Positions 1 through 64,000 of a stretch of DNA of 64,000 bases are shown piece after piece. A program made the translations under genes and the position numbers. How positions within the stretch are numbered: the first letter of the stretch is position 1; each line of letters begins with the position of its first letter. This DNA comes from Hyphomonadaceae bacterium JAD_PAG50586_4. Its GTDB lineage: Bacteria > Pseudomonadota > Alphaproteobacteria > Caulobacterales > Aquidulcibacteraceae. The notes under the pieces are model-generated. The model saw nothing but the letters and a program-made list of their open reading frames with translations, did not search any database and was not told where the DNA came from. The DNA lies in the NCBI GenBank assembly GCA_023242925.1, contig CP096134.1, positions 2,933,501 to 2,997,500 on the forward strand, given 5' to 3'.

Positions 1-263
1 ATCCCGCGGGACGCGGACGCGGCGCGGGCGGCCAGACCGGCTACACCGACAACGATGCCGGCCCGTACGCAGATCGCGCGGGATATGGTCGAGGCGGTCG
101 CGGCAATGGCGGCGGAAGCGGCTACACCGACAGCGACAGCGGCAATTACGCCGACCGCGCAGGCTACGGCCGCGGCGGATCGCGCGGCTACACCGGCGTC
201 ACCGATAACGATAGCGGCTCACATGCGGACGCCGCCAATTACGGTCGCGGCGGACGTCGCTAA
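1..263 (+). CDS. 3' end of Gly/Tyr/Asp-rich tandem-repeat protein (partial)
   Basis: A frame is open from the left edge (first full codon at base 3) to TAA at 261-263, giving 86 residues. It contains three 20-residue copies with core TDxDxGxxADxAxYGRGG, at bases 39-98, 120-179 and 195-254, joined by short Gly/Ser/Arg linkers. The D-x-D-x-G spacing recalls Ca-binding loops, but this is only a resemblance. The composition is extremely Gly/Arg/Tyr/Asp-rich and low in hydrophobics, so this part should be disordered or extended. The start lies outside the window. The gene converges on ftsA, leaving 9 bp between the stops. I do not recognise the family. Confidence 0.6.
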   Translation, partial: PAGRGRGAGGQTGYTDNDAGPYADRAGYGRGGRGNGGGSGYTDSDSGNYADRAGYGRGGSRGYTGVTDNDSGSHADAANYGRGGRR

Positions 264-272
264 GCCATTCGC

Positions 273-1613
273 TCAGAAATTATCGCGCAACCAGTTCCAG
301 GCCTTGCCCATCGTGTCGCGCATCAGCGATCCGATGTGCGCAAGGTTCGGCGCGAAATGCTCTTCGACGTCGGCGAGCTGTGGATTGTCGAAGCGATGGC
401 GCAACAAGCCGGCGCTCGCCGCATAACTGGGTCCTGCTTCGTATTGATCAAAGCCGCAAAGATCATGCGGACGGCCCAGACGCACCGGCATGCCCAGCAC
501 TTCGGCCGCGAGCTCGCGCACGCCAGGCATTTGCGCGCCGCCGCCCACGAGGATCGCGCGCTGCGGCCCAGCCGCACCCGAGAAACCCGCGCGTGAGAGT
601 TGTTGGCGCGCCAGCAACAGCATTTCAGTCAAACGCGGCGTCAGCGTATCCATGATTACGCCGCGCAGCGTCGTCGCCGCCTCCAGGCGCCCATCAAGCC
701 CAAGCTTCGGCGCTGACACCGCTTCACGCGGATCGCATGCATTGCCTACAGCGCCAAAGTGCAATTTCACACGCTCAGCCGCCGCAAACGTCGTTTGCAG
801 CTTCGCGGCCAGATCACGCGTCATCCGCACGCCGCCACCGCACGCCACGGTCTCGGCATAGACCAAGCCCTCGGCCGCATACGCGGCCAAACCAATGCAG
901 CCTGCGCCCAGATCGACAACCAGCGCGCCCATCTCGCGCTCTTCAGCCGTCATCACCGCAAGTGCGGCCGCTTGCGGCGCCGCTACAATCTCTTCCACGT
1001 CAGCGCCCGCCGCGCGCACGCATGATTTCAGCGCGTTCACAGCGTCTCCAGGCGCCGTCACGATGCACGCTTCAACAGCCAGCATCTTGCCGCTGAGGCC
1101 ATACGGGTCATCCACCGGCTCGCCGTCGTCGACCATGTAGCGCAGCGGTTCGATATGCAAGATCGCCAGGTTTGGCGTTGGGCTCGCTTGCAGCGCCGCA
1201 TTGATCGCAGCGTCGATGTCACGCCCTGTCACCGCGCCGCTCTTCAAGCGCACAGCGCCGCGCGAGATACGCGACGCGACGCCTGGACCCGAATACGAAG
1301 CAACAACACGACGGATCGGCGCGCCGGCCATCGCCGCCGCTTCTTCGATCGAAACTTGAATAGCGCGCGCGCAGGCGTCGAAATCCGCCGGCTTGCCGCT
1401 GGCGATCGCCGGCGCGGTTTGTACGCCAATGCCCAAGACGCGCATCGGGCGGTCCGGGTGCATCTCCAGCACCGGATCGCGACGCGCCGCTAAGCAAACC
1501 GTTTTCGCGACACCCACGTCAAGCGTCGCCACCAAAGGCGCCAACGCTTCACGCGACGCGTCCTCGCGCACGCGCGCGGTTTCGCGGACGGGTTCGTAAG
1601 CCAAAGCCATCAC
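273..1613 (-). CDS. ftsA: Cell division protein FtsA
   Basis: Actin-like ATPase that tethers FtsZ filaments to the inner membrane and recruits later divisome proteins. The 446-residue protein has phosphate-1-like ATLDVGVAKT near residue 30, phosphate-2 VVDLGAGCIGLA near 232, and ILVGGGAQMPG as the adenosine-side motif. The last 12 residues (GKAWNWLRDNF) form the amphipathic membrane-targeting helix typical of FtsA. Its start overlaps the ftsQ stop by 4 bp, implying translational coupling. The N-terminus carries about 25 extra residues before the first beta strand. ftsZ is not directly downstream: a plus-strand repeat gene ends only 9 bp from the ftsA stop. Confidence 0.95.
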   Translation of the reverse strand: MMALAYEPVRETARVREDASREALAPLVATLDVGVAKTVCLAARRDPVLEMHPDRPMRVLGIGVQTAPAIASGKPADFDACARAIQVSIEEAAAMAGAPIRRVVASYSGPGVASRISRGAVRLKSGAVTGRDIDAAINAALQASPTPNLAILHIEPLRYMVDDGEPVDDPYGLSGKMLAVEACIVTAPGDAVNALKSCVRAAGADVEEIVAAPQAAALAVMTAEEREMGALVVDLGAGCIGLAAYAAEGLVYAETVACGGGVRMTRDLAAKLQTTFAAAERVKLHFGAVGNACDPREAVSAPKLGLDGRLEAATTLRGVIMDTLTPRLTEMLLLARQQLSRAGFSGAAGPQRAILVGGGAQMPGVRELAAEVLGMPVRLGRPHDLCGFDQYEAGPSYAASAGLLRHRFDNPQLADVEEHFAPNLAHIGSLMRDTMGKAWNWLRDNF

Positions 1614-2568
1614 GCGCCTCCCAGCAGAGGCCGCAAGCCGCCGGCCAACACCGGATGCACGCGAATGGCGACACGATCAGGCACGCGCATATCGATCTGC
1701 GCCAACGGGCGATCGAGCAGCGCGTGCTCAGTTTGCAAGTCTTCCAGCTGCGCCAGCGCCGCTTGCGGGTTCTCTTCCGGCAACGCCACGGTCGTCCCGC
1801 TCGTCAGTTCGACATTCCAGCGGCGATCGCCCACACGCACCAGCGCACGCAAATGCGCACGCACTTGCGGCAGGCTCTCTAACGCCGCAAGCATCGCTGG
1901 CGACGCGGGGCCTGCGCCTTGGCCAACCACCAACGGCAAATTCGCGTGATCGGCCGCGCGCTCGGTGAGCAAACGCTCGCCGTTCGCATCGATCACGGAC
2001 ATTTCGCCGTCTTCCTGCCAGCGCGCGTATTCTTGGCGGCGCTCGACTTCGATCAGCATGTCATTCGGCCACAGGCGGCGCACGCGCACGCCCTGCACCC
2101 AATCCAAGCTCTCCACCCGCGTCTTCACGTCGGTCGGGTTGAGCGAGAGGATCGATTGGCGCCCATCCGGCACGATCAGCGCACGCACTTCCGCCGCACG
2201 CGCCGGCGAAATCGCAGACGCGCCTTCGATCGTCGAAACTTGAATCTCGTCGACCGCAAAACCCATATTGGCGGCCGCGCCGTCGGCCGCGCGCGCAAAT
2301 GCTTCGCGCACGTCAAACAGCGACGAACCGAGCCAAGCCGCGCCAGCAACGCCCGCGCCCAAAAGAACACAGCGCCGGTCAACGCCAGGATCAGGCTCTT
2401 GCCCGACACTTTCACGTCGTCCGAACCCAAACCGCCGCTCAGCTTGATCTGCGCCAAACGCGGCATCGAGTTCATCGATGGCGGCGGCACGGCTTTGCCG
2501 CGACGCGACCGGGGATGCTCAGCTTGCTGATTGCGCCCGGAGCGGCGCGCGCCTCTTACCGCTGGCAT
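1610..2568 (-). CDS. ftsQ: Cell division protein FtsQ (split by one frameshift)
   Basis: Bitopic divisome protein linking early and late division proteins through its periplasmic POTRA and beta domains. The reading frame from ATG 2568 gives a basic cytoplasmic tail and the first half of a TM helix ([13 protein letters not shown], to residue 69). The rest ([15 protein letters not shown], then the POTRA domain) is in another frame. Adding one A to the AAAA run at 2361-2364 joins them into a continuous TM helix and a 319-residue protein, normal for FtsQ. The start overlaps the ddl stop by 13 bp and the end overlaps ftsA by 4 bp. The break is probably a sequencing error, because ftsQ is essential. 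Confidence 0.88.
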
Positions 2569-3470
2569 GATGCGTCCCCCAGGATCCAGGCGACGATGTC
2601 GTCATACGACATGCCAACATAAGCGGCTTGCTCCGGCACGAGCGACGTCGGCGTCATGCCAGGTTGCGTGTTCACTTCCAGCAACGCGATCACATCGCGC
2701 TTGGGATCATAGCGGAAATCCGAACGCGTCACGCCGCGGCAGCCCAACGCGTGGTGCGCCGCTTCCGCCGCGCGCATCAATTGATCGGCCACACTTTGCG
2801 GAATCTTCGCCGGAATCTCGTGGCGCGAACCGCCTTCAGAATATTTGGCGTCGAAATCGTACCATTCGCCGGCCGGCAAAATCTCGGTCACCGCCAGCGC
2901 GCCGCGATCGTGCATTACAGCGACCGTCAGCTCTTTGCCGTCGATGAATTCTTCCACCAGCACGTCGTCACCGAACGTCCAGTCGGGATCGAGCAATTGT
3001 TCGGGCGGGCGATTGGCGCCTTCGCGCACGATATAGACGCCGACCGACGAGCCCTGCGCATTCGGCTTCACAACGTACGGCAGCGGCATCGGGTGCGCCT
3101 TGGCCGCCTCGTGGCGATCCATCAGCTTGCCCTTCGCCAGCGGCAGCCCGGCTTGCGCGAAAACGGCCTTGGACTTGTCCTTATCCATCGCGACTGCGGA
3201 CGCGAGCACGCCCGAGTGTGTGTAGGGAAGTTTTAAGTATTCGAGCACGCCCTGTGTGCGGCCGTCCTCGCCCCACTCACCGTGCAACGCATTGAACACC
3301 GCATCCGGACGCGCCGCCGCGAGATCCACGATCCAGGTCGGGCTCTGGGGATCAATTTCAACAACGTCATGACCAAGCCGGCGCAGCGCCGCCGCGCACC
3401 CGGCTCCGGAGCTCAAGCTCACAGGCCGTTCAGGGCTTAGACCCCCTAGAAGAACCACCACGCGCGCCAT
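2556..3470 (-). CDS. ddl: D-alanine--D-alanine ligase
   Basis: ATP-grasp enzyme joining two D-Ala for the murein pentapeptide. From the chosen ATG (3468-3470, [10 protein letters not shown]) it is 304 residues, the usual Ddl length; an in-frame upstream ATG would add 22 basic residues. Visible motifs are the N-terminal LLGGLSPER loop, the flexible ATP loop GSSVGVYI, the [13 protein letters not shown] strand and the metal-binding EVNTQPGMT near the C-terminus. It sits between the murB region and ftsQ in dcw order and overlaps ftsQ by 13 bp. Confidence 0.95.
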
Positions 3471-3788
3471 TTTCTTGCGCCCCGAGACTAACCGACCAAC
3501 CAACCAGCGCCCGGACCGACGCATTTTCGCGTTCATTCCGAGAGTGTCATAATGAAACGCCTTCGGGTTAAGGCATGATGAGGGCGGCGCGTTTAGTTGC
3601 TGATTTTCATGGTAAATTTCCGTTCAATTGAATTGAGCCGGCTTAACCACGATCGCATTCGCCACCGGCATCTTCTGTCTTAAGGCGCTGACGACATCGA
3701 TTGGATGCGCGAGGCGGCGCTTTCTTGACCCCCATCAATGCCGCGCGCGTGGGCCTTGGCGATGCTTCGCAGATGGATGGAGGCTCCG

Positions 3789-4136
3789 ATGAAGGCCAAA
3801 CGCGTTTCGATCTCGGGCGCACTCGCCGCCCTATTTGCGCTCACCGCCTGCACCACGCCCGAGCGGTCCACCGAACCCGAACTGGCCCGCCAGGCCGCGC
3901 GCGGCCAAGCCTACGCGATCCAGAATTGCGCCTCATGCCACGCGATCGAGGCTTACGAAGAAGCCTCGCCCAATCCCGACGCGCCCGCGTTCGCTGAAGC
4001 CGCGCGCTTGCCCGGCATGAACCGCCGAGCGCTCGACGTTTGGCTCCACACCTCTCATCCGAGTATGCCGAACTTCATCATCCCGCCGGAGCAGATCGAG
4101 GAGCTCTCCGCCTACATCTCGACGCTTGAAGACTGA
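3789..4136 (+). CDS. Monohaem cytochrome c lipoprotein
   Basis: Predicted 115-residue lipid-anchored periplasmic c-type cytochrome. The signal sequence ends in lipobox LTAC (Cys21), the haem-binding CASCH is at residues 47-51, and the likely distal Met is in HPSMPNF near residue 93, which fits a small class I cytochrome c. GGAGG lies 5-6 bases before ATG 3789 and fixes the start over upstream in-frame ATGs. It stands alone on the plus strand between ddl and murB, two genes adjacent in many dcw clusters. The electron partner is unknown. Confidence 0.88.
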   Translation: MKAKRVSISGALAALFALTACTTPERSTEPELARQAARGQAYAIQNCASCHAIEAYEEASPNPDAPAFAEAARLPGMNRRALDVWLHTSHPSMPNFIIPPEQIEELSAYISTLED

Positions 4137-4256
4137 CCATCCGTTCGCGCAACGGAGCGGCGCCGGGCGCCAAACAATTGGGCGCCTGTTTGAAGAGCAT
4201 GCGTGCGTCGGTGCTGTCGCTTGGCGCCGCTGTGCGAACCCCGTCAGCGTCGCGCC

Positions 4257-4949
4257 ATGTCAGAACCGATCGTCATTCTCGCGCCGAACGCCAACGCCCT
4301 CAAGCACGCGCGCCGCGTCGCAGGCGATCTGTCCAAGCTCGGCTTCCAAGTCGCAGGCTGTGATGGGCGCATCAGCGGCGCGGAGGTCGATCAAGCACAT
4401 AAGGTCGTGCTGCTCTGGTCGGGTGGTCAAGCGCGCGGGCCGGCGCTGCGCGCCGCCGCACGCCGGGCCAAAGCCAACGGAACGCTCGTCACCGTGCGCG
4501 TCGACGCCACGCGCCCACCGAAGGAAGCGGGCCGCGCCGCAGAGCTGCCCCGCGGCAAACAAACCACACGCGCTTGGCAGCGCCTGCTCGGCCCCCAAGC
4601 GCCAACACCGACACAAACACCAATCCGCCCTGCGCCGCGTAAGCTGGAAAAGCGTACGCGCCCGATCCGCGAGAACCGCGCCGGCGCCCTCACAACAGCG
4701 CCGCCGCCAACGAAGCAAGCGAGCAAGCCGCAAGCCGCCGCCGCGGCAACGCCGCGGGCCGCAGCCAAAGCCGCGCCCACGCCGCAGCTCAGCACGCAAT
4801 CGAAAAAGCGCGGCATGGGTGTATTCGGCGTGTTGGTGACAACGCTCTTCGTCGGCGCGCTCATCGCATTAGCTGCCGGCGCCGTGTTCTATGTGCGCGA
4901 TCCTGCCTTCGCCGCACAGGTCAACGCGTTTGCGGAAAGCTTGAACTAA
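4257..4949 (+). CDS. Divergent TIR-like domain protein with C-terminal membrane anchor
   Basis: 230 residues. Residues 1-85 look like a minimal TIR fold: strand IVILAP, a long helix ending GFQVAGCD, strand KVVLLWS, a helix, then [12 protein letters not shown], matching the usual VVVLWS and IPVRLDG blocks. The acidic residue expected in the helix after the WS strand (the NADase Glu) is not evident ([15 protein letters not shown]), so catalysis is doubtful. A Pro/Ala/Lys-rich linker (about 90-185) leads to a TM helix (about 188-213) and a short tail. It converges on murB, sharing 4 bp at the stops. The fold assignment is inference from pattern. Confidence 0.6.
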
Positions 4950-5875
4950 GCGCGGCCGACGCGCTTGATTTCCCAATTCAGCTCGACACCGTGCTTGGCC
5001 TTCACCGCCGCGCGCACATCTTCGCCCAGGCCTTCAATATCAGCGGCGGAGGCATCGCCGGTGTTGATCAGAAAATTCGCGTGCTTCTCGCTCACTTGCG
5101 CACCGCCGCGCTTGTAGCCGCGCATGCCCGCTTCATCGACCAGCTTCCAAGCCGAAAGCTTCTCGCCGTTTTCCAGTTCCGGGTTCTTGAACGTCGAGCC
5201 ACCCGTCTTCTCACGGATCGGCTGCGAGCCTTCGCGCCGCGACGTGATCTCGTTCATGCGCGCCTGGACAGCTTCCGGCGCATCGCGACGACCTTTGAAA
5301 ACCGCCTGCATCCAAATAATTTGCCCGTCGAACGCACTGTGTCGATAGGTAAACCCCATATCTTCCACGCTGAAGGTGCGCATTTCACCGCTGCGATCAA
5401 ATCCCCACGCGGCCTCCAAGACGTCCTTCGTCTCGGCGCCATAGCAGCCCGCGTTCATCGTCAGCGCGCCGCCAATCGTGCCGGGAATACCGGCGAAGAA
5501 TTCCAATCCCGCGACACCGGCCTTCGCCGCGGCCTTCGCCACCATGGAATCCAGCGCGCCGGCGCCTGCGATGATACGCGCCTCTGGTGCGTCGGCGCTG
5601 TCAAAGTCGGCGACAATCTGCGCCCATTGGCGCCCGGCCAAACGGATCACCACACCCGGCACGCCGCCATCGCGCACAATCACGTTCGACCCCACACCCA
5701 GCACCGTGACGGGGATCTCTTCGGGCAGCGCCCGCAAGAACTCAGACAGGTCGTCCTCGTCCGCCGGTATGAACAGCGCTTCGGCCGGCCCGCCGACGCG
5801 AAACCAGGTAAACGGCGCAAGGCTCTCCCCGCGCAGGATTTGTCCACGGACGGTCGGCAGGGCGAGTTCACTCAT
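4946..5875 (-). CDS. murB: UDP-N-acetylenolpyruvoylglucosamine reductase MurB
   Basis: FAD-dependent reductase making UDP-MurNAc, the second committed step of murein precursor synthesis. At 309 residues it has the family motifs: [10 protein letters not shown] at the N-terminus, [13 protein letters not shown], the FAD-binding [23 protein letters not shown], the proton-donor region [10 protein letters not shown] with catalytic Ser, and the distal [10 protein letters not shown]. It is a type I MurB. In canonical clusters it lies beside murC; here it is separated from murC by about 3.5 kb of unrelated genes and from ddl by two plus-strand genes. Confidence 0.95.
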
Positions 5876-5975
5876 TCTTGATGGCGTATCGCAGGGATTT
5901 GAGCGCCGTCAACGCGTCCGGCGCCTCGCCGCGCCCTTCGGCGCGGCGCATATTCAGCGAAAGAGGAGACGCCTT

Positions 5976-6350
5976 ATGAAGCGTATGGGAATTTTGCTCG
6001 CCGCCGCCTTCGCGCTCGCCGCATGCGCCACCGGCGAAACCACCAACACCGCCGCCAGCGCACCGGGCGGCGAACGCGATTGCTTCCGCAGCGACGACGT
6101 CAACGGCTACAGCATCATCGACGATCACAATATCGGCCTGCGCGCACGCTCGAAGAATTACATCCTGACCACCGCCTGGAACACGCGCGATCTCGATTGG
6201 ACGCATGCGATCGGCATCCGCAGCACCAGCGGCTGGATTTGCACCGGCAGCGGCATCGGGGTGGATGTGATCGGCGGCGAACCGCAACGCAATTATCCGA
6301 TCAGCCAAATCGCTCGCGCGCCGAACGACGACCAACCGACGGGTAGCTGA
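5976..6350 (+). CDS. Small lipoprotein, DUF6491-like (copy 1)
   Basis: 124-residue protein with signal peptide and lipobox LAAC within the first 18 residues. The mature part starts near RDCFRSDDVNGY and ends in a WICTGSGIGVDVIGG block; the two Cys could form a disulphide. The layout (CFR..DV.GY, then D..R.R....Y.L, then a Cys strand) matches what I recall of DUF6491, a family of unknown function. AGAGGAG lies 7 bases before ATG 5976. The next gene starts 2 bases after its stop and is a paralogue, so the two are co-transcribed. Confidence 0.75.
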   Translation: MKRMGILLAAAFALAACATGETTNTAASAPGGERDCFRSDDVNGYSIIDDHNIGLRARSKNYILTTAWNTRDLDWTHAIGIRSTSGWICTGSGIGVDVIGGEPQRNYPISQIARAPNDDQPTGS

Positions 6351-6352
6351 GC

Positions 6353-6739
6353 ATGCGCACCCTTCTTGTTTTGGCCTGCGCTTTGTCGCTGAGCGCATGT
6401 GCGTCTGCGGACGCCGACAGCACCGCAACCGCTGATCGCGATTGCTTCCGCCCAATGGATGTCAGCGGCTTCAATGTCGTCGATAGCGATCGCCTCAAAG
6501 TGCGCGTTGGCCCGTCACGTGAATATTTCCTCACTGTGCAAGGCGGCACGCGTGAGATGCGTTTCGATGAAACGCTTGGCATCGATGCCGGCCACAGCTT
6601 CGTCTGCACCGGCAACGGTCTGGGCGTACGCGTGATCGGCGGCGATCACGATTTTCCGCGCGCCGTCACACGCGTCGAACGTGTACCGCCGCCGTCAGCG
6701 GTCACGCCGACGGCAGCGACATCCAGCAGCCCGCACTAG
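6353..6739 (+). CDS. Small lipoprotein, DUF6491-like (copy 2)
   Basis: 128-residue paralogue of the preceding gene. It has signal peptide MRTLLVLACALSLSAC (lipobox Cys16), the same RDCFRPMDVSGF opening, the same basic-aromatic centre and the same FVCTGNGLGVRVIGG end, followed by a Pro/Thr/Ser-rich tail of about 20 residues absent from copy 1. The 2-bp gap and shared design show a tandem duplication. The stop overlaps the stop of the convergent HAD gene by 4 bp. Function unknown; probably exported to the periplasm or outer membrane. Confidence 0.75.
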   Translation: MRTLLVLACALSLSACASADADSTATADRDCFRPMDVSGFNVVDSDRLKVRVGPSREYFLTVQGGTREMRFDETLGIDAGHSFVCTGNGLGVRVIGGDHDFPRAVTRVERVPPPSAVTPTAATSSSPH

Positions 6740-7605
6740 GACGTCACTTTCAATCCGGCGCGCAGAGCAATTCGGCCGAGCGCGCCCTTGATGATCACGT
6801 CGAGCTGGCTCTTCGGTTGATAATCGGCCGGCGCCACATAGCTCACGCGATCCTCGGAAATCAGACGCGAGATTTTGTCCAGCGAGCGCGGCTCGGTCCA
6901 TTGATACGGATCGAGCACAGCGATCGCGCATCCGCCCTGCTGCGTCACCATCCGCATCGATGGAATGTCGGTGTCGCCATCGCCGATAAAGATCATGCGC
7001 TCGAACGGCAGTGCGCGTGCATCATCGTGCATCCAGCGATTGATCGATTCCGTATCCCAGACATTGTCGATGCCCTTGTTGATGCGGAACAGGAATTGCG
7101 TCTTCGTCGTGTAATTGATCGCCACACTCGGCCATTTCGCTTCGCCGTTCTTATCGTAGAGAAAGCGCGAGGCGAACACGTTGCGAAAGCGCGGAAACAG
7201 CGGGCAGCCTTCGATCATCTCGTAAATGCCGGACGAGACGACATAATGATCGAGTTGCAGCCCCAGATCATCCGCGAACGCATCGACGCGATCGAACCAA
7301 TGATCGAGCCCATCGAAAAAATCCGGATCTGCGCCCGTCTCCTGCAATTGCTTGCGCGTCACGGGATGGCCAGCCGCACGCGCGCGATCAAGCATCAAAT
7401 GCATATAGACCAGGATCTCGTCGGCATCCTCGGCCTTGGCGAGGCGCTTTACCTCAAGCCAGAAGTCCGGATGCTTCATGCCGGCGATATCTGGGATGAA
7501 GCTGCGCTCCTGCAAATTGCCGCGCGCGAGCGTGCCGTCGAAATCATAGACAATCGCCGCGCGAAGCGGTTCGCGGACGCGTTTGCGTGATGCGGTGTCA
7601 GCCAT
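6736..7605 (-). CDS. HAD-superfamily hydrolase
   Basis: 289-residue cytosolic phosphatase-like protein. HAD motif I is YDFDGT at residues 20-25 (nucleophile Asp21, acid/base Asp23), motif II is the SSG segment in HYVVSSG, and motif III/IV is IFIGDGDTDIPSM. A helical cap of about 100 residues lies between motifs I and II. This matches the group annotated only as HAD family hydrolase; the substrate is unknown. The start ATG (7603-7605) is chosen because motif I then lies 20 residues in; the frame stays open upstream without family signal. It points away from rsgA. Confidence 0.85.
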   Translation of the reverse strand: MADTASRKRVREPLRAAIVYDFDGTLARGNLQERSFIPDIAGMKHPDFWLEVKRLAKAEDADEILVYMHLMLDRARAAGHPVTRKQLQETGADPDFFDGLDHWFDRVDAFADDLGLQLDHYVVSSGIYEMIEGCPLFPRFRNVFASRFLYDKNGEAKWPSVAINYTTKTQFLFRINKGIDNVWDTESINRWMHDDARALPFERMIFIGDGDTDIPSMRMVTQQGGCAIAVLDPYQWTEPRSLDKISRLISEDRVSYVAPADYQPKSQLDVIIKGALGRIALRAGLKVTS

Positions 7606-7725
7606 CCTACCGGGCTGCGCAGAGTCGGAGGAGCCGTCAAATGTTTCGGGATCGAGTCGGTCAATATCTGCTATTGTGCGCGCGAGCGCCGGAACCTTCC
7701 CGCACTCGTGTCTTTGGATAGGCGC

Positions 7726-8796
7726 ATGATCAGAGATTTTGGCTGGAGCGATGCGCTCCAAGCCGCGTTCGCACCGCACGCCGCCGCGGGCCTCGTGCCG
7801 GCGCGCGTGGTTGCGCACCATCGCGGCCTGTGGCGCCTGGCGACGCAAACCGACGAATGCGCCGGCCGGCTGAGCGGTCGCTTCTCCGCCGAGGCGGCGC
7901 CAGGCGAGCATCCTGTGGTGGGCGATTGGCTCGGGATCGAGCGCGACGGCAATGGCGACGCGCTGATCCAAGCTCTCATGCCCCGCAAAAGCGCGTTCAC
8001 GCGGCGCGCTGCGGGCGGCGTCGGCGTGCAAGTCGTCGCCTCCAATGTCGACATCGCGTTTCTAGTCGCGGGCATGAACAACGACCTCAATCCACGCCGG
8101 CTCGAGCGTTATTTGGTCGCCGCGCGCGATAGCGGCGCAACGCCAGTCATCGTGCTGACCAAGTCCGATTTGAGCACGGATGTGGAAAGCGAACGCCAAG
8201 CCATTATCGACATCGCCGCAGGCGCGCCGGTCGTCACGCTCTCGGCGCTCACAGGTGACGGGCTGAGCGTGTTGGATCGATGGTTGCAGCCCGGCGTAAC
8301 GGCGGCGCTGCTAGGCAGCTCGGGCGCGGGCAAATCCACGTTGCTCAATGCGCTCGCGGGCAAGGCGCTGATGTCCACCGGGGCCGTGCGCCAAGCCGAT
8401 GATCGTGGCCGTCACACCACCACGCACCGCGAGTTGTTTCGCCTGCCCGGCGGCGCATTGCTGATCGACACACCGGGCATGCGCGAGCTTGGCTTGGTCG
8501 CCGACGAAACAGCGCTGGACGAAAGTTTTGACGACATCGGCGCGCTGATGGCGGCGTGCAAATTTTCCGACTGCACCCACGCGAGCGAACCCGGATGCGC
8601 CATTCTCGCCGCTCTGGCCGATGAGAGTTTAAGCCCCGGCCGCTGGCAATCCTATTTGAAGCTGGAGCGCGAACTGGCGTTCGTGGCGCGCAAGGAAGAC
8701 CCACGCGTCGAAGCCGCGAACCGCGCGCAATGGAAGAAAATCCACAAAACCCAGCGCGCCAAATACAAACATCGCCGCGATAACGAGGAAGGCTGA
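7726..8796 (+). CDS. rsgA: Ribosome small-subunit-dependent GTPase RsgA
   Basis: Circularly permuted GTPase that aids late 30S maturation. In order it shows an N-terminal OB-fold (about 1-85, ending PRKSAFTRRAAGG), G4 VLTKSD, G5 SALTGDG, G1 GSSGAGKSTLLNAL, G2/G3 DDRGRHTTTHRE and DTPGMRE, and the C-terminal zinc motif CKFSDCTHASEPGC. Order G4-G1-G3 is the diagnostic permutation. 356 residues from ATG 7726; an in-frame GTG at 7708 would add 6. Its usual neighbours are not those of a dcw cluster, so it is an insertion between murC and murB. Confidence 0.95.
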   Translation: MIRDFGWSDALQAAFAPHAAAGLVPARVVAHHRGLWRLATQTDECAGRLSGRFSAEAAPGEHPVVGDWLGIERDGNGDALIQALMPRKSAFTRRAAGGVGVQVVASNVDIAFLVAGMNNDLNPRRLERYLVAARDSGATPVIVLTKSDLSTDVESERQAIIDIAAGAPVVTLSALTGDGLSVLDRWLQPGVTAALLGSSGAGKSTLLNALAGKALMSTGAVRQADDRGRHTTTHRELFRLPGGALLIDTPGMRELGLVADETALDESFDDIGALMAACKFSDCTHASEPGCAILAALADESLSPGRWQSYLKLERELAFVARKEDPRVEAANRAQWKKIHKTQRAKYKHRRDNEEG

Positions 8797-8860
8797 ACCG
8801 CGCTCAGCTACCGTTCAGCGCGCAAAACGCAACAATTCGCCGCTCACTCGGAGACCATCT

Positions 8861-9334
8861 GTGCACCTTCTCACCCAAGCCAAACTCGGCCTCGCCGCGG
8901 CGCTCTTTTCTCTCGCCGCCTGCGCCAGTGCGCCAGCGCCTAGCCAAAGCGACATTCGCCAGATCGTCTCCACCACATCGTTCGGCATGTGCGTCGGTTA
9001 TTGCACGACCCGGCTCGAAATCACCGAAGGCCAAGCCGTGCTGATCCGCGATGGGCGTGGCGGACGCGGCGCAGCCGAGCTGCCCGACCAACGCTTCAGC
9101 GCCACACTCACGCCGGCCGAATGGCAAGAGCTCGCACGTCTCGCCGCGGCGACCGATTTGAGCGATCTCCCGCCCACGATCGGCTGCCCCGATTGCGCCG
9201 ACGGCGGCGCTGAATCCCTCAGCATCAACGGCGCAGCACCCACCACGTTCGATTTCGGCGCGACGATCGTCGAAGCCCAGCCCTTGCTCAACCGCGTCCG
9301 CGCCCTGCGCGAACGGCTGACGCCGGAGCAATAA
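8861..9334 (+). CDS. Lipoprotein of unknown function
   Basis: 157-residue predicted lipoprotein starting at GTG 8861, with GGAGA about 7 bases upstream. The signal peptide ends in lipobox LAAC (residues 18-21). The mature domain has paired Cys motifs (FGMCVGYC near 42-48, IGCPDCADGG near 107-115) that could bind metal or form disulphides, and a predicted alpha/beta core. It loosely resembles small Cys-containing lipoproteins such as DUF6438, but I cannot assign it. It lies between rsgA and convergent murC. Confidence 0.72.
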   Translation: MHLLTQAKLGLAAALFSLAACASAPAPSQSDIRQIVSTTSFGMCVGYCTTRLEITEGQAVLIRDGRGGRGAAELPDQRFSATLTPAEWQELARLAAATDLSDLPPTIGCPDCADGGAESLSINGAAPTTFDFGATIVEAQPLLNRVRALRERLTPEQ

Positions 9335-9406
9335 GGCGTCAAACCTGCAAACGTTGCGCTCGCGCGGGATTGCCCACCCGTCGCGGGGCTCATCCGCACG
9401 ACCCGA

Positions 9407-10820
9407 TCAAGCCGCCGCCGCCCCTAGCTTCGCGGGCAGCGCATTCGCGTATGCAGTAATATCGCCCGCGCCCAAGCACACAACGATATCGCCCGGCTTT
9501 GCTTCCGCGCGCACAAATTCCGGCAGATTATCCAAATTCGCGATGCGGCGCGCGTCGCGGTGGCCGTGGCTCTTCAAGCTGATCGCCAGCGCATCCGCGT
9601 TGATATCATCAATCGGCTGCTCGCCCGCCGCATACACATCGGCCACGCAGACGATATCAGCGTCGTTGAAGCAGGTGGAAAATTCATTGAACAGATCGCG
9701 CAGGCGCGTGTAGCGGTGCGGCTGCACCACGGCGAGCACGCGGCCCTCCGTCATCTCGCGCGCCGCGGACAACACCGCTGCGATCTCGACCGGGTGATGC
9801 CCGTAATCGTCAACGATGCGCACTTCGTTCCAATAACCCGTCGTGGTGAAGCGCCGCTTCACGCCGGCGAATTTCTTCAAACCAGTGCGAATGCCCGCAT
9901 CCGTCACGCCCAACTCACGCGCCACCGCGATCGCCGCCACCGCGTTCTGCACATTGTGCCGCCCCGCCACCGGCAAGAAGAGATCGTGCAGCGTCACCCC
10001 GGGCCCTTCGCCCTTCTTGCGCGCCACCACATCAAACGTCGAGCCATCGCGTGACGGCCGCACATTCATCGCACACACATCGGCCTGCGGATTAAAGCCA
10101 TACGAAATCACGCGCCGATCGCGCACCTTGGCCGCCAATGCCTGCACTTGGGGATGATCGAGGCACATCACGGCAAAGCCATAGAACGGAATGTTCTCCA
10201 CGAACGTCTGATACGCCGCGTTCATCGCCTCCGCCAAGCCGTAATGATCCAAGTGCTCAGGGTCCATATTGGTGACGACCACAGCCGTTGCGCGCAGGCG
10301 CGTGAACGTGCCGTCGCTTTCGTCGGCCTCCACCACCATCCATTCGCCTTCGCCCATACGCGCATTGGCGCCATAAGCGTTGATGATGCCGCCATTGATA
10401 ACAGTCGGGTCCTTGCCGCCGGCGTCGAGCAACGCCGCGATCATGGACGTCGTTGTGGTTTTGCCGTGCGTGCCGCCGATCGCCACTGTCCACTTTAAGC
10501 GCATAATCTCGGCCAGCATCTCGGCCCGGCGCACGATCGGCACGCCGCGCGCGCGCGGTATCCACTTCCAGATTGCCGCCCTTGATCGCCGACGAAATCA
10601 CCACAACGCCCGCCTGCGCTGTGTTCTCGGCCTTATGGCCAATCGAAATCTGAATGCCTTGGGCGCGCAACCGTTCGATATTGGCGCCGTCCTTGGCGTC
10701 GGAGCCCGTCACCTCATAACCGAGGTTCTTCATCACGGCGGCAATGCCGGACATGCCAATGCCGCCGATGCCGACGAAATGGACGGGCCCAGTGTCAAAC
10801 GGAATGGCGCGACGCAGCAT
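9407..10820 (-). CDS. murC: UDP-N-acetylmuramate--L-alanine ligase MurC (split by one frameshift)
   Basis: Adds L-Ala to UDP-MurNAc. The N-terminal part (from ATG 10820) has the Rossmann motif [14 protein letters not shown] and runs to [10 protein letters not shown]. The remainder ([11 protein letters not shown]-loop [24 protein letters not shown]) is in another frame. The break lies in a GC-dinucleotide run at about 10544-10556. Two missing bases (one GC) give [15 protein letters not shown], which matches family spacing exactly and yields 471 residues; one extra base would also restore frame. The gene is essential, so assembly error is the likely cause. Confidence 0.9.
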
Positions 10821-10882
10821 GTAATCCCCAAGCGGTGTGAACCGCCATTATAGGGAGCCAAGGCGGCGGCAGATAGGCGCCT

Positions 10883-11209
10883 TTAAGCGCTGGCGAACAC
10901 CGTCCGCGCCCGCGCCAAAGCCGCTTTTGGCCCCTGGATCACAACCAACGCAAACACACCCGACGCCGCCAATGCACCGGCAACGCTCAGCACCGGAATC
11001 CATGCGCCCGAACTCACGCTCGCGAATTGCACCAGCGCCGCCAACAGCCCCACGGCCGTAAACGCCGCCACTTGCATCAATCCCCGCGTCCAAGCTTCAC
11101 GCCGCGCCGCGCGCGCGCTCACGCGCGCCAGCACATCGAACCGGAACCCCGGATCGGGCGTCTTCGGCGCTTCACCAAGGAGCGCGGCAAGGGAGAGATC
11201 GTCACTCAT
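10883..11209 (-). CDS. Small two-TM membrane protein, candidate anti-sigma factor
   Basis: 108 residues. The N-terminal cytosolic part (about 1-40, DDLSLAALLGEAPKTPDPGFRFDVLARV) is followed by two TM helices (about 43-65 and 70-91) and a basic tail. Its start overlaps the ECF sigma gene's stop by 4 bp, the usual arrangement for a cognate anti-sigma. There is no HxxxCxxC zinc motif, so it is not a ZAS anti-sigma. The role as anti-sigma is inference from position and size. Confidence 0.7.
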   Translation of the reverse strand: MSDDLSLAALLGEAPKTPDPGFRFDVLARVSARAARREAWTRGLMQVAAFTAVGLLAALVQFASVSSGAWIPVLSVAGALAASGVFALVVIQGPKAALARARTVFASA

Positions 11210-11751
11210 GAGCTCGTCTCCGGCGCGAGGCCAAGCGCAGCCTGCAGCCGCGCACGTCCACGCACAATATGGGATTTCACCGTCCCCAGTGGAAGCTTCA
11301 ACACTTCAGCGGCTTCCGCATGGGTAAAATCCTGCCCCAAACACATCGCCAGAACCGCGCGCTGATCGGCCGGCAGCTCGTCCATCGCCCGGCGCAACGC
11401 CAAACGCTCCGGCGTGTTTTGCGGCGCCTCCGTGTGGCTGTCTTCCAACGCCGAATACGCCGTGTCGCGCGCCAAGCGGCGATTGTCGGCCCGCCTGCCG
11501 CGACGCCAATATTGGAACGCCACCCCGCAGATGAAGCTGCGCAGACTGGAGCGTCCGTCGTAACGGTTCAGCACTTCCCATGTGCGCGCGAACGCTTCTT
11601 GCGCGATGTCGTCGGCGTCGGCGTACGAGCCAACGAGCCTGCGCAGGAACGCGCGAACCGCCGGCTGATGCGCGTCGACCAATCTGCCAAACGCGCGCAT
11701 GTCGCCGTGTCGCGCGAGCCTTAGGAGGCGCGCTTCTTCGGCTGGGTCCAT
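11206..11751 (-). CDS. ECF-family RNA polymerase sigma factor
   Basis: 181 residues with only sigma regions 2 and 4. Region 2 runs from about 15 to 85 (AFGRLVDAHQPAVRAFLRRL, DADDIAQEAFARTWE, then SFICGVAFQYWRRGRR for -10 recognition). Region 4 is near 115-170 (LPADQRAVLAMCLGQDFTHAEAA, then the helix-turn-helix LKLPLGTVKSHIVRGRARL). It sits in an apparent four-gene operon: two small membrane proteins upstream and a membrane protein overlapping by 4 bp downstream. Extracytoplasmic signalling is inferred; the location inside the dcw cluster suggests envelope stress. Confidence 0.93.
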   Translation of the reverse strand: MDPAEEARLLRLARHGDMRAFGRLVDAHQPAVRAFLRRLVGSYADADDIAQEAFARTWEVLNRYDGRSSLRSFICGVAFQYWRRGRRADNRRLARDTAYSALEDSHTEAPQNTPERLALRRAMDELPADQRAVLAMCLGQDFTHAEAAEVLKLPLGTVKSHIVRGRARLQAALGLAPETSS

Positions 11752-11758
11752 ATGCGGA

Positions 11759-12166
11759 TCACTTGCGGCCGAAAAGAAGAATAAGCAACGAACCCAGTGC
11801 GAGCACGCCCATGGTCACAGCCACGATCAGGAACGCAAACGCGTAGTCCTCGGCGCGCACATACCAATACCCCGCGCCAAAGCCAGCCGCGAGCGCGGTG
11901 AACGTCACAGCGCTCCACGCCGTCGAATTCTTGCCAGAGCCAGTCTTACGCACGCCGTTGACCTCGTACTCGTCCTCTTCTTCGCGCAAAGCGAGCTTGA
12001 GGATTTCCGGCGGCGGCTCTTTGCCTTGATCGATGTATGACTTCACCAAATCGAGCGCCGTGCGCGTGCGCTTGGCGCTTTGGTTGGCGCCCTGAAACGC
12101 CATCGCCATCCCGAAAATCGGGAACATCAACCACCAATACGAAGCGAAGAATTCAGCGAAGTTCAC
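11759..12166 (-). CDS. Membrane protein upstream of ECF sigma factor
   Basis: 135 residues. An N-terminal TM helix (FFASYWWLMFPIFGMAMAF) is followed by a soluble segment (SYIDQGKEPPPEILKLA, acidic EEEDEYE) and two TM helices near the C-terminus ending in LLFGRK. The GKEPPPE segment resembles small PspB-like or DUF6249-like proteins often found beside ECF sigma genes (recalled, not checked). GTG 12166 is preceded by GGGGG and is preferred; an ATG at 12187 is the alternative. It ends 7 bp before the sigma start and overlaps the small membrane gene before it. Confidence 0.7.
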   Translation of the reverse strand: MNFAEFFASYWWLMFPIFGMAMAFQGANQSAKRTRTALDLVKSYIDQGKEPPPEILKLALREEEDEYEVNGVRKTGSGKNSTAWSAVTFTALAAGFGAGYWYVRAEDYAFAFLIVAVTMGVLALGSLLILLFGRK

Positions 12167-12305
12167 GGTCAGCCCCCAATTGTGCATTGGTCGCGCGGAT
12201 CGTGCGCGACGCGTTCGGTTCGCCCCTGATCGCGTTAATTAGCGCCAGTGCAAACCAAGCCATTGGAAACATCAGCCACCAATAATCTCGGAACAAGTCT
12301 TCCAT
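12153..12305 (-). CDS. Very small single-TM membrane protein
   Basis: 50 residues from ATG 12303-12305 to TGA at 12153-12155. The N-terminal LFRDYWWLMFPMAWFALALI is clearly related to FFASYWWLMFPIFGMAMAF of the next gene, so the two are partial paralogues; the C-terminus is a short basic cytosolic tail. It overlaps the next start by 14 bp and is first in the sigma operon. Function unknown; a membrane sensor or partner subunit is inference. Confidence 0.6.
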   Translation of the reverse strand: MEDLFRDYWWLMFPMAWFALALINAIRGEPNASRTIRATNAQLGADRELR

Positions 12306-12426
12306 GATCCAGCCCTCCGGGCCCAAGCGGCCCTTCTGAACCCTATCCGCCGCTGACCGCCCGCCCGGATGCAGGCAAAGCAGAAATCGCACATACAATC
12401 CTGAATTGTATTTTGTTAACCCGGCA

Positions 12427-12774
12427 ATGCGAAAGGAGCCGGACTGCCTGACTGCCTGCGCCTCAACCGAAGACATGCGCGCGCGCCGCCGCCCACCGCT
12501 GCCGCCGACCAATGTTGCGCTCGCCGACGAACGCACGCCCCTGCACGAAAACGTGGCCGTCTATGAGGTGCTTAACGTGCCCGAAGTCCGCTGGTTCGAA
12601 GATTGGCATGCCGCCAGCGCCATCGGCGCTTTCGACGGCACGTTGCGACGCCATCCAGCCGTGCGCGGCATGATGCGTCAGAACTTCAATCGGTTCCTGT
12701 TCGCGCTGGAAGATTCCGATCTATTGCGCATTCGCGAAGCTGTGGCGTGCGCCGATCGCAATCCGAACGGCTAG
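12427..12774 (+). CDS. Hypothetical protein
   Basis: 115 residues from ATG 12427. The first 35 residues are basic and Pro-rich and look like leader or non-coding sequence, while residues from about 40 on (VYEVLNVPEVRWFEDWHAASAIG, MRQNFNRFLFALED) are compact and protein-like. ATG 12475 is another possible start. AAAGGAG at 12431-12437 lies just inside the longer version. It is divergent from the sigma operon and convergent with murG. No family recognised. Confidence 0.5.
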   Translation: MRKEPDCLTACASTEDMRARRRPPLPPTNVALADERTPLHENVAVYEVLNVPEVRWFEDWHAASAIGAFDGTLRRHPAVRGMMRQNFNRFLFALEDSDLLRIREAVACADRNPNG

Positions 12775-12877
12775 TGCCCCGGCGTCATGACATCGACCAC
12801 AGAGACCGTCTCGGCTACGATTGACCGATCGGCCGCACCACGCCCGTCCATCCCAGCCGCGAGCGCGCCGTAAACTT

Positions 12878-13969
12878 CTAAGCCGCAACGCCTTCCGCCA
12901 AATCCGCCAGCGTCTTCGCCGCTTCCGGCTTCGCCGACGCGCGCGCCGCCGCCGCGCGCACGGCAAGCCCATGAGGATCGGCCAAGCGTCGCTCCAAGCA
13001 CGCCGCCAACGCGGCGGGCGTGAACTCGGCTTCGGTGAAGAGATCCGCCGCGCCGACAGAGGTCAGCCCTTCGGCGTTCGCGGTTTGGTGATCGTCCGCC
13101 GCCGCCGCGAACGGCACCAGGATCGCAGGCCTGCCCGCCACCTGCAGCTCCGTCACCGACGATGCGCCCGCGCGCGCGATCATCAGATGCGTCGCGCCCA
13201 AACGCTGGCCCATGTCGTGGAAGAACGGCGCCACCTCAGCGTTGATTTTGGCCTTCTGATACACCTTCTTGGCGTCGGCCAATTGCTCTTCGCGCACCTG
13301 ATGCACGACATCGAGCCGCGCCTTCAGCGCGTCCGGCAACAACGCAAACGCCGCTGGGATCACGTCGCCAAACACGCGCGCGCCTTGGCTGCCGCCAATG
13401 ATCAGAATGTTGATGCGTCCGCCCGCCGGGATTTCCGGATACGGCCGCTCGCGCACCGCCAGAATCGGCAAGCGCACCGGATTGCCGACAACGCGTTTGC
13501 GATCCGCCGCCTTCTCCGGCAGCCGATCCAATCGCTCGAACCCACACGCGACGATCTTCGCGCTCGTCGCCATCGAACGGTTCACGCGCCCCAACACCGA
13601 ATTCTGTTCGTGAATCAGGATCGGCACTTTATGCGCGCGCGCCGCCATCAAAGCCGGGAATGAGGGATACCCGCCAAAGCCCGCGACCAGCGCCGGCTTG
13701 TATTCCGTGAAGCGCGACTTCGCTTCATTGATACCGCGCATAATCTTGAACGCCGCCGGAATGGCTGTGAACGGATTGGCGCTCAGCGACGCCGCCGACA
13801 CATCTTCAATGCGCTCCGCCGGGAAGCCTTCCGCGTAGCGGCGCCCGCGCGCATCCGTCATCAGCACCACGCGCCAGCCGCGACGGAACATTTCCTCCGC
13901 GAACGCCGCGGCGGGGAACAAATGGCCGCCCGTGCCGCCGGCGGCGATAACAACGACTTTCTTGCTCAT
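12878..13969 (-). CDS. murG: UDP-GlcNAc--lipid I GlcNAc transferase MurG
   Basis: Peripheral inner-membrane GT28 glycosyltransferase converting lipid I to lipid II. 363 residues from ATG 13967-13969 (MSKKVVVIAAGG), which places the GGTGGHLFPA loop near residue 12 and lies 4 bp after the ftsW stop; an upstream in-frame start would add 25 unlikely residues. Other motifs are FGGYPSFP, LIHEQNSVLGRVNR, IIGGSQGARVF and the donor-site ARAGASSVTEL. It ends the uninterrupted part of the dcw cluster; the next dcw gene, murC, is 2 kb further on. Confidence 0.95.
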   Translation of the reverse strand: MSKKVVVIAAGGTGGHLFPAAAFAEEMFRRGWRVVLMTDARGRRYAEGFPAERIEDVSAASLSANPFTAIPAAFKIMRGINEAKSRFTEYKPALVAGFGGYPSFPALMAARAHKVPILIHEQNSVLGRVNRSMATSAKIVACGFERLDRLPEKAADRKRVVGNPVRLPILAVRERPYPEIPAGGRINILIIGGSQGARVFGDVIPAAFALLPDALKARLDVVHQVREEQLADAKKVYQKAKINAEVAPFFHDMGQRLGATHLMIARAGASSVTELQVAGRPAILVPFAAAADDHQTANAEGLTSVGAADLFTEAEFTPAALAACLERRLADPHGLAVRAAAARASAKPEAAKTLADLAEGVAA

Positions 13970-13973
13970 CGGC

Positions 13974-15112
13974 TCAATAATTTCTGCGTACCGGCGTGAG
14001 ATATGCGCCTGGTCGATCGCGGAGAAGGGACAGACAGAACCCAAACGCCAGCGCTGAGCCGATCATCGAGGAACCGCCGAACGAAATGAACGGCAGGGTC
14101 ATGCCCTTGGCCGGCAACAATGACAAGTTCACCGCGATATGGATCGCCGCCTGTGCGACCAGCAACGTGACGAGCCCTGCAGCCGCAAGTTGTTCGAACG
14201 GATCGTTCAAGCGGCTCGCGCGCGACAATCCGCGAAACGCGAGCACGAAAAAACAGCGATCAATCCAAGCGATGCGATCAGCCCAAACTCTTCCGCCGCC
14301 ACCGCGAAGACAAAATCCGCGTGCGCGTCGGGCAAGGAACGTTTGATCACGCCCTCGCCCGGCCCGCGACCAAATACCCCGCCCGCCGCGATCGCATCGA
14401 GCGCGCGATTGACCTGATACGCAGCGTCGCCTTCGGGATTGAGCCATGTATCCACGCGTTCGCGCGCATGCGGATAGAACGAATAGATCGCCCACGCGCC
14501 GAGCGCCGCGAGCGCGCCGCCGCCCAGCAACCAGCGCAACGCAATGCCTGAAAGCATAAGCATCGGCGCCAAGCAAATCAGCAGCAGCGCCGTTTGCCCC
14601 ACATCCGGTTGCGCAAGCAGCGCCGCCGCCGCGAGCGCCATCAACCCAATCGACACAATGCGCCCAGGGAACCCTGGCTTCTTCATGCTTTCGCTGAGCA
14701 TCCATGCCCAAACTACGATCAAAGCAGGCTTCAGGATTTCCGACGGCTGAAATGACGCGACACCAAAATCAAACCAACGCTGCGCGCCTTTGATCTCCGC
14801 GCCAAACACCGCCGCCAAAGCCGCAAGCGGCAAGCAAATCGCCACGAGGATTGTTCCCGCGCGCCGCACTTGCTTTGGTTCCAGCGCCGCAGCACTCATC
14901 ATCACCAGCAAGCCCAGCGCCGCATATGCGGTTTGACGCGCGGCGAAGTAAAACGCTTCCTCGATGCGAATACGCGCCGTCGCCGCCGGGCTCGCCGCCA
15001 TCGAGAAGAGAATGCCAGCCGCGAATAGCACCAGCGCGACAATGATCAGCGTGCGGTCGTACGTGCGCACACGATCGATCGCCATGCCGAAGCGATCGGC
15101 AAGCGCGCTCAA
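13974..15112 (-). CDS. ftsW: Septal peptidoglycan glycosyltransferase FtsW (split by one frameshift)
   Basis: SEDS-family lipid II polymerase acting with FtsI. The first frame covers TM1 to about TM8 (RTYDRTLI at the start, GAQRWFDFG, FQPSEILKPALI, then GPGEGVIKRSLPDAHADFVF) and ends wrongly after GLIAVFS. The final part (VLAFRGLSRASR, AAIHIAVNLSLLPAKG, LPFISFGGSSM) is in another frame. Adding one A to the AAAAAA run at 14248-14253 restores continuity and a 379-residue protein, the normal size. It overlaps murD by 4 bp and lies 4 bp from murG. Probably a sequencing error. Confidence 0.92.
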
Positions 15113-16533
15113 GCCTTGCCCCCGCTACGCTGCGGCGGCGCCGCATTCAACGCAGCCACATATTTGCGGAACTGATCGCCACGCTCCTCGTACGATTTGA
15201 ACTGATCGAACGACGCACACGCCGGCGAAAGCAACACAACCGGATGCGGCTCGCCCGACGCCTTCGCGTCATTAAACGCAAGCTTTACCGCGGCTTCCAG
15301 ATTGCCCGCCATCGCCACAGGAACCTTGCCGCGCAACACGTCGGAGAACTCGCCCGCCGATTGCCCGATCAGATAGGCCTTAGCCATGCGCGGGAAGAAC
15401 GACGCCAATTCATCGATGCCGCCATCCTTCGCCACACCGCCCGCGATCCAATAGACGCGCGGATAAACCGCCAACGCCTGCGCCGCCGCGTTTGCGTTGG
15501 TCGCCTTTGAATCGTTGATGAAGCGCACGCCCTCGATCGAGGCCACGCGCTCCAAGCGATGGGGTAAACCCGGAAAGGTCGTGAACGCATGCGCGATCAC
15601 GCGCGCCTCGATGCCGAGCGCCCGCGTCGCCGCATAGGCGGCCGCCGCGTTCTGCGCATTGTGCTTGCCCGCCAGCGCCGGCGCTTGCGCGAGTTCTGCG
15701 ACAATCTCAGAACGCCCGCTGCGCGCATCGATGATCTTGCCGTTGAGCGCTGACACGCCCCGACCCAACGCTTGGCCCGACGAAATCGGCGCCACGTGCT
15801 GGACGCCCGCGCGCGTCAATTCCGTGCAGACGCGCGCGCAATACGTGTCATCCACGCCAATGATCGCCCAATCGCCAGCGCCTTGGTTCAAGAAGATGCG
15901 CTTCTTCGCCTCGACGTACGCGGCCATATCGCCGTGGCGATCCAAATGATCCGGCGTCGTGTTCAGCCAGATCGCCGCGTCGAGACGCAGGCTCGATGTC
16001 AGATCAAGCTGATACGAACTCAGCTCAATCACATAATACGCGCCCGCATGCAGCGGCGGCTGATCCAACAACGCATCGCCAATATTGCCGCCAAGTCGCA
16101 CGTCCTTGCCGGCTTCTTTCAAAATGTGCGCAATCAAGGCCGACGTCGTCGACTTGCCGTTGGTGCCCGTGACGCCGATCAGCTTCGGCCTTTGCGTCGC
16201 CGGTAGCGCGTTCACCGCACGCGCAAACAATTCGATGTCGCCCATGATCGGAACGCCGGTCGCTTCAGCGAGTGTCACGACACGATGCGGCTCAGGAAAT
16301 GTCAGCGGCACGCCAGGCGAGAGCACGAGCGCCGCAAACGTGCGCCAATCGCGGCTGTTGATGTCGGAAACGGTGACGCCTTCAGCCGCCGCCTTCGCGC
16401 GCGAGATATCGCTATCGTCCCACGCATGCACGCGCGCGCCGCCCGCCATCAACGCTTTCGCCGCAGCAAGCCCCGTGCGGGCCAACCCGAACACGGCGAC
16501 GTCGCGTCCTTTGAATTCGGTGATGGGGATCAT
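15109..16533 (-). CDS. murD: UDP-MurNAc-L-alanine--D-glutamate ligase MurD
   Basis: Adds D-Glu to UDP-MurNAc-L-Ala. 474 residues from ATG 16531-16533 (MIPITEFKGRDVAVFGLARTG); an in-frame ATG six codons upstream is less likely. It shows the Mur ATP-binding motif GVTGTNGKSTTSALI, NTTPDHLDRHG, FINDSKATNANAA and the C-terminal VVLLSPACASFDQF with the carbamoyl-Lys-type core. It overlaps ftsW by 4 bp. A 177-bp gap with palindromic repeats separates it from mraY, unusual in this tightly packed cluster. Confidence 0.95.
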   Translation of the reverse strand: MIPITEFKGRDVAVFGLARTGLAAAKALMAGGARVHAWDDSDISRAKAAAEGVTVSDINSRDWRTFAALVLSPGVPLTFPEPHRVVTLAEATGVPIMGDIELFARAVNALPATQRPKLIGVTGTNGKSTTSALIAHILKEAGKDVRLGGNIGDALLDQPPLHAGAYYVIELSSYQLDLTSSLRLDAAIWLNTTPDHLDRHGDMAAYVEAKKRIFLNQGAGDWAIIGVDDTYCARVCTELTRAGVQHVAPISSGQALGRGVSALNGKIIDARSGRSEIVAELAQAPALAGKHNAQNAAAAYAATRALGIEARVIAHAFTTFPGLPHRLERVASIEGVRFINDSKATNANAAAQALAVYPRVYWIAGGVAKDGGIDELASFFPRMAKAYLIGQSAGEFSDVLRGKVPVAMAGNLEAAVKLAFNDAKASGEPHPVVLLSPACASFDQFKSYEERGDQFRKYVAALNAAPPQRSGGKA

Positions 16534-16548
16534 GGCTGCGCTGCAAGG

Positions 16549-16640
16549 CAATGGTCAGTAGGCCCTGGGCAATAGGAGGCCAAAGCGCTCACCGCCCCAC
16601 TGCCCACCGCCCACTGCCTATTGCCTCGGTTCAAGAACAC
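16549..16640. repeat. Inverted and direct repeats between murD and mraY
   Basis: Perfect 9-bp arms GGCAATAGG (16568-16576) and CCTATTGCC (16617-16625) flank a 40-base loop with short direct repeats of CCCACTGCC. It lies in the only sizeable gap of the rsmH-to-murG run. It could fold as a hairpin in the polycistronic message or be a dispersed mini-repeat; there is no T run, so a simple terminator is unlikely. Confidence 0.6.
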
Positions 16641-16710
16641 GCATCGCCCTCCAAAGAGCGATCTTTCCTGCGCTGCTTCGCGGCGTTAACGCAAGATTAC
16701 CGCGCAATCA

Positions 16711-17859
16711 TCAGCGCAGCTTAAGCGTCGCCAAGCCTGCCAGCGCGAAGATCGTAGAGATGATCCAGAAGCGGATCACGATCGTCGGCTCCTGCCAGCC
16801 GAGCTTTTCGAAATGGTGGTGCACCGGCGCCATCAAGAAAACGCGCTTGCCGGTGCGCTTGAACACCGCGACCTGGATCATCACCGAAAGCGTTTCGAGC
16901 ACGAACAGACCGCCGACGATCGCCAGCACCACTTCGTGCTTGCTCGCCACAGCCACCGCGCCCAGCAAACCGCCCAGCGCCAACGAGCCCGTATCGCCCA
17001 TGAATACCCGCGCCGGCGGCGCATTGTACCAAAGAAAGCCGAGCGATCCGCCCAACAACGCGCCCAGGATCGTCGCCAATTCGCTGACGCCGGCAACGTG
17101 CGGAATGCCGAGATAGGCCGAATAATCGACGCGGCCGACGAGATAACAAATCATCCCGAACGTGGCGGCGGCGATCATCACCGGAACGATCGCCAGACCA
17201 TCAAGGCCGTCGGTCAAATTCACGGCGTTGCCGAAGCCCGTGATCACGATCATGGCGAAGATGACGTAGAAGCCGAGCAATTGCACGCCCCAGCCCTGCA
17301 CGAACGGCAGCGCTACCGCCGTCAGCGGATCGCCGGCCATCAGCGCATTGATAAAGCCTATCGCGTCATGCGTTTGGCCGGGTGTTGTCGCTACCCATTC
17401 CGCCACCAGCATGATCAGCACCGCAAGCAACGCCGCGCCAAATTCCGCGCCCAAGCGCACTTTGGCGGAAAGGCCGCCGTGATGCTGCTTCGTGACCTTC
17501 GCGAAATCGTCGATGAAGCCGATCGTGCCGAAGCTCAGCGTCACCAGCAGCACTGCCCACACGTAAGGGTTCTGCAGGTCCGACCACAGCAGCGATGAAA
17601 TGCCCAGACTGATCAGAATGATCAGCCCGCCCATGGTCGGCGTGCCCTTCTTTGTGAGCAAATGTCCTTCCGGGCCATCGGCGCGGATCGGCTGGCCTTT
17701 GCCCTGCTTCTTGCGCAACCAGGCAATGAACGGCGCGCCTATCGCGAACGCGATCACCATCGCGGTGAACATCGCGCCGCCAGTGCGGAAAGTGATGTAG
17801 TTGAAGAGATTGAAGAATTGCGATTGATCTTCGAGTTGGCCGAGAAGCTCAAGCATCAA
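16711..17859 (-). CDS. mraY: Phospho-N-acetylmuramoyl-pentapeptide transferase MraY
   Basis: Polytopic inner-membrane enzyme transferring phospho-MurNAc-pentapeptide to undecaprenyl phosphate, forming lipid I. 382 residues with about ten TM helices. Signature motifs: [16 protein letters not shown] (Mg-binding DD), [26 protein letters not shown] and [11 protein letters not shown]. Two start codons lie in tandem (MMLEL); the second may be the true one. The start overlaps the murF stop by 4 bp, so the two are translationally coupled. Confidence 0.96.
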
Positions 17860-19253
17860 TTATCCCCACTGAGACGCGAGAGCCCACTCACGACACGGCT
17901 CATTTTTGATCCGTTTGAGCCTTTGACGAGCACGATGTCTCCCGCCTGCAGCGATCCTGCAATCACCGGAATCAGCGCGTCCGCAGTTTCGGCATAGCCG
18001 CCGCGCAGGTTCGGCGGAAGCGCCTCCATGAGCGCGGCCATACGCGGCCCCGCCGCGAACACGAGATCGACACCGGCCTCCTGCAACGGCGTTGCAAGGC
18101 CGGAATGGTACGCGCGCTCCTCGGGCCCCAGTTCCAACATATCGCCGAGTGCTGCAATGCGCCGCCCGCTGCCGCTCGGCTTGCGCGCGCCCAATGTGGA
18201 AAACGCCGCCGCCATCGAGGCCGGATTGGCGTTGTAGGAATCATCCACAAGCAGGAATTGACCAAATGGCGCGTCCACGCGCGTCGCCACACCGCGCCCA
18301 TCGAACGCGCGCAAATGCTCCAACGCATGCGCCGCCGCATCGAGATCGGCGCCGATCACATCCGCGGCCGCCAACGCCGCCACAGAATTCAGCGCCCAGT
18401 GCGCGCCTTCCACACCCACACGATACCGGATCACACGGCCAAGAATTTCCGCCTCCGCCGTCGAGCCGGTGTCGTCCATGTCGAATTTCAGCAATCGCGC
18501 TTCGCACGCCGCATCGCGACCAAAGCGGATCAGGTTCGCGCCATTGCGCTCGGCCGCTTCGATCAAGCGGCTCGCATGCGGCGCCTCGTTCGGCACGAGC
18601 GCTGCGCCGCCCGGCTCGAGCCCCGCGTAGATATCGCCCTTCTCGTCGGCGACAGCTTCGAGCGAACCCAAATTCTCCACGTGCGCCGGCGCGATCGTCG
18701 TCACCAAAGCCGCGTGTGGGCGCACAAGCTGCGTCAGCGGCAGAATTTCGCCGCGATGGTTCATGCCGATCTCAAACACGGCAAACCGGCTCTCCGCCGC
18801 CATGCGCGACATCGTCAGCGGCACGCCCCAATGATTGTTGTAGCTCTTCACGCTGCGATGCGTTTGCCCCGTCGCCGAGAGACACACCGCCAGCGCTTCC
18901 TTGGTGGACGTCTTGCCCACCGACCCGGTCACCGCCACGCGCTTGGCGCCACTACGCTCGCGCGCCGCTTCGCCCAGCTTGCGCAAACCTTCCAGCACGT
19001 CCGGCACAACCAAAGCCGGCCCCATGCCTTCCGCCTTGCTCGCGTCCGAAATCAACGCAGCGCCCGCGCCCGACACATAAGCCTGCGCCAAAAACTCATG
19101 CCCATCGCGCACATCCTTCAGCGCCACGAACAGATCGCCCGGCTCCAACGTGCGCGTATCGATCGACACGCCGCCCGCGTTCCATTGATCGCCATTGATC
19201 AACCGGCCGCCCGTTGCGCGCGCAGCCTCCTGCGCGGTCCAAAGCTCAGACAT
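17856..19253 (-). CDS. murF: UDP-MurNAc-tripeptide--D-Ala-D-Ala ligase MurF
   Basis: Adds the D-Ala-D-Ala made by Ddl to UDP-MurNAc-tripeptide. 465 residues. It opens with [12 protein letters not shown], has [17 protein letters not shown], the P-loop [15 protein letters not shown], then [18 protein letters not shown]-like [11 protein letters not shown] and the C-terminal [11 protein letters not shown]. It starts 3 bp after the murE stop and overlaps mraY by 4 bp. Confidence 0.96.
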
Positions 19254-19256
19254 GAT

Positions 19257-20699
19257 TTAGCTCTCCAACGCCGCACGCGCGACGTCCTGATCCGAGAAAG
19301 GATGCGTGACGCCCTTGATGATCTGTCCGGTCTCGTGACCTTTGCCCGCGATCATTAGCGCGTCGCCCGCTTTCAACATCGCCACCGCTTCGCGGATCGC
19401 TTGCGCGCGATCGCCAATCTCAAGCGCGCCCGGCGTCGCCCTCAAAATCTGCGCACGAATGGAAGCAGGATCTTCGCTGCGCGGATTATCGTCCGTCACG
19501 ATCACCACGTCGGCATGACGCGCCGCGATCGCGCCCATCTTCGGCCGCTTGCCCGCATCGCGATCGCCGCCGCACCCGAACACGCAAATGATCCGCCCCG
19601 GCGCGTGCGGGCGCGCGGCGCGCAACAACACATCCAAACCATCCGGCGTGTGCGCGTAATCGACGAACACATGCCCGCCGCTCTTGCTCTGGCCCACATG
19701 CTCCATGCGGCCCTTCACCGGCTTCAGCGCCGCCATGCCGGCAAACACCGCGTCAGGCGCTTCGCCCACGGCCAGTGCGAGCGCTCCCGCGCAGGTCGCG
19801 TTCAGCGCTTGAAACTCGCCGATCAGCGGCAGCTCAACGCCATATTCCTTGCCGTTCCAACTGAGCGTCATGGATTGTGCGTTCGCACGCGGCTGAATTT
19901 CCACGATCTTCAGCGCATGGTCGCGCGGGGCGCGCCAGCCGCACAAGATCACATCCAGCCCGCGCTTCTTGGCGCCCGCTTCGAACGCAGCACCTTCCGC
20001 CGCATCCGCATTGACGATCGCGGCGGCGCCGTCCTTCACGAGCGCCCACAGCTTCAGCTTCGCATCGCGATAGCTCGCCATATCCACGTGATAATCGAGA
20101 TGATCTTGCGTGAGGTTCGTGAACGCCGCCGCCGCAAACGTCAGCCCATCGACGCGATGCTGCTCCAGCCCGTGGCTCGACGCCTCCATCGCCGCATGCG
20201 TCACGCCATCATCCGCGAGCGCGCTCAGCATCGCATGCACCGCCGCCGGATCGGGCGTCGTGTGCCCCAGATCGACCACGCCGCTCGGCCCGATCGCACC
20301 CAGCGTGCCCAAGCTTGCCGCGCGTTTGCCTGCAACGGTCCAAATCTGGCGCAGAAAATCGACGGTGGAGCTTTTGCCGTTCGTGCCCGTCACCGCCACG
20401 ATCGTTTGCGGCCGGCGCGGATAGAAAGCCGACGCCGCCAGCGCAAATGCATTGCGCGGATTGGCGGCGGCCACCTGCGCGATCCCCGGATCAGCGCCCA
20501 AATCGCCCGCCGACAACACAGCGACAGCGCCATTCGCCTTAGCCTGCGCCACGTAATCGCGCCCGTGCGCCGCAACGCCCGCCAGTGCCGCAAACAAATA
20601 ACCCGGCTTCACCTTGCGCGAGTCCGCCGTAAGGCCGGTTATCTCAAGGGCGGCGGCGTCCGCCGGGACGCCACCTTTGAACAGTTCGCCGAGTTTCAT
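19257..20699 (-). CDS. murE: UDP-MurNAc-L-alanyl-D-glutamate--meso-DAP ligase MurE
   Basis: Adds the third stem residue. 480 residues with GLTADSRKVKPGYLFAAL, P-loop AVTGTNGKSSTVDF, SSHGLEQHR, FTNLTQDHLDYH and VFVDYAHTPDGL. The substrate-specificity motif DDNPRSEDP (DNPR) predicts meso-diaminopimelate rather than lysine, as in other alphaproteobacteria. It begins 9 bp after ftsI and is 3 bp from murF. Confidence 0.96.
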   Translation of the reverse strand: MKLGELFKGGVPADAAALEITGLTADSRKVKPGYLFAALAGVAAHGRDYVAQAKANGAVAVLSAGDLGADPGIAQVAAANPRNAFALAASAFYPRRPQTIVAVTGTNGKSSTVDFLRQIWTVAGKRAASLGTLGAIGPSGVVDLGHTTPDPAAVHAMLSALADDGVTHAAMEASSHGLEQHRVDGLTFAAAAFTNLTQDHLDYHVDMASYRDAKLKLWALVKDGAAAIVNADAAEGAAFEAGAKKRGLDVILCGWRAPRDHALKIVEIQPRANAQSMTLSWNGKEYGVELPLIGEFQALNATCAGALALAVGEAPDAVFAGMAALKPVKGRMEHVGQSKSGGHVFVDYAHTPDGLDVLLRAARPHAPGRIICVFGCGGDRDAGKRPKMGAIAARHADVVIVTDDNPRSEDPASIRAQILRATPGALEIGDRAQAIREAVAMLKAGDALMIAGKGHETGQIIKGVTHPFSDQDVARAALES

Positions 20700-20708
20700 G
20701 CCCTCTCC

Positions 20709-22342
20709 CTAGCGCGGCTGCGCTTGCGGCTCCACACGCAAACCGAGCATGGGCGCTATGCGGCGCAGGGTGCGCGCCACAGCGGGCGCGGCCACGACGC
20801 CGCCAGCCTGATCGGCCCCCGCGCCATCGAGCGCGAGCACGATCACATAACGCGGCTCATTGGCCGGAAATACGCCTGCAAAAGAGGAAAAATTGCGATC
20901 AGACGTATAAGCGCCGGTTTCGTCGCGCGTTTCCGCGGTGCCGGTTTTGCCGGCCACCAACAGCCCCGGCACGTCCGCCGCCCGGCCAGTGCCTTCCGTC
21001 ACCGTGGCGCGCAGATAGACCAGCATTTGCCGCGTCACGTCTGTGGAAAACACCGGCGTACGTTCCACCTCCGCGTCCGGCGCGCGCGCGATCAAAGTGG
21101 GCTCCACCCGCGCGCCTTGGTTCGTGAACACCGAATAGGCGCCCGCCAACGCCACCGGCGAGGACGCCAGCGCATAGCCGAAACCGCGCCCCGCTATATC
21201 GCGCCGCGCCGTCAGGTTCGGCGCGATCGGTTCGCCATTGCGCCCGATCTCCAAACGCGCCGGTCGCGTCAACCCCAACCGATCCAAATAATCGCGTTGC
21301 CGCACGCCACCGATCCGCAACGCCAATTGCGCAGCGCCCAGGTTAGACGAGTGCGAGAGAATACTCCGCAATGTCACCAGTCCTTCGATCGGATGCTCGT
21401 CCGTGATAGGCCGGCCGCCGACATTGAGCGGGCGATTGAGATCGAACACTTCGCCACTTGTCGTCACCTGCTCTTGCAGCGCCATCGCGACGGTGAACGG
21501 CTTAATCGTCGAGCCCAATTCGTACACGCTGCCGGCAACGCGATTTAAGCGCTGCGCCTCGCTTGCGCTGCCCGCCTGGTTCGGATCAAAACGCGGCCAC
21601 GACGCCAGCGCATAGGTCTCGCCCGTACGCCCATCGAGAATGATCGCCCCGGCCCCCGTCGCGCCAACGCGGCGCGCGGCGAGATCAAGTTCTTCTTCCA
21701 GCGCATATTGCATGCGCACATCAAGCGAGAGCCGCACGCTGCGCCCTCGGCGCCCGCCACGCGGATCTGTTCATCCATGCCGCGCTCGACGCCGGAGAGC
21801 GGCCGCAAATCAACGTCGGTGAAGCCAATCGTGTGCGCCGCCAGCTGGCCCTGCGGATAGACGCGGCGGTTCTGGTTCTCGAACACGATGCCAGCCAGTC
21901 CAAGCGCTTGCACATCGTCGCGCTGGTTTGGCGTCAGCCCTTGGCGCAACCATACGCGGTTGACCGTTGTATCGCTCAGGCGGCGGATCACCGTCGCGCG
22001 ATCCAGCCCCGGAAACACATTGCGCAGCGCATCCGCCGTTTCCGCCGCATTCCAAACATTGCGCGGCTCCGCCGCCAGCACATAGGCGCGCACCGTCGTC
22101 GCCAACAATTCACCGTTGCGATCGACAATATCCGCGCGCGGCGTCGCAGCCACAGCCACGTTGCGGCGCGGCTCCGCCAGCGGATCGCCTGAGAACGCGA
22201 GTTGCACCGCACGGCCAGCCAACAGCAACAAGACCGCGAAAATCCCGATCGCCAGCAGCCGCACACGGTTGCGCGCCGGCGCCGCTTCACGCGGATCGAG
22301 CGCCTCTGTCGCCTCGGCGCCTCTATTCGCGAACGGCCTCAC
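20709..22342 (-). CDS. ftsI: Penicillin-binding protein 3 / FtsI (split by one frameshift)
   Basis: Septum-specific class B transpeptidase. The first frame gives the cytosolic tail, TM helix (LLAIGIFAVLLLLAGRAVQL) and pedestal domain as far as AGAEG. The second frame starts in RSVRLSLDV and carries the transpeptidase: SxxK as GSTIKPF, SxN as SHSSNLG, and AGKTGTAE. One missing base in the CCC run at 21744-21746 explains the break; restoring it gives AGAEGRSVRLSLDV and 544 residues. The start overlaps ftsL by 4 bp; murE follows after 9 bp. Essential gene, so sequencing error is likely. Confidence 0.93.
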
Positions 22343-22662
22343 TCCTCGGCCTTCGTCCTACGCGGCGCCGGCAAATGCTGATCCATCGCCGAAGCCGGCA
22401 ACGCCGCACTCTCGCTGCCCACGCTCATGCCGAGATGATTTTCCGACATCTCCTCGACGCGGCCCGGGCTTTCCAGATGCGCGATCTCGGCACGCAACGC
22501 CCGCATGCTGGCTTCGGTCTCTTCCACTTGCTGCTCGAGCTGACGCACATGCCGCTGCGTTTGCGCGGCGTCGGTCTTGGCTTTGTAGAGCCCCACCGCC
22601 AGCACAATGATCAGCACACCCGCCGCGATCTGCAGCGTGCGAATTAGTTGAGCTTTGTCCAT
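22339..22662 (-). CDS. ftsL: Cell division protein FtsL
   Basis: 107-residue bitopic divisome protein. A short cytosolic N-terminus is followed by a TM helix (about 8-28, IRTLQIAAGVLIIVLAVGLY), then a periplasmic heptad-repeat coiled coil (about 30-68, RQLEQQVEETEASMRAL) and a Pro/basic tail. FtsL sequences diverge strongly, so the call rests on topology plus position between rsmH (19-bp overlap) and ftsI (4-bp overlap). Confidence 0.88.
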   Translation of the reverse strand: MDKAQLIRTLQIAAGVLIIVLAVGLYKAKTDAAQTQRHVRQLEQQVEETEASMRALRAEIAHLESPGRVEEMSENHLGMSVGSESAALPASAMDQHLPAPRRTKAEE

Positions 22663-23621
22663 TCGGCCTCCGCCTTCGGCGCCAGCGCCGGCGGTTCGAG
22701 TTCATCCCACGCTGGCGCGTCCGTACGCGTGGCCCAGCGCAAACTGGCCGAGCGCGCACGCGGATTGCGCGCCGTCTCTTCATCGCTCGGCGCCGTCGCG
22801 CGCTTGCGCTCTAAAACAAAACTTGGCGCACGTTCCGGCGGCAAATCCGGCATGAAGCGCGAGCCACGCCCCTGCGCATCCGCACGCGCACCGATAAATT
22901 GCTTCACCATGCGGTCTTCCAACGAATGGAACGACACCACAACCAAACGCCCGCCCGGCTTCAGCGCCCGCTCCGCCGCCGACAAGCCGCGCGCCAATTC
23001 GCCAAGCTCATCGTTCACCAGCATACGCAAAGCTTGAAACGTCTTCGTCGCCGGATGCGTGCGCGCGCCGCGCCGCCCGCCGACGGCCTTCTCGACCAGA
23101 TCCGCAAACGCCAGCGTGCGCGTGATCCGCCCGGCCGCGCGCGCCTGCACGATCGCACGCGCGATGCGGCGGCTGTCGTCGTCTTCGCCATAATTATAAA
23201 TCAGGTCCGCCAACGCCACTTCACTCATGCCGTTCACGGCATCGGCGGCGCTGGGGCCATCCTTCTCCATGCGCATGTCGAGCTCCGCATCCTGCTGAAA
23301 CGAGAACCCGCGGTCGGCCTGATCGATCTGAAACGAGGAAACCCCCAGATCGAACACCACGCCGTCCACCAATTCTTCCGCCGCGAGATCACCAAACCGA
23401 CCTTGCAGAAGCGTGAAGCGCTTGGGCTCCTCAGAGATTAACGCAGCCCCGCGTGCTATCGCGTCCGGGTCGCGGTCATAGGCGATCACCCGGCAATCGG
23501 CCCGCCCCAGCATCTCGCGCGAATACCCGCCGCCGCCAAACGTCGCGTCGACATAAACGCCCCCGTCCCGAAGGCCGAGCGCGTCCATCGCTTCTGCGAG
23601 GAGGACGGGTGCGTGACTCAT
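22644..23621 (-). CDS. rsmH: 16S rRNA (cytosine(1402)-N(4))-methyltransferase RsmH
   Basis: SAM-dependent methyltransferase for 16S rRNA C1402 (formerly MraW). 325 residues: MSHAPVLLAEAMDAL opening, SAM motif VDATFGGGGYSREML, DRDPDA, FDLGVSSFQIDQADRGFSF, the helical insert with NGMSE, and the C-terminal LVVVSFHSLEDRMVKQF. It is the first protein gene of the dcw cluster here; mraZ is not present upstream, where rnpB begins about 37 bp away. Confidence 0.96.
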   Translation of the reverse strand: MSHAPVLLAEAMDALGLRDGGVYVDATFGGGGYSREMLGRADCRVIAYDRDPDAIARGAALISEEPKRFTLLQGRFGDLAAEELVDGVVFDLGVSSFQIDQADRGFSFQQDAELDMRMEKDGPSAADAVNGMSEVALADLIYNYGEDDDSRRIARAIVQARAAGRITRTLAFADLVEKAVGGRRGARTHPATKTFQALRMLVNDELGELARGLSAAERALKPGGRLVVVSFHSLEDRMVKQFIGARADAQGRGSRFMPDLPPERAPSFVLERKRATAPSDEETARNPRARSASLRWATRTDAPAWDELEPPALAPKAEAEWTKLN

Positions 23622-23658
23622 GATTTGAGCTTAAGCCGAGTCCGACAATCAAAATACC

Positions 23659-24052
23659 AGTCGGCCTGTAAGCCGGGTTCTGTACCCTGGATCGTAGCCC
23701 AGGGTGACGACCATTCCTCTGGACCATGCGTCGCCGCATGGTTCTCGCGACCTACCCGGATGCGCTCCCACGGACGGGCCGTACGCCTTGCGGCGCCATC
23801 GCATCCCTATTCGGTCTTGCTCCCGACGGGGCTTGCCGTGCCGCCTTCCTTACGGTTGGCGCGGTGGGCTCTTACCCCACCGTTTCACCCTTACCCTCCT
23901 ACGCCGAGGCTTCGGAGGGCGGTCTGTTCTCTGTGGCGCTATCCCTAGAATTACTTCCGGCGGGCGTTACCCGCCGCCGTATCCGCGTGGAGCCCGGACT
24001 TTCCTCGACTGCACCCTTTCGAGCATAGCAGCCGCGGCCGTCCAGCCGACTG
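23659..24052 (-). ncRNA. rnpB: RNase P RNA (bacterial class A)
   Basis: The minus strand reads as a complete RNase P RNA of about 394 nt. Near the 5' end is the universal GAGGAAAGTCCGGGCTCC (about 23989-24006). AGAGGAATGG lies at about 23711-23720, and the 3' strand AGAACCCGGCTTACAGGCC (about 23663-23681) pairs with GGCTGGACGGCC-type sequence at the 5' end (P1: GTCGGC near 24046 with GCCGAC near 23661). It is the catalytic subunit that matures tRNA 5' ends. The ends are estimated from P1 pairing. It is transcribed toward rsmH. Confidence 0.93.
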
Positions 24053-24071
24053 GTGAGCGCTTCTATCGCGC

Positions 24072-24827
24072 CTAGGTCGCGCCGTATAGGAGCTTGCGAG
24101 TTTCATCGTCCAGCGCGCCGTCGATCTGGTGCGGGCGGAAGCGGCGCTGAAACGCGATCAGCGCGGATTTGGTCGCGCCATCCATCGCGCCGGTCGCGTG
24201 CACATCGTACCCGAACACGGCGAGCTGCTGCTGGGTATGCGCGACCACGTCGTCGCTCTCCGGCAACGGCCCGCGATACGGCTCCGGCCAGATCGAGACG
24301 CCCGCATCCGCCAGTTTCTTCCACGGAAACTTCTCGCCCGGGTCGAGTTTGCGATCCGGCGCCACATCGGAATGGCCAACCACACGCGCGGGCTTCAGCG
24401 CCCAGCGCTCCATGATCCCACCCAGCAGCGCGATCACCGCGTCGATCTGCGCGTCCGGAAATTCCGGCAGGCCAAAATCGTGGCCGCCATTGACGATCTC
24501 GATGCCGATGGCGCGATGGTTCACATCGCCCTCGCCATCCCAACTTGAGGCGCCCGCGTGCCAAGCGCGGTGCTCCTCGGCGACGAGCCGATACACCGCC
24601 CCATCCTCAGCCACGACGTAATGTGCGGAAACTTTACCGAGTGGCGCATCCGGCGCGACGTCCCCCGCCTGCCACGGCCCCGGATACTTGCCCGCGACCG
24701 GCGCAGCATCTGTCAACCGCGCCAAAGCGGTCTGCGCATCCTGCATCCCAGTATAATGAAGCACGACAAGATCGATCGGGCGCGTACGCGCGTCGAAATT
24801 GGGCGAAGGGCGATCAATAACTCTCAA
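24072..24827 (-). CDS. N-acetylmuramoyl-L-alanine amidase with peptidoglycan-binding domain
   Basis: 251 residues, no clear signal peptide. The amidase_2 domain (about 15-180) has zinc ligands in VVLHYTGM (His), EEHRAWHAGAS and GHSDVAPDRKLDPGEKFPW (His and Asp), the AmpD/AmiD pattern. Residues about 190-250 form a PG_binding_1 domain (QQQLAVFGYDV, MDGATKSALIAFQRRF). The layout fits AmiD-type or cytosolic recycling amidases that cleave anhydro-muropeptides; without a lipobox I cannot place it in the periplasm. It starts from ATG 24827. Confidence 0.9.
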   Translation of the reverse strand: MRVIDRPSPNFDARTRPIDLVVLHYTGMQDAQTALARLTDAAPVAGKYPGPWQAGDVAPDAPLGKVSAHYVVAEDGAVYRLVAEEHRAWHAGASSWDGEGDVNHRAIGIEIVNGGHDFGLPEFPDAQIDAVIALLGGIMERWALKPARVVGHSDVAPDRKLDPGEKFPWKKLADAGVSIWPEPYRGPLPESDDVVAHTQQQLAVFGYDVHATGAMDGATKSALIAFQRRFRPHQIDGALDDETRKLLYGAT

Positions 24828-24863
24828 AGCGCGCTCACCATAGGGCGACTCGCGCCGCTTGGC

Positions 24864-25133
24864 TTAGTTCCGCGTCGAGAAGGTTTCGACCACCCAGCCA
24901 TCGGGGGTGCGGCGCGCTTCGAGCGTTTCGGAGCCCGACGACCGCACCGGCTTGGCGCGCGGCCAGAACCGCATCGCGACCGCAGCCCCCGCGATCATCA
25001 AGCCGACGACCAAAGCCGCAAAGAAAGCAAACATGAAGGCGAGCGCCGCCCCTACCGCCAAAACCAACAGCCCCGCCGCGCGCAGAAAGGCGCTCAAAGC
25101 GTTGGAGCCAAAGTCCGTGGCGGTCGCATTCAT
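24864..25133 (-). CDS. Small membrane protein of unknown function
   Basis: 89 residues from ATG 25131-25133, with GAGGAG 9 bases upstream. A long hydrophobic stretch (about 17-50, LLVLAVGAALAFMFAFFAALVVGLMI in part) forms one or two TM helices, followed by a basic cytosolic tail ending DGWVVETFSTRN. Alternating Ala/Gly/Phe content is typical of small alphaproteobacterial inner-membrane proteins. It lies 36 bp upstream of the amidase in the same direction and may be co-transcribed with it. No family recognised. Confidence 0.6.
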   Translation of the reverse strand: MNATATDFGSNALSAFLRAAGLLVLAVGAALAFMFAFFAALVVGLMIAGAAVAMRFWPRAKPVRSSGSETLEARRTPDGWVVETFSTRN

Positions 25134-25314
25134 TCTCGGCAACTCCTCGCTAACGAATATGGACGTTCACGCTGAAGGATCAATGCGGCGCTCCTGCGGC
25201 GTGCAGGTGCGACCAGATTGCGCTCAATCCAACTGCAACGTCCCGGCCAACGCACACGAATCAAGCCGGCTTTAACCATTCGCCGGCCTTTGTCCCCAGA
25301 CAAAGGGAGGGGAC

Positions 25315-27504
25315 ATGCTCAAAGAATTTCTGGGCCGGCGTCAGCTGGCGACCAAGATCACGCTGGCCGGCGCGAGCGCAGTGGCGCTGTTCATTGCGGT
25401 AGGTTCGGGCACAGCCGCGTGGGTCGTCGAAAGCACCGCCGTCGAAGGCGCCCAGGAAACCGCCGACATCGCCGCCGGCGAAGCCGCCTCCGAGGTCGAA
25501 TCCGAATTTGAGCGCCCCATCGGGCTTGCCGCAGCCCTCCGCGACGCGATCTCCGCCAGCCAAGGCGCGGGTGTCACCGATCGCGCCGTCCATAACCGCA
25601 TCATGCGCGAAACGCTCATCGCCCATGATGAAATCCTCGGCGCCTGGACGGGCTGGGAGCCCAACGCATTCGACGGCCGCGACAGCGCCTATGCGGGCTC
25701 GACCGGCCACGACGCCACCGGCCGCTTCGTGCCATACTGGCACCGCGCCGGCGATAGCGTCGCCGTCGCGCCACTGGAGAGCTACGATGTCGCCGGCGAC
25801 GGCGATTATTACCAGCTCCCCTTCACCACCGAACAACCGACGCTGCTTGAGCCGTACGTCTATCCCGTCGACGGCGTCGATACGCTGATCACCACGATCG
25901 CGCTGCCGATCATGCGCGGCGAAAACGCGCGCGGCGTCGCCGGCGTCGATATCGCGCTCGATGATCTGCAAACGAGCCTCAATCAGCTCGACGTGCCGTT
26001 CAATGGCCGCCTCTCGGTGATCTCCGGCAACGGGCTCTACATCTATCACCCGGATTCCGCCCTGCTCGGCCAAACCGCTGGCGAGGTAGGCGACATCCAA
26101 ACCGGCGTGCAGCGCATTCACGACGAAAGCCTCGGCGACATCATGCGTATCGAACGCGCGATTGCGTTTGACGGCTTCGACGTGAATTGGCGCGTGCGCG
26201 TCGATCTGCCCGTCAGCGCTGTCATGGCCAACGCGCGCTTGATCGAAATGGTTTTGCTGTTCAGCGCGCTGGCGATGATCGCGGGCCTTGCCTTCACACT
26301 GAAGGTCGCCGCCGGCCGCATCGTCGGGCGCCCATTGCAGCACCTCTCCGACGATATGAGCAAAATCGCCAACGGCGATCTCAACATACCGCCGCTCCGC
26401 GCGCCGCGCGCCGACGAAGTCGGCAAGATGCAAGAAGCCGTTGATGTGTTCCGCCAGAACGCCATCGATCGCGTGCGTCTCGAAAGCGAAGCCGCCACGC
26501 AGCGCCGCCAAGCCGAAGAAGAGCGCACCCGCAACGATGCGGAACGCCAAAAATCGGAAGCCGAACAACGCACCGTTGTCGAGGCCCTTGCCGATGGTTT
26601 GGCCAAGCTCGCCAAGGGCGATCTGCGCTTTGCCGTCAACAAGCCGTTCGCCGGCCAGTACGAGCAGCTGCGCAAGGATTTCAACGCCGCCATCGCGCAA
26701 TTGCGCGACGCCATGAGCGTGATTTCGATGAACTCGGACGGCATCCGCTCAGGCGCTGGCGAAATCAGCCAAGCCGCCGACGATCTCTCGCGCCGCACCG
26801 AACAACAAGCCGCCTCGCTCGAAGAGACTGCCGCGGCACTCGATGAAATCACCGCCACCGTCGCGCGTTCGGCCACTGGCGCGAACAAGGCGAACGAGAC
26901 GGTCCATTCGGCCAAGACCAACGCCGAGCGCGGCGGTCGTGTTGTGAAAGAAGCCATCGACGCGATGGGCGAGATCGAAGAATCCTCCCGCCAGATCACG
27001 CAGATCATCGGCGTGATCGACGAGATCGCATTCCAAACCAATCTGCTTGCCTTGAACGCCGGCGTCGAAGCCGCGCGCGCAGGCGAAGCCGGTCGCGGCT
27101 TTGCCGTCGTCGCCATGGAAGTGCGCGCGCTGGCGCAGCGTTCAGCCGACGCCGCCAAGCAAATCAAAGGTCTCATCGCGCGCTCAAGCGCCCAAGTCCA
27201 AACCGGCGTCAGCCGCGTCGGCGAAACCGGCGAAGCGCTCACCGGCATCGTCAGCCAAGTGGCCGAGATATCTTCGCTCGTCGGTGAAATCGCGACCTCG
27301 GCGCAAGAGCAAGCCACTGCCCTGGTGCAGATCAACGCCGCCATCAATCACATGGACCAGGCGACCCAGCAGAACGCGGCGATGGTGGAAGAAAGCACCG
27401 CCGCCTCGCACTCGCTGGCGCGCGAGGCCGACGAATTGGCCGCGCTCGTGGCGCAGTTCGAACTGGGGAACGAGACCAAGTCGCGCGGTCGCTCAGCCGC
27501 GTAG
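25315..27504 (+). CDS. Methyl-accepting chemotaxis protein with periplasmic Cache domain
   Basis: 729 residues. TM1 is at about 15-38. A periplasmic double-Cache sensor (about 40-300) contains [20 protein letters not shown] and [11 protein letters not shown], the arrangement common in amine and carboxylate receptors. TM2 is at about 302-324, then a HAMP ([13 protein letters not shown]), a second HAMP-like segment ([15 protein letters not shown]) and the signalling domain with hairpin tip [22 protein letters not shown]. There is no C-terminal CheR/CheB pentapeptide. The ligand is unknown. GGGAGGGG precedes ATG 25315. No other che genes are in the window. Confidence 0.95.
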
Positions 27505-27508
27505 GCAA

Positions 27509-28201
27509 CTACTTTGCGGCTTCGCTCAACTCTTCGCGGATCATCGCGTAAGCGGCATTGATCGCGGCCGTTTTCTCACGCGCGATCTGCACGAACTCGG
27601 GCGGCGCGCCGCGTTGCGTCATCCGGTCGGGATGGTTCTCCGCGGCCGCGCGACGCCACGCATGACGCACCTCATCCATCGTCGCGCCTGGGAGCAAGCC
27701 CAGGATCGCGTAAGGATCGCCCGCTTCGGGGCCGAGATTGGTCGCCTTGATGCGGCGGAATTCCATTTCGCTGAAGCCAAAATGGTTGGCGACCTCAGCG
27801 AGGTAATCGATCTCGTTTTGCGTCACGATCCCATCGGCCGCGGCGATATGGAAAAGCCCGTCGAGCACGTCTTCCAGCAGGCACGGCCGCGCCCGGTATT
27901 TGCGTCCGATCTGTTTGGCGTAGGAATCAAATCCTAAGACAGTTTGGTTGGCGATTTGGAAGGCGCGACGGAATGCGGCCTCCTCGCCCGGCGGCGGGCG
28001 AAACACCTCGGCGGCGGCGAACATCTCCGCCTCCTCGGCTTTGCCGTCCACCTTGGCCATCTTGGCCGCCAGCCCGATCACAGCTGCGGTAAAGCCCACG
28101 TCGTTCGGACGCGGCGCACATTCCTCCGCGAATTCAGGCGGATCGGCTTCCGGATCGAAAGCGCGCGCGGCCATTTCCACGATGTTGGACCATACGGACA
28201 T
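27509..28201 (-). CDS. TerB/DnaJ-domain (DjlA-like) co-chaperone
   Basis: 230 residues from ATG 28199-28201. The N-terminal half (about 30-150) is a TerB-like helical domain (GLAAKMAKVDGKAEEAEM, HIAAADGIVTQNEIDYL), the C-terminal quarter a J domain (YAILGLLPGATMDEVRHAWR, HPD in ENHPDRM). The layout matches DjlA without its N-terminal TM helix, so it should be cytosolic; it would stimulate DnaK ATPase. The frame stays open 96 codons upstream with no family signal. It converges on the chemoreceptor, 4 bp apart. Confidence 0.9.
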   Translation of the reverse strand: MSVWSNIVEMAARAFDPEADPPEFAEECAPRPNDVGFTAAVIGLAAKMAKVDGKAEEAEMFAAAEVFRPPPGEEAAFRRAFQIANQTVLGFDSYAKQIGRKYRARPCLLEDVLDGLFHIAAADGIVTQNEIDYLAEVANHFGFSEMEFRRIKATNLGPEAGDPYAILGLLPGATMDEVRHAWRRAAAENHPDRMTQRGAPPEFVQIAREKTAAINAAYAMIREELSEAAK

Positions 28202-28325
28202 GCCGCCATTATCGCCGCTCAGACCGCTTCGCGCAAAGCCCCGGCTGTCGATAATGAGCGCGGCTCCGTCGCACTTGCGATCAAGCTCGCGTGAAACCGT
28301 CCCCGGTGCGCGGCGTTGAATGGGG

Positions 28326-28874
28326 ATGAAACACCAATCCGCTCTCCGCGCCGTGTTGCTGGCCAGCGTGCTGGCGTTTGCGCCGGCCGCAATCGCCCAA
28401 ACCGGCGAACGCTTCCTCGTTGCTGAGGTGGTAAATCCCAACCCACAAGGCGACGTGCTCGAAGTCGCCGCCGCCACCGGCCAGTTCACCCGCTTCCTCG
28501 AAGCCGTGGAAGCCGCAGGCTACCAGGAGACGCTGCGCGGCGAGGGCCCCTTTACAATCTTCGCGCCCACAGACGACGCCTTCGCGCGAATGGATCGGCG
28601 CGAAGTGAACCGCCTAATGGACCCGCGCAATCGCGAAGAATTGTTGGCGCTGCTCGCCTATCACGTCGTGCCCGAACGCGTGACCACCGAAAGTATGGGC
28701 GGTCGCAGCGCACGCCTCGAAGCTTCAAACGGCTATCGGGTGACACTCGACGCCAGCGACGGCCTGCGCATCAACGACCAGCTCGTTGTCATGCAAGACA
28801 TCGAAGCCTCCAACGGCGTGATCCAAGGCATCAATACGGTGCTCGCGCCGCCCAGCCTTGTCGCCAGCCGTTAG
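28326..28874 (+). CDS. Secreted fasciclin (FAS1) domain protein
   Basis: 182 residues: signal peptide (MKHQSALRAVLLASVLAFA, cleavage after AIAQ near residue 24) then a single FAS1 domain. Hallmarks are FTRFLEAVEAAGYQETL, the H1 motif GPFTIFAPTDDAFARM, LLALLAYHVVPERV, and the H2-like VIQGINTVLAPP. FAS1 proteins mediate adhesion or surface interactions. ATG 28320 is an alternative start two codons earlier. Its stop overlaps that of the convergent glutaminase gene by 4 bp. Confidence 0.9.
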   Translation: MKHQSALRAVLLASVLAFAPAAIAQTGERFLVAEVVNPNPQGDVLEVAAATGQFTRFLEAVEAAGYQETLRGEGPFTIFAPTDDAFARMDRREVNRLMDPRNREELLALLAYHVVPERVTTESMGGRSARLEASNGYRVTLDASDGLRINDQLVVMQDIEASNGVIQGINTVLAPPSLVASR

Positions 28875-30673
28875 TTGCCAAGCGACCTGATTTCGTTGTT
28901 CGCAGCACGCAAGCGTTCAGCGAAATCTCGGCTGAGATTGGCGAAGATCGTCAGCAACAACCTCGGATGCGTTTCCGAGAGCGCCATCATCTCCTCGATC
29001 GAAAACCCGTAAGCGATCACACGGCCATCGGCGATCACATCGGCCGAGCGCGGGCTGCCGTCGAGCAACGCCATCTCACCGACGCACCCGCCCGCGCCGA
29101 TCGTCGCCACGCGCACCGTACGCGCGCCGGCCAAGTTGAGCTGCACGCTCGCCGCCCCTTGCGCGATCACAAAGAACAAACGCCCCACTTCGCCCTCGCG
29201 CACCAAATGCTGGCCCGCTTCGAACGAGAAGGGCTTTGCCAACCGCTCCAGCGCTTGCAGATCGCCCGCGCTCGACCCCGCGAACAAATCAATACTCTTC
29301 AACGACAAGCGCGAGGCGCCAGTATGCGCGCCATCCGTCGCAATCAGCGCGTTCTCGCAATATTCCAGCGCCGCATCGCGATCCGCAAACAACGTGTTCG
29401 GCGCAGCCATCGAAGACAGCGCCTCGCGCAATGGATCGCGCGCGTTTGCAAAGATGAGCGCGCCCTTTCGCGACGCAGCGTACGTCCGCGCCAGCATCGT
29501 GCAGGCGGCGAGATCAATGTCGTACACGCGCCGCATATCGACGACGAGCCAATCCACCTGCGGCAACACCTCGTCGATCCGCCGCACCAAACGCTCAGCC
29601 GCGCCAAAGAACAACGCGCCTTGCGCTTCTAGCAAACCAATCCGCGCGCCCTCGCGCGCCAACACCTCGCGCTCCGAGGCCGTCCGCGCACGCTTGGAGC
29701 GCACCGAAAGCGCACTCGCTTCGCCGCGGATGGCGGCACTACTTTGCGGCGCGCTCCGGAAAGCGTGCAGTCCGAAATCGGCAACTATGCGTTTGCAGGC
29801 CGCAATCGCGCGTATGGAATTGCCGAAGCGATCGAGCGGCGGCGAGTACGCCGAAATCCCAATCTGCCCCGGCACGATCGCCGCGATCGAACCTGACACG
29901 CCGCTCTTGGCCGGAATGCCAACCTCGTACGACCACTGCCCGGCGTAATTATACATCCCGCACGAATGCATCACTGTCAGCACGTCGTGCACATATTCCG
30001 CCGCCAGCGCGCGTTGGCCCGTGAGCGGATTGATCCCGCCGTTCGCCAACGTCGCCGCCATCGCCGCCAGATCGCGCACGCTGACCAGCACCGAGCATTG
30101 GCTGAAATAGAGATCGAGAATTTGATCCGCGTCGCCGGAGATCATCTCCGCTTGACTCATGATCGACGCGATCACGCGATTGCGCGCGCCCGTATCGCGC
30201 TCCGAACGAAACACCGCTTCGTCAAACTTCAGTTTGCGCCCCGCAAAGCGCGACAACAGATCGAGCACGCTTTGGCGCCGCGCCGCATAGCTCTCGCCCT
30301 TCACCAGCGCCGTCACCGCGATCGCGCCCGCATTCACCATCGGATTGAACGGGCGATTGTTCACCTCATCCATCACCGTCGAATTGAATGCATCTCCCGT
30401 CGGCTCGACGCCGACATGCTTCAGCACCGTCTCACGCCCGTACTCTTGCAACGCCAGCCCGTACAAAAATGGCTTCGACACCGATTGAATCGTGAATGGC
30501 AAATCCGCGTCGCCGACAGCATACGTCTTTCCATCGAGCGCGGTGATCGCGATCGCCAAGCTCGCAGGATTGGCTTTCGCCAGCTCCGGAATATAGGTCG
30601 CGACCTCGCCACCCTCGATCTGGCGGACATCGTTCAGCAAATCATTGAGATACGCGCGGATCGGGCTGGCCAT
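28871..30673 (-). CDS. glsA: Glutaminase fused to STAS and cyclic-nucleotide-binding domains
   Basis: 600 residues. Residues 1-310 are a serine-type glutaminase (beta-lactamase fold): active-site SVSKPF near 64, NPMVNAGAI, YNYAGQWSYEVGIPAKSGVSGS. Residues about 335-440 look like a STAS domain (VDWLVVDMRRVYDIDLAACTML). Residues about 455-590 are a cNMP-binding domain (FSFEAGQHLVREGEVGRLFFVI, GGCVGEMALLDGSPRSADVIA). A standard bacterial glutaminase is only about 310 residues, so this is a three-domain fusion; it converts Gln to Glu plus ammonia. Regulation by a cyclic nucleotide is inference. Confidence 0.93.
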   Translation of the reverse strand: MASPIRAYLNDLLNDVRQIEGGEVATYIPELAKANPASLAIAITALDGKTYAVGDADLPFTIQSVSKPFLYGLALQEYGRETVLKHVGVEPTGDAFNSTVMDEVNNRPFNPMVNAGAIAVTALVKGESYAARRQSVLDLLSRFAGRKLKFDEAVFRSERDTGARNRVIASIMSQAEMISGDADQILDLYFSQCSVLVSVRDLAAMAATLANGGINPLTGQRALAAEYVHDVLTVMHSCGMYNYAGQWSYEVGIPAKSGVSGSIAAIVPGQIGISAYSPPLDRFGNSIRAIAACKRIVADFGLHAFRSAPQSSAAIRGEASALSVRSKRARTASEREVLAREGARIGLLEAQGALFFGAAERLVRRIDEVLPQVDWLVVDMRRVYDIDLAACTMLARTYAASRKGALIFANARDPLREALSSMAAPNTLFADRDAALEYCENALIATDGAHTGASRLSLKSIDLFAGSSAGDLQALERLAKPFSFEAGQHLVREGEVGRLFFVIAQGAASVQLNLAGARTVRVATIGAGGCVGEMALLDGSPRSADVIADGRVIAYGFSIEEMMALSETHPRLLLTIFANLSRDFAERLRAANNEIRSLGN

Positions 30674-30765
30674 GCTCGCGCGCCCTCCCGCACGCGAGCG
30701 CGAAGCTAGCGTGGCGACTGGACCACCGAAGCGTCATGAGTTCCTGTGATTTCAGCGTGAACCAA

Positions 30766-30788
30766 CGGCGCCCTTGTTTTGGGCGCCG
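30766..30788. terminator. GC-rich hairpin downstream of channel gene
   Basis: Perfect 8-bp arms CGGCGCCC (30766-30773) and GGGCGCCG (30781-30788) enclose a 7-base T-rich loop, 35 bp past the channel stop and before the glutaminase start. The minus strand has no clear T run after the stem, so termination is likely but not certain. Confidence 0.5.
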
Positions 30789-30822
30789 CCAGCGCGCACC
30801 GCCCAAAAGCGATGCTTCAGCT

Positions 30823-31737
30823 TTACGTCGCGGGCGGTCCGCGCAACGCGGCCACCTCAGCCCGCAACGCCCGCACCTCCTCCAGGATGCGCTGCTGCAC
30901 GACCGCGGCGTCCTCCTGTGCGGTCGCGATCTCGCCGACCTCTTCCTGCACTTCTTCGATCTCGTCCTTGATCTCTTCCTGCGGCGCTTGCTGAACAGCT
31001 TCGACGATCACACCGACGAAGAGATTCAAGACGGCGAACGCGGCGATCACCGTGAAGCTCATCACGAAGAACCACGCGAACGGATAATTCGGCTGCAACC
31101 GCGCGATCGTGTCGCCCCACCCGTCAAACTGCGACAGCGCAAACAGCGACAGCGCGCTCTCGCCAAGATCGCGGAAGCCGTCTTCGTTGTGGAAGAGCGT
31201 CGTCGCCATCACGGCGCCGATATAGAAAACGATCGAAAGGATCGCGAACGTCGCCAGGATGCCAGGCATCGCGCTGAACAACGCTTCCACCACGCGCCGC
31301 ATTTGCGGCACTGCGCTGATCAAGCGGAAAACTCGCACCACGCGCAACGTCCGCAGCGCAGAGATCGCCGGGTTCACCGCAATGTAGCTGAGCCCGACAA
31401 CGATCATGTCGAACCAATTCCATCCGCTCGCGAAATAGCGCCGCGGACCCGTCGCGAAAAATTCGAGCACGAGTTCGGCGGTGAATATCCAGAGGAAGTA
31501 CATATTCCACAGCTCAATTTGAGCGTGGTACGGATTGGTTTCGCCGTAATGTGCGTCGTAGCCCAGGATCGCCGCGTTCGCGACGATGCAGAGCAATATG
31601 AAAATATCCCAGACGGGATTTTTCGTTAGCCAACGGAACAGCGGAATGCCGCCGCGATCCTTACGCTTGGCCTTCTTGCGCGCTGGCGCTGCTGCGCTTG
31701 TGGGTGCGCCTTCTGCGCTTACGGTCGCGTCCGTCAT
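30823..31737 (-). CDS. Voltage-gated cation channel (NaChBac/CavMr type, one-domain)
   Basis: 304 residues: a basic N-terminus, six TM helices, then a coiled-coil tail (about 250-300, EEIKDEIEEVQEEVGEI). S4 reads LRTLRVVRVFRL with regularly spaced Arg, so it is voltage sensing. The pore loop is LFALSQFDGWGDTIARL; by alignment with NavAb (TLESWS) the selectivity filter is QFDGWGD. It has Asp in place of the ring Glu, Gly next to it and a second Asp four residues on, resembling Ca-selective CavAb (TLDDWSD) and CavMr (TLEGWVD). Ca selectivity is inferred. It forms tetramers in known relatives. Confidence 0.88.
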   Translation of the reverse strand: MTDATVSAEGAPTSAAAPARKKAKRKDRGGIPLFRWLTKNPVWDIFILLCIVANAAILGYDAHYGETNPYHAQIELWNMYFLWIFTAELVLEFFATGPRRYFASGWNWFDMIVVGLSYIAVNPAISALRTLRVVRVFRLISAVPQMRRVVEALFSAMPGILATFAILSIVFYIGAVMATTLFHNEDGFRDLGESALSLFALSQFDGWGDTIARLQPNYPFAWFFVMSFTVIAAFAVLNLFVGVIVEAVQQAPQEEIKDEIEEVQEEVGEIATAQEDAAVVQQRILEEVRALRAEVAALRGPPAT

Positions 31738-32254
31738 GTCGATCCCCTGCTCGCCGGCGTCCCAATTCCGGCGCGCCCGAAGCTAGCGCTTTGGTCGCCT
31801 CGGAGGAAACGCAAACACGCGATCGATCCGGCTCAGCAAGGGGGTTCGCGGCCTGTTCTGGCGACGATGTCGGCAATTCGAGGAAGCTTGGCCGGGCGTG
31901 TGGGGCCGCGCGCGCCAAGATCGAGACCAGCGCGGCGGCGTCGCATCGCGAAAGCCACGCCCCGAAGCCGTGCGCGCAGGCGGCGCGCCTTGGGTTTGAT
32001 GTAAGCATCCATAGAATGTGCGCCTTCGACGCGCGCTGACTGGCAAAGATCGCGGTGCGATCACAGGAGAACCGTTCAGCGTAGTAAACAATAGCGCAAG
32101 ATTGGGTTTTATCCAATCACAATTCACACACGACCCATATCAACACTTGCGAATACTAATTCTAGGCCAATCTGTATTCCAATCAATTTGAGCAATCGCC
32201 ACCAAAGGGAACAAGTGCGCCGCTTACTCATTGTTAGGTTCGGGAACAGGACCA
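31738..32254. other. 517-bp intergenic region between channel and RHH gene
   Basis: No convincing gene. The left part is GC-rich and carries short minus-strand open frames without family signal. The right 170 bp are notably AT-rich and hold the promoter region of the downstream RHH gene. They contain GATTGG at 32100-32105 and CCAATC at 32113-32118, 32167-32172 and 32179-32184; the first two form an inverted repeat and the last two lie 12 bp apart. Confidence 0.55.
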
Positions 32255-32497
32255 ATGACCGAACTTACACGCGGCGAACGCCTTCAAATCACGCTCTCCG
32301 AGGAAGAGCTCCGTGCGCTGGACGATTGGCGTTTCGCCAAGCGTATGCCCAGCCGGGCCTCAGCCGTGCGCGAGCTGCTGCGACGCGGGCTGGCCGGTGA
32401 AGGATTTGATCTGGCGCACAATGGGCAAAAATCCGTCAGCTTCGGCGTGACCGAGCACACGAACGGATCGATGAAAGACGGCGAGTCCGGCGCTTAG
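32255..32497 (+). CDS. Ribbon-helix-helix DNA-binding protein
   Basis: 80 residues from ATG 32255 (AGGA a few bases upstream; an in-frame start 8 codons earlier is less likely). The N-terminal 45 residues fit a CopG/Arc fold: strand RLQITLSEEELRALDDWR, then helix 2 RASAVRELLRRGL. The C-terminus is polar. RHH proteins dimerise and bind short operator repeats. It stands alone, without a toxin partner. Its stop overlaps the convergent CHAP gene by 4 bp. Confidence 0.8.
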   Translation: MTELTRGERLQITLSEEELRALDDWRFAKRMPSRASAVRELLRRGLAGEGFDLAHNGQKSVSFGVTEHTNGSMKDGESGA

Positions 32498-33175
32498 CCG
32501 ACGGGAACGGCCGCTTCGTTGGCATTGGCCGACGCTTGCTCAAGCGCGGCCACATCCGCCTCGGCTTGAGCCTCAGCCGTCAGCACATTGAGGATGAAGC
32601 CCTGCACGTTGTAGCGGCGCACGCCCCACTGACGGGTGGGGATATTCCACACCTGGACTTCGCTCCAATCGCCGGCTTCCGACACATCGCGGATCGGAAC
32701 GTCGCGGGTGATCTCGCCAGCGTTCAGCCAATTGGCGTGATCGACGATGATCATGCGCGACGAGACGACTTCCGTCACAACGGCGACGTGGCCGCGCGCC
32801 GTGGTGTTGTAACCTTCAAGCACCAGCACAGCGCGCTCTTGGGGCGCTTGCGTGGTTTCAAAGCGGCCAGAGGCTTGGCGCCACCACGTGTTGGCGTTGC
32901 CATAAATCTCAACACCGGATCTCGTTGCGCGCGAACGGCACGCATTGCAGGCGCGCACGACGGTTGGTGACGCGCGCCACCGGCTCATATGCTTCGTCAG
33001 GCGCACGCTCAAACGCGACCGGCGCGAGCATGGCGTGTTCAGACGGCCCCTCGGCGACGCTCGGGTCGATGGCGAGATCCATCGACAACGGCGTCAGCGC
33101 GTTTGCTTCGGTCGGTGCGGCCGCGAGGCCGGCGATCGCTGCAGCAGCGAAGAGAAGCGCTTTCGTATCCAGCAT
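32494..33175 (-). CDS. Secreted CHAP-domain amidase-like protein (split by one frameshift), copy 1
   Basis: The signal peptide starts at ATG 33173-33175 (MLDTKALLFAAAAIAGLAA). The CHAP core begins RLQCVPFAR (catalytic Cys) and continues in another frame as SGVEIYGNANTWW, then GHVAVVTEV (catalytic His) and HANWLNAGEI. One extra base within GGATCTC (about 32920) accounts for the break; removing it gives FARNESGVEIYG, matching copy 2 (FARRESGVEIYG), and 226 residues. CHAP enzymes cleave peptide cross-links or stems in peptidoglycan. The Ala/Glu-rich C-terminal tail is unique to this copy. Confidence 0.8.
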
Positions 33176-33394
33176 GGCCTTAGGCCCAGGCGAGGCATTG
33201 CCCCAATGTGGGACACACAAACACGCCATTGCAGTTAAAGAAAGCCTAATTGACCAGCTGAACTCTTCGCAATGTTGAGATCATATGGTGAATATTCGCC
33301 TGCTAGACTACATCTAGACATAGGCGATGGGTAATATTGGTTAATTCTGCGACGTTAAGACATCGAGAAAGCTTAACGAGCGCGACGAAGACGC

Positions 33395-33981
33395 TTAGCC
33401 GCGCAGCTCCGCCATCAGCGTGAACGGGTGAATGAAGCCCTCGGCGACGTAAACCCGTCCGCCCCAATGATTTCCTGGGATGTGCCAGACGCGCACCTGG
33501 CTCCAATCATTGTTAGGCGAGACATCGATCACCGGTACGCCAACGCTGATCTCGCCGTTATTCAGCCAATTGGCCTGATCGACGCGAATGATCCGGCTGG
33601 ATTCCACGTGCGTGACCACGGCGACATGGCCGCGCGTAGTGGTGTTAAAGCCCCGCGTCACCAAAACAGCGCCCGGCGCGGGGAGTTTGAGCGCGGATAG
33701 CGCCCGGCCGCCTGATGCCACCAGGTATTGGCGTCGCCATAAATCTCCACGCCCGATTCCCGGCGCGCGAACGGCACGCATTGCAGGCGGGCGCGGGCAT
33801 CGGCGATCCGAGGCGGCGAATCCGGGTCAACCGGCGGGTGCGGGAGGCCCGCGATATTGCCATGCCGCCCCAGCGCGCCCGAGCTGATCGGGGCGGGGGT
33901 CGAGGCGCAGGCAGTCAAAACCGCCGCCATCAGTCCAAGCGCCAGCGCCCGGGCTGTCCGGTGTGTCCATAGAATCGACAT
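33395..33981 (-). CDS. CHAP-domain lipoprotein (split by one frameshift), copy 2
   Basis: Paralogue of the previous gene, 220 bp upstream of it in the same direction. From ATG 33979-33981 it has a lipobox (LTAC near residue 25), CHAP core RLQCVPFARRESGVEIYG with catalytic Cys, and GHVAVVTHV with catalytic His. The frame breaks after AAGRYPRS; adding one base to the TTT run at 33686-33688 gives RSKLPAPGAVLV and a 195-residue protein. Probably a peptidoglycan hydrolase anchored to the outer or inner membrane; the break is likely a sequencing error. Confidence 0.8.
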
Positions 33982-34091
33982 TTCGGGAGCGATCCTAACC
34001 CATGAGAGTTGGGATTGGATAAATGCGCCCTGGCGCCGCAGCGGCCGGTCTTGACCCAGGGGCGCAAAGCGGGCCACCCGATTTGTCCACA

Positions 34092-34637
34092 ATGTCCGGC
34101 GCCAAGACTTCCGAAATCATCGTCCGGCCCTGCTTCCAGCAGGACCTCCAATATGTGCAGCTGATCTACGCCCACCATTGCCTGACCGGGACCGGCACGT
34201 TCGAGATCGAACCGCCCTCACTAGACGAAATGACCGAGCGCTGGAGCAAAATCGTCGATCGCGGCTGGCCCTTCTTGGTGGCCTCCCCGCCCAGCGATTT
34301 CAGCCGCGTGCTGGGCTTTTGCTACGCCGCCCAATTCCGCGACCGCGCCGCCTATTCGAAAACCTTCGAAGTCTCGATCTACGCGGGCCCCACCACGATG
34401 GGACAAGGGATAGGCTCGCAAATGCTTGCACAATTACTCTCGCAACTTCGCGAAGACGGCGTGCGCGAGGTGCTGGCTGTCATCGGCGACAGCGCCAACG
34501 CCGGCTCCATTGGCCTGCATCAGAAGCTTGGCTTTCGCCGCGTCGGCACGATGACCAATGTCGGCGAGAAGTTCGGACGCCTGCTCGACGTCGTCATCAT
34601 GCAGCGCTCGCTGCCCGCGAAAGACGCTGGCGGCTGA
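34092..34637 (+). CDS. GNAT N-acetyltransferase, phosphinothricin-acetyltransferase-like
   Basis: 181 residues from ATG 34092 (MSGAKTSEIIVRP). It has the Pat/Bar pattern: IIVRPCFQQDLQYVQLIYAH, GTGTFEIEPP, WPFLVA, FEVSIYAGPTTMGQGIGSQM (acetyl-CoA loop QGIGS), then SIGLHQKLGFRRVGTM and GRLLDVVIMQR. Relatives acetylate phosphinothricin or methionine sulfoximine-like amino acids; the native substrate here is unknown. The upstream start at 34023 is rejected because it precedes the family N-terminus by 23 residues. Confidence 0.9.
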   Translation: MSGAKTSEIIVRPCFQQDLQYVQLIYAHHCLTGTGTFEIEPPSLDEMTERWSKIVDRGWPFLVASPPSDFSRVLGFCYAAQFRDRAAYSKTFEVSIYAGPTTMGQGIGSQMLAQLLSQLREDGVREVLAVIGDSANAGSIGLHQKLGFRRVGTMTNVGEKFGRLLDVVIMQRSLPAKDAGG

Positions 34638-34730
34638 TCGCGCCGCTGCTTCTGCAGGCGCCCTCCAGCGCAATTAAGAACTCGATAACCAAACTAACCA
34701 CATCCTTCATGTAGGTCAGGAGGGATCGCG

Positions 34731-35424
34731 ATGCTCTTACGCAAGCTCGTGGTCGTTGGGTTGGTAAGTTTCGTTAGTTTTGCGGCCAATATTGCAACCG
34801 CCGAAGATGCGGTCGGGCCGAGCGCTTCCTACGTTGGCATGAGCGGCGTCAGCTTCTCCGATCCAACGCAACCTTTTGAGTCCGATCGCTTTAGTTTGAG
34901 TGTCGGCGAAGCCAATGCGCCGCGCTTCAGCTTGAGTTCGCAAGCGCCATCGGCGCCGTCCGATCGAGACTTGCGCCGCTATGAACTGGCGGTCATCGCC
35001 CGCGCCACCTCTGATATCGACGTCTCTTTCGCGCAGAGCGAAGGCTTCGGCGTCAACGAGGACGGCGACGTTTCTCGCCGGTCGCGCGGTTCAGAACTGC
35101 GCCTCGGTCGCGGCCTGCGCAATCTCAGCCAAGAAAATCGCGAACCGCGCATGGAAGGTAGCTGGTACATCTTCGCCGCCTCCGAAGACGAAGCGCTGAC
35201 GTGGCAGCCCGGCCAACGCAATGCGTTCGGCAGCTCAGGTTCCTCGTTCGGTCTGCAAGAACGCGTGGAAATCGGCGACGTTCAAGCCGGCGTCACGTAC
35301 GAGATCTAATGGCTGGCAGGCGTCTTTGGCTTATGTTGAGCGCGAGTTCAGCATGCGCTCGGGCTCACGCACGATTAGCCAAGACGAGGACTTCACCGGC
35401 TTCACGCTAACCATGCGCCACTAG
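34731..35424 (+). CDS. Secreted beta-rich protein (split by one frameshift), copy 1
   Basis: Signal peptide (cleavage near ATAEDA, residue 25), then a Ser-rich region and a beta-rich C-terminal half: SRGSELRLGRGL, WYIFAASEDEALTWQPG, VEIGDVQAGVTYE. The frame stops at VTYEI, while the next frame continues NGWQASLAYVEREF to TMRH. One extra A at about 35304 (GAGATCT) explains this; removing it gives VTYESNGWQASLAYVERE, matching copy 2, and 230 residues. AGGAGGG precedes ATG 34731. Probably an outer-membrane or periplasmic barrel-like protein; no family recognised. Confidence 0.72.
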
Positions 35425-35522
35425 GGGCACTGCGTTCGCGGTTGCACAAAAGCTTAACTTCACGCGGAACCTGTGGCAGCCATTATGCATTGCTGCTTCG
35501 TAGGCACAGGGACGAGGCTGTC

Positions 35523-36200
35523 ATGGGTGGAATTAAGTTTCTCCGCACGGCTCTCGTCGCAAGCACAGCGCTTGCGGCGACCGTGATTGGCGTGACGTTC
35601 GCGAGCGCGCAGGACGCCGCGCCGGGCCAAATCGACTTTACCGACCCGGCGGCCGCCCTCTCCCAACCTGAAGCCCCAATCGTCGCGATGGACGTGCGGG
35701 ACGACCTACGTCCCCGCTTCGCCGCCCCGGCTCTCACACATGATGGTGAATCGCCGCGCCGCCTTGAGCTTGAGCTTGCCGCTGGCGGCGGAAATTCACC
35801 GATCGACGTCTCCATCGCCCAACGCGCAACACTCGGCGCCGATGGGAATGGCGACATTGACCGCAGCGGCCGCGGCTCTGAAGTCCGGATCGGCCAAGGC
35901 TTGGTGGATCGCCGCGAAAACAGTGAAAATAGCCGCGCCGTCTATATGTTTGTGGCTTCCGAAGACGAAGCGCTCACCTGGCAGCCGGGCGCGCGCAGTG
36001 AGTTCGGGGGCGCAGGCTCCTCGGTCGCGCTGCAGGACCGCGTCGAAGTCGGCGATATCTCCGCGGGCGTGACGTACGAGCAAAATGGCGTCCAGGCCTC
36101 GCTCGCCTACGTCGAGCGCGAGGAAAGCACCCGCGTCGGCCGCGAGAACTTCAACCAAGACCAAAGCTTCACCGGCGTCACGGTGACAATGCGCCGTTAA
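35523..36200 (+). CDS. Secreted beta-rich protein, copy 2
   Basis: 225-residue intact paralogue of the preceding gene. Signal peptide is about residues 1-29 (FASAQDA cleavage). It shares DVSIAQ, GSEVRIGQGLVD, MFVASEDEALTWQPG, VALQDRVEVGDISAGVTYEQNG and ends TGVTVTMRR. The strongly shared C-terminal 90 residues alternate polar and hydrophobic residues as in beta-barrel strands; the N-terminal 60 residues differ. ATG 35523 fits the signal peptide. Function unknown; the tandem pair may be alternative surface proteins. Confidence 0.75.
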   Translation: MGGIKFLRTALVASTALAATVIGVTFASAQDAAPGQIDFTDPAAALSQPEAPIVAMDVRDDLRPRFAAPALTHDGESPRRLELELAAGGGNSPIDVSIAQRATLGADGNGDIDRSGRGSEVRIGQGLVDRRENSENSRAVYMFVASEDEALTWQPGARSEFGGAGSSVALQDRVEVGDISAGVTYEQNGVQASLAYVEREESTRVGRENFNQDQSFTGVTVTMRR

Positions 36201-36245
36201 GCGCCCGGCACGGTAAACGTGCATTAGTCTTGCATCGCGCCTTTC

Positions 36246-36404
36246 ATGGCCCCGCCGAACTTCAAGTCTCAGGTCCGCGCCCACCGCCGCCGCCGCGCCT
36301 TTGCGGACTTCCGCCGCCGCGTCTGGATCGGCCGCTGGTTTCTGCTCAGAACCGCCGCGGCGGTGACTTTGGCCTATTTCGTCTCGAAGTGGCTCGCCGG
36401 CTAA
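36246..36404 (+). CDS. Small basic single-TM membrane protein
   Basis: 52 residues from ATG 36246 to TAA 36402-36404. The N-terminal half is very basic (VRAHRRRRAFADFRRRVWIG), the C-terminal half a hydrophobic helix (WFLLRTAAAVTLAYFVSKWL). The positive-inside rule puts the basic part in the cytosol, possibly near nucleic acid or lipid head groups. It lies between a secreted-protein gene and nrdB. Coding is supported by the sharp charged/hydrophobic split rather than by recognised homology. Confidence 0.55.
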   Translation: MAPPNFKSQVRAHRRRRAFADFRRRVWIGRWFLLRTAAAVTLAYFVSKWLAG

Positions 36405-36511
36405 TTCTCCACAGACCACGGCCCCTCGCCAGCTTTCGCCGGCCCTGAATCATTGCATGGTCCCGATCGGGCGGCTGGTAACCTTTCTTAAAGGCGACTC
36501 GCGCCCAAATA

Positions 36512-36557
36512 GCCTAGATATGGTGGCTCTCGCGCCACTAAATCCCTACATCTAGGC
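36512..36557. promoter_or_regulatory. Two candidate NrdR boxes upstream of nrdB
   Basis: Box 1 CCTAGATATGGTG (36513-36525) matches the recalled consensus AC(A/T)ATATAT(A/T)GTG at most positions. Box 2 CCTACATCTAGG (36545-36556) is a near-palindrome with CCTA/TAGG arms. They start 32 bp apart, about three helical turns, the spacing known for paired NrdR boxes, and end about 25 bp before nrdB. NrdR represses ribonucleotide reductase genes when dATP is plentiful. Confidence 0.5.
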
Positions 36558-36581
36558 GACGTTCCGGACTGGAGACGATTT

Positions 36582-37616
36582 ATGGCTGGCGTAAACGGGG
36601 ACAAATTGACGGGGCTGCGGACACCGTCGATCGGCTACAAGCCGTTTCGTTACCCTTGGGCATACGAATTCTGGCGCCGCCAGCAGCAAGTCCATTGGAT
36701 GCCCGAAGAAGTCCCGCTCGGCGAGGACGTGAAGGATTGGGCCTCCAAGCTCAATGACGGCGAGCGCAATCTGCTGACGCAGATCTTCCGCTTCTTCACC
36801 CAGTCCGACATCGAGGTGAACGACAATTACATGGAGCGCTATTCGCGCGTGTTCAAACCGACCGAGATCAAGATGATGCTCGCGTCGTTCTCGAACATCG
36901 AGACCATCCACGTCGCCGCCTACGCGCTGCTGCTCGAAACCATCGGCATGCCCGACAGCGAATTCGCGGCGTTCTACGATTACCAAGAGATGCGCGACAA
37001 ACACGATTACATGGGCAAGTTCGGCGTCGAGACCGACGCTGACATTCTGCGCACGGTCGCGATGTTCGGCGCCTTCACCGAAGGCCTGCAGCTCTTTGCG
37101 TCGTTCGCGATGCTGATGAACTTCCCGCGCTTCAACAAGATGAAGGGCATGGGCCAGATCGTGACCTGGTCGGTGCGCGATGAAAGCTTGCACTGCGAAG
37201 GCATGATCAAGCTCTTCCACGCCTACGCAAAAGAAACCGGCGCGCTCACCGATGAGGTGAAGGCCGACATCACCGAATGCTGCCGCACCGTCGTCGGCAT
37301 GGAAGACAAATTCATCGATCTCGCCTTCGAGATGGGCCCGGTGCAGGGCATGAACGCGGACGATATCAAGCAATACATCCGCTACATCGCCGATTGGCGC
37401 TTGGGCCAACTTGGTCTGGCGAAAATCTACGGCGTCACTGAGCACCCGATCCCGTGGCTGACGGCAATCCTCAACGGCGTCGAACACGCCAATTTCTTCG
37501 AAGCCCGCGCCACCGAATATTCCAAGGCCGCCACCAAAGGCGAATGGCACGGCGGCCAAGGCGTCTGGGAAAACTTCGACCAGATGATGGAAAAGCGCAA
37601 ACAGGCCGCCGGCTAA
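36582..37616 (+). CDS. nrdB: Ribonucleoside-diphosphate reductase beta subunit
   Basis: Radical-generating small subunit of class I ribonucleotide reductase. 344 residues of the ferritin-like fold: WRRQQQVHWMPEEV (first metal Glu), SDIEVNDNYMERY, FSNIETIHVAAYALLLETIG (Glu and His ligands), FTEGLQLFASFAMLM, and WSVRDESLHCEGMIKLFH (Glu, His). The C-terminal WENFDQMMEKRKQAAG lacks the long acidic tail of the E. coli protein. nrdA is not adjacent. A strong terminator follows; candidate NrdR boxes precede. Confidence 0.95.
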   Translation: MAGVNGDKLTGLRTPSIGYKPFRYPWAYEFWRRQQQVHWMPEEVPLGEDVKDWASKLNDGERNLLTQIFRFFTQSDIEVNDNYMERYSRVFKPTEIKMMLASFSNIETIHVAAYALLLETIGMPDSEFAAFYDYQEMRDKHDYMGKFGVETDADILRTVAMFGAFTEGLQLFASFAMLMNFPRFNKMKGMGQIVTWSVRDESLHCEGMIKLFHAYAKETGALTDEVKADITECCRTVVGMEDKFIDLAFEMGPVQGMNADDIKQYIRYIADWRLGQLGLAKIYGVTEHPIPWLTAILNGVEHANFFEARATEYSKAATKGEWHGGQGVWENFDQMMEKRKQAAG

Positions 37617-37660
37617 CGCCTCGGACCGCCGGCGCCAGCCGGCAACCTATCTCAAGCACA

Positions 37661-37695
37661 ATCCCGGCTGCGCAAACCGCGCGCCGGGATTTTTG
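37661..37695 (+). terminator. Rho-independent terminator of nrdB
   Basis: ATCCCGGC (37661-37668) pairs with GCCGGGAT (37683-37690) across a GC-rich loop and is followed by TTTTTG. It lies 45 bp after the nrdB stop, in the right orientation. Confidence 0.85.
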
Positions 37696-37727
37696 TTTGC
37701 GCCATCTGGATGATAAGCTACGCGGCA

Positions 37728-38207
37728 ATGACGACCGAACAAGAACCAATACGCGTTGTCTCGGCGCTGGAGTTGATCGGGCAACGTCCAGAGATGTTCT
37801 TCGACACAGACAGTGCGCTGATTAATCAGCTCATCGAACTCGTCGTTGAGGACGTCACCACAACCAGCAACAGCGTCGAGTATCGAGTCGAGGCGTCCGA
37901 ACAATTCACCGTAACTGCCGCAGACGTCGATTGGATGCGAGCAGACAGAGCAGCGTTTGAGGAATTGTGGACACGCGTCGTTGCGCCCACAAAGTTTCGG
38001 GTAAACTCCCATCGTTGTGAAATTCTACTCGCCGCGGTTTGCGATGCCGTGCCGACCGACGGCGAACATGGATCGATGGCATTCGCCCAGAACCCGCCTT
38101 CTCCTGGCGCCCAGATGCGCGCCATGGCTGGGAAGTCAGGCAGATGGCCAGCTTTTCGCCTGAGCGAACCGAGCGATTTAGGTCGCGTTCACGGAGCCCT
38201 GCCATGA
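37728..38207 (+). CDS. Hypothetical protein with a GyrB-like N-terminal segment
   Basis: 159 residues from ATG 37728. ALELIGQRPEMFFD followed by a helix (INQLIELVVEDV) recalls the IRKRPGMYIG / EVVDNAID start of GyrB-type ATPases, but there is no ATP-binding N or DxGxG motif. Residues 1-105 look protein-like; the rest (from DGEHGSM on) has poor codon bias and an alternative frame (WIDGIRPEPAFSWRPDARHG) looks better from about 38070. A frame error near the AA at about 38065 is possible but would leave no stop before the next gene. Function unknown. Confidence 0.5.
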   Translation: MTTEQEPIRVVSALELIGQRPEMFFDTDSALINQLIELVVEDVTTTSNSVEYRVEASEQFTVTAADVDWMRADRAAFEELWTRVVAPTKFRVNSHRCEILLAAVCDAVPTDGEHGSMAFAQNPPSPGAQMRAMAGKSGRWPAFRLSEPSDLGRVHGALP

Positions 38208-38605
38208 CCACCCGCCTCGCCACCTGCAGCTGCGGCCAGTTGCGCGTTACGTGCGAAGGCGAGCCTGTGCGCATCTCGATCTGCCATTGCCTTGAATGCC
38301 AGAAGCGCACCGGCAGCGTCTTCGCCGCGCAAGCGCGCTTCGCCCGCACCGACGTGACAATCGCAGGCGACAGCGCGCAATGGACCAGGCGCGGCGACGA
38401 AGGCGGCGCAGCCACCTTCCATTTCTGCGCCACCTGCGGCGCAACACTCTATTGGCTGCCGCAAGACGTGTCCGATTTGATCTACGTCGCAACAGGCGCC
38501 TTCGCCGACCCCACCTTCCCGCCGCCGACAGTGTCCGTGTACGAAGAGCGCCAACACAAATGGACGGCGAACATCGGCGCGCTGGCGATGGAGCATCATC
38601 GCTGA
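38204..38605 (+). CDS. GFA-family (glutathione-dependent formaldehyde-activating-like) protein
   Basis: 133-residue cytosolic protein with the CENP-V/GFA zinc-binding fold. Cys motifs in order: CSCGQL near 8, CHCLECQKRTGS near 29-33, and FCATCGATLYW near 73-76, together fixing two structural/catalytic zincs. The C-terminal VSVYEERQHKW is the usual end of short GFA proteins. Most such proteins do not act on formaldehyde; the substrate is unknown. ATG 38204 overlaps the previous stop by 4 bp, suggesting coupling with the upstream hypothetical gene. Confidence 0.9.
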   Translation: MTTRLATCSCGQLRVTCEGEPVRISICHCLECQKRTGSVFAAQARFARTDVTIAGDSAQWTRRGDEGGAATFHFCATCGATLYWLPQDVSDLIYVATGAFADPTFPPPTVSVYEERQHKWTANIGALAMEHHR

Positions 38606-38913
38606 GTTTAGCTCGCCTCTCCCCCGCGAGGGGAGAGGTCGTGCGAACTTGTTCGAACGGGTGAGGGGGCGAGCGTCAGGATAAAGCGCCGCGCGTGCTC
38701 GTCGGGCGCGCCCCTCATCCGATCGCTTCGCGACCACACAAGTTAAGCGCTACCGTAATCGCGGACATGCGAAGTGTGATGAGGGAATGAGGGGCGCGGC
38801 TCGTGCGTTTGCCCCCGGGGTCCCGGGTTCTCCGCTACGCGCAGCCCCGGGATGACGACGGAGTGCAACCTTCAAACGCGCGTTCGGCAGAACGGCGCGA
38901 CGCCTTCGCGCGC
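38606..38913. repeat. Gene-free 308 bp with REP-like palindromic element
   Basis: At 38611-38674 there is a cloverleaf-capable element: outer arms GCTCGCC (38611-38617) and GGCGAGC (38668-38674), enclosing hairpins CCTCTCCCC/GGGGAGAGG (38616-38638) and CGAAC/GTTCG (38644-38655). A second GC-rich palindrome with CCCGGG cores lies near 38814-38855. Such elements are common dispersed intergenic repeats. No coding sequence seen in the interval. Confidence 0.7.
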
Positions 38914-39327
38914 TCAGCTCATCCGCGGCGCATACGCCCACGCCACAGCGACCAAACCCGCCAACAGCATCACCGAATATTCCATGCCGTTGCGCCCAGC
39001 GCCGACGACGAACCAGCCATCCGGGTAGTGCACCAACACCATGCCAAGCGCGACGATCACAATGTGGCCCAAGCACGCCAACGTCACGAACCGGCGCGTC
39101 AACAAAAACCAAGGCGCGATCAATTCATAGATCGTCACCGCGGCGGCCCAATAAAATCCGTACGGAAATCCGATCGAGCCCAACCACTCGCCGAAGCCCG
39201 TAACGTACGGGTCCCAATGCGATGCGCGAAACGCGCCGTGAGTGAACAGCAAGATCGCGAGTGCGATCCGCACGATAGAAAGCGAAAACCCGACGCGGTC
39301 AGAATGCGCGCGTGGTCCCAGCAACAT
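38914..39327 (-). CDS. DoxX-family membrane protein
   Basis: 137 residues from ATG 39325-39327 (MLLGPRAHSDRVG); an in-frame start 9 codons earlier is possible. Four TM helices: VRIALAILLFTHGAF, FYWAAAVTIYELIAPWFLL, LACLGHIVIVALGMVLV and YSVMLLAGLVAVAWAYAP. The N-terminal RIALAILLFTHGA with GFGEWLGSIGFPYG matches DoxX/DoxD-like proteins of unknown or redox-linked function. It stands alone on the minus strand between repeat regions. Confidence 0.8.
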   Translation of the reverse strand: MLLGPRAHSDRVGFSLSIVRIALAILLFTHGAFRASHWDPYVTGFGEWLGSIGFPYGFYWAAAVTIYELIAPWFLLTRRFVTLACLGHIVIVALGMVLVHYPDGWFVVGAGRNGMEYSVMLLAGLVAVAWAYAPRMS

Positions 39328-39384
39328 GACGATCTCCCCTTGCGGGGAATGCACGCGAGCTTTGATCCCATGGCAATGTGCTTG

Positions 39385-39460
39385 CGACGAACGGAGCGCG
39401 CGTCTTCAGACGCGCGAGCATGGGCGCAAACCAAAACGCGGGTGTGAAGACCCGCGCTCT
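39385..39460. repeat. Two short hairpin repeats
   Basis: Hairpin CGCGCGTCT-TC-AGACGCGCG (39397-39416) has perfect 9-bp arms. A second, CGCGGGT/ACCCGCG (39437-39456), has 7-bp arms. The sequence TGAAGACCCGCGCT at 39445-39458 recurs exactly at 62316-62329 after podJ, so this is a dispersed element. It lies just beyond the stop of the minus-strand lipoprotein gene. Confidence 0.6.
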
Positions 39461-39465
39461 TCACA

Positions 39466-40334
39466 TTAACAAGACCGCCGCACCAGCCAGCCCAATTGCT
39501 CGCCCGCGCGCGAAACCGCCGCTTCCGACGCCCGGCAATTTTGCGCCGCCGGCTGGCCGCCGCCGCGCACAAATTCGGGATCGCCTTCGCCCGGTCGGCG
39601 ATCGAGATCTGAAAGCGGTTCAAACACGAACACTTCCGAGCCTGCGCTGTTGGAGATGCATTCATGGCGCGAACCATTGGCCCCCGCAAACGCACGCTCA
39701 CTTCGCCTTCGCCCAGCGTGCTCGCGAACGTCACCCGCGCCGGCCGCGATTCCGCGCGCGCCAGGCACGCATCGATCGCCGGGATCAATTCCGGCAACAC
39801 CGACGCCCAGGTCGGGCGCTCGCCTTCGGTAATGCCGCGCCGCGCGCAACCCGTGTACGCCACACCTTCAAACAGCACGTGCGCCGTGTACGGCAGCTCG
39901 CCGCCGCTCGACGTGCAAGCCTGGTTCATGATCGTGATCGTCACAGCCCCAGCGACCACACGCATGCCGCGCTCGCGATATTCGCGCGCGCCCGGAATGC
40001 CGCCGTCTTCGCCTAAGCCCGGTCGCGAGAATTGCGCATAGTCCGGGAGGAGCCTGAGCTCCCACGCGCCTTCGGACGAGCCTTCGCCGGTGTCGAGCGC
40101 GCCGATCCCGCCCGAGGCCTGAAACTCACCTTCGAACAACGCCCGCTGTTGCGCGTTGGCCGGTCCGCCCAAAGCCGCCAATTGCTCGGCCGCGATTTCA
40201 GCCTCACGCTCGGCGTTCGTCGGCGTCGTCGGGCCGTCCTCGGGCGCCTGCTGTTCGCGCTGGCAGCCCGCAATCGTCACCGTCCCCAGCGCAAGCGCCG
40301 AGGCCAAGCACAGTCCGCGCACAAAGGCCCGCAT
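39466..40334 (-). CDS. COG3650-like lipoprotein (split by one frameshift)
   Basis: From ATG 40332-40334 the signal peptide ends in lipobox IAGC (residue 24), followed by an acidic linker and a domain with WELRLLPDYAQF, MNQACTSSGGELPYTAHVLFEG and TGCARRG, the layout of COG3650-type lipoproteins. The frame breaks after RLRGPM; adding one base to the CCCCC run at 39681-39685 gives RLRGANGSRHECISNSAGSE and continues to VRRSC (289 residues). The C-terminal domain has four Cys. The role is unknown; probably a sequencing error. Confidence 0.75.
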
Positions 40335-40401
40335 GGGCGTCCCCCACTTGGCCGGCGCCCCCAAGGGAGCCAGAGCCGCCGAGAACCTGTACCATAAAAC
40401 A

Positions 40402-41538
40402 ATGCAGCGTGATTCCGGCGCCCCACTTTATGAGTTTTTCGCCGGCGGCGGTCTGGCGCGCCTGGGGTTGGAACCGGATTTCGCCTGCGTTTTCGCCAAC
40501 GATTTCGATCCCGCCAAAGCCAACGCCTACCGCACCGCCTGGGGCGAGGCCGACATGCGCCAGGGCGATATCTGGAGTTTGGCCAGCACCGACCTGCCCG
40601 GCCAGGCGGCCCTCGCTTGGGCCAGCTTCCCTTGCCAGGACCTCTCCCTCGCCGGCGCCCGCCGCGGCTTGGCCGCCCCGCGCTCGGGTGCGTTCTGGGG
40701 CTTCCATCGTCTCATCGAAAAGCTCGCGCACGAGAAGCGCGCCCCAGACGTGCTCGCGCTCGAAAACGTCTCTGGGCTTTTGAGTTCACACGGCGGCGCT
40801 GACTTCACCGCGCTCGTCCACGCGCTCGACGGCCTGGGTTATCGCGTCGGCGCGCTGGAGATCGACGCTGCGCTCTTTACCCCGCAATCGCGCGCGCGCC
40901 TTTTCATCGTCGCCGCGCGTAACGCACCGTCGCATCTCATCGCCTCTGGCCCGATCGAACCCTTCCACTCGATGGCGCTCCGCAACGTCGTCGCCCGCAT
41001 GCCGGACACTCTGCGCAAACATTTCGTCTGGTGGCGCCTCGACACGCCGCCGAAGCGCAACACGCGTTTGGCCGATGTGCTCGAAGACGATAACGTCGCC
41101 TGGAACAGCGAAGAGCAAACTGCGAGGCTTCTCTGGCAGATGAGCCCACTCCAGCGCGCGCGGGTCGATGCAGTCCGTGAGAGTGGCCGACGCGAAGTCG
41201 GCGCCGTCTTCCGCCGCATTCGCATCGAACAGGGCGAACGCGTCCAACGCGCCGAAGCCCGCTTCGACGGCATCGCCGGTTGCCTGCGCACGCCAACCGG
41301 CGGATCGAGCCGGCAATTGCTCTTATTTATTGAAGGCGAGACCATCCGCTCGCGCCTGCTCACGCCACGCGAAGCCGCACGTTTAATGGGCGTTCCGGAT
41401 GAATACCCATTGCCCACAAGCCAAACCGCCGCTTTGCATCTGATCGGCGACGCCGTCTGCGTGCCTGTCGTGCGCTGGCTTTCCCAACACCTTCTCCGTC
41501 CGCTCGTCGGCGCAGCGGCAGTGCGCAAGAGCGCCTAA
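40402..41538 (+). CDS. dcm: DNA (cytosine-5-)-methyltransferase
   Basis: 378 residues from ATG 40402. m5C methyltransferase motifs in order: I YEFFAGGGLARLGL (about 10-23), IV FPCQDLSLAG with catalytic Cys78, VI ENVSGLL near 118, VIII QSRARLFIVAAR, a target-recognition region (about 200-300), then X LIGDAVCVPVV. It has no restriction endonuclease partner; vsr overlaps its stop by 1 bp. The recognition sequence cannot be read from the protein, but the Vsr partner suggests m5C with T:G repair. Divergent from the lipoprotein gene, 67 bp apart. Confidence 0.93.
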   Translation: MQRDSGAPLYEFFAGGGLARLGLEPDFACVFANDFDPAKANAYRTAWGEADMRQGDIWSLASTDLPGQAALAWASFPCQDLSLAGARRGLAAPRSGAFWGFHRLIEKLAHEKRAPDVLALENVSGLLSSHGGADFTALVHALDGLGYRVGALEIDAALFTPQSRARLFIVAARNAPSHLIASGPIEPFHSMALRNVVARMPDTLRKHFVWWRLDTPPKRNTRLADVLEDDNVAWNSEEQTARLLWQMSPLQRARVDAVRESGRREVGAVFRRIRIEQGERVQRAEARFDGIAGCLRTPTGGSSRQLLLFIEGETIRSRLLTPREAARLMGVPDEYPLPTSQTAALHLIGDAVCVPVVRWLSQHLLRPLVGAAAVRKSA

Positions 41539-41963
41539 TGGCGCGGACGCACGACGTCTTCGACACAAACAAACGCTCCGCCATCATGCGCGCGGTGAAG
41601 TCCAGCGGCACCGCCCCTGAGCTTGCTGTCCGCGCCGCAGTCCGTGCGCTCGGTTATGCTCGCCGTTATCGGCTCAACGGTGCGCAGCTTCCCGGCAAAC
41701 CGGATCTCGTCTTCGGCGCCATGCGCAAAGCCATCTTCGTGCATGGCTGCTTCTGGCACGGCCACGATTGCAAACGCGGCGCGCGTCAACCGAAAGACAA
41801 TGCCGCCTATTGGCAAAACAAGATCGCGCGCAATCGCGCGCGCGACTGCGCCGCGCTCGGCTCACTGAAGGCGCAAGGCTGGCGCACACTTACATTGTGG
41901 GAATGCGAGACGCGCCAAGCCGCGCCGCTGTCACGCAAGCTCGACGCTTTTCTCGCAAAGTAA
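41538..41963 (+). CDS. vsr: Very short patch repair endonuclease Vsr
   Basis: 141 residues. Nicks 5' of T in T:G mismatches left by deamination of methylated cytosine. Matches the family: DVFDTNKRSAIMRAVKSSGTAPEL, YRLNGAQLPGKPDLVF (metal Asp), FVHGCFWHGHDCKRG (zinc and catalytic His), AYWQNKIARNRARD, WRTLTLWECE. ATG overlaps the dcm stop (TAATG), so the pair is translationally coupled. A perfect inverted repeat follows the stop. Confidence 0.95.
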   Translation: MARTHDVFDTNKRSAIMRAVKSSGTAPELAVRAAVRALGYARRYRLNGAQLPGKPDLVFGAMRKAIFVHGCFWHGHDCKRGARQPKDNAAYWQNKIARNRARDCAALGSLKAQGWRTLTLWECETRQAAPLSRKLDAFLAK

Positions 41964-41970
41964 AATGGGT

Positions 41971-42013
41971 CTCCTCTCCCGCTGGCGTGGCCGAAACGCG
42001 CGCGGGAGAGGAG
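41971..42013. repeat. Perfect inverted repeat after vsr
   Basis: Arms CTCCTCTCCCGC (41971-41982) and GCGGGAGAGGAG (42002-42013) are perfect 12-bp complements with a 19-base loop. It resembles the dispersed CCTCTCCCC palindrome at 38616 and may also end dcm-vsr transcription, although no T run follows. Confidence 0.65.
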
Positions 42014-42061
42014 ATCGGGGCGTTGAGTTCGCGGCAGGACGCTTGCCCCCGCCCCAATACG

Positions 42062-42175
42062 ATGCGCTCGACTTCCAAGAGGTCCGCTAAGGACCGCGCG
42101 CCGAGCATCAAGACCACCGCCATGCGCGCGCTCTCAAACTTTCCGGCGCCGGACGCCCCGGCGGAGCCTGAGTAA
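42062..42175 (+). CDS. Possible 37-residue basic small protein
   Basis: ATG 42062 to TAA 42173-42175. Sequence begins MRSTSKRSAKDRAPSIKTT and ends PAPDAPAEPE: basic then acidic-Pro. No recognisable Shine-Dalgarno and no homology recognised. It could be a small alphaproteobacterial ORF or chance; the following 100 bp to the kinase stop hold nothing visible. Confidence 0.25.
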   Translation: MRSTSKRSAKDRAPSIKTTAMRALSNFPAPDAPAEPE

Positions 42176-42278
42176 GCGGGCGATTGTCAGCATGGTCGCG
42201 CCTTAATTGCAAATCACTCGCAATAGCAATGCATGATCCGGCAATCCCGGTCAAGCGGGCGGGCATGACGATCGAGAA

Positions 42279-43697
42279 TTAGGCTGCGGCAGTGGCGCCG
42301 CGGCTGACCACCGGCGCATCAAAGATGAAGGTGAACACCGAGCCTTCGCCGGGCTCGCTCTTGGCCGTGATCGTGCCGCCCATCGCGCGCGCGAGCCTAA
42401 GCGCAATCGCCAGACCAATCCCATCGCCGGCGCTCGCGATCCGGTCTCGATTGAAAATCGCCGCCAATTGCGCGCGCGACATGCCGACGCCCGTATCCGC
42501 GATGGCGAAGCTCAAGCGCACACGCCCCGGCAGCGGCGCGACCTGAGCCGTCACGCGCACACGCACCCCGCCGTGCTGCGTGAAGCGCACTGCGTTCGCG
42601 AGAAGATTGAACAAAATCTGCCGCACGCGCAGCGCATCCATGGCAACGCTCGTCGGCATATCGCCGTTGATGTCGGCGAAGAGTTCGAGGCTCTTGTCGT
42701 GCGCGGCTGAACGAAAGGCGCTGACGACACTGCGCACCACATCGCGCACCGACGCGGGTTCCGGCTCAACACTAAGACTGCCGTTTTCCAATTGGTCGAG
42801 ATCAGTCAGATCATCGAGCACTTGCTTCAACACCTCGCTCGCTTGAACAAGTGTTGCGATATGCGCGCGCGCGGAAGGTGTCGCAGCAACGCGATGCAGA
42901 TGCTCGGCCGCACCAATCAGCGCCATCATCGGCGTACGCAATTCATCGTTCATGCGCTGAATAGTGTCGGTTTTCGCGGCAGCGGCGGCCGCAGCCGCTT
43001 GCTGTTCGCGGATCGCGGCTTCCTCGGCGCGCGCATGCGCGGCGTCGGAGGCAAGCAAGCTCTTCCACAGATTGACGCCAAAGCCGAGCAGCAACAAGCC
43101 GCCGACCACCAGCATAAGATCGGCCGTGTTGCTGGCGCCATTGGCGAAAAATTCGAAGATCGGCAGGCCGATGAGAACGCCGATCGTCGGCGCAGCCCCC
43201 GCGAGCGTCAGCGGCGCATGCGCGCGCAATGTGGCGATCGCGTTGGCCAAGCCGCCACACAGATAAATCACCGCCAGCGATTCACCCGGCACGTAAGGCG
43301 CGAACCACAACATCACCGCGAGCAAATTGCCGTAAATGCTCTGCCCCACAGTCCAGACCACGAGCCCTGTCATCGACGGCTTCGCGCCGACGTCAATCGC
43401 TTGGAGTAAGCGTTGATAGAGCGCGCGGTCGATGAAGAGGACGACGCACAACCCAACCCACCAGGCGATCGGCCACAGATTGCCAAGGATCGACATCGCC
43501 ACCACGGCGACGACCGCGCAGGAGCCCAACCTCAACCAGGCATTGGAAACGCGCGCCTGGCCGACTTGCAAAAGCGCGCGGGTGCGCTGGTCAATTAAGC
43601 CAGCGGGCGGCGGCCGATCAGGCCGCGCCTTTGAAGGTTCAGCGGCATCCAAAACAATCGCATTGTGGAAACCGGTTGCTGAGATCTGGTTAATCAT
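42279..43697 (-). CDS. Histidine-kinase-like protein lacking the phospho-acceptor His
   Basis: 472 residues. The N-terminal 50 residues are cytosolic, then about six TM helices (55-215) without a periplasmic sensor, then a helical linker rich in Ala. The H-box reads RMNDELRTPMMAL where SHELRTP is expected, so Asp replaces the phosphorylated His (codon GAT at about 42946-42948). The ATPase domain is intact: N-box NLLANAVRFT, G1 DTGVGM, G2 GDGIGLAIALRLARAMGG. It may be a pseudokinase or a scaffold. No response regulator is adjacent. Confidence 0.88.
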   Translation of the reverse strand: MINQISATGFHNAIVLDAAEPSKARPDRPPPAGLIDQRTRALLQVGQARVSNAWLRLGSCAVVAVVAMSILGNLWPIAWWVGLCVVLFIDRALYQRLLQAIDVGAKPSMTGLVVWTVGQSIYGNLLAVMLWFAPYVPGESLAVIYLCGGLANAIATLRAHAPLTLAGAAPTIGVLIGLPIFEFFANGASNTADLMLVVGGLLLLGFGVNLWKSLLASDAAHARAEEAAIREQQAAAAAAAAKTDTIQRMNDELRTPMMALIGAAEHLHRVAATPSARAHIATLVQASEVLKQVLDDLTDLDQLENGSLSVEPEPASVRDVVRSVVSAFRSAAHDKSLELFADINGDMPTSVAMDALRVRQILFNLLANAVRFTQHGGVRVRVTAQVAPLPGRVRLSFAIADTGVGMSRAQLAAIFNRDRIASAGDGIGLAIALRLARAMGGTITAKSEPGEGSVFTFIFDAPVVSRGATAAA

Positions 43698-43759
43698 CGC
43701 GCCGCCCTTGCCGGCTCTCGGCGACGGGCGCTTGGCTATGGCCTTACTGGGAGGACCAC

Positions 43760-44301
43760 ATGCGTCTCTTTGCTTTCGCCGCCGCCTTCGTCTGCGCGCT
43801 CTTTGCCTCGCCCTTCGCCCGTGCCGAAGTCAGCTCATCGAGCCCCAGCGCCTTCCTCATCCGCGCCGAGGCTGAAACAACGGCAAGCCCGCAAGAAGCT
43901 TGGCGCGCCCTTTCGCAGCTGAACCGCTGGTGGAATTCGTCCCACACCTATTCCGGTGACGCGCGGGGATCAGCGTCGATATGCGCGCCGGCGGATGCTG
44001 GTGCGAGCGTTGGGACGGCCAATCGGTCGAGCATGGCCGCGTCGTCCTGGTGATGGCGCACGAAGGCGTCCGCACCCTCCGCTTCAATAGCGCACTCGGC
44101 CCCCTGCAAGAGCTTGGGGTTAGCGGCGTGTTGACCTTCACAATTGCACCGCTCGCCTCAGGCGCGAGAATCACGATGACCTATCGCGTGGCGGGAGACG
44201 CCGGTTTAGGGCTCGACCAGATCGCCCCGCTGGTAGATACGGTGCTGACGGAACAATTCGGACGCCTCGTACGCTTTAGTTCGTCCGGATCGGCCGATTA
44301 G
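43760..44301 (+). CDS. Secreted SRPBCC (START/Bet v1-like) protein (split by one frameshift)
   Basis: Signal peptide (MRLFAFAAAFVCALFASPFARA), then an SRPBCC fold beginning FLIRAEAETTASPQEAWRALSQLNRWWNSS. The frame breaks after YSGDARG and resumes as ISVDMRAGGCWCERWDGQSVEHGRV. Adding one G to GGGG at 43965-43968 gives SGDARGISVDM and a 180-residue protein. C-terminal helix QIAPLVDTVLTEQFGRLVRF is typical of the fold. GGGAGG precedes ATG 43760. Ligand unknown; the break is likely a sequencing error. Confidence 0.8.
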
Positions 44302-44399
44302 ACGTATCTGTTCAGGGTGCGCTCAGACAGGCGTCGTCATTTTCCGCGTCGGGATAGGGCTCGATTTTATTCGCCCCTTTTTGAACTGGAGGGATTTCA

Positions 44400-45056
44400 A
44401 TGATCCGCAAATTTGCAGCCATGGCTGCCGCAGTCATGCTCATGGTGGGTTGCACCAACGTCGACCCTGTCACCGGTGAGCGCACACGTAACAACACCGG
44501 CACGGGCGCCATTATCGGCGCCATCGCTGGCGCCGCCGCTGGCACGCTGGCGGGCGGCGACGACCGTCGCAACGCCATGATCGGCGCAGGCATCGGCGCC
44601 CTCGCCGGCGCAGGCATCGGCCATTACATGGACCGCACCTATCAAAACCTGCGCGAGCGTCTTGCTGGCACAGGCGTTGGCGTGACGCGCGTGTCGCAAA
44701 GCCAAATCATGCTGAACTTCCCGTCCGACCTCACGTTCGATTACGACCGTGACGGCGTGAAGAGCCAGTTCGTCCCGACGCTGCAGCAAGTCGGCAGCGT
44801 GCTGCGCGATTACGATCAAACCACGGTGGACGTTTATGGCCACGCCGACTCGACGGGTGCGGACGCCTACAATCAAGACCTCTCTGAGCGTCGCGCGATG
44901 AACGTCGCCTCGGTATTGATGCAAGGCGGCGTCATCCGTCAGCGTCTGATCGCTCAAGGCTACGGCGAAACCCGCCCGGTCGCCGACAACGGCACGGACT
45001 CGGGCCGCGCCCGCAACCGTCGCGTTGAAGTCTATATCAGCGCGTTCCAAGGCTAA
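44400..45056 (+). CDS. OmpA-family lipoprotein (YiaD-like)
   Basis: 218 residues. Signal peptide with lipobox VGC (Cys18); then a Gly-zipper-like segment (about 35-80, GTGAIIGAIAGAAAGTLAGG and AMIGAGIGALAGAGIGHYM) and a C-terminal OmpA domain (about 105-215) with FDYDRDGVKSQF, VDVYGHADSTGAD, LSERRAMNVASVLMQGGV, and ARNRRVEVYI for peptidoglycan (DAP) binding. It should anchor the outer membrane to murein. GGAGGG precedes the ATG; a terminator follows 24 bp after the stop. Confidence 0.93.
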   Translation: MIRKFAAMAAAVMLMVGCTNVDPVTGERTRNNTGTGAIIGAIAGAAAGTLAGGDDRRNAMIGAGIGALAGAGIGHYMDRTYQNLRERLAGTGVGVTRVSQSQIMLNFPSDLTFDYDRDGVKSQFVPTLQQVGSVLRDYDQTTVDVYGHADSTGADAYNQDLSERRAMNVASVLMQGGVIRQRLIAQGYGETRPVADNGTDSGRARNRRVEVYISAFQG

Positions 45057-45079
45057 CGTGTTGCCGAACTAAGAAAGAG

Positions 45080-45113
45080 ACGCCGTCGCGCAAAAAGCGC
45101 GGCGGCGTTTTTT
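45080..45113 (+). terminator. Rho-independent terminator after OmpA-like gene
   Basis: ACGCCGTCGCGC (45080-45091) pairs with GCGCGGCGGCGT (45097-45108; one G-T pair) across an AAAAA loop, followed by TTTTTT. Confidence 0.9.
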
Positions 45114-45134
45114 ATTGAGAATGTGGAGAACGCG

Positions 45135-45590
45135 ATGCGCAGCGCTTTGATTGGTTTTGCCCTAATCCTCGGCGCTTGCACGCAAGCTGCGGAAGATGCA
45201 CCGCCCGCGGAGCCAACCACCGAAACAGCCGAAGTGAGCCCGGTGCAGGAAGCGCTGGCGCAGATGCCGCCCGCGGACGGAGCGCGCGCAGCCGGCGTTG
45301 ATTTCCGCGGGGTGGGCCAAGAGCCCGGCTGGATCGTCGATATCTACCAGCGCGATCGCATTCGCCTGCTGCTCGATTACGGCGAGACGCTGATCGACTT
45401 TCCGCTGCCGGCGCCAACCTATCCCGTCGAAGGCTCAACGCACTACGCGACGCAAGCCGATGGCCGCGCGCTCGGCGTCACCATTCGCCGATTTCCCTGT
45501 CAGGACGTGATGAGCGGTGAGAATTATCCATCGACAGTCGAGATCGTCATCGACGAGCGCAGGCTGAACGGCTGTGGGCGGAGCGTGTAA
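45135..45590 (+). CDS. COG3650-like lipoprotein
   Basis: 151 residues from ATG 45135 (MRSALIGFALILGAC, lipobox Cys15). Mature part: acidic linker, then VDFRGVGQEPGWIVDIYQRDRI, LLLDYGETLIDFPLPAP, and Cys residues in RRFPCQDVMSGENYPSTVEI and RLNGCGRSV. This matches the COG3650 lipoprotein pattern, shared in outline with the lipoprotein at 39466-40334. Function unknown. It ends close to a bidirectional terminator. Confidence 0.8.
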   Translation: MRSALIGFALILGACTQAAEDAPPAEPTTETAEVSPVQEALAQMPPADGARAAGVDFRGVGQEPGWIVDIYQRDRIRLLLDYGETLIDFPLPAPTYPVEGSTHYATQADGRALGVTIRRFPCQDVMSGENYPSTVEIVIDERRLNGCGRSV

Positions 45591-45592
45591 GA

Positions 45593-45628
45593 AAAAGGCC
45601 CGCCGGCAAAACCGACGGGCCCCTTTGC
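45593..45628. terminator. Bidirectional terminator between lipoprotein and helicase
   Basis: GGCCCG-c-CGG (45597-45606) and CCG-a-CGGGCC (45612-45621) form a stem with one mismatch. The minus strand continues into TTTTTC, serving the helicase gene; the plus strand continues CCTTTGCTTT, serving the lipoprotein gene. Confidence 0.85.
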
Positions 45629-45629
45629 T

Positions 45630-47081
45630 TTAACCGCGCTGCTGCGGCTTGCGCTGCTGCTTGCGATATTTCGGCGGCGCGCCGTCATTCGACCACACGC
45701 CATTGCCTTTGCGGTCGCGACGATCACCACGATCGCGCGGCTGCTGATCATCGCGCGCCTTGGCCGGCGCGTGACCTTGCTTGGCGTGCGCATGGCCATG
45801 CGCTTCAGACGCATGATGCTTCTTGGGGCCAGCGCCGGGGCGGCGCGGTTGTTGCGGCCGGCCTTGCTTTTGGCCTTGCGGGCGTGGGCGTGGCGTACGT
45901 TCGTCAGCCTTCGGCGTCGGCAACGACAGCGCATGCTTCATCACCGGCACGTCTTGCTTGGTGAGGCGCTGGATATCCTTCAGGTAGGCCCGTTCGTCCG
46001 GCGCGCAGAACGAAACCGCCATGCCGGTTTGGCCAGCGCGCGCGGTGCGGCCGATCCGGTGGACATATTGCTCGGGCACGTTCGGCAGGTCGAAATTGAT
46101 CACGTGGGTCACTTCGTCCACGTCGATGCCGCGCGCGGCGATCTCGGTGGCGACCAACACGCGCGCCTTGCCCTTCTTGAAGGCTTCGAGCGCACGTTCT
46201 CGTTGACCTTGGCTTTTGTTGCCGTGGATCGCTTCGGCGGCGAAGCCCGCGTCCTGCAACTTGCGCATGACGCGATCCGCGCCGTGCTTGGTGCGGGCGA
46301 ATACGAGGGCGCGGCTGATGCCCTGGTCGGCCAGCATCGCGTGCAGCAGATCTTGCTTGCGCGAGTGATCGACGTGGACCACCGCCTGCTCGACGCGCTC
46401 GGCCGTTGACGACACCGGCGTCACCGCAATGCGTTCGACGTCGCCGTTGAGGAATTGGCCGGCCAGTTCCGCGATTGGATCGGGCATGGTGGCCGAGAAG
46501 AACAGCGTCTGGCGCTTCTTCGGCACCAGTGTCGCGATCCGGCGCAGATCGTGGATGAAGCCCATGTCGAGCATGTGGTCGGCTTCGTCGAGCACCAGGA
46601 TCTCGACTTGATCAAGGCGCAGCGAGCGCTGCGAGATATGGTCGAGCAAGCGACCAGGCGTTGCGACGAGCACGTCAACGCCGCGATAGATCGCTTGCTT
46701 TTGCTTGTGCATCGAGGCGCCGCCGAAGACGATTGCGGTCGAGAGGCCGAGGAAGCGGCCATAAGCGCGGAAGCTGTCGCCGATCTGGCTGGCGAGTTCG
46801 CGCGTCGGCGCAAGCACCAGCGTGCGGCAGGCCTTCTCGCCGGCGTGGCGGCGATCGGCGTGCAGGCGATGCAGGATCGGCAGCGCGAAGGCTGCGGTCT
46901 TGCCGGTGCCGGTTTGCGCCAGACCGATCAGGTCGCGCCCGTTCATCACGATCGGGATGGCTTGGGTTTGGATGGGGGTCGGAGTGGCGTAGCCCTCCGC
47001 GGCGAGCGCCTTAAGAATGGGCGCCGCGAGGCCTAAGTCTTGGAATTGAGTCACGTGTGCACTTTCCGCCCAACGCGTCAT
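45630..47081 (-). CDS. DEAD-box ATP-dependent RNA helicase (RhlE-like)
   Basis: 483 residues; if GTG at VTQFQDLGL is the true start it is 9 residues shorter. Motifs: Q PTPIQTQAIP, I AQTGTGKTAAF, Ia PTRELASQI, Ib TPGRLLDH, II DEADHMLDMGF, III SATMP, IV ALVFARTKHGAD, V ATEIAARGIDV, VI HRIGRTARAG. The last about 100 residues are basic, Gln/Pro/Arg-rich and disordered, as in RhlE-type helicases of RNA decay and ribosome assembly. Confidence 0.94.
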   Translation of the reverse strand: MTRWAESAHVTQFQDLGLAAPILKALAAEGYATPTPIQTQAIPIVMNGRDLIGLAQTGTGKTAAFALPILHRLHADRRHAGEKACRTLVLAPTRELASQIGDSFRAYGRFLGLSTAIVFGGASMHKQKQAIYRGVDVLVATPGRLLDHISQRSLRLDQVEILVLDEADHMLDMGFIHDLRRIATLVPKKRQTLFFSATMPDPIAELAGQFLNGDVERIAVTPVSSTAERVEQAVVHVDHSRKQDLLHAMLADQGISRALVFARTKHGADRVMRKLQDAGFAAEAIHGNKSQGQRERALEAFKKGKARVLVATEIAARGIDVDEVTHVINFDLPNVPEQYVHRIGRTARAGQTGMAVSFCAPDERAYLKDIQRLTKQDVPVMKHALSLPTPKADERTPRPRPQGQKQGRPQQPRRPGAGPKKHHASEAHGHAHAKQGHAPAKARDDQQPRDRGDRRDRKGNGVWSNDGAPPKYRKQQRKPQQRG

Positions 47082-47421
47082 CGCGCGGGCGTTTCAAAGT
47101 CTGGAACGAAGCGACGGCGAAGAAGGGCGGCGAGCTAAGCTCAAAGCCGAACGTCGATGGTGGCGTTCCTAAAGGGACCGCGTTCGCGCTGGGCACATTT
47201 GGCCCGCGAACGGTCGCTAAGGCTGCGTATCCAGGAAAAGCGTTGCGAAGTCAATAATACGCTCGGCCTAGGCGCTCGGATGACGCGTTTGCAACGCTCC
47301 GCCGCGGGCGACGCTCTTAACCTTGAGTTCGCCAGATCAGGGCGGGCGCTTTGATCACCGGGCCGCCACAGGCATTTTCAGCGTGAAAACGATGGCGCGG
47401 ATGCGCTCATGGGGAATGCAG
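47082..47421. other. Upstream region of flotillin-like gene
   Basis: About 340 bp without a convincing gene. Short open frames here lack family features. AT content rises near 47240-47270 (AAGTCAATAATACG), where a promoter may lie; I cannot fix -35 and -10 boxes. Confidence 0.4.
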
Positions 47422-48783
47422 ATGTTGCCTGATGTTGCGCAGATCATGTCGTCGGCGCCGCTTATTATTGGCGTCGCCATCGTCCTGCTGCTGATCATCT
47501 CGATCCTGCTGCGGGTCGTGGTGCCCACGAACATGGTCCACACCGTCCAGTCTCGCCGCAAAACCACCTCGTATGGCGCGGGGCAAAAAGCCGGCAACGT
47601 CTATTATAATTGGCCAAGCTGGGTGCCGATCATCGGCGTCAGCCGCATCATCCTGCCGGTCAACAATTTCGAGCTCTCGCTCTCGGGCTATGAGGCCTAC
47701 GACAAGGATCGCGTTCCCTTCCGGCTCGACCTCACCGCCTTCTTCCGCATCGCCGACACCAACGTCGCGGCCGCGCGCATCGCCAACATGAAGGAGCTGA
47801 TCTCGCAGCTTCACTTCATCGTCCAAGGCGCCGCGCGGAAGATCCTCGCCACCCACGACATCCACCAGATCATGGTCGATCGCGCCACCTTCGGCGCGCA
47901 ATTCACCCAAGAGGTCGCCACCGAACTGGCGAATTGGGGCGTGGAGCCCGTCAAGAACATGGAGCTGATGGACGTGCGCGACGCCGAAGGCTCGCGCGTC
48001 ATCGCCGATATCATGGCGATGAAGGCCTCCAACATTCAGATGACCAGCCGCATCGAGGTCGCCAACAACATGCGCGCGGCCCAGACCGCCGAAATCGCCG
48101 CACGCCAGGAAGTAGACGTGCGCGAGCAAGAAGCGCAGCAGGTCGTGGGTCAACGTACCGCCGAGAAGGACAAGCAAGTCGGCATCGCCACGGAAAAGGC
48201 GTCACAGGAAGTGCAGGCGGAAGCCGCCGTCACGCGCGAGCGCGAAATGCAGGTCGTGCGCGTCGCCACCATGCGCCAAGCCGAAATCACCAAGGACCAG
48301 CAAGTCGTCGCTGCTACGCAGGACAAGGAAACCACGATCCTGCGCGCAGACGGCGACCTTCAAGCCACCAAGCTCGCGGCCGAAGGCATTCGCGTCGAAG
48401 GCAACGCCAAGGCCGACGCCGAGAAAGCGTTGCAACTTGCGCCTGTCGCCGCGCAAATCGAACTCGCAAAAGAGATCGGCCAAAACCAAGGCTATCAGGC
48501 CTACCTCATCTCGATCCGCGGCGTAGAGGCCTACACCCAAGTCGGCGTCGAACAGGCGAAAGCGATCGCCGGCGCAGATGTGAAGGTGATCGCCAATACG
48601 GGCGACGCGGTGCAAGGCGTGAGTGACGCGATGGCGCTGGTGTCGCCCAAGGGCGGCACCGCGATCGGCGGCATGCTGGAGGCGCTGAAGAACACGCCCG
48701 AAGGTGCGGCCGTGCTCGAACGCATCCTCAACCGCAATCCAGCGCCGCAAACACCGGCAGCGCCCGCCGCGCCAAGCGAGTAA
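47422..48783 (+). CDS. Flotillin-like SPFH-domain membrane protein
   Basis: 453 residues from ATG 47422 (GGGGA 6 bases upstream; ATGs at 47392, 47401 and 47416 are in frame). A single N-terminal TM (APLIIGVAIVLLLIISILL) is followed by an SPFH domain (about 40-220, VVPTNMVHTVQSRRKTTSYG, VPFRLDLTAFFRIADTNVAA). Then comes a long Ala/Glu/Gln coiled coil (about 220-390, EIAARQEVDVREQEAQQVV) and a Pro/Ala tail. Flotillins form membrane microdomain scaffolds. An NfeD partner is not adjacent. Confidence 0.9.
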   Translation: MLPDVAQIMSSAPLIIGVAIVLLLIISILLRVVVPTNMVHTVQSRRKTTSYGAGQKAGNVYYNWPSWVPIIGVSRIILPVNNFELSLSGYEAYDKDRVPFRLDLTAFFRIADTNVAAARIANMKELISQLHFIVQGAARKILATHDIHQIMVDRATFGAQFTQEVATELANWGVEPVKNMELMDVRDAEGSRVIADIMAMKASNIQMTSRIEVANNMRAAQTAEIAARQEVDVREQEAQQVVGQRTAEKDKQVGIATEKASQEVQAEAAVTREREMQVVRVATMRQAEITKDQQVVAATQDKETTILRADGDLQATKLAAEGIRVEGNAKADAEKALQLAPVAAQIELAKEIGQNQGYQAYLISIRGVEAYTQVGVEQAKAIAGADVKVIANTGDAVQGVSDAMALVSPKGGTAIGGMLEALKNTPEGAAVLERILNRNPAPQTPAAPAAPSE

Positions 48784-48852
48784 GCGCTGCCCCCGGTGGA
48801 CGCGCGCGGCGCAATGTTGCAGGTGTCGCGTTCGGTGGGGAGTTTGAGTTTC

Positions 48853-49719
48853 ATGGCATTGAAGGACTTCAACATCCGCGCGGCCCTGATTGGCCTCGCC
48901 TTCACGGCCTCCGCGTGCGCAACCACGCCTGCGGTTACGCCGCCACCTGTGGATCAGCCGCCGCCGGTCACGCAGACCTTTCCGCCTGGCAGCCTCTATG
49001 TGGCGATGGGTTCATCGTTTGCGTCGGGCCCGGGCGTTACGCATACGGCCGAAGGTTCACCGCAACGCTGCGGGCGCTCGAACGATAATTACGCGCACCA
49101 GCTCTCGCGCATGCGCCAGATGCTGCTCGTCGACGTCACTTGCGGCGGCGCGACAACGCGGTTTCTGTTGGGCCCTTGGGAAGAATTGCCGGCGCAACTC
49201 GATGCGGTCAGCGCCGACACGCGCCTCGTCACCATCACCATTGGCGGCAATGATCTAGGGTATATGAGCGGCCTCTTCCGCGCCTCATGCGCGCAACCGC
49301 CATGCCAGGCAGTCGTTGCACCGAGCGAGCAGGCCTATTCCGAACTGGCCGCGCGCATGGATCAGATCGTCGCCACCATCCGCGCGCGCGCACCCGAGGC
49401 GCGCATCGTGTTCGTGGATTATCCGCATGTGCTGCCGGCGCAAGGCGTCTGCGCGGCGACACCGATGACTGAAGCGGACGCCAACATGGTGCGTGAGATC
49501 GCCCGTCGTTTGATCGCGATCACGGCCGAAGCGGCGGCGCGCAACGACACGGACCTGCTACAAGCGTCGCGCCTGTCGGAAAGTCACGACGCCTGCGCAA
49601 TCGAGGCCTGGATGAACGGCTCAACCAATCCCAATCCGCTCGATGGCGTCGCCTATCATTTGAAGCTCGCCGGCATGACCGCCATCGCCGATGCGCTACA
49701 CGCGATGCTGCCGCGCTAA
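48853..49719 (+). CDS. SGNH/GDSL hydrolase lipoprotein
   Basis: 288 residues from ATG 48853. Signal peptide ends with lipobox SAC (near residue 22), then a Pro/Thr linker. Block I YVAMGSSFASGPGV holds the nucleophile Ser, block III TITIGGNDLGY the Gly/Asn oxyanion residues, and the C-terminal GVAYHLKLAG the catalytic His. Cys pairs (SCAQPPC) suggest disulphides. It resembles secreted esterases/lipases of the SGNH class with long inserts. Its stop overlaps the convergent unknown gene by 4 bp. Confidence 0.87.
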   Translation: MALKDFNIRAALIGLAFTASACATTPAVTPPPVDQPPPVTQTFPPGSLYVAMGSSFASGPGVTHTAEGSPQRCGRSNDNYAHQLSRMRQMLLVDVTCGGATTRFLLGPWEELPAQLDAVSADTRLVTITIGGNDLGYMSGLFRASCAQPPCQAVVAPSEQAYSELAARMDQIVATIRARAPEARIVFVDYPHVLPAQGVCAATPMTEADANMVREIARRLIAITAEAAARNDTDLLQASRLSESHDACAIEAWMNGSTNPNPLDGVAYHLKLAGMTAIADALHAMLPR

Positions 49720-50438
49720 AGCCCGTACTTTTTCTTCTCGGCCTTGTTCAGCATGCGCTTCGCGATGGCGCGGGCGCCGTAGCGCGCGTAGAGAATTTCC
49801 GGCGCTAGTGTCGATAACCCCGCCGCGAGTACGACGTCGGGCTGGCTGCCGTCACCCAAGCGCCCGAGCTTCACTTCCCACCAAATATCGTCTTTCAGCT
49901 TGTGCAGCTGCGTCTTGCCGTCGATCTCACGCATGCGCGTGAAGCGGTCCTTCGCCTCCGCCTCCAGCTTCCCGCGATGACGTTTGGTCCAGCCGCGATA
50001 ATTCGGGTTTTCGCGCAATAGGCCGGTGCGCGGATGCACGTAGAAACGGCGATGATCCTCCGCCAGCGGCCGCTCGCCGCCCCAACGCGGCGTCGCCATC
50101 ACCACGCCATCGCGCGTGCGGGTTTTGATGGCGACGAAGTCTTCAATGTGATCGCGCACGTGCTGCTGCACGGTAGAGGTCGCTTTTAGATTTTCGCTGA
50201 TCTCGGAATAGACTTTATTCCACGGCCGCTCGATCTGGCTTTGCAGATAGCGCCGCAACGGATTGAGGTTCTCATTGAGGCGCTTGGTCTTTTGCAGCTT
50301 GTCGCGCTTCGGCGCCCGCCCGCCGCGCCCCGCGCGCAACGGCTCGCCATCGTCATCCTCAACGACTTGCGTACGCCCCGAGCGCAGACCGGCGGCGGCC
50401 CGCCCGACGCGCGGGCGTTCGACAATGACCTTCGACAT
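49716..50438 (-). CDS. Conserved hypothetical protein (NPLRRYL...PWNKVYSEI family)
   Basis: 240 residues from ATG 50436-50438, with AAGGA 5 bases upstream. A basic N-terminus (GGRAPKRDKLQKTKR) is followed by NPLRRYLQSQIERPWNKVYSEI, VQQHVRDHIEDFVA, a strand-rich centre with RRFYVHPRTGLLREN, and a basic C-terminus. I recall proteins with NEHLxPLRRxLxxQxxRPWxKVxxEI in many unrelated bacteria, annotated only as hypothetical. High Arg/Lys/Trp suggests nucleic-acid contact, but there is no known domain. Confidence 0.7.
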   Translation of the reverse strand: MSKVIVERPRVGRAAAGLRSGRTQVVEDDDGEPLRAGRGGRAPKRDKLQKTKRLNENLNPLRRYLQSQIERPWNKVYSEISENLKATSTVQQHVRDHIEDFVAIKTRTRDGVVMATPRWGGERPLAEDHRRFYVHPRTGLLRENPNYRGWTKRHRGKLEAEAKDRFTRMREIDGKTQLHKLKDDIWWEVKLGRLGDGSQPDVVLAAGLSTLAPEILYARYGARAIAKRMLNKAEKKKYGL

Positions 50439-50547
50439 ATCCTTACGCATAGCGCCACGAGCTAAGCGTGATCGCATGGCGCGAGCAAGGCGCAAAGAAA
50501 GGGCGCGCTTCACAGCGCGCCCTGATCCCACTCTATGGAATGAAAGC

Positions 50548-52752
50548 TTAGGCCGCCTGCTTGGCGCCGAAGCGCTCGTAGAAGGTCTCGCCCTTCGCCG
50601 CCATGTCGCGCAGGAGCTTGTTCGGGCGGAAGCGTTCGCCGTACGTGTCGGCAAGGCGATCGGCTTCTTCCACGAACTTCTTCGCGCCCCAAAAGAGGTC
50701 GATATAGCTGACGCAGCCCCCAGTGTAGGGCGCAAAGCCCCAGGCCAGGATCGAGCCGACATCGGCGTCGCGCGGATCGGTGATCACGCCTTCTTCAAAG
50801 CAACGCGCCACTTCGATGCACTGGCGGAAAAGAAAGCGCTTGGTCAGCTCTTCCTTCAAAGCCGGCGGGCATTCCTTCACCTTAACTTCGATCTTCTGCG
50901 ACAGATCCGGCCAGATGCGCGTCGGCTTGCCGTCGTCGCCGTACTCGTAAAAGCCCTTGCCGCCCTTGCGGCCGACACGGCCTTTGTCTTCGACCAGCCA
51001 GGCCAACAGCGCGCCGCGCGGATCTTTCGAATGATCCTGCTGCATCGCTTCTGCCATTTGGCGGCCAATCTTCAATGCAGTGTCGAGACCGACAGAGTCG
51101 GAAACCTCCAGCGCGCCCATCGGCATGCCGGCTTGGCGACCGACATTTTCGATGATCGCGGGCGCGATGCCTTCGCTCAGCATCTCGATGCCTTCGGTCG
51201 TGTAGGTGCCAAAGCAGCGCGAGGTGTAGAAGCCGCGGAAATCGTTCACGACGATCGGGGTCTTCTTGATCTTCAGGACGTAATCGATCGCCTTGGCCAG
51301 CGTCTCCTGCGTCGTCTTCGCGCCCATGATGATCTCAACGAGACCCATGCGCTCGACTGGCGAGAAGAAGTGGATGCCGATGAAATTCGCCGGGCGCGCC
51401 GAGGCTTCGGCGAGACCCGTGATCGGCAGCGTCGAGGTGTTCGAGCCGAACACAGCCGTCGCCGCCAATTGCGCTTCGGCCTTCTTCGTCACTTCGGCTT
51501 TAAGTGCGGGGTTTTCGAACACGGCTTCGACAACCAGGTCCGCGTTTTTGATCGCGGCGTAATCGGTCGTCGGCTTGATGCGCGCGAGGATTTCCTCGCC
51601 CTTTTCCTTGGTGATCTTGCCGCGCGACACGTCCTTATCGACGATGCGCTTGGAATAATCCTTGCCCTTATCGGCGCTCTCTTGGCTGACATCGATCAAC
51701 ACGGTGTCGATACCGGCTTTCGCTTGCACGTAAGCGATGCCGGCGCCCATGAGGCCAGCGCCGATCACGGCCACCTTCTTGATCGGATAGTCCGGCACGC
51801 CTTGCGGGCGATTGGCGCCCTTGGCCAAAGCTTGCATCGACACGAACAACGAGCGGATCATGCCCTTCGCTTGCGGCGTGTTGGCGGTCTTGATGAAATA
51901 GCGGCTCTCAATCCGCAGCGCGGCGTCGATCGGCACCTGCGTGCCTTCATAGATGCAAGACAGAATGTGGCGCTGCGCCGGGTAATTCAGATTGGTCTGC
52001 TTCGACACCATCGCGTTGCCGCCGACGGACGCCATCGCGCCGCCCGGCGAATACGGATTGTCCTTCACCTTGTAGCCTTTGACGTCCCACGGCGCGACGG
52101 CCTTGGGGTTCGCCTTCACCCAAGTCTTGGCGGCTTCGATCGTTGAGCCGGCCGGCACGACTTCGTTGATGAAGCCGAGGCTCTTGGCTTCCTGCGGCGA
52201 CTTATCGGCGCCTTGCAGGATCATCATCGCGGCGTTCTGTACGCCGATCAGACGCGGCAGACGTTGCGTGCCGCCAGCGCCCGGCAGGAGGCCGACCTTC
52301 GCTTCCGGGAGGCCGAACTTGATCTTCGAATTGTCGGCGGCGACGCGATAATGGCAGGCGAGCGCGATTTCCAAACCGCCGCCCAGCGCCAAACCTTCGA
52401 GCGCGATCGCCACCGGCTTGCCGCAGGTCTCCAGCGCCCGCAGCGACTTGTTCAGTGTGAAGCTCTGCTCGAATTGGGCTTTGAGCTTTTCTTCTTCGCT
52501 CTTGGGCGCAGCAGCGGCGCCAGCAGCGCCACGCTCGTTCAATTCGCCAAGATCGGCGCCGGCGCAGAAGCCGCTCGCTTTGCCCGAGCAGATCACGGCG
52601 CCTTTGATTTTATCGTCGCCCTTAATCGTGTTCACGAGTTCGACAAGCTCGCGCATCACGCTGCCCGTCACCGTGTTCATGGAGCGGCCCGGCACGTCGA
52701 ACGTAACAAGCGCAATCCCGTCGCTATCGACGTCGATCTTAAAGTTTTCCAT
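50548..52752 (-). CDS. Fatty-acid oxidation complex alpha subunit (enoyl-CoA hydratase / 3-hydroxyacyl-CoA dehydrogenase)
   Basis: 734 residues, FadB/FadJ type. N-terminal crotonase domain (about 1-190): VICSGKASGFCAGADL, ALGGGLEIALACHYRVA, LPEAKVGLLPGAGGTQRLPRL (oxyanion and catalytic Glu). C-terminal dehydrogenase (about 310-720): VAVIGAGLMGAGIAYV (NAD), EAVFENPALK, FGSNTSTLPI, GIHFFSPVERMGLVEI, VNDFRGFYTSR. Catalyses the second and third steps of beta-oxidation. ATG 52750-52752 is chosen over one 5 codons upstream. It ends the beta-oxidation block; the thiolase is upstream on the same strand. Confidence 0.96.
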   Translation of the reverse strand: MENFKIDVDSDGIALVTFDVPGRSMNTVTGSVMRELVELVNTIKGDDKIKGAVICSGKASGFCAGADLGELNERGAAGAAAAPKSEEEKLKAQFEQSFTLNKSLRALETCGKPVAIALEGLALGGGLEIALACHYRVAADNSKIKFGLPEAKVGLLPGAGGTQRLPRLIGVQNAAMMILQGADKSPQEAKSLGFINEVVPAGSTIEAAKTWVKANPKAVAPWDVKGYKVKDNPYSPGGAMASVGGNAMVSKQTNLNYPAQRHILSCIYEGTQVPIDAALRIESRYFIKTANTPQAKGMIRSLFVSMQALAKGANRPQGVPDYPIKKVAVIGAGLMGAGIAYVQAKAGIDTVLIDVSQESADKGKDYSKRIVDKDVSRGKITKEKGEEILARIKPTTDYAAIKNADLVVEAVFENPALKAEVTKKAEAQLAATAVFGSNTSTLPITGLAEASARPANFIGIHFFSPVERMGLVEIIMGAKTTQETLAKAIDYVLKIKKTPIVVNDFRGFYTSRCFGTYTTEGIEMLSEGIAPAIIENVGRQAGMPMGALEVSDSVGLDTALKIGRQMAEAMQQDHSKDPRGALLAWLVEDKGRVGRKGGKGFYEYGDDGKPTRIWPDLSQKIEVKVKECPPALKEELTKRFLFRQCIEVARCFEEGVITDPRDADVGSILAWGFAPYTGGCVSYIDLFWGAKKFVEEADRLADTYGERFRPNKLLRDMAAKGETFYERFGAKQAA

Positions 52753-52779
52753 CGGACCTACCCTCACTACTTTTCATTT

Positions 52780-52870
52780 CCATTCACCCATCCCCGGATT
52801 GGCCGGAGGCCAAGTCCGGGGCCCATAAACTCAAACGGCGGTGTTCATGGGCCCCGGGCTCGCCGCAACG
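52780..52870. repeat. GC-rich palindromic repeat between fadJ-type gene and thiolase
   Basis: Nested inverted repeats: CCCCGGA (52792-52798) / TCCGGGG (52815-52821) enclose TTGGCC-gga-GGCCAA (52799-52813). GGGCCCAT and ATGGGCCC arms follow. Of the same class as the REP-like elements at 38611 and 54134. Confidence 0.6.
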
Positions 52871-52897
52871 CGCCGCCCCGGAGATCGGTGGTCGTCT

Positions 52898-54112
52898 TTA
52901 GTTCACGCGTTCAATCACAGTCGCGGTGCCCATGCCGGCGCCGACGCAGAGCGTGATAAGCGCGCGTTCTTTGTTCGAACGCTCCAGTTCATCGACCATC
53001 GTGCCGAGGATCATCGCCCCAGTGGCGCCCAGCGGGTGACCCATCGCGATCGAGCCGCCATTGACGTTCACCTTCTCCATATCGAGGTCGAGCGCCTGCA
53101 CCCAACGCAGCACAACAGCGGCGAAGGCTTCGTTCAGCTCCCACAGATCGATGTCCTTGGTCGTCATGCCAAGTTTGTCGAGCAGCTTCTTGGTGACGAA
53201 TTCAGGGCCCGTGAGCATAATCGACGGCTCCGAGCCAATCGACGCACCACCGAGAATGCGCGCGCGCGCCTTCAAGCCCAGCGCATCGCCCATTTCCTTG
53301 GTGCCGATCAGCACAGCCGAGGCGCCATCGACGATGCCCGACGAATTGCCGGCGTGGTGGACGTGATTGATGCGCTCAAGCTCCGGATAACGCTGCTGGA
53401 TCACAGCGTCGAAGCCCGGCATCATCTCGCCTTGCATCTTGAAGCTGGGCTCAAGCGAGGCCAGCGATTGCATGGTGGTGTCGGGGCGCATGTGCTCGTC
53501 GTGGTCGAGCAGCGTGACGCCCAATTGATCCTTCACCGGCACGATCGACTTCTTGAAGCGGCCTTCCTTCCAGGCCTTTGCCGCGCGCTGCTGCGATTGG
53601 ATGGCGTAGCCGTCGACATCGTCGCGCGAGAAGCCGTACTTGGTCGCGATCGTGTCGGCGCCAATGCCTTGCGGCACGAAATAGGTCTTCATCGCGATCG
53701 AAGGATCGGACGCCCACGAGCCGCCATTGGCGCCCATCGGCACGCGGCTCATGGCTTCGACGCCGCCGCCAATCGCCAGATGCGCTTCGCCTGATTTCAC
53801 CTTCGCAGCGGCGATGTTCACCGCTTCCAGGCCCGAGGCGCAGAAGCGATCGATCTGCACGCCAGCGACGGTTTCAGCGTAATCGGCATTGAGCACCGCG
53901 ATACGCGCAATGTCGGAGCCTTGCTCGCCGATCGGCGTGACGCAGCCGAGATAGACGTCATCGACTTTCGAGGTGTCGAGGTTGTTGCGCTCACGGATCG
54001 CCTGCAGCGCTTGCGTCGCCAGCGACAGCGACGTCACTTCGTGCAGCGTGCCTGTGTTCTTGCCTTTGCCACGCGGCGTACGCACCGCGTCGTAGATATA
54101 GGCCTCAGCCAT
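52898..54112 (-). CDS. Acetyl-CoA C-acyltransferase (thiolase)
   Basis: 404 residues from ATG 54110-54112 ([18 protein letters not shown]). Catalyses the thiolytic last step of beta-oxidation. Active-site Cys lies in [14 protein letters not shown], with [14 protein letters not shown], catalytic His in [17 protein letters not shown], and the second Cys in [18 protein letters not shown]. FadA/FadI-like. The REP-like element lies on both sides of the gene; the fused hydratase/dehydrogenase follows 145 bp downstream. Confidence 0.96.
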
Positions 54113-54119
54113 TTTCTTT

Positions 54120-54330
54120 ACTCCACCTTCCATCCTCCCCCTCATTGCGGGGAGGTGTCGCCGAAGGCGACGGAGGGGGACGTGAACGCGCCCTCAGTCT
54201 CGCTTCGCTCGACAGCTCCCCATGACTGGGGAGCACGACACCCTCCATAGGACCGGAGTCGTCCCGCGGCGCGAAAGCTCGCGCCTACTCCGCAGACCGC
54301 TTCCGCCGGGCCGGCGAAAGCGCGGCAAAC
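54120..54330. repeat. REP-like palindromic element between thiolase and OsmC genes
   Basis: CCTCCCC (54134-54140) / GGGGAGG (54149-54155) and GTCGCC-gaa-GGCGAC (54157-54171) form two hairpins, closed by CTCCCC with GGAGGGGGA. More inverted segments (AGCTCCCCA / TGGGGAGC near 54213-54235) follow. No coding sequence. Confidence 0.7.
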
Positions 54331-54789
54331 TTAGTCTTCGACCACCACTTCGCCGGCGAACGAATTGGCGATGAAGCACAGCTCGTGTGACCGGTGATGC
54401 AGATCGTGAAGTTGTTCGGCGCTCGGTGCGGCGCCGTCGACCCAAGAAATTTTGGGACGCAGCGTCACCTGCGTGACGGCGATGGCGCCTTTCGCATTCT
54501 TGCCCATCTTGCCTTCGGCGGTGTCGTCATAGCTGTCGATCACGAAACCGGCGCGGCGCGCGAGATCGAGAAACGTCAGCATGTGGCACGACGAAAGCGA
54601 CGCGATCAGCAGCTCTTCCGGATCGGCAGCGTCCTCTTTCGAGAGCGGCAGCTTCACCACGCTCGGCGAGGAAGAGCCGGCGATCGATACCCCGCCATCA
54701 AACGAAATCACATGCGCACGCGAGTATTTGCCATCGGCAAACGCCTGCTCGCCGCGCTTCCAGGAGATGGTGGCGATGTGTGCGCTCAT
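54331..54789 (-). CDS. OsmC/Ohr-family peroxiredoxin
   Basis: 152 residues. Thiol-dependent peroxidase fold. Peroxidatic Cys in SLSSCHMLTFLDLARR (near residue 68) and resolving Cys in HRSHELCFIANS (near 137), with KEDAADPEELLIASLSS as the usual helix start. Closest to the OsmC subgroup acting on organic hydroperoxides. Its ATG overlaps the acyl-CoA dehydrogenase stop by 1 bp, so it is part of the beta-oxidation operon, consistent with acyl-CoA dehydrogenases yielding lipid peroxide stress (inference). Confidence 0.93.
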   Translation of the reverse strand: MSAHIATISWKRGEQAFADGKYSRAHVISFDGGVSIAGSSSPSVVKLPLSKEDAADPEELLIASLSSCHMLTFLDLARRAGFVIDSYDDTAEGKMGKNAKGAIAVTQVTLRPKISWVDGAAPSAEQLHDLHHRSHELCFIANSFAGEVVVED

Positions 54790-56581
54790 CAGAACGCGTC
54801 CGCCGCGAGCGCCATCACCGGCCCCGCGCCGGTTTTCATCTTCGCCAAATGCGCGGCGGCGTCCGGCGCCATGCGGGCGATGAAGTAGCGGCCCGTCGCG
54901 ATTTTCGTATCGAAATAGGGATCAGCCGCGCCGCCATTCTTCTTGGCTGTAAACGCAGCCTTGGCTTGCAGCGTCCACATATAGGTGAGCGCGGTGATGC
55001 CGAAGAGGTTGAGGAAGTCGTGCGAGGCGGCGCCGGCATTGTCGAAATTGGTCATGCCGTTTTGCATCAGCCACATCGCGCCGTCTTGCATTTGGGCTTT
55101 CGTGGTGACGAGCGCGTCGGTGAATTCCTTCAGCTCCGCGTCGTCTTCATGATTGTGCACGAAATCGTCGATCTCGTTGAAGAACGAGAAGATCGCTCGA
55201 CCGCCATTGGCGCCAAGCTTGCGGCCGACGAGATCGAGCGCCTGAATGCCGTTGGCGCCTTCATAGATCATCGCGATGCGCGCATCGCGCACGAACTGGC
55301 TCATGCCCCATTCTTCGATATAGCCGTGGCCGCCGAAGATTTGCTGGCAATTGGTGGCGTTCGCGTAGCCCTTGTCGGTGAGGTAGCTTTTCAGCACTGG
55401 CGTCATCAGGCCCATGTAGTCGCTGGCCTTCTCACGCACTTTTTCATCCGGCGAGGAATGCATCAGATCGCCATAAAGCGCGGTCCAGAACGTAAACGCG
55501 CGCGCGCCTTCGTTGAACGCTTTCGCATCCATCAGCATGCGGCGGATATCTGGGTGCACAATGATCGGATCCGCCGGACCGTCCGGGTTTTTCGCGCCCG
55601 TGATCGAGCGGCCTTGCAAGCGATCCTTCGCGTAGGCGACGCCGTTTTGATAGGCGACCTCCGATTGCGACAAGCCTTGCAGGCCAACGCCCAAGCGCGC
55701 CACGTTCATCATCACGAACATGGCGTTGAGGCCCTTGTTTTCCTGCCCCACCAGATAACCAACGGCATCGTCGTAATTCAGCACGCACGTCGAATTGCCG
55801 TGAATGCCCATCTTCTCTTCAATCTTGCCGCAGACGACGCCGTTACGCTTGCCCGGATTGCCGTCGGCATCGAGGATAAATTTCGGCACGACGAAAAGCG
55901 AAATGCCCTTGGTGCCCTGCGGCGCGCCTTCAATGCGCGCGATCACCAGATGGATGATGTTCGAGGCCAGATCGTGCTCGCCGGCTGAGATGAAAATTTT
56001 CTGGCCGGTGATGCGATACGAACCGTCCGCTTGCGGGACCGCCTTGGTGCGCAACATGCCAAGATCGGTGCCGCAATGCGGCTCCGTCAAATTCATCGTG
56101 CCGGTCCATTCGCCAGTCACCAGCTTCGGCAAATAGGTTTGCTTCTGTTCGTCGCTGCCGTGCTGGTGGATCGCTTCATAGGCGCCGTGGCTGAGCCCCG
56201 GATACATGCCGAACGCCATGTTCGACGACGACACCATCTCATTCCAAGCAAGGCCCACGATGTGCGGCATGCCTTGGCCGCCGTAGGCCGGGTCGCTGGA
56301 GAGTGCGGGCCAACCCGCGTCGACCAATTGCTTGTAGGCGTCCTTGAAGCCCGGCGGCGTCGTCACCGAGCCGTCGTCGTTGCGCACACAACCATGCTCG
56401 TCGCCGACCTTGTTCAGCGGCGCCAGCACGCCTTCGCAAAATTTCGCCCCTCTTCGAGCACCTGATCGATCAAATCCATCGGCGCGTCCGCGAACCCAGG
56501 CAAGTTCGAGTAGCGCTGGATGTCCAGCACGTCGTTGAGGAGGAAACGAAATTCGCGCAGGGGCGCTTTGTAAGTCGGCAT
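54789..56581 (-). CDS. Acyl-CoA dehydrogenase, ~600-residue type (split by one frameshift)
   Basis: FAD-dependent first step of beta-oxidation. From ATG 56579-56581 the frame reads MPTYKAPLREFRFLLNDV to LIDQVLEEG and then breaks; the other frame resumes AKFCEGVLAPLNKVGDEHG. Adding one base to CCCC at 56447-56450 gives EEGAKFCEG and 597 residues, typical of this acyl-CoA dehydrogenase group. Motifs: MNLTEPHCGTDLGML, QKIFISAGEHD, catalytic-loop YEGANGIQALDLVGRKL, and a C-terminal helical extension. Follows MerR, overlaps OsmC by 1 bp. Confidence 0.93.
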
Positions 56582-56653
56582 TTATGGCTCCAGCGATAGG
56601 CGGCGCGCGAATGGAGCGCAGCTCCACCCGCTTTTCGCTCTGTCCTACGCGTT

Positions 56654-57103
56654 TTAGTGCGCCTCTTCGAGGCGCTTCTTGGCTTCGGCTTCGAATGCGC
56701 GTGCAGCGCCGAGGGCTGCGGGCGCAGCAGGCTTGGCCAGGAACTTTTCCATCGCCGTGATCGCGCCGCCCAGCGTTTCGATCGCGGAATCGATATCTTC
56801 GCGTTGCGCTTCGAGGGCGACGATGCGCGCCTTGTACTTTTTCAGCGCCGTCTGCGCCTGCGCACGCTGGTCGATCTTGTAGAGATCGAGGATTTCTTTG
56901 ATCTCGATCAGCGAGAGGCCGACGCGCTTGCCGCGCAGGATCAACACCAGCTTGGCGCGGTCGCGATGCGAATAGACGCGGTTCAGCCCGTCGCGACGCG
57001 GCGTTAGCAGGCCCTTATCCTCATAAAAGCGCAGCGCGCGCGGCGTGACCTCGAATTCTCGGGCCAGCTGGGAAATCGTGTAGGTGCGCTCGGTCTTGGT
57101 CAT
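56654..57103 (-). CDS. MerR-family transcriptional regulator
   Basis: 149 residues. The winged HTH is at the N-terminus (YTISQLAREFEVTPRALRFYEDKGLLTPRRDGLNRVYSHRDR in part), followed by the coiled-coil dimerisation helix (LALRGKRVGLSL.., KARIVALEAQREDIDSAIETL). No Cys metal site, so not a metal sensor. Related regulators control branched-chain or fatty-acid catabolism (LiuR-like). It is 72 bp upstream of the acyl-CoA dehydrogenase on the same strand and likely controls the operon and itself. Confidence 0.93.
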   Translation of the reverse strand: MTKTERTYTISQLAREFEVTPRALRFYEDKGLLTPRRDGLNRVYSHRDRAKLVLILRGKRVGLSLIEIKEILDLYKIDQRAQAQTALKKYKARIVALEAQREDIDSAIETLGGAITAMEKFLAKPAAPAALGAARAFEAEAKKRLEEAH

Positions 57104-57129
57104 GGCTCTTCCTCCGGTCGATTATCTTG

Positions 57130-57181
57130 TTTTCCGGAAAAGCTAAGTGCCGTTAACGCGCGCGTCAACCTTGAAGTTGAC
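57130..57181 (-). promoter_or_regulatory. Candidate MerR operator and promoter
   Basis: Near-perfect 16-bp palindrome TTAACGCGCGCGTCAA (57153-57168). Read on the minus strand, TTGACG serves as -35 and TAGCTT, 17 bp on, as -10, so the palindrome overlaps the spacer as in MerR-type promoters. A further palindrome TTTTCCGGAAAA (57130-57141) lies between promoter and gene, and GTCAAC-N6-GTTGAC (57164-57181) overlaps the -35 side. Confidence 0.5.
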
Positions 57182-57191
57182 GGTGTCGTCA

Positions 57192-58372
57192 TTAATCTGA
57201 GTTCACGCGGAGGCTGCCGCGATTAATCTCGGCGATTGTACGAGTTCCCATAAGAGCCATCGTCAGATCAAGCTCGGCAGCCAGGTATTCCATGACCGTT
57301 TTTACGCCATTTTCACCAGCAATAACAAGACCATATGCGTATGGCCGACCAATGCCGACAGCGTGCGCGCCGAGCGCCAGCGCCTTGAATGCATCGGCCC
57401 CGCAACGTACGCCACTATCGAAATAGACAGGCGCCTTGCCGTTAACGGCAGGCACGACTTCAGAAAGTGCGTCAAGCGCGCCGATCCCGCCGTCCAGCTG
57501 GCGGCCGCCGTGATTGGAGACCATGACGCCGTCATAGCCCTCAGCCACCGCCTTGGCGGCGTCATCGGCCCGCATGATCCCTTTGAGAACGACCGGCAAT
57601 TTCGTCCAGGACCTGATTTTGGCGATCCGCGCCCAATCGAGGCCAGGGTCGGAAAAGACCTGCGTGAACGTCACCGCTGCGGCCATCGGGTTCTCTTCCG
57701 GCGGCGCGGGCAGCATGGCGCGGAAGACGGGATCGGACGTGTATTGCGCGATCCCTTGCGCTTTCAGAAACGGCAGGAAGCCCAAATCCATGTCGCGCGG
57801 GCGCCAGCCAAGCACTGTGGTGTCGAGCGTGATGAAGATCGCTTTGCAGCCAATCGCTTCGGCGCGCTTCACAAAGCTCTCGGCGATCGCGTCGGACTTG
57901 CCCCAATACAATTGAAAAAGCGCAGGCCGTCGCCATTGGCTTCGGCGATCTTCTCCATCGGCGTCGAGGCCTGGCTGGAGATCATCATCGGCAGATTGAG
58001 GCTCGCCATCGCCCGCGCGAGGGCGAGGTCCGCCTCGGGATGCATCATCTCCAAAACGCCGATGGGTGAAGAAAAGATCGGCGCGGCGGCTTTCACGCCG
58101 AACATTTCGCAACTCAAATCACGCTGCCCCGCCCCGCCCAGCATGCGTGGCGCAATTGGATAGCGCGCGAACGCCGCGCGATTGGCGTCCATCGAGGTTT
58201 CCAATCCGGCGGCGCCCGCCGTGTAGGCCCACGCTTCGGGCGACATCTTCGCTTTTGCAGCGGCTTCGAGAGCGGGAAAGCTTGTGGGTATCTCGGGCTT
58301 CGCGCCGCCAAGACCACGCAAATAAATGCCGCCCTGAATTTCGGGTCCGAAATGGCGTGGTGTTTCTGACAT
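57192..58372 (-). CDS. FMN-dependent alpha-hydroxy-acid dehydrogenase (split by one frameshift)
   Basis: FMN enzyme of the L-lactate dehydrogenase / glycolate oxidase group. First frame: [17 protein letters not shown] to NGDGLRFF; second frame: [14 protein letters not shown] onward. Adding one A to AAAAA at 57915-57919 gives [13 protein letters not shown] and 393 residues. Motifs: [49 protein letters not shown] (catalytic His), [30 protein letters not shown]. Substrate not determinable. It ends 88 bp upstream of merR on the same strand. Confidence 0.9.
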
Positions 58373-58526
58373 GCTAATCCCCGTTTACCATTTTACTCGC
58401 CATTAACATGCCAATGACTTTCATCGACACTGCAAACTCGTGGCGATTCTCGAATCTTTCTAGGTTCGCCATTCGGGGTTGGGCGTGAGCCGCGTGGAAG
58501 CGCGGTGAAATCGCGGCGAGGGCATT

Positions 58527-61500
58527 ATGAGTGGCGCGCAAAGCTGGAGCTTAAAGGGCATCGACCCCAAAGTGCGGGAAGCCGCACGCGAGGCCGCTGC
58601 GCGCCAAGGCATGAGCCTTGGCGAATATCTCAATCTCGCGCTCGCTCAAGGCGGCGCTGGTGGCGCAACGCCGAGTTCGCTGCAGCGGCCGCGTTCCCGC
58701 GTTGCGCCGCCGCCATCCGATTTCGACAGCGACGGTGACGATTGGGATGTCGCCGATCCGCGCGTCGCCGATCCTTCACGCCTCGCCCAACGCGTTGAAT
58801 CGATCGAACGCCGCACGCAACTCGCCTTCACTGGTCTCGACCGCGCCGTCTCCACGATCGATCGCTCCGTGCTTGGCCTCGCCGCGCGCCTCGAAGACAT
58901 TGAGAACGTCTCCACCGACGCCGCGACGCGGATCAGCGATGCGCTCGATCAATTTCGCCTCGCCGGCGAAACGCTGAGCGGCAAGCTCGAACAAGCCGAG
59001 CAAAACGCAAACGACAGCCGCCACCTGCTCGACGACGCCCGCGCCGATATCAACGACGTGCGCACGCGCCTCGAACACCAAGTCACCGCCGCATCAGAGA
59101 TCGCCCGCCGCGCCGAAGCCGCCGCCTCGTTCCTGACGACGGAAATGGAAAACCGCGACGCCGCCGTCACGCGCACGCTTGGCGAAGCCCGCGCCGTTGC
59201 GGAAGAAGCTGCGCGCCAAGCTTCGGAAGCCTCGGCCGACGCCGTTGCTGAATTGCGACGTTTGCAGGAAGAAATGAGCGAGCGTCTGGCTGACGCCGAA
59301 AGCTCGACACGCCGCACCATCGCCAGCGCCATCGAAGAAGTGCGCAGTGAGAGCGTCAACGAAACGCGCAGCACACGCGAAGCCTTGCTTGAAGAGGTCG
59401 TGCGACTCGAAAGCGAGATCGCCAAGCGTGTCGGCATCGTCGATCAGCTGCAAAGCGAACAGGCGGCTCTCATCGCGCGCATCGAACGCGCCGAAAGTGG
59501 CGCGCGTGAATCCACCGCGGGCCTGCGTCAAGCAGCGGGCGCTGCAATCGCGGACCTCCGCAATGCGCAGCTCACGCTCGCTGCACGCGTCAAGCAAGTC
59601 GAGGACGGCGCCGGCGGTTCCAGCGCACTTGACCTCACCGATCTGCGCCACGCCCAATCCGACATCGCCGAACGCCTCGCAGCACTCGAAACCAAAACAG
59701 ACACAAGCCCGCTAAACGCAGCTCTCGCCTCGTTCGAAGCGCGCCTCGCGGGCGTTGAAGCCGGCGGCCGCAACGATGCAAAGATCGAGGAAGTCGATCA
59801 ATCGCTGCAACGCCTCGCCGCGCGTATCGCCGAAACGGAATCGACCGCCACGACGGCGATCCGCACACTTGAAGAAACCGTCTCCTCGCTGCACGCCCGC
59901 GTCGAAAGCGGCGGCGCCGCACAAGAGACCGAAGCTGTGCGCGCGATGCTCGAACAGCGCCTCGACACGATGGCGCAATCGGTTTCGCAAATGGTCGGCG
60001 AAGCCCGCACAGAATTGCAGGGCCAGTTACAAGCCGCATTGCAAGGCGCAGCCAGCCCTGCACTTGAAGGCGCGCTCACCGAACTCACGCAGCGCCTCAG
60101 CGCCGCTGAGCGGCGCCAAGCGCAAACGGTGGAAGCGATTTCGCTCGAAATTCGCCGCATGTCGGAATCGGTTGATAAGCGCCTGCGCACCGTCGAAGCG
60201 CGCAACGATGACGCCGCAGCGTCGGCCGTACGCGAAGAACTTTCGCGCATGGGCGAAACGCTGGAGAAGCGCTTCGACGAGATCGAGCGTCGCGAAGCCG
60301 CCGCGTTCGACCGCATGGGCCTTGAAGTCGGGCGCCTCTCCGATCGACTGGAAGATCGCGTCGGCGCCGTCGAAAACCGCAGCGCCCAAGCCATTGAGCA
60401 TGTGGGCGAACAAGTCGCGCGCATGGCTGAGCGCTTCAATCAGCGCCACGAAATGCTCTCGCGTGAATTGGGCGAGCGCATGATCGACAGCGAAGAGCGC
60501 GCCGGCCAACGCGTCGCCGAAGCGATCAGCTCGATCATGCAGCGCCTGGCGGAAGTGGAAACGCAATCGGCCGAAGCCATCGCGCCGGTGCAGAAGGCAG
60601 TGTCGAGCGTCGCCTCCAAGCTCGAACGCTATGAGAGCGCCCACGACAAGGGCGACGACGAGATGAAGCTCTCGATCCCGACGCCGTCGCGGCGCCAGGA
60701 AGATTTCTCGCACTTCTCGAACTTTGACCCGGAAACCTATATCTCGCCGCGCGACGCTGCCCAGCCGCTGCGCGCAGGCCCACTGGCGCCGTTACCACGC
60801 GAAGAGACGCCCGCGCCCGCAACCGAGATGGCCAGCGACAGCGACATCTATTTCGCGGAAGACATCGACGATCTGCTCTCCGATGAGCCCGCGGCCACGG
60901 ACGAAGAAGCGTACGTGCCGGAATACAAATCGATCGAAGTCTCGCCCGACGACGACCTGCTGATCGATGACGTGGTCGAAGAAGAAGCGGAAACCGCCGT
61001 CGCGCCGCCGCCAGAAGACGAAGATCCGTTCTGGGCGCCGGAAGAAGAGCATCCGCCGTTCGGTGAAATCCGCAACGACGAACCGATGATCGAATTCGCG
61101 GACGACGAAGAAGAACCGCTTGATCTGCGCGCGCCGGAAGCACCGCTGTCGCTCGACGAGCCGGAAACAGCGCCTGGCAAGAACGATTATCTTGCAGCTG
61201 CGCGCCGCGCCGCGCAGGCTCAAGCGCAATCGCAACCGACGAAGGCCGCCAAGAAAGAGAAGCAGCAGCGCGCTGAGCCTGCTGAAACGCCGAAGCTCAG
61301 CCTGCGCGGTTCGAGCCGCGTCGTGCTTTGGGGCGTGGCCGTCGCCGCACTCGCGGCCGCGGGCGGCGCCTATTATCTGCAGCAACAGAACGCGGCAGGC
61401 CCTGCGCCATCGCCGACCCCGCCTGAGTCCGAGGCTGCACCGGCGCCCGCTGAAGCGCTGACGCCGCCCGAAATGGAAACGCTTGATCCGAACGCCGAGG

Positions 61501-62258
61501 GCTTACCCGTCGATCCGTTCGCGATCCCCGGCGAAGGGCCCGCGCCAGCCGAGGGTGCAGCGCCTGCGACTGCAGGCACGCCCGTCGCCGCGAACGGGGC
61601 TACGACGCAACCTGTCGTCGCCGGCCCACTCGCGCCGCGCAACATCACGCTGGAACAAGCCGCCCAATCCGGCGACCTTACGGCGCAATACGAGCTGGCG
61701 CTGCAACGCGTTGCCGCCGGCCGCGCGCAAGAGGGCGTGACCATGTTGCGCCGCGCCGCCGACCGCGGCTTCGCGATGGCGCAATATCGTCTGGCCAAGC
61801 TCTATGAGCGCGGCGAAGGCGTGCAGCGCGACCTCGCCGTCGCCCGCCAATGGACGGAGCGCGCGGCGGCTTCAGGCAATCGCCGGGCCATGCACGATCT
61901 CGGCGTCTATTTCGCACGCGGCGAAGGCGCGCCCTTGGATGAAGCCGCGGCCTTCCGCTGGTTCCGCCAAGCGGCCGAACTTGGTGTGGCCGACAGCCAG
62001 TACAATCTGGGTGTTCTCTACCAGCAAGGCCGCGGCGTGAACGCGGCGCCGTCTGAGGCTCTGTTCTGGTTCATGGTCGCGGCCCGCCAAGGCGATCAAG
62101 ACGCTGGCGCCCGCGCCACGGCGTTGGAGACGCAATTGCCGCGCGCGCAGGTCGATCAGGCCCGCGCCCGCGCCCAAGCGTTCCGCCCCCGTGCGGCCAG
62201 CGGTGTCGCCAACGGCGAATTCGGCGCCCGGCCGTGGGCGACCGCAGCGCGGACCTAA
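58527..62258 (+). CDS. podJ: PodJ-like polar organelle/localisation factor with Sel1 repeats
   Basis: 1243 residues. The N-terminal LKGIDPKVREAAREAAARQGMSLGEYLN is the usual PodJ-like start. Residues about 80-700 are a long Ala/Glu/Arg coiled coil. Residues 740-900 are acidic and Pro-rich. A TM helix lies near 930-950 (RVVLWGVAVAALAAAGGAYYL in part), and four Sel1 repeats (about 1040-1200, AQYRLAKLYERGEGV, AMHDLGVYFARGEGA) are in the periplasm. Bitopic scaffolds of this type recruit polar proteins and link them to the cell envelope. GAGGG precedes the ATG. Confidence 0.85.
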   Translation: MSGAQSWSLKGIDPKVREAAREAAARQGMSLGEYLNLALAQGGAGGATPSSLQRPRSRVAPPPSDFDSDGDDWDVADPRVADPSRLAQRVESIERRTQLAFTGLDRAVSTIDRSVLGLAARLEDIENVSTDAATRISDALDQFRLAGETLSGKLEQAEQNANDSRHLLDDARADINDVRTRLEHQVTAASEIARRAEAAASFLTTEMENRDAAVTRTLGEARAVAEEAARQASEASADAVAELRRLQEEMSERLADAESSTRRTIASAIEEVRSESVNETRSTREALLEEVVRLESEIAKRVGIVDQLQSEQAALIARIERAESGARESTAGLRQAAGAAIADLRNAQLTLAARVKQVEDGAGGSSALDLTDLRHAQSDIAERLAALETKTDTSPLNAALASFEARLAGVEAGGRNDAKIEEVDQSLQRLAARIAETESTATTAIRTLEETVSSLHARVESGGAAQETEAVRAMLEQRLDTMAQSVSQMVGEARTELQGQLQAALQGAASPALEGALTELTQRLSAAERRQAQTVEAISLEIRRMSESVDKRLRTVEARNDDAAASAVREELSRMGETLEKRFDEIERREAAAFDRMGLEVGRLSDRLEDRVGAVENRSAQAIEHVGEQVARMAERFNQRHEMLSRELGERMIDSEERAGQRVAEAISSIMQRLAEVETQSAEAIAPVQKAVSSVASKLERYESAHDKGDDEMKLSIPTPSRRQEDFSHFSNFDPETYISPRDAAQPLRAGPLAPLPREETPAPATEMASDSDIYFAEDIDDLLSDEPAATDEEAYVPEYKSIEVSPDDDLLIDDVVEEEAETAVAPPPEDEDPFWAPEEEHPPFGEIRNDEPMIEFADDEEEPLDLRAPEAPLSLDEPETAPGKNDYLAAARRAAQAQAQSQPTKAAKKEKQQRAEPAETPKLSLRGSSRVVLWGVAVAALAAAGGAYYLQQQNAAGPAPSPTPPESEAAPAPAEALTPPEMETLDPNAEGLPVDPFAIPGEGPAPAEGAAPATAGTPVAANGATTQPVVAGPLAPRNITLEQAAQSGDLTAQYELALQRVAAGRAQEGVTMLRRAADRGFAMAQYRLAKLYERGEGVQRDLAVARQWTERAAASGNRRAMHDLGVYFARGEGAPLDEAAAFRWFRQAAELGVADSQYNLGVLYQQGRGVNAAPSEALFWFMVAARQGDQDAGARATALETQLPRAQVDQARARAQAFRPRAASGVANGEFGARPWATAART

Positions 62259-62261
62259 TCG

Positions 62262-62335
62262 GAGAGCGGGGTTTCAGACCCGCATTCTCCATCAACAACA
62301 GAGTTCACGCGTGTCTGAAGACCCGCGCTTCATAA
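62262..62335. repeat. Short hairpin repeats downstream of podJ
   Basis: GCGGGGTTTCAGACCCGC (62266-62283) is a short hairpin with 5-6-bp arms. TGAAGACCCGCGCT (62316-62329) is identical to 39445-39458. It may end podJ transcription or be a dispersed repeat. Confidence 0.55.
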
Positions 62336-62413
62336 GGGCGTTGCCTCTCTGGACGGCGGCGCCCATAAGGGCTTGGGCATGGGCGCATCCGCGCTGAGTT
62401 CAGAGCAACAGAA

Positions 62414-63325
62414 TTGATCTATCTGCCGATCGCCGAAATGCCGGTGAACGTGCTGCTCGTCCTATTGGTCAGCGGCGCGGTCGGCTTCATGTCGGGCCTC
62501 GTGGGCGTCGGCGGCGGCTTTATCATGACGCCCGCTTTGATGTTCCTCGGCGTACCGGCGCCCGTCGCCGTCGCCACAGGCGCCAGTCAAATCGCGGCGA
62601 CGTCATTCTCCGGCGTGCTTTCACAAACGCGACGCAAAGCCGTCGATTGGCGCATGGGCATGCTGCTCTCGATTGGCGGCATCCTCGGCAGCGCGTCCGG
62701 TGTTTGGTTGTTCGAGCGGCTGCTGCGCTTGGGCCAGCTCGATCTCATCATCTCAATCCTCTACCTCTTCCTACTCGCAGCCGTCGGCTGGCTGATGCTG
62801 AACGAGGGGCTCTCGGTGATGCGCGGCCGCACTGGCCACAGTGTCTCGATCCTGCGCCGCCCCGCGCGCACCATCGCGCACACTTTGCCCTTCCGCATGC
62901 GCTTCCCGCGTTCGGGGCTTTACATCAGCGTGATCCCGCCGCTGGCGTTGGGCTTCGGCATTGGTGCGCTCGCCGCGATCATGGGCATCGGCGGCGGCTT
63001 CATCCTGATCCCAGCGATGATCTATCTATTGCGCATGCCGACCAATGTCGTCATCGGCACCTCATTGTTCCAAGTGCTGATCGTGGCCTCGCTGATCGTC
63101 ATCATGCAGGCGCAAGCAACCCAGACCGTCGATCTCGTGCTCGCCGGATTGCTCATGCTCGGCGGCGTCATTGGCGCGCAGCTTGGGTCGCGCTTGGGCG
63201 CTGGCTTGAAGAGCGAGCATTTGCGCGCGCTGCTGGGTGCGTTGCTGCTGGCCGCGAGCTTGAAATTCCTGCTCGACATCATCATCCCGCCCGCCGAGCC
63301 CTACGTGTTGGGAGGTTGGCTATGA
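62414..63325 (+). CDS. TauE/SafE-family anion transporter (putative sulfite exporter)
   Basis: 303 residues with about eight TM helices in two pseudo-repeats: GFMSGLVGVGGGFIMTPALMFLG near 20-45 and LAAIMGIGGGFILIPAMIYLL near 185-205, the duplicated GxGGG signature of TauE/SafE. A predicted inner-membrane carrier for sulfite, sulfoacetate or similar anions. TTG 62414 is used because family proteins begin IYLPIAEMPVN; ATG 62438 is another option. It overlaps the next gene by 4 bp, a pairing seen in other alphaproteobacteria. Confidence 0.88.
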   Translation: MIYLPIAEMPVNVLLVLLVSGAVGFMSGLVGVGGGFIMTPALMFLGVPAPVAVATGASQIAATSFSGVLSQTRRKAVDWRMGMLLSIGGILGSASGVWLFERLLRLGQLDLIISILYLFLLAAVGWLMLNEGLSVMRGRTGHSVSILRRPARTIAHTLPFRMRFPRSGLYISVIPPLALGFGIGALAAIMGIGGGFILIPAMIYLLRMPTNVVIGTSLFQVLIVASLIVIMQAQATQTVDLVLAGLLMLGGVIGAQLGSRLGAGLKSEHLRALLGALLLAASLKFLLDIIIPPAEPYVLGGWL

Positions 63326-64000
63326 AGCGCATCCTCTTCACCCTCGCGCTTTTGCTCTGCATCGCGCCCGCACGCGCGCAGCAACCCGCCGAAATGGGCA
63401 ACGATCTGCCTGCCGCCGTCGCCGAAGAGCAGATCACAGTCAGCTCCGATTATCGCGGCTCCTTCGTCACCGTGTTCGGCGTCAACCCCGACCGTCGCGG
63501 GCGTGGCGACATTGTTGTCGTCGTGCGTGGCCCCACCGAGACCGCCAGCGTGATGCGCAAGCGCCGTGTCTTTGGTTTGTGGGTGAACGGTGAAGCCGTG
63601 CACTTCAGCGAAGCGCCCACCTTTTTCGCCGTGTTGAGCAACCGCCCGTTGCGCCAAATCGCCAGCCCCGAATCCATCTGGCGCTACCAACTCGATCCTG
63701 CCGCCGCCGCGCAACTCTCCAGCGCCGTGCCCGAGGGCGGCGATCCCTCCGCCTACCGCGCAGCGCTGGTGCGCCTGCGCCGCGAGCAAGGCCTCTACCA
63801 AGAATATTCCGGCCGCGCGCAAGCCGATCAACGCGGCGGTCTCACCCAGTACCAAGGCGGTCTCTTCCGCGCCGTCGTGCGCCTGCCCGCCAACGCACCG
63901 ATCGCGCAATATCACGCAGACACCTATCTCTTCCGCGACGGCCGTCTCATCTCCTCGCAACGCTTGCCGATCTCGATCGCGCGTGTCGGCATCGAGCGCC
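63322..64000 (+). CDS. TIGR02186-family secreted protein (partial, 3' end outside)
   Basis: From ATG 63322, open to the right edge (226 residues seen). Signal peptide MKRILFTLALLLCIAPARA, then EEQITVSSDYRGSFVTVFGV, DIVVVVRGPTETASVMRKRRVFGLWVN, AVHFSEAPTFFAVLSNRPL, the order known for TIGR02186, an alphaproteobacterial family of unknown function with a C-terminal TM helix (outside the window). It overlaps the transporter stop by 4 bp and is probably its accessory protein (inference). Confidence 0.85.
   Translation, partial: MKRILFTLALLLCIAPARAQQPAEMGNDLPAAVAEEQITVSSDYRGSFVTVFGVNPDRRGRGDIVVVVRGPTETASVMRKRRVFGLWVNGEAVHFSEAPTFFAVLSNRPLRQIASPESIWRYQLDPAAAAQLSSAVPEGGDPSAYRAALVRLRREQGLYQEYSGRAQADQRGGLTQYQGGLFRAVVRLPANAPIAQYHADTYLFRDGRLISSQRLPISIARVGIER

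Follow-up and report, generated by a model that had tools for sequence, protein, structure and literature searches.

A bacterial voltage-gated cation channel with the filter QFDGWGD, a plausible calcium-type filter with glutamine at position 1

We analysed a 64,000-nucleotide stretch (the window) of the genome of Hyphomonadaceae bacterium JAD_PAG50586_4 (contig CP096134.1, positions 2,933,501 to 2,997,500), and found that it encodes a BacNav-superfamily channel of the NavAb/NaChBac kind, whose selectivity filter reads QFDGWGD instead of the canonical NavAb-like TLESWxx. From the analysis of its filter and relatives, we estimate at roughly 0.55 the probability that the channel is Ca-permeable and prefers Ca over Na. 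The channel is of a known kind. Judged by sequence, the new element is Gln at filter position 1, which does look new; Phe at position 2 and Gly at position 4 are already known or common.

The channel gene (Table 1) runs from ATG through stop, encodes 304 aa and has AGGGG six bases upstream of the ATG. The Pfam model Ion_trans (PF00520) matched residues 41-251 at 1.6e-47, and an NCBIfam search of the channel gave one match, below the cut-off and not to a channel model. Pfam, the structure model and its fold matches agree on a single 6TM Ion_trans domain with a P1-filter-P2 pore. R129, R132, R135 and R138, together with E88 and D110, were invariant in an alignment of seven sequences, two of them remote channels. 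We take the arginines to mark S4 and the acidic residues to be counter-charges in S2/S3, as family knowledge suggests. The predicted C-terminal helix may be a coiled-coil tetramerisation tail, as in BacNav structures. The host genome (4.18 Mb, one contig) contains one match to the channel protein. An Ion_trans search of this genome revealed two further proteins, one with a potassium-type filter (L002, TVGYGD) and one weak match (L003, 33 bits).

Table 1. Coordinates of the channel gene, its features and its conserved neighbours within the window
Feature	Position	Strand	Basis
Voltage-gated cation channel ORF, one domain, 6TM, Ion_trans	30823..31737	minus	ORF list, Pfam, orthologues, purifying selection
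S4 core, residues 128-139, R129/R132/R135/R138 at every third residue	31321..31356	minus	Invariant in 7 aligned sequences
Selectivity filter QFDGWGD, residues 203-209	31111..31131	minus	Residue numbers; phmmer register against 6juh; conservation
S6 inner helix, about residues 221-240, with conserved N238, then G242	31018..31077	minus	Invariant columns; model helix from 221
Predicted C-terminal acidic helix, about residues 245-300	30838..31005	minus	Model helix, part at pLDDT <50
CHAP-domain gene, conserved neighbour	32494..33012	minus	Pfam; neighbourhood comparison
Second CHAP-domain gene, conserved neighbour	33395..33781	minus	Pfam 27 bits, cut-off 26; neighbourhood comparison
TerB-DnaJ gene, conserved neighbour on the opposite side of the channel	27509..28294	minus	Pfam; neighbourhood comparison

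A structure model built from the seven sequences had a mean pLDDT of 66.7 and a low pTM of 0.37, with pLDDT blocks of 81-90 over residues 171-230. A single-sequence prediction was poor (pLDDT 50.8) and was discarded. In the model, the pore consists of a P1 helix (191-202), the filter turn, a P2 helix (207-214) and S6 from residue 221. Its top fold matches were CavAb, NavAb and NavMs; the best Foldseek match was 5klb (E 1.2e-11), and the VIA fold match 6mvy had a Z of 15.8 and an rmsd of 5.7 over 220. The CatSpermasome chain 7eeb_C (Z 15.7) was level with these matches, on fold only. The rmsd of the model to its fold matches is large, which, with the low pTM, counts against the explanation that we favour.

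To place the filter, we aligned the channel with 6juh, a CavAb-type NavAb mutant with the filter TLDDWSN. The phmmer alignment was ungapped within the filter, and its sole gap fell after the IAR/IVR stretch of P2, where the channel is one residue shorter. In this register Gln203-Phe204-Asp205-Gly206-Trp207-Gly208-Asp209 correspond to NavAb positions 175-181 (TLESWSM). A sequence search of the PDB with the pore region ranked CavAb/NavAb entries first. The phmmer alignment and the structure model ruled out a filter elsewhere in the protein. MAFFT offered an alternative with a gap between G208 and D209, and treated the TFEDWTD and TLEGWPD rows likewise; within the register, position 7 with its Asp is therefore the least secure. 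The residue aligned with a NavAb position that we take to be Gln172 is Ala in 22 of the 26 orthologues with Gln at position 1 (Q-type).

These 26 distinct Q-type proteins comprise the set from the window's genus and those of G011, G012 and G024. Their filters were QFDGWGD (18), QFDGWGE (7) and QYDGWGE (1), so that positions 1, 3, 4, 5 and 6 (residues 203, 205, 206, 207 and 208) are invariant. The original prediction had described a bacterial voltage-gated channel in NavAb-type register, with Asp in the high-field-strength site followed by Gly, and a further Asp on the outer side. Our data bear this out: D205 and G206 are present in 26/26, and residue 209 is acidic in all (D in 18, E in 8), position 7 being the less firm part. 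Its comparison with CavMr (TLEGWVD; PMC7041947) was also sound, with Gly4 and the acid at 7 both matching the published filter.

A family search covered 60 genomes, the window's own included, and gave a match in 45. Within the window's genus, 25/30 genomes had a match, the five others being 57-83% complete, and 23/30 had an intact Q filter. dN was well below dS in each of 11 pairs compared (for the window's channel and L011, 0.113 and 0.682), indicating purifying selection. Orthologues, invariant filter positions and purifying selection show that the window's ORF is neither a chance reading frame nor a pseudogene. A contig scan with the window's protein found 6 loci, 2 remote and 4 close, the close ones in three MAGs labelled Hyphomonadaceae and one labelled Alphaproteobacteria. 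A plasmid search returned 39 records, all below 60% identity, 17 of them from Leisingera.

Two genomes of the same genus carry other forms. In G053 the channel (L037) has the filter LFDDWGN and 55% identity, with the same CHAP and TerB-DnaJ neighbours; since it lies outside the Q clade, replacement or fast change is possible. In G050 the gene is broken into pieces (L108, G050:C21:18500-20500). One piece matches query residues 8-109 and contains a TAA, the other matches residues 156-256 with the filter QFDNWGE, and the S4-bearing stretch is unmatched.

We also examined the gene neighbourhood. Across loci L011-L039 (flanks of about 1.5 kb), CHAP relatives adjoin the channel in 25/29 and TerB-DnaJ is found in 20/29. 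The sister forms L036 and L037 have neighbours in common with the Q clade. In the window, the channel is adjoined by a gene (28871-30673, minus) encoding a 600-aa fusion of glutaminase, STAS and cyclic-nucleotide-binding domains. We rejected it as a partner: among loci L011-L039 it adjoins the channel in 1/29 (L011) and did not appear in the remaining 28 (L012-L039, same flanks), nor beside the channel in any of L004-L007.

Wider searches placed the filter among its relatives. Matches were found in 155 of 249 genomes of the order, 114 of 385 of the class and 175 of 398 of the phylum, many of the last being weak. We read 172 distinct proteins, a set that covers part of the order and phylum matches and excludes the fragment L108_7 for its length. 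The census of the class Alphaproteobacteria comprised 120 loci and 125 rows, with four weak matches left out (E >1e-4: G385, G300, G309, G581:C13). It represents genomes matching this channel query, so other channel types are under-represented, and its rows include one gap row and some filters of another type, such as TTVGYG in L244. The 125 rows had TLESWS in 69, TLSSWE in 8, Gly4 with an acid at position 3 in 27 and Thr1 in 112, and Gln1 occurred solely in the window's own channel. Thus Gly4 is common in these bacteria (27/125), and Gln1 is not.

Other filters deserve mention. TLSSWE, presumably the NavRh type, occurs in L222, L223, L226, L227, L229, L231, L232 and L233, with the acid shifted from position 3 to 6. 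Position 1 is also other than Thr in L047 and L138 (family f121; IMDGWA(E/D)) and in L224 and L225 (IYDDYG/VYDDYG), which are also without the filter Trp. Four genomes of the phylum have adjacent pairs of channel genes with the filters TTEGWP(T/S) and T(M/S)EGWPD (L077, L084, L091, L158). Such pairs with different filters might form mixed tetramers.

The two changes at the filter entry that the original prediction held to be new fared differently. Phe at position 2 is known in some BacNav and AnclNav channels (PMC10349818), and TFEDWTD was present in 10/172 of our rows, so that part is withdrawn. The change from Thr to Gln at position 1 appears new so far, being confined to this clade among the rows examined. 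A text search of 5.39 million PMC papers, whose scope took in neither figures nor supplements nor most subscription papers, gave no match for filter strings with Gln at position 1, and the shorter string DGWGD occurred there solely in two works unrelated by title.

To trace the origin of the filter, we built a tree of 60 rows hand-picked from the 172, with the filter columns removed and the root placed by choice on AnclNav-like rows. These stand-ins were seven rows (six TFEDWTD, one TLESWTS) judged AnclNav-like by filter, and they stay apart from the Q clade in the tree rooted on them. The eight sampled Q rows end a ladder of LFDDWGA, LFDDWGN, LFDNWGD, LFDDWGN and TLDGWGD, with bootstrap values of 95-100 and SH-aLRT of 90-97 along the ladder and 82/14 at the Q node. 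The ladder and members of the order with TLESWSM, TLEGWAM, TMDGWR and TGDGWS form a 27-row clade (99/97; sister node 92/83), which contains four TLESWSM rows. In a 128-row tree, from which 44/66 TLESWSM rows had been thinned beforehand, the 26 Q and 4 LF rows form one clade (support 99), and the Q rows alone require two changes. NavAb was placed from a 131-residue pore piece only, in a weak pore tree (50/66 rows thinned) that warned of long branches.

These trees suggest that the Q clade is likely, though not proven, to be sister to alphaproteobacterial channels of its own order, canonical TLESWSM included. It is likewise likely to be independent of the CavMr line; this is not proven because a constraint that unites the Q, LF and TLDGWGD rows with the AnclNav-like rows costs only 7.2 log units, with a p-AU of 0.074. 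A single clade of the TLESWSM rows (n=17) was rejected (p-AU 2.65e-05), which implies repeated switching between canonical and other filters. Filter position 4 requires 11 changes on the 60-row tree and 20 on the 128-row tree.

The protein would assemble as a homotetrameric, voltage-gated cation channel, in which depolarisation would shift the four-arginine S4 and the S6 gate would open. The carbonyls of positions 1 and 2 are reported to line the inner end of the filter as two rings (PMC3320569), and the conserved tryptophans of such channels have also been described (PMC4436565). A Gln203 ring would take the place of the customary Thr at this inner end and probably alters the shape of the inner ion site.

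Several observations argue for a preference for Ca. In CavMr and NavPp, Ca selectivity is reported to hinge on Gly4 (PMC7041947), and the acid at position 7 is found in CavMr and CavAb, as in our channel. The Ca-permeable CatSper shares D3-G4-W5-x-D7 in CatSper3 (TVDGWTD) and CatSper4 (TQDGWVD) (PMC7041947), and Gly next to the ring residue is held to mark Ca-selective channels among those with one domain (PMC10120453). In the phmmer register our channel has Asp where NavAb has Met181, and NavAb M181A mutants are reported to have lost selectivity among cations, showing a Ca selectivity of about 10-fold (PMC12919392). At position 4 the sister orthologues carry Asp or Asn (LFDDWGN/A, LFDNWGD), which brings them close to the CavAb filter TLDDWSD.

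Other results weigh against it. NavAb S178G (TLEGWSM) is reported to have a PCa/PNa <0.05 and to have turned Li-preferring, Na/Li-selective (PMC12919392). CavMr has Glu3 and also requires Val6, where our channel has Asp and Gly, and NavPp, with one Asp more than CavMr in its filter, yet passes Na better than Ca (PMC7041947). CavMr is moreover probably a doubtful guide, because in the tree our clade falls among channels of the same order, some with TLESWSM, and apart from the AnclNav-like rows (p-AU for joining these 0.074). NaChBac given the filter TLDSWGS, with Asp3 and Gly6, became non-selective (PMC4225499). The original prediction of a Ca-type filter thus stands in part: Ca selectivity is plausible, but the NavAb S178G and NaChBac results indicate that the motif does not imply it.

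The same NaChBac mutant, as non-selective as NsvBa, and the non-selective NavAb M181A raise the possibility, which we hold to be rather unlikely, of a non-selective voltage-gated channel passing Na, K and Ca like NsvBa. However, NsvBa has Ser at positions 4 and 7, where our channel has Gly and Asp, and Gly4 conferred divalent preference on CavMr and NavPp (PMC7041947). We consider it improbable that the channel is Na-selective and blocked by external Ca. NavPp sets the precedent, since its filter is acid-rich and it conducts Na but is subject to inhibition by Ca (PMC7041947), and in NavAb a Gln at the neighbouring position 2 retained Ca and gave a Ca block of the pore through its side chain (PMC10349818); however, NavPp became divalent-selective when its Asp4 was changed to Gly (PMC7041947), and Phe at position 2 (L176F) is reported to give no Ca block in NavAb (PMC10349818). 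A selectivity that known filters cannot predict, for example of Li type or ruled by the channel's own inactivation, is very improbable: Gln for Thr in no row outside the Q clade, the frequent Ala noted above and the Li preference of NavAb S178G (PMC12919392) point that way, but purifying selection and the invariant gating charges favour ordinary conduction.

If the channel does prefer Ca, it may represent an independent natural route to Ca selectivity on a NavAb-like scaffold, in which an inner ring of four Gln would help to hold a divalent ion. We regard this as speculative and somewhat doubtful. The tree ladder suggests that, within one family, the filter began with a Thr-Leu entry, passed to Leu-Phe-Asp-Asp/Asn and ended as Gln-Phe-Asp-Gly. 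The published evidence on Gly4 conflicts, since it is required for Ca selectivity in CavMr, yet NavAb carrying it stays sodium/lithium-selective (PMC7041947, PMC12919392). Related channels of one family that vary naturally at positions 1, 2, 4 and 7 offer a natural test of the choice between Ca and Na. Few native bacterial Ca channels have been characterised, as the original prediction noted, and CavMr has been called the sole identified prokaryotic Cav (PMC12919392). Since canonical and other filters have switched repeatedly, the characterised examples may understate how common Ca-type filters are in bacteria.

Among known systems, CavMr of Meiothermus ruber (TLEGWVD; PMC7041947) is alike in being one-domain and in having Gly4, Trp5, Asp7 and eight filter carboxylates per tetramer. 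Our channel differs from it in Asp3 instead of Glu, Gly6 instead of Val and Gln-Phe instead of Thr-Leu at positions 1-2. CavMr, compared here by its published filter, is an AnclNav, whereas the Q clade groups with its own order. NavAb/NavMs and the engineered CavAb (TLDDWSD) are the top matches in fold and, for the pore, in sequence, with a mean pore identity of 41% between the 26 Q-type rows and the NavAb-derived 6juh. Compared with NavAb TLESWSM, our filter differs at positions 1, 2, 3, 4, 6 and 7, and the protein is one residue shorter in or after P2. NsvBa (TLDSWGS; PMC4225499) shares Asp3 and Gly6 and is unlike our channel in its Ser at 4 and 7, its Thr-Leu at 1-2 and its reported non-selectivity. 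CatSper3/4 (PMC7041947) share D3-G4-W5-x-D7 but have Thr1 and belong to a eukaryotic channel built from four distinct subunits. The nearest relatives outside the Q clade are the sister channels with LFDDWGN/A and LFDNWGD (L036, L037, L038, L040), which differ from it in Leu at position 1 and Asp or Asn at position 4.
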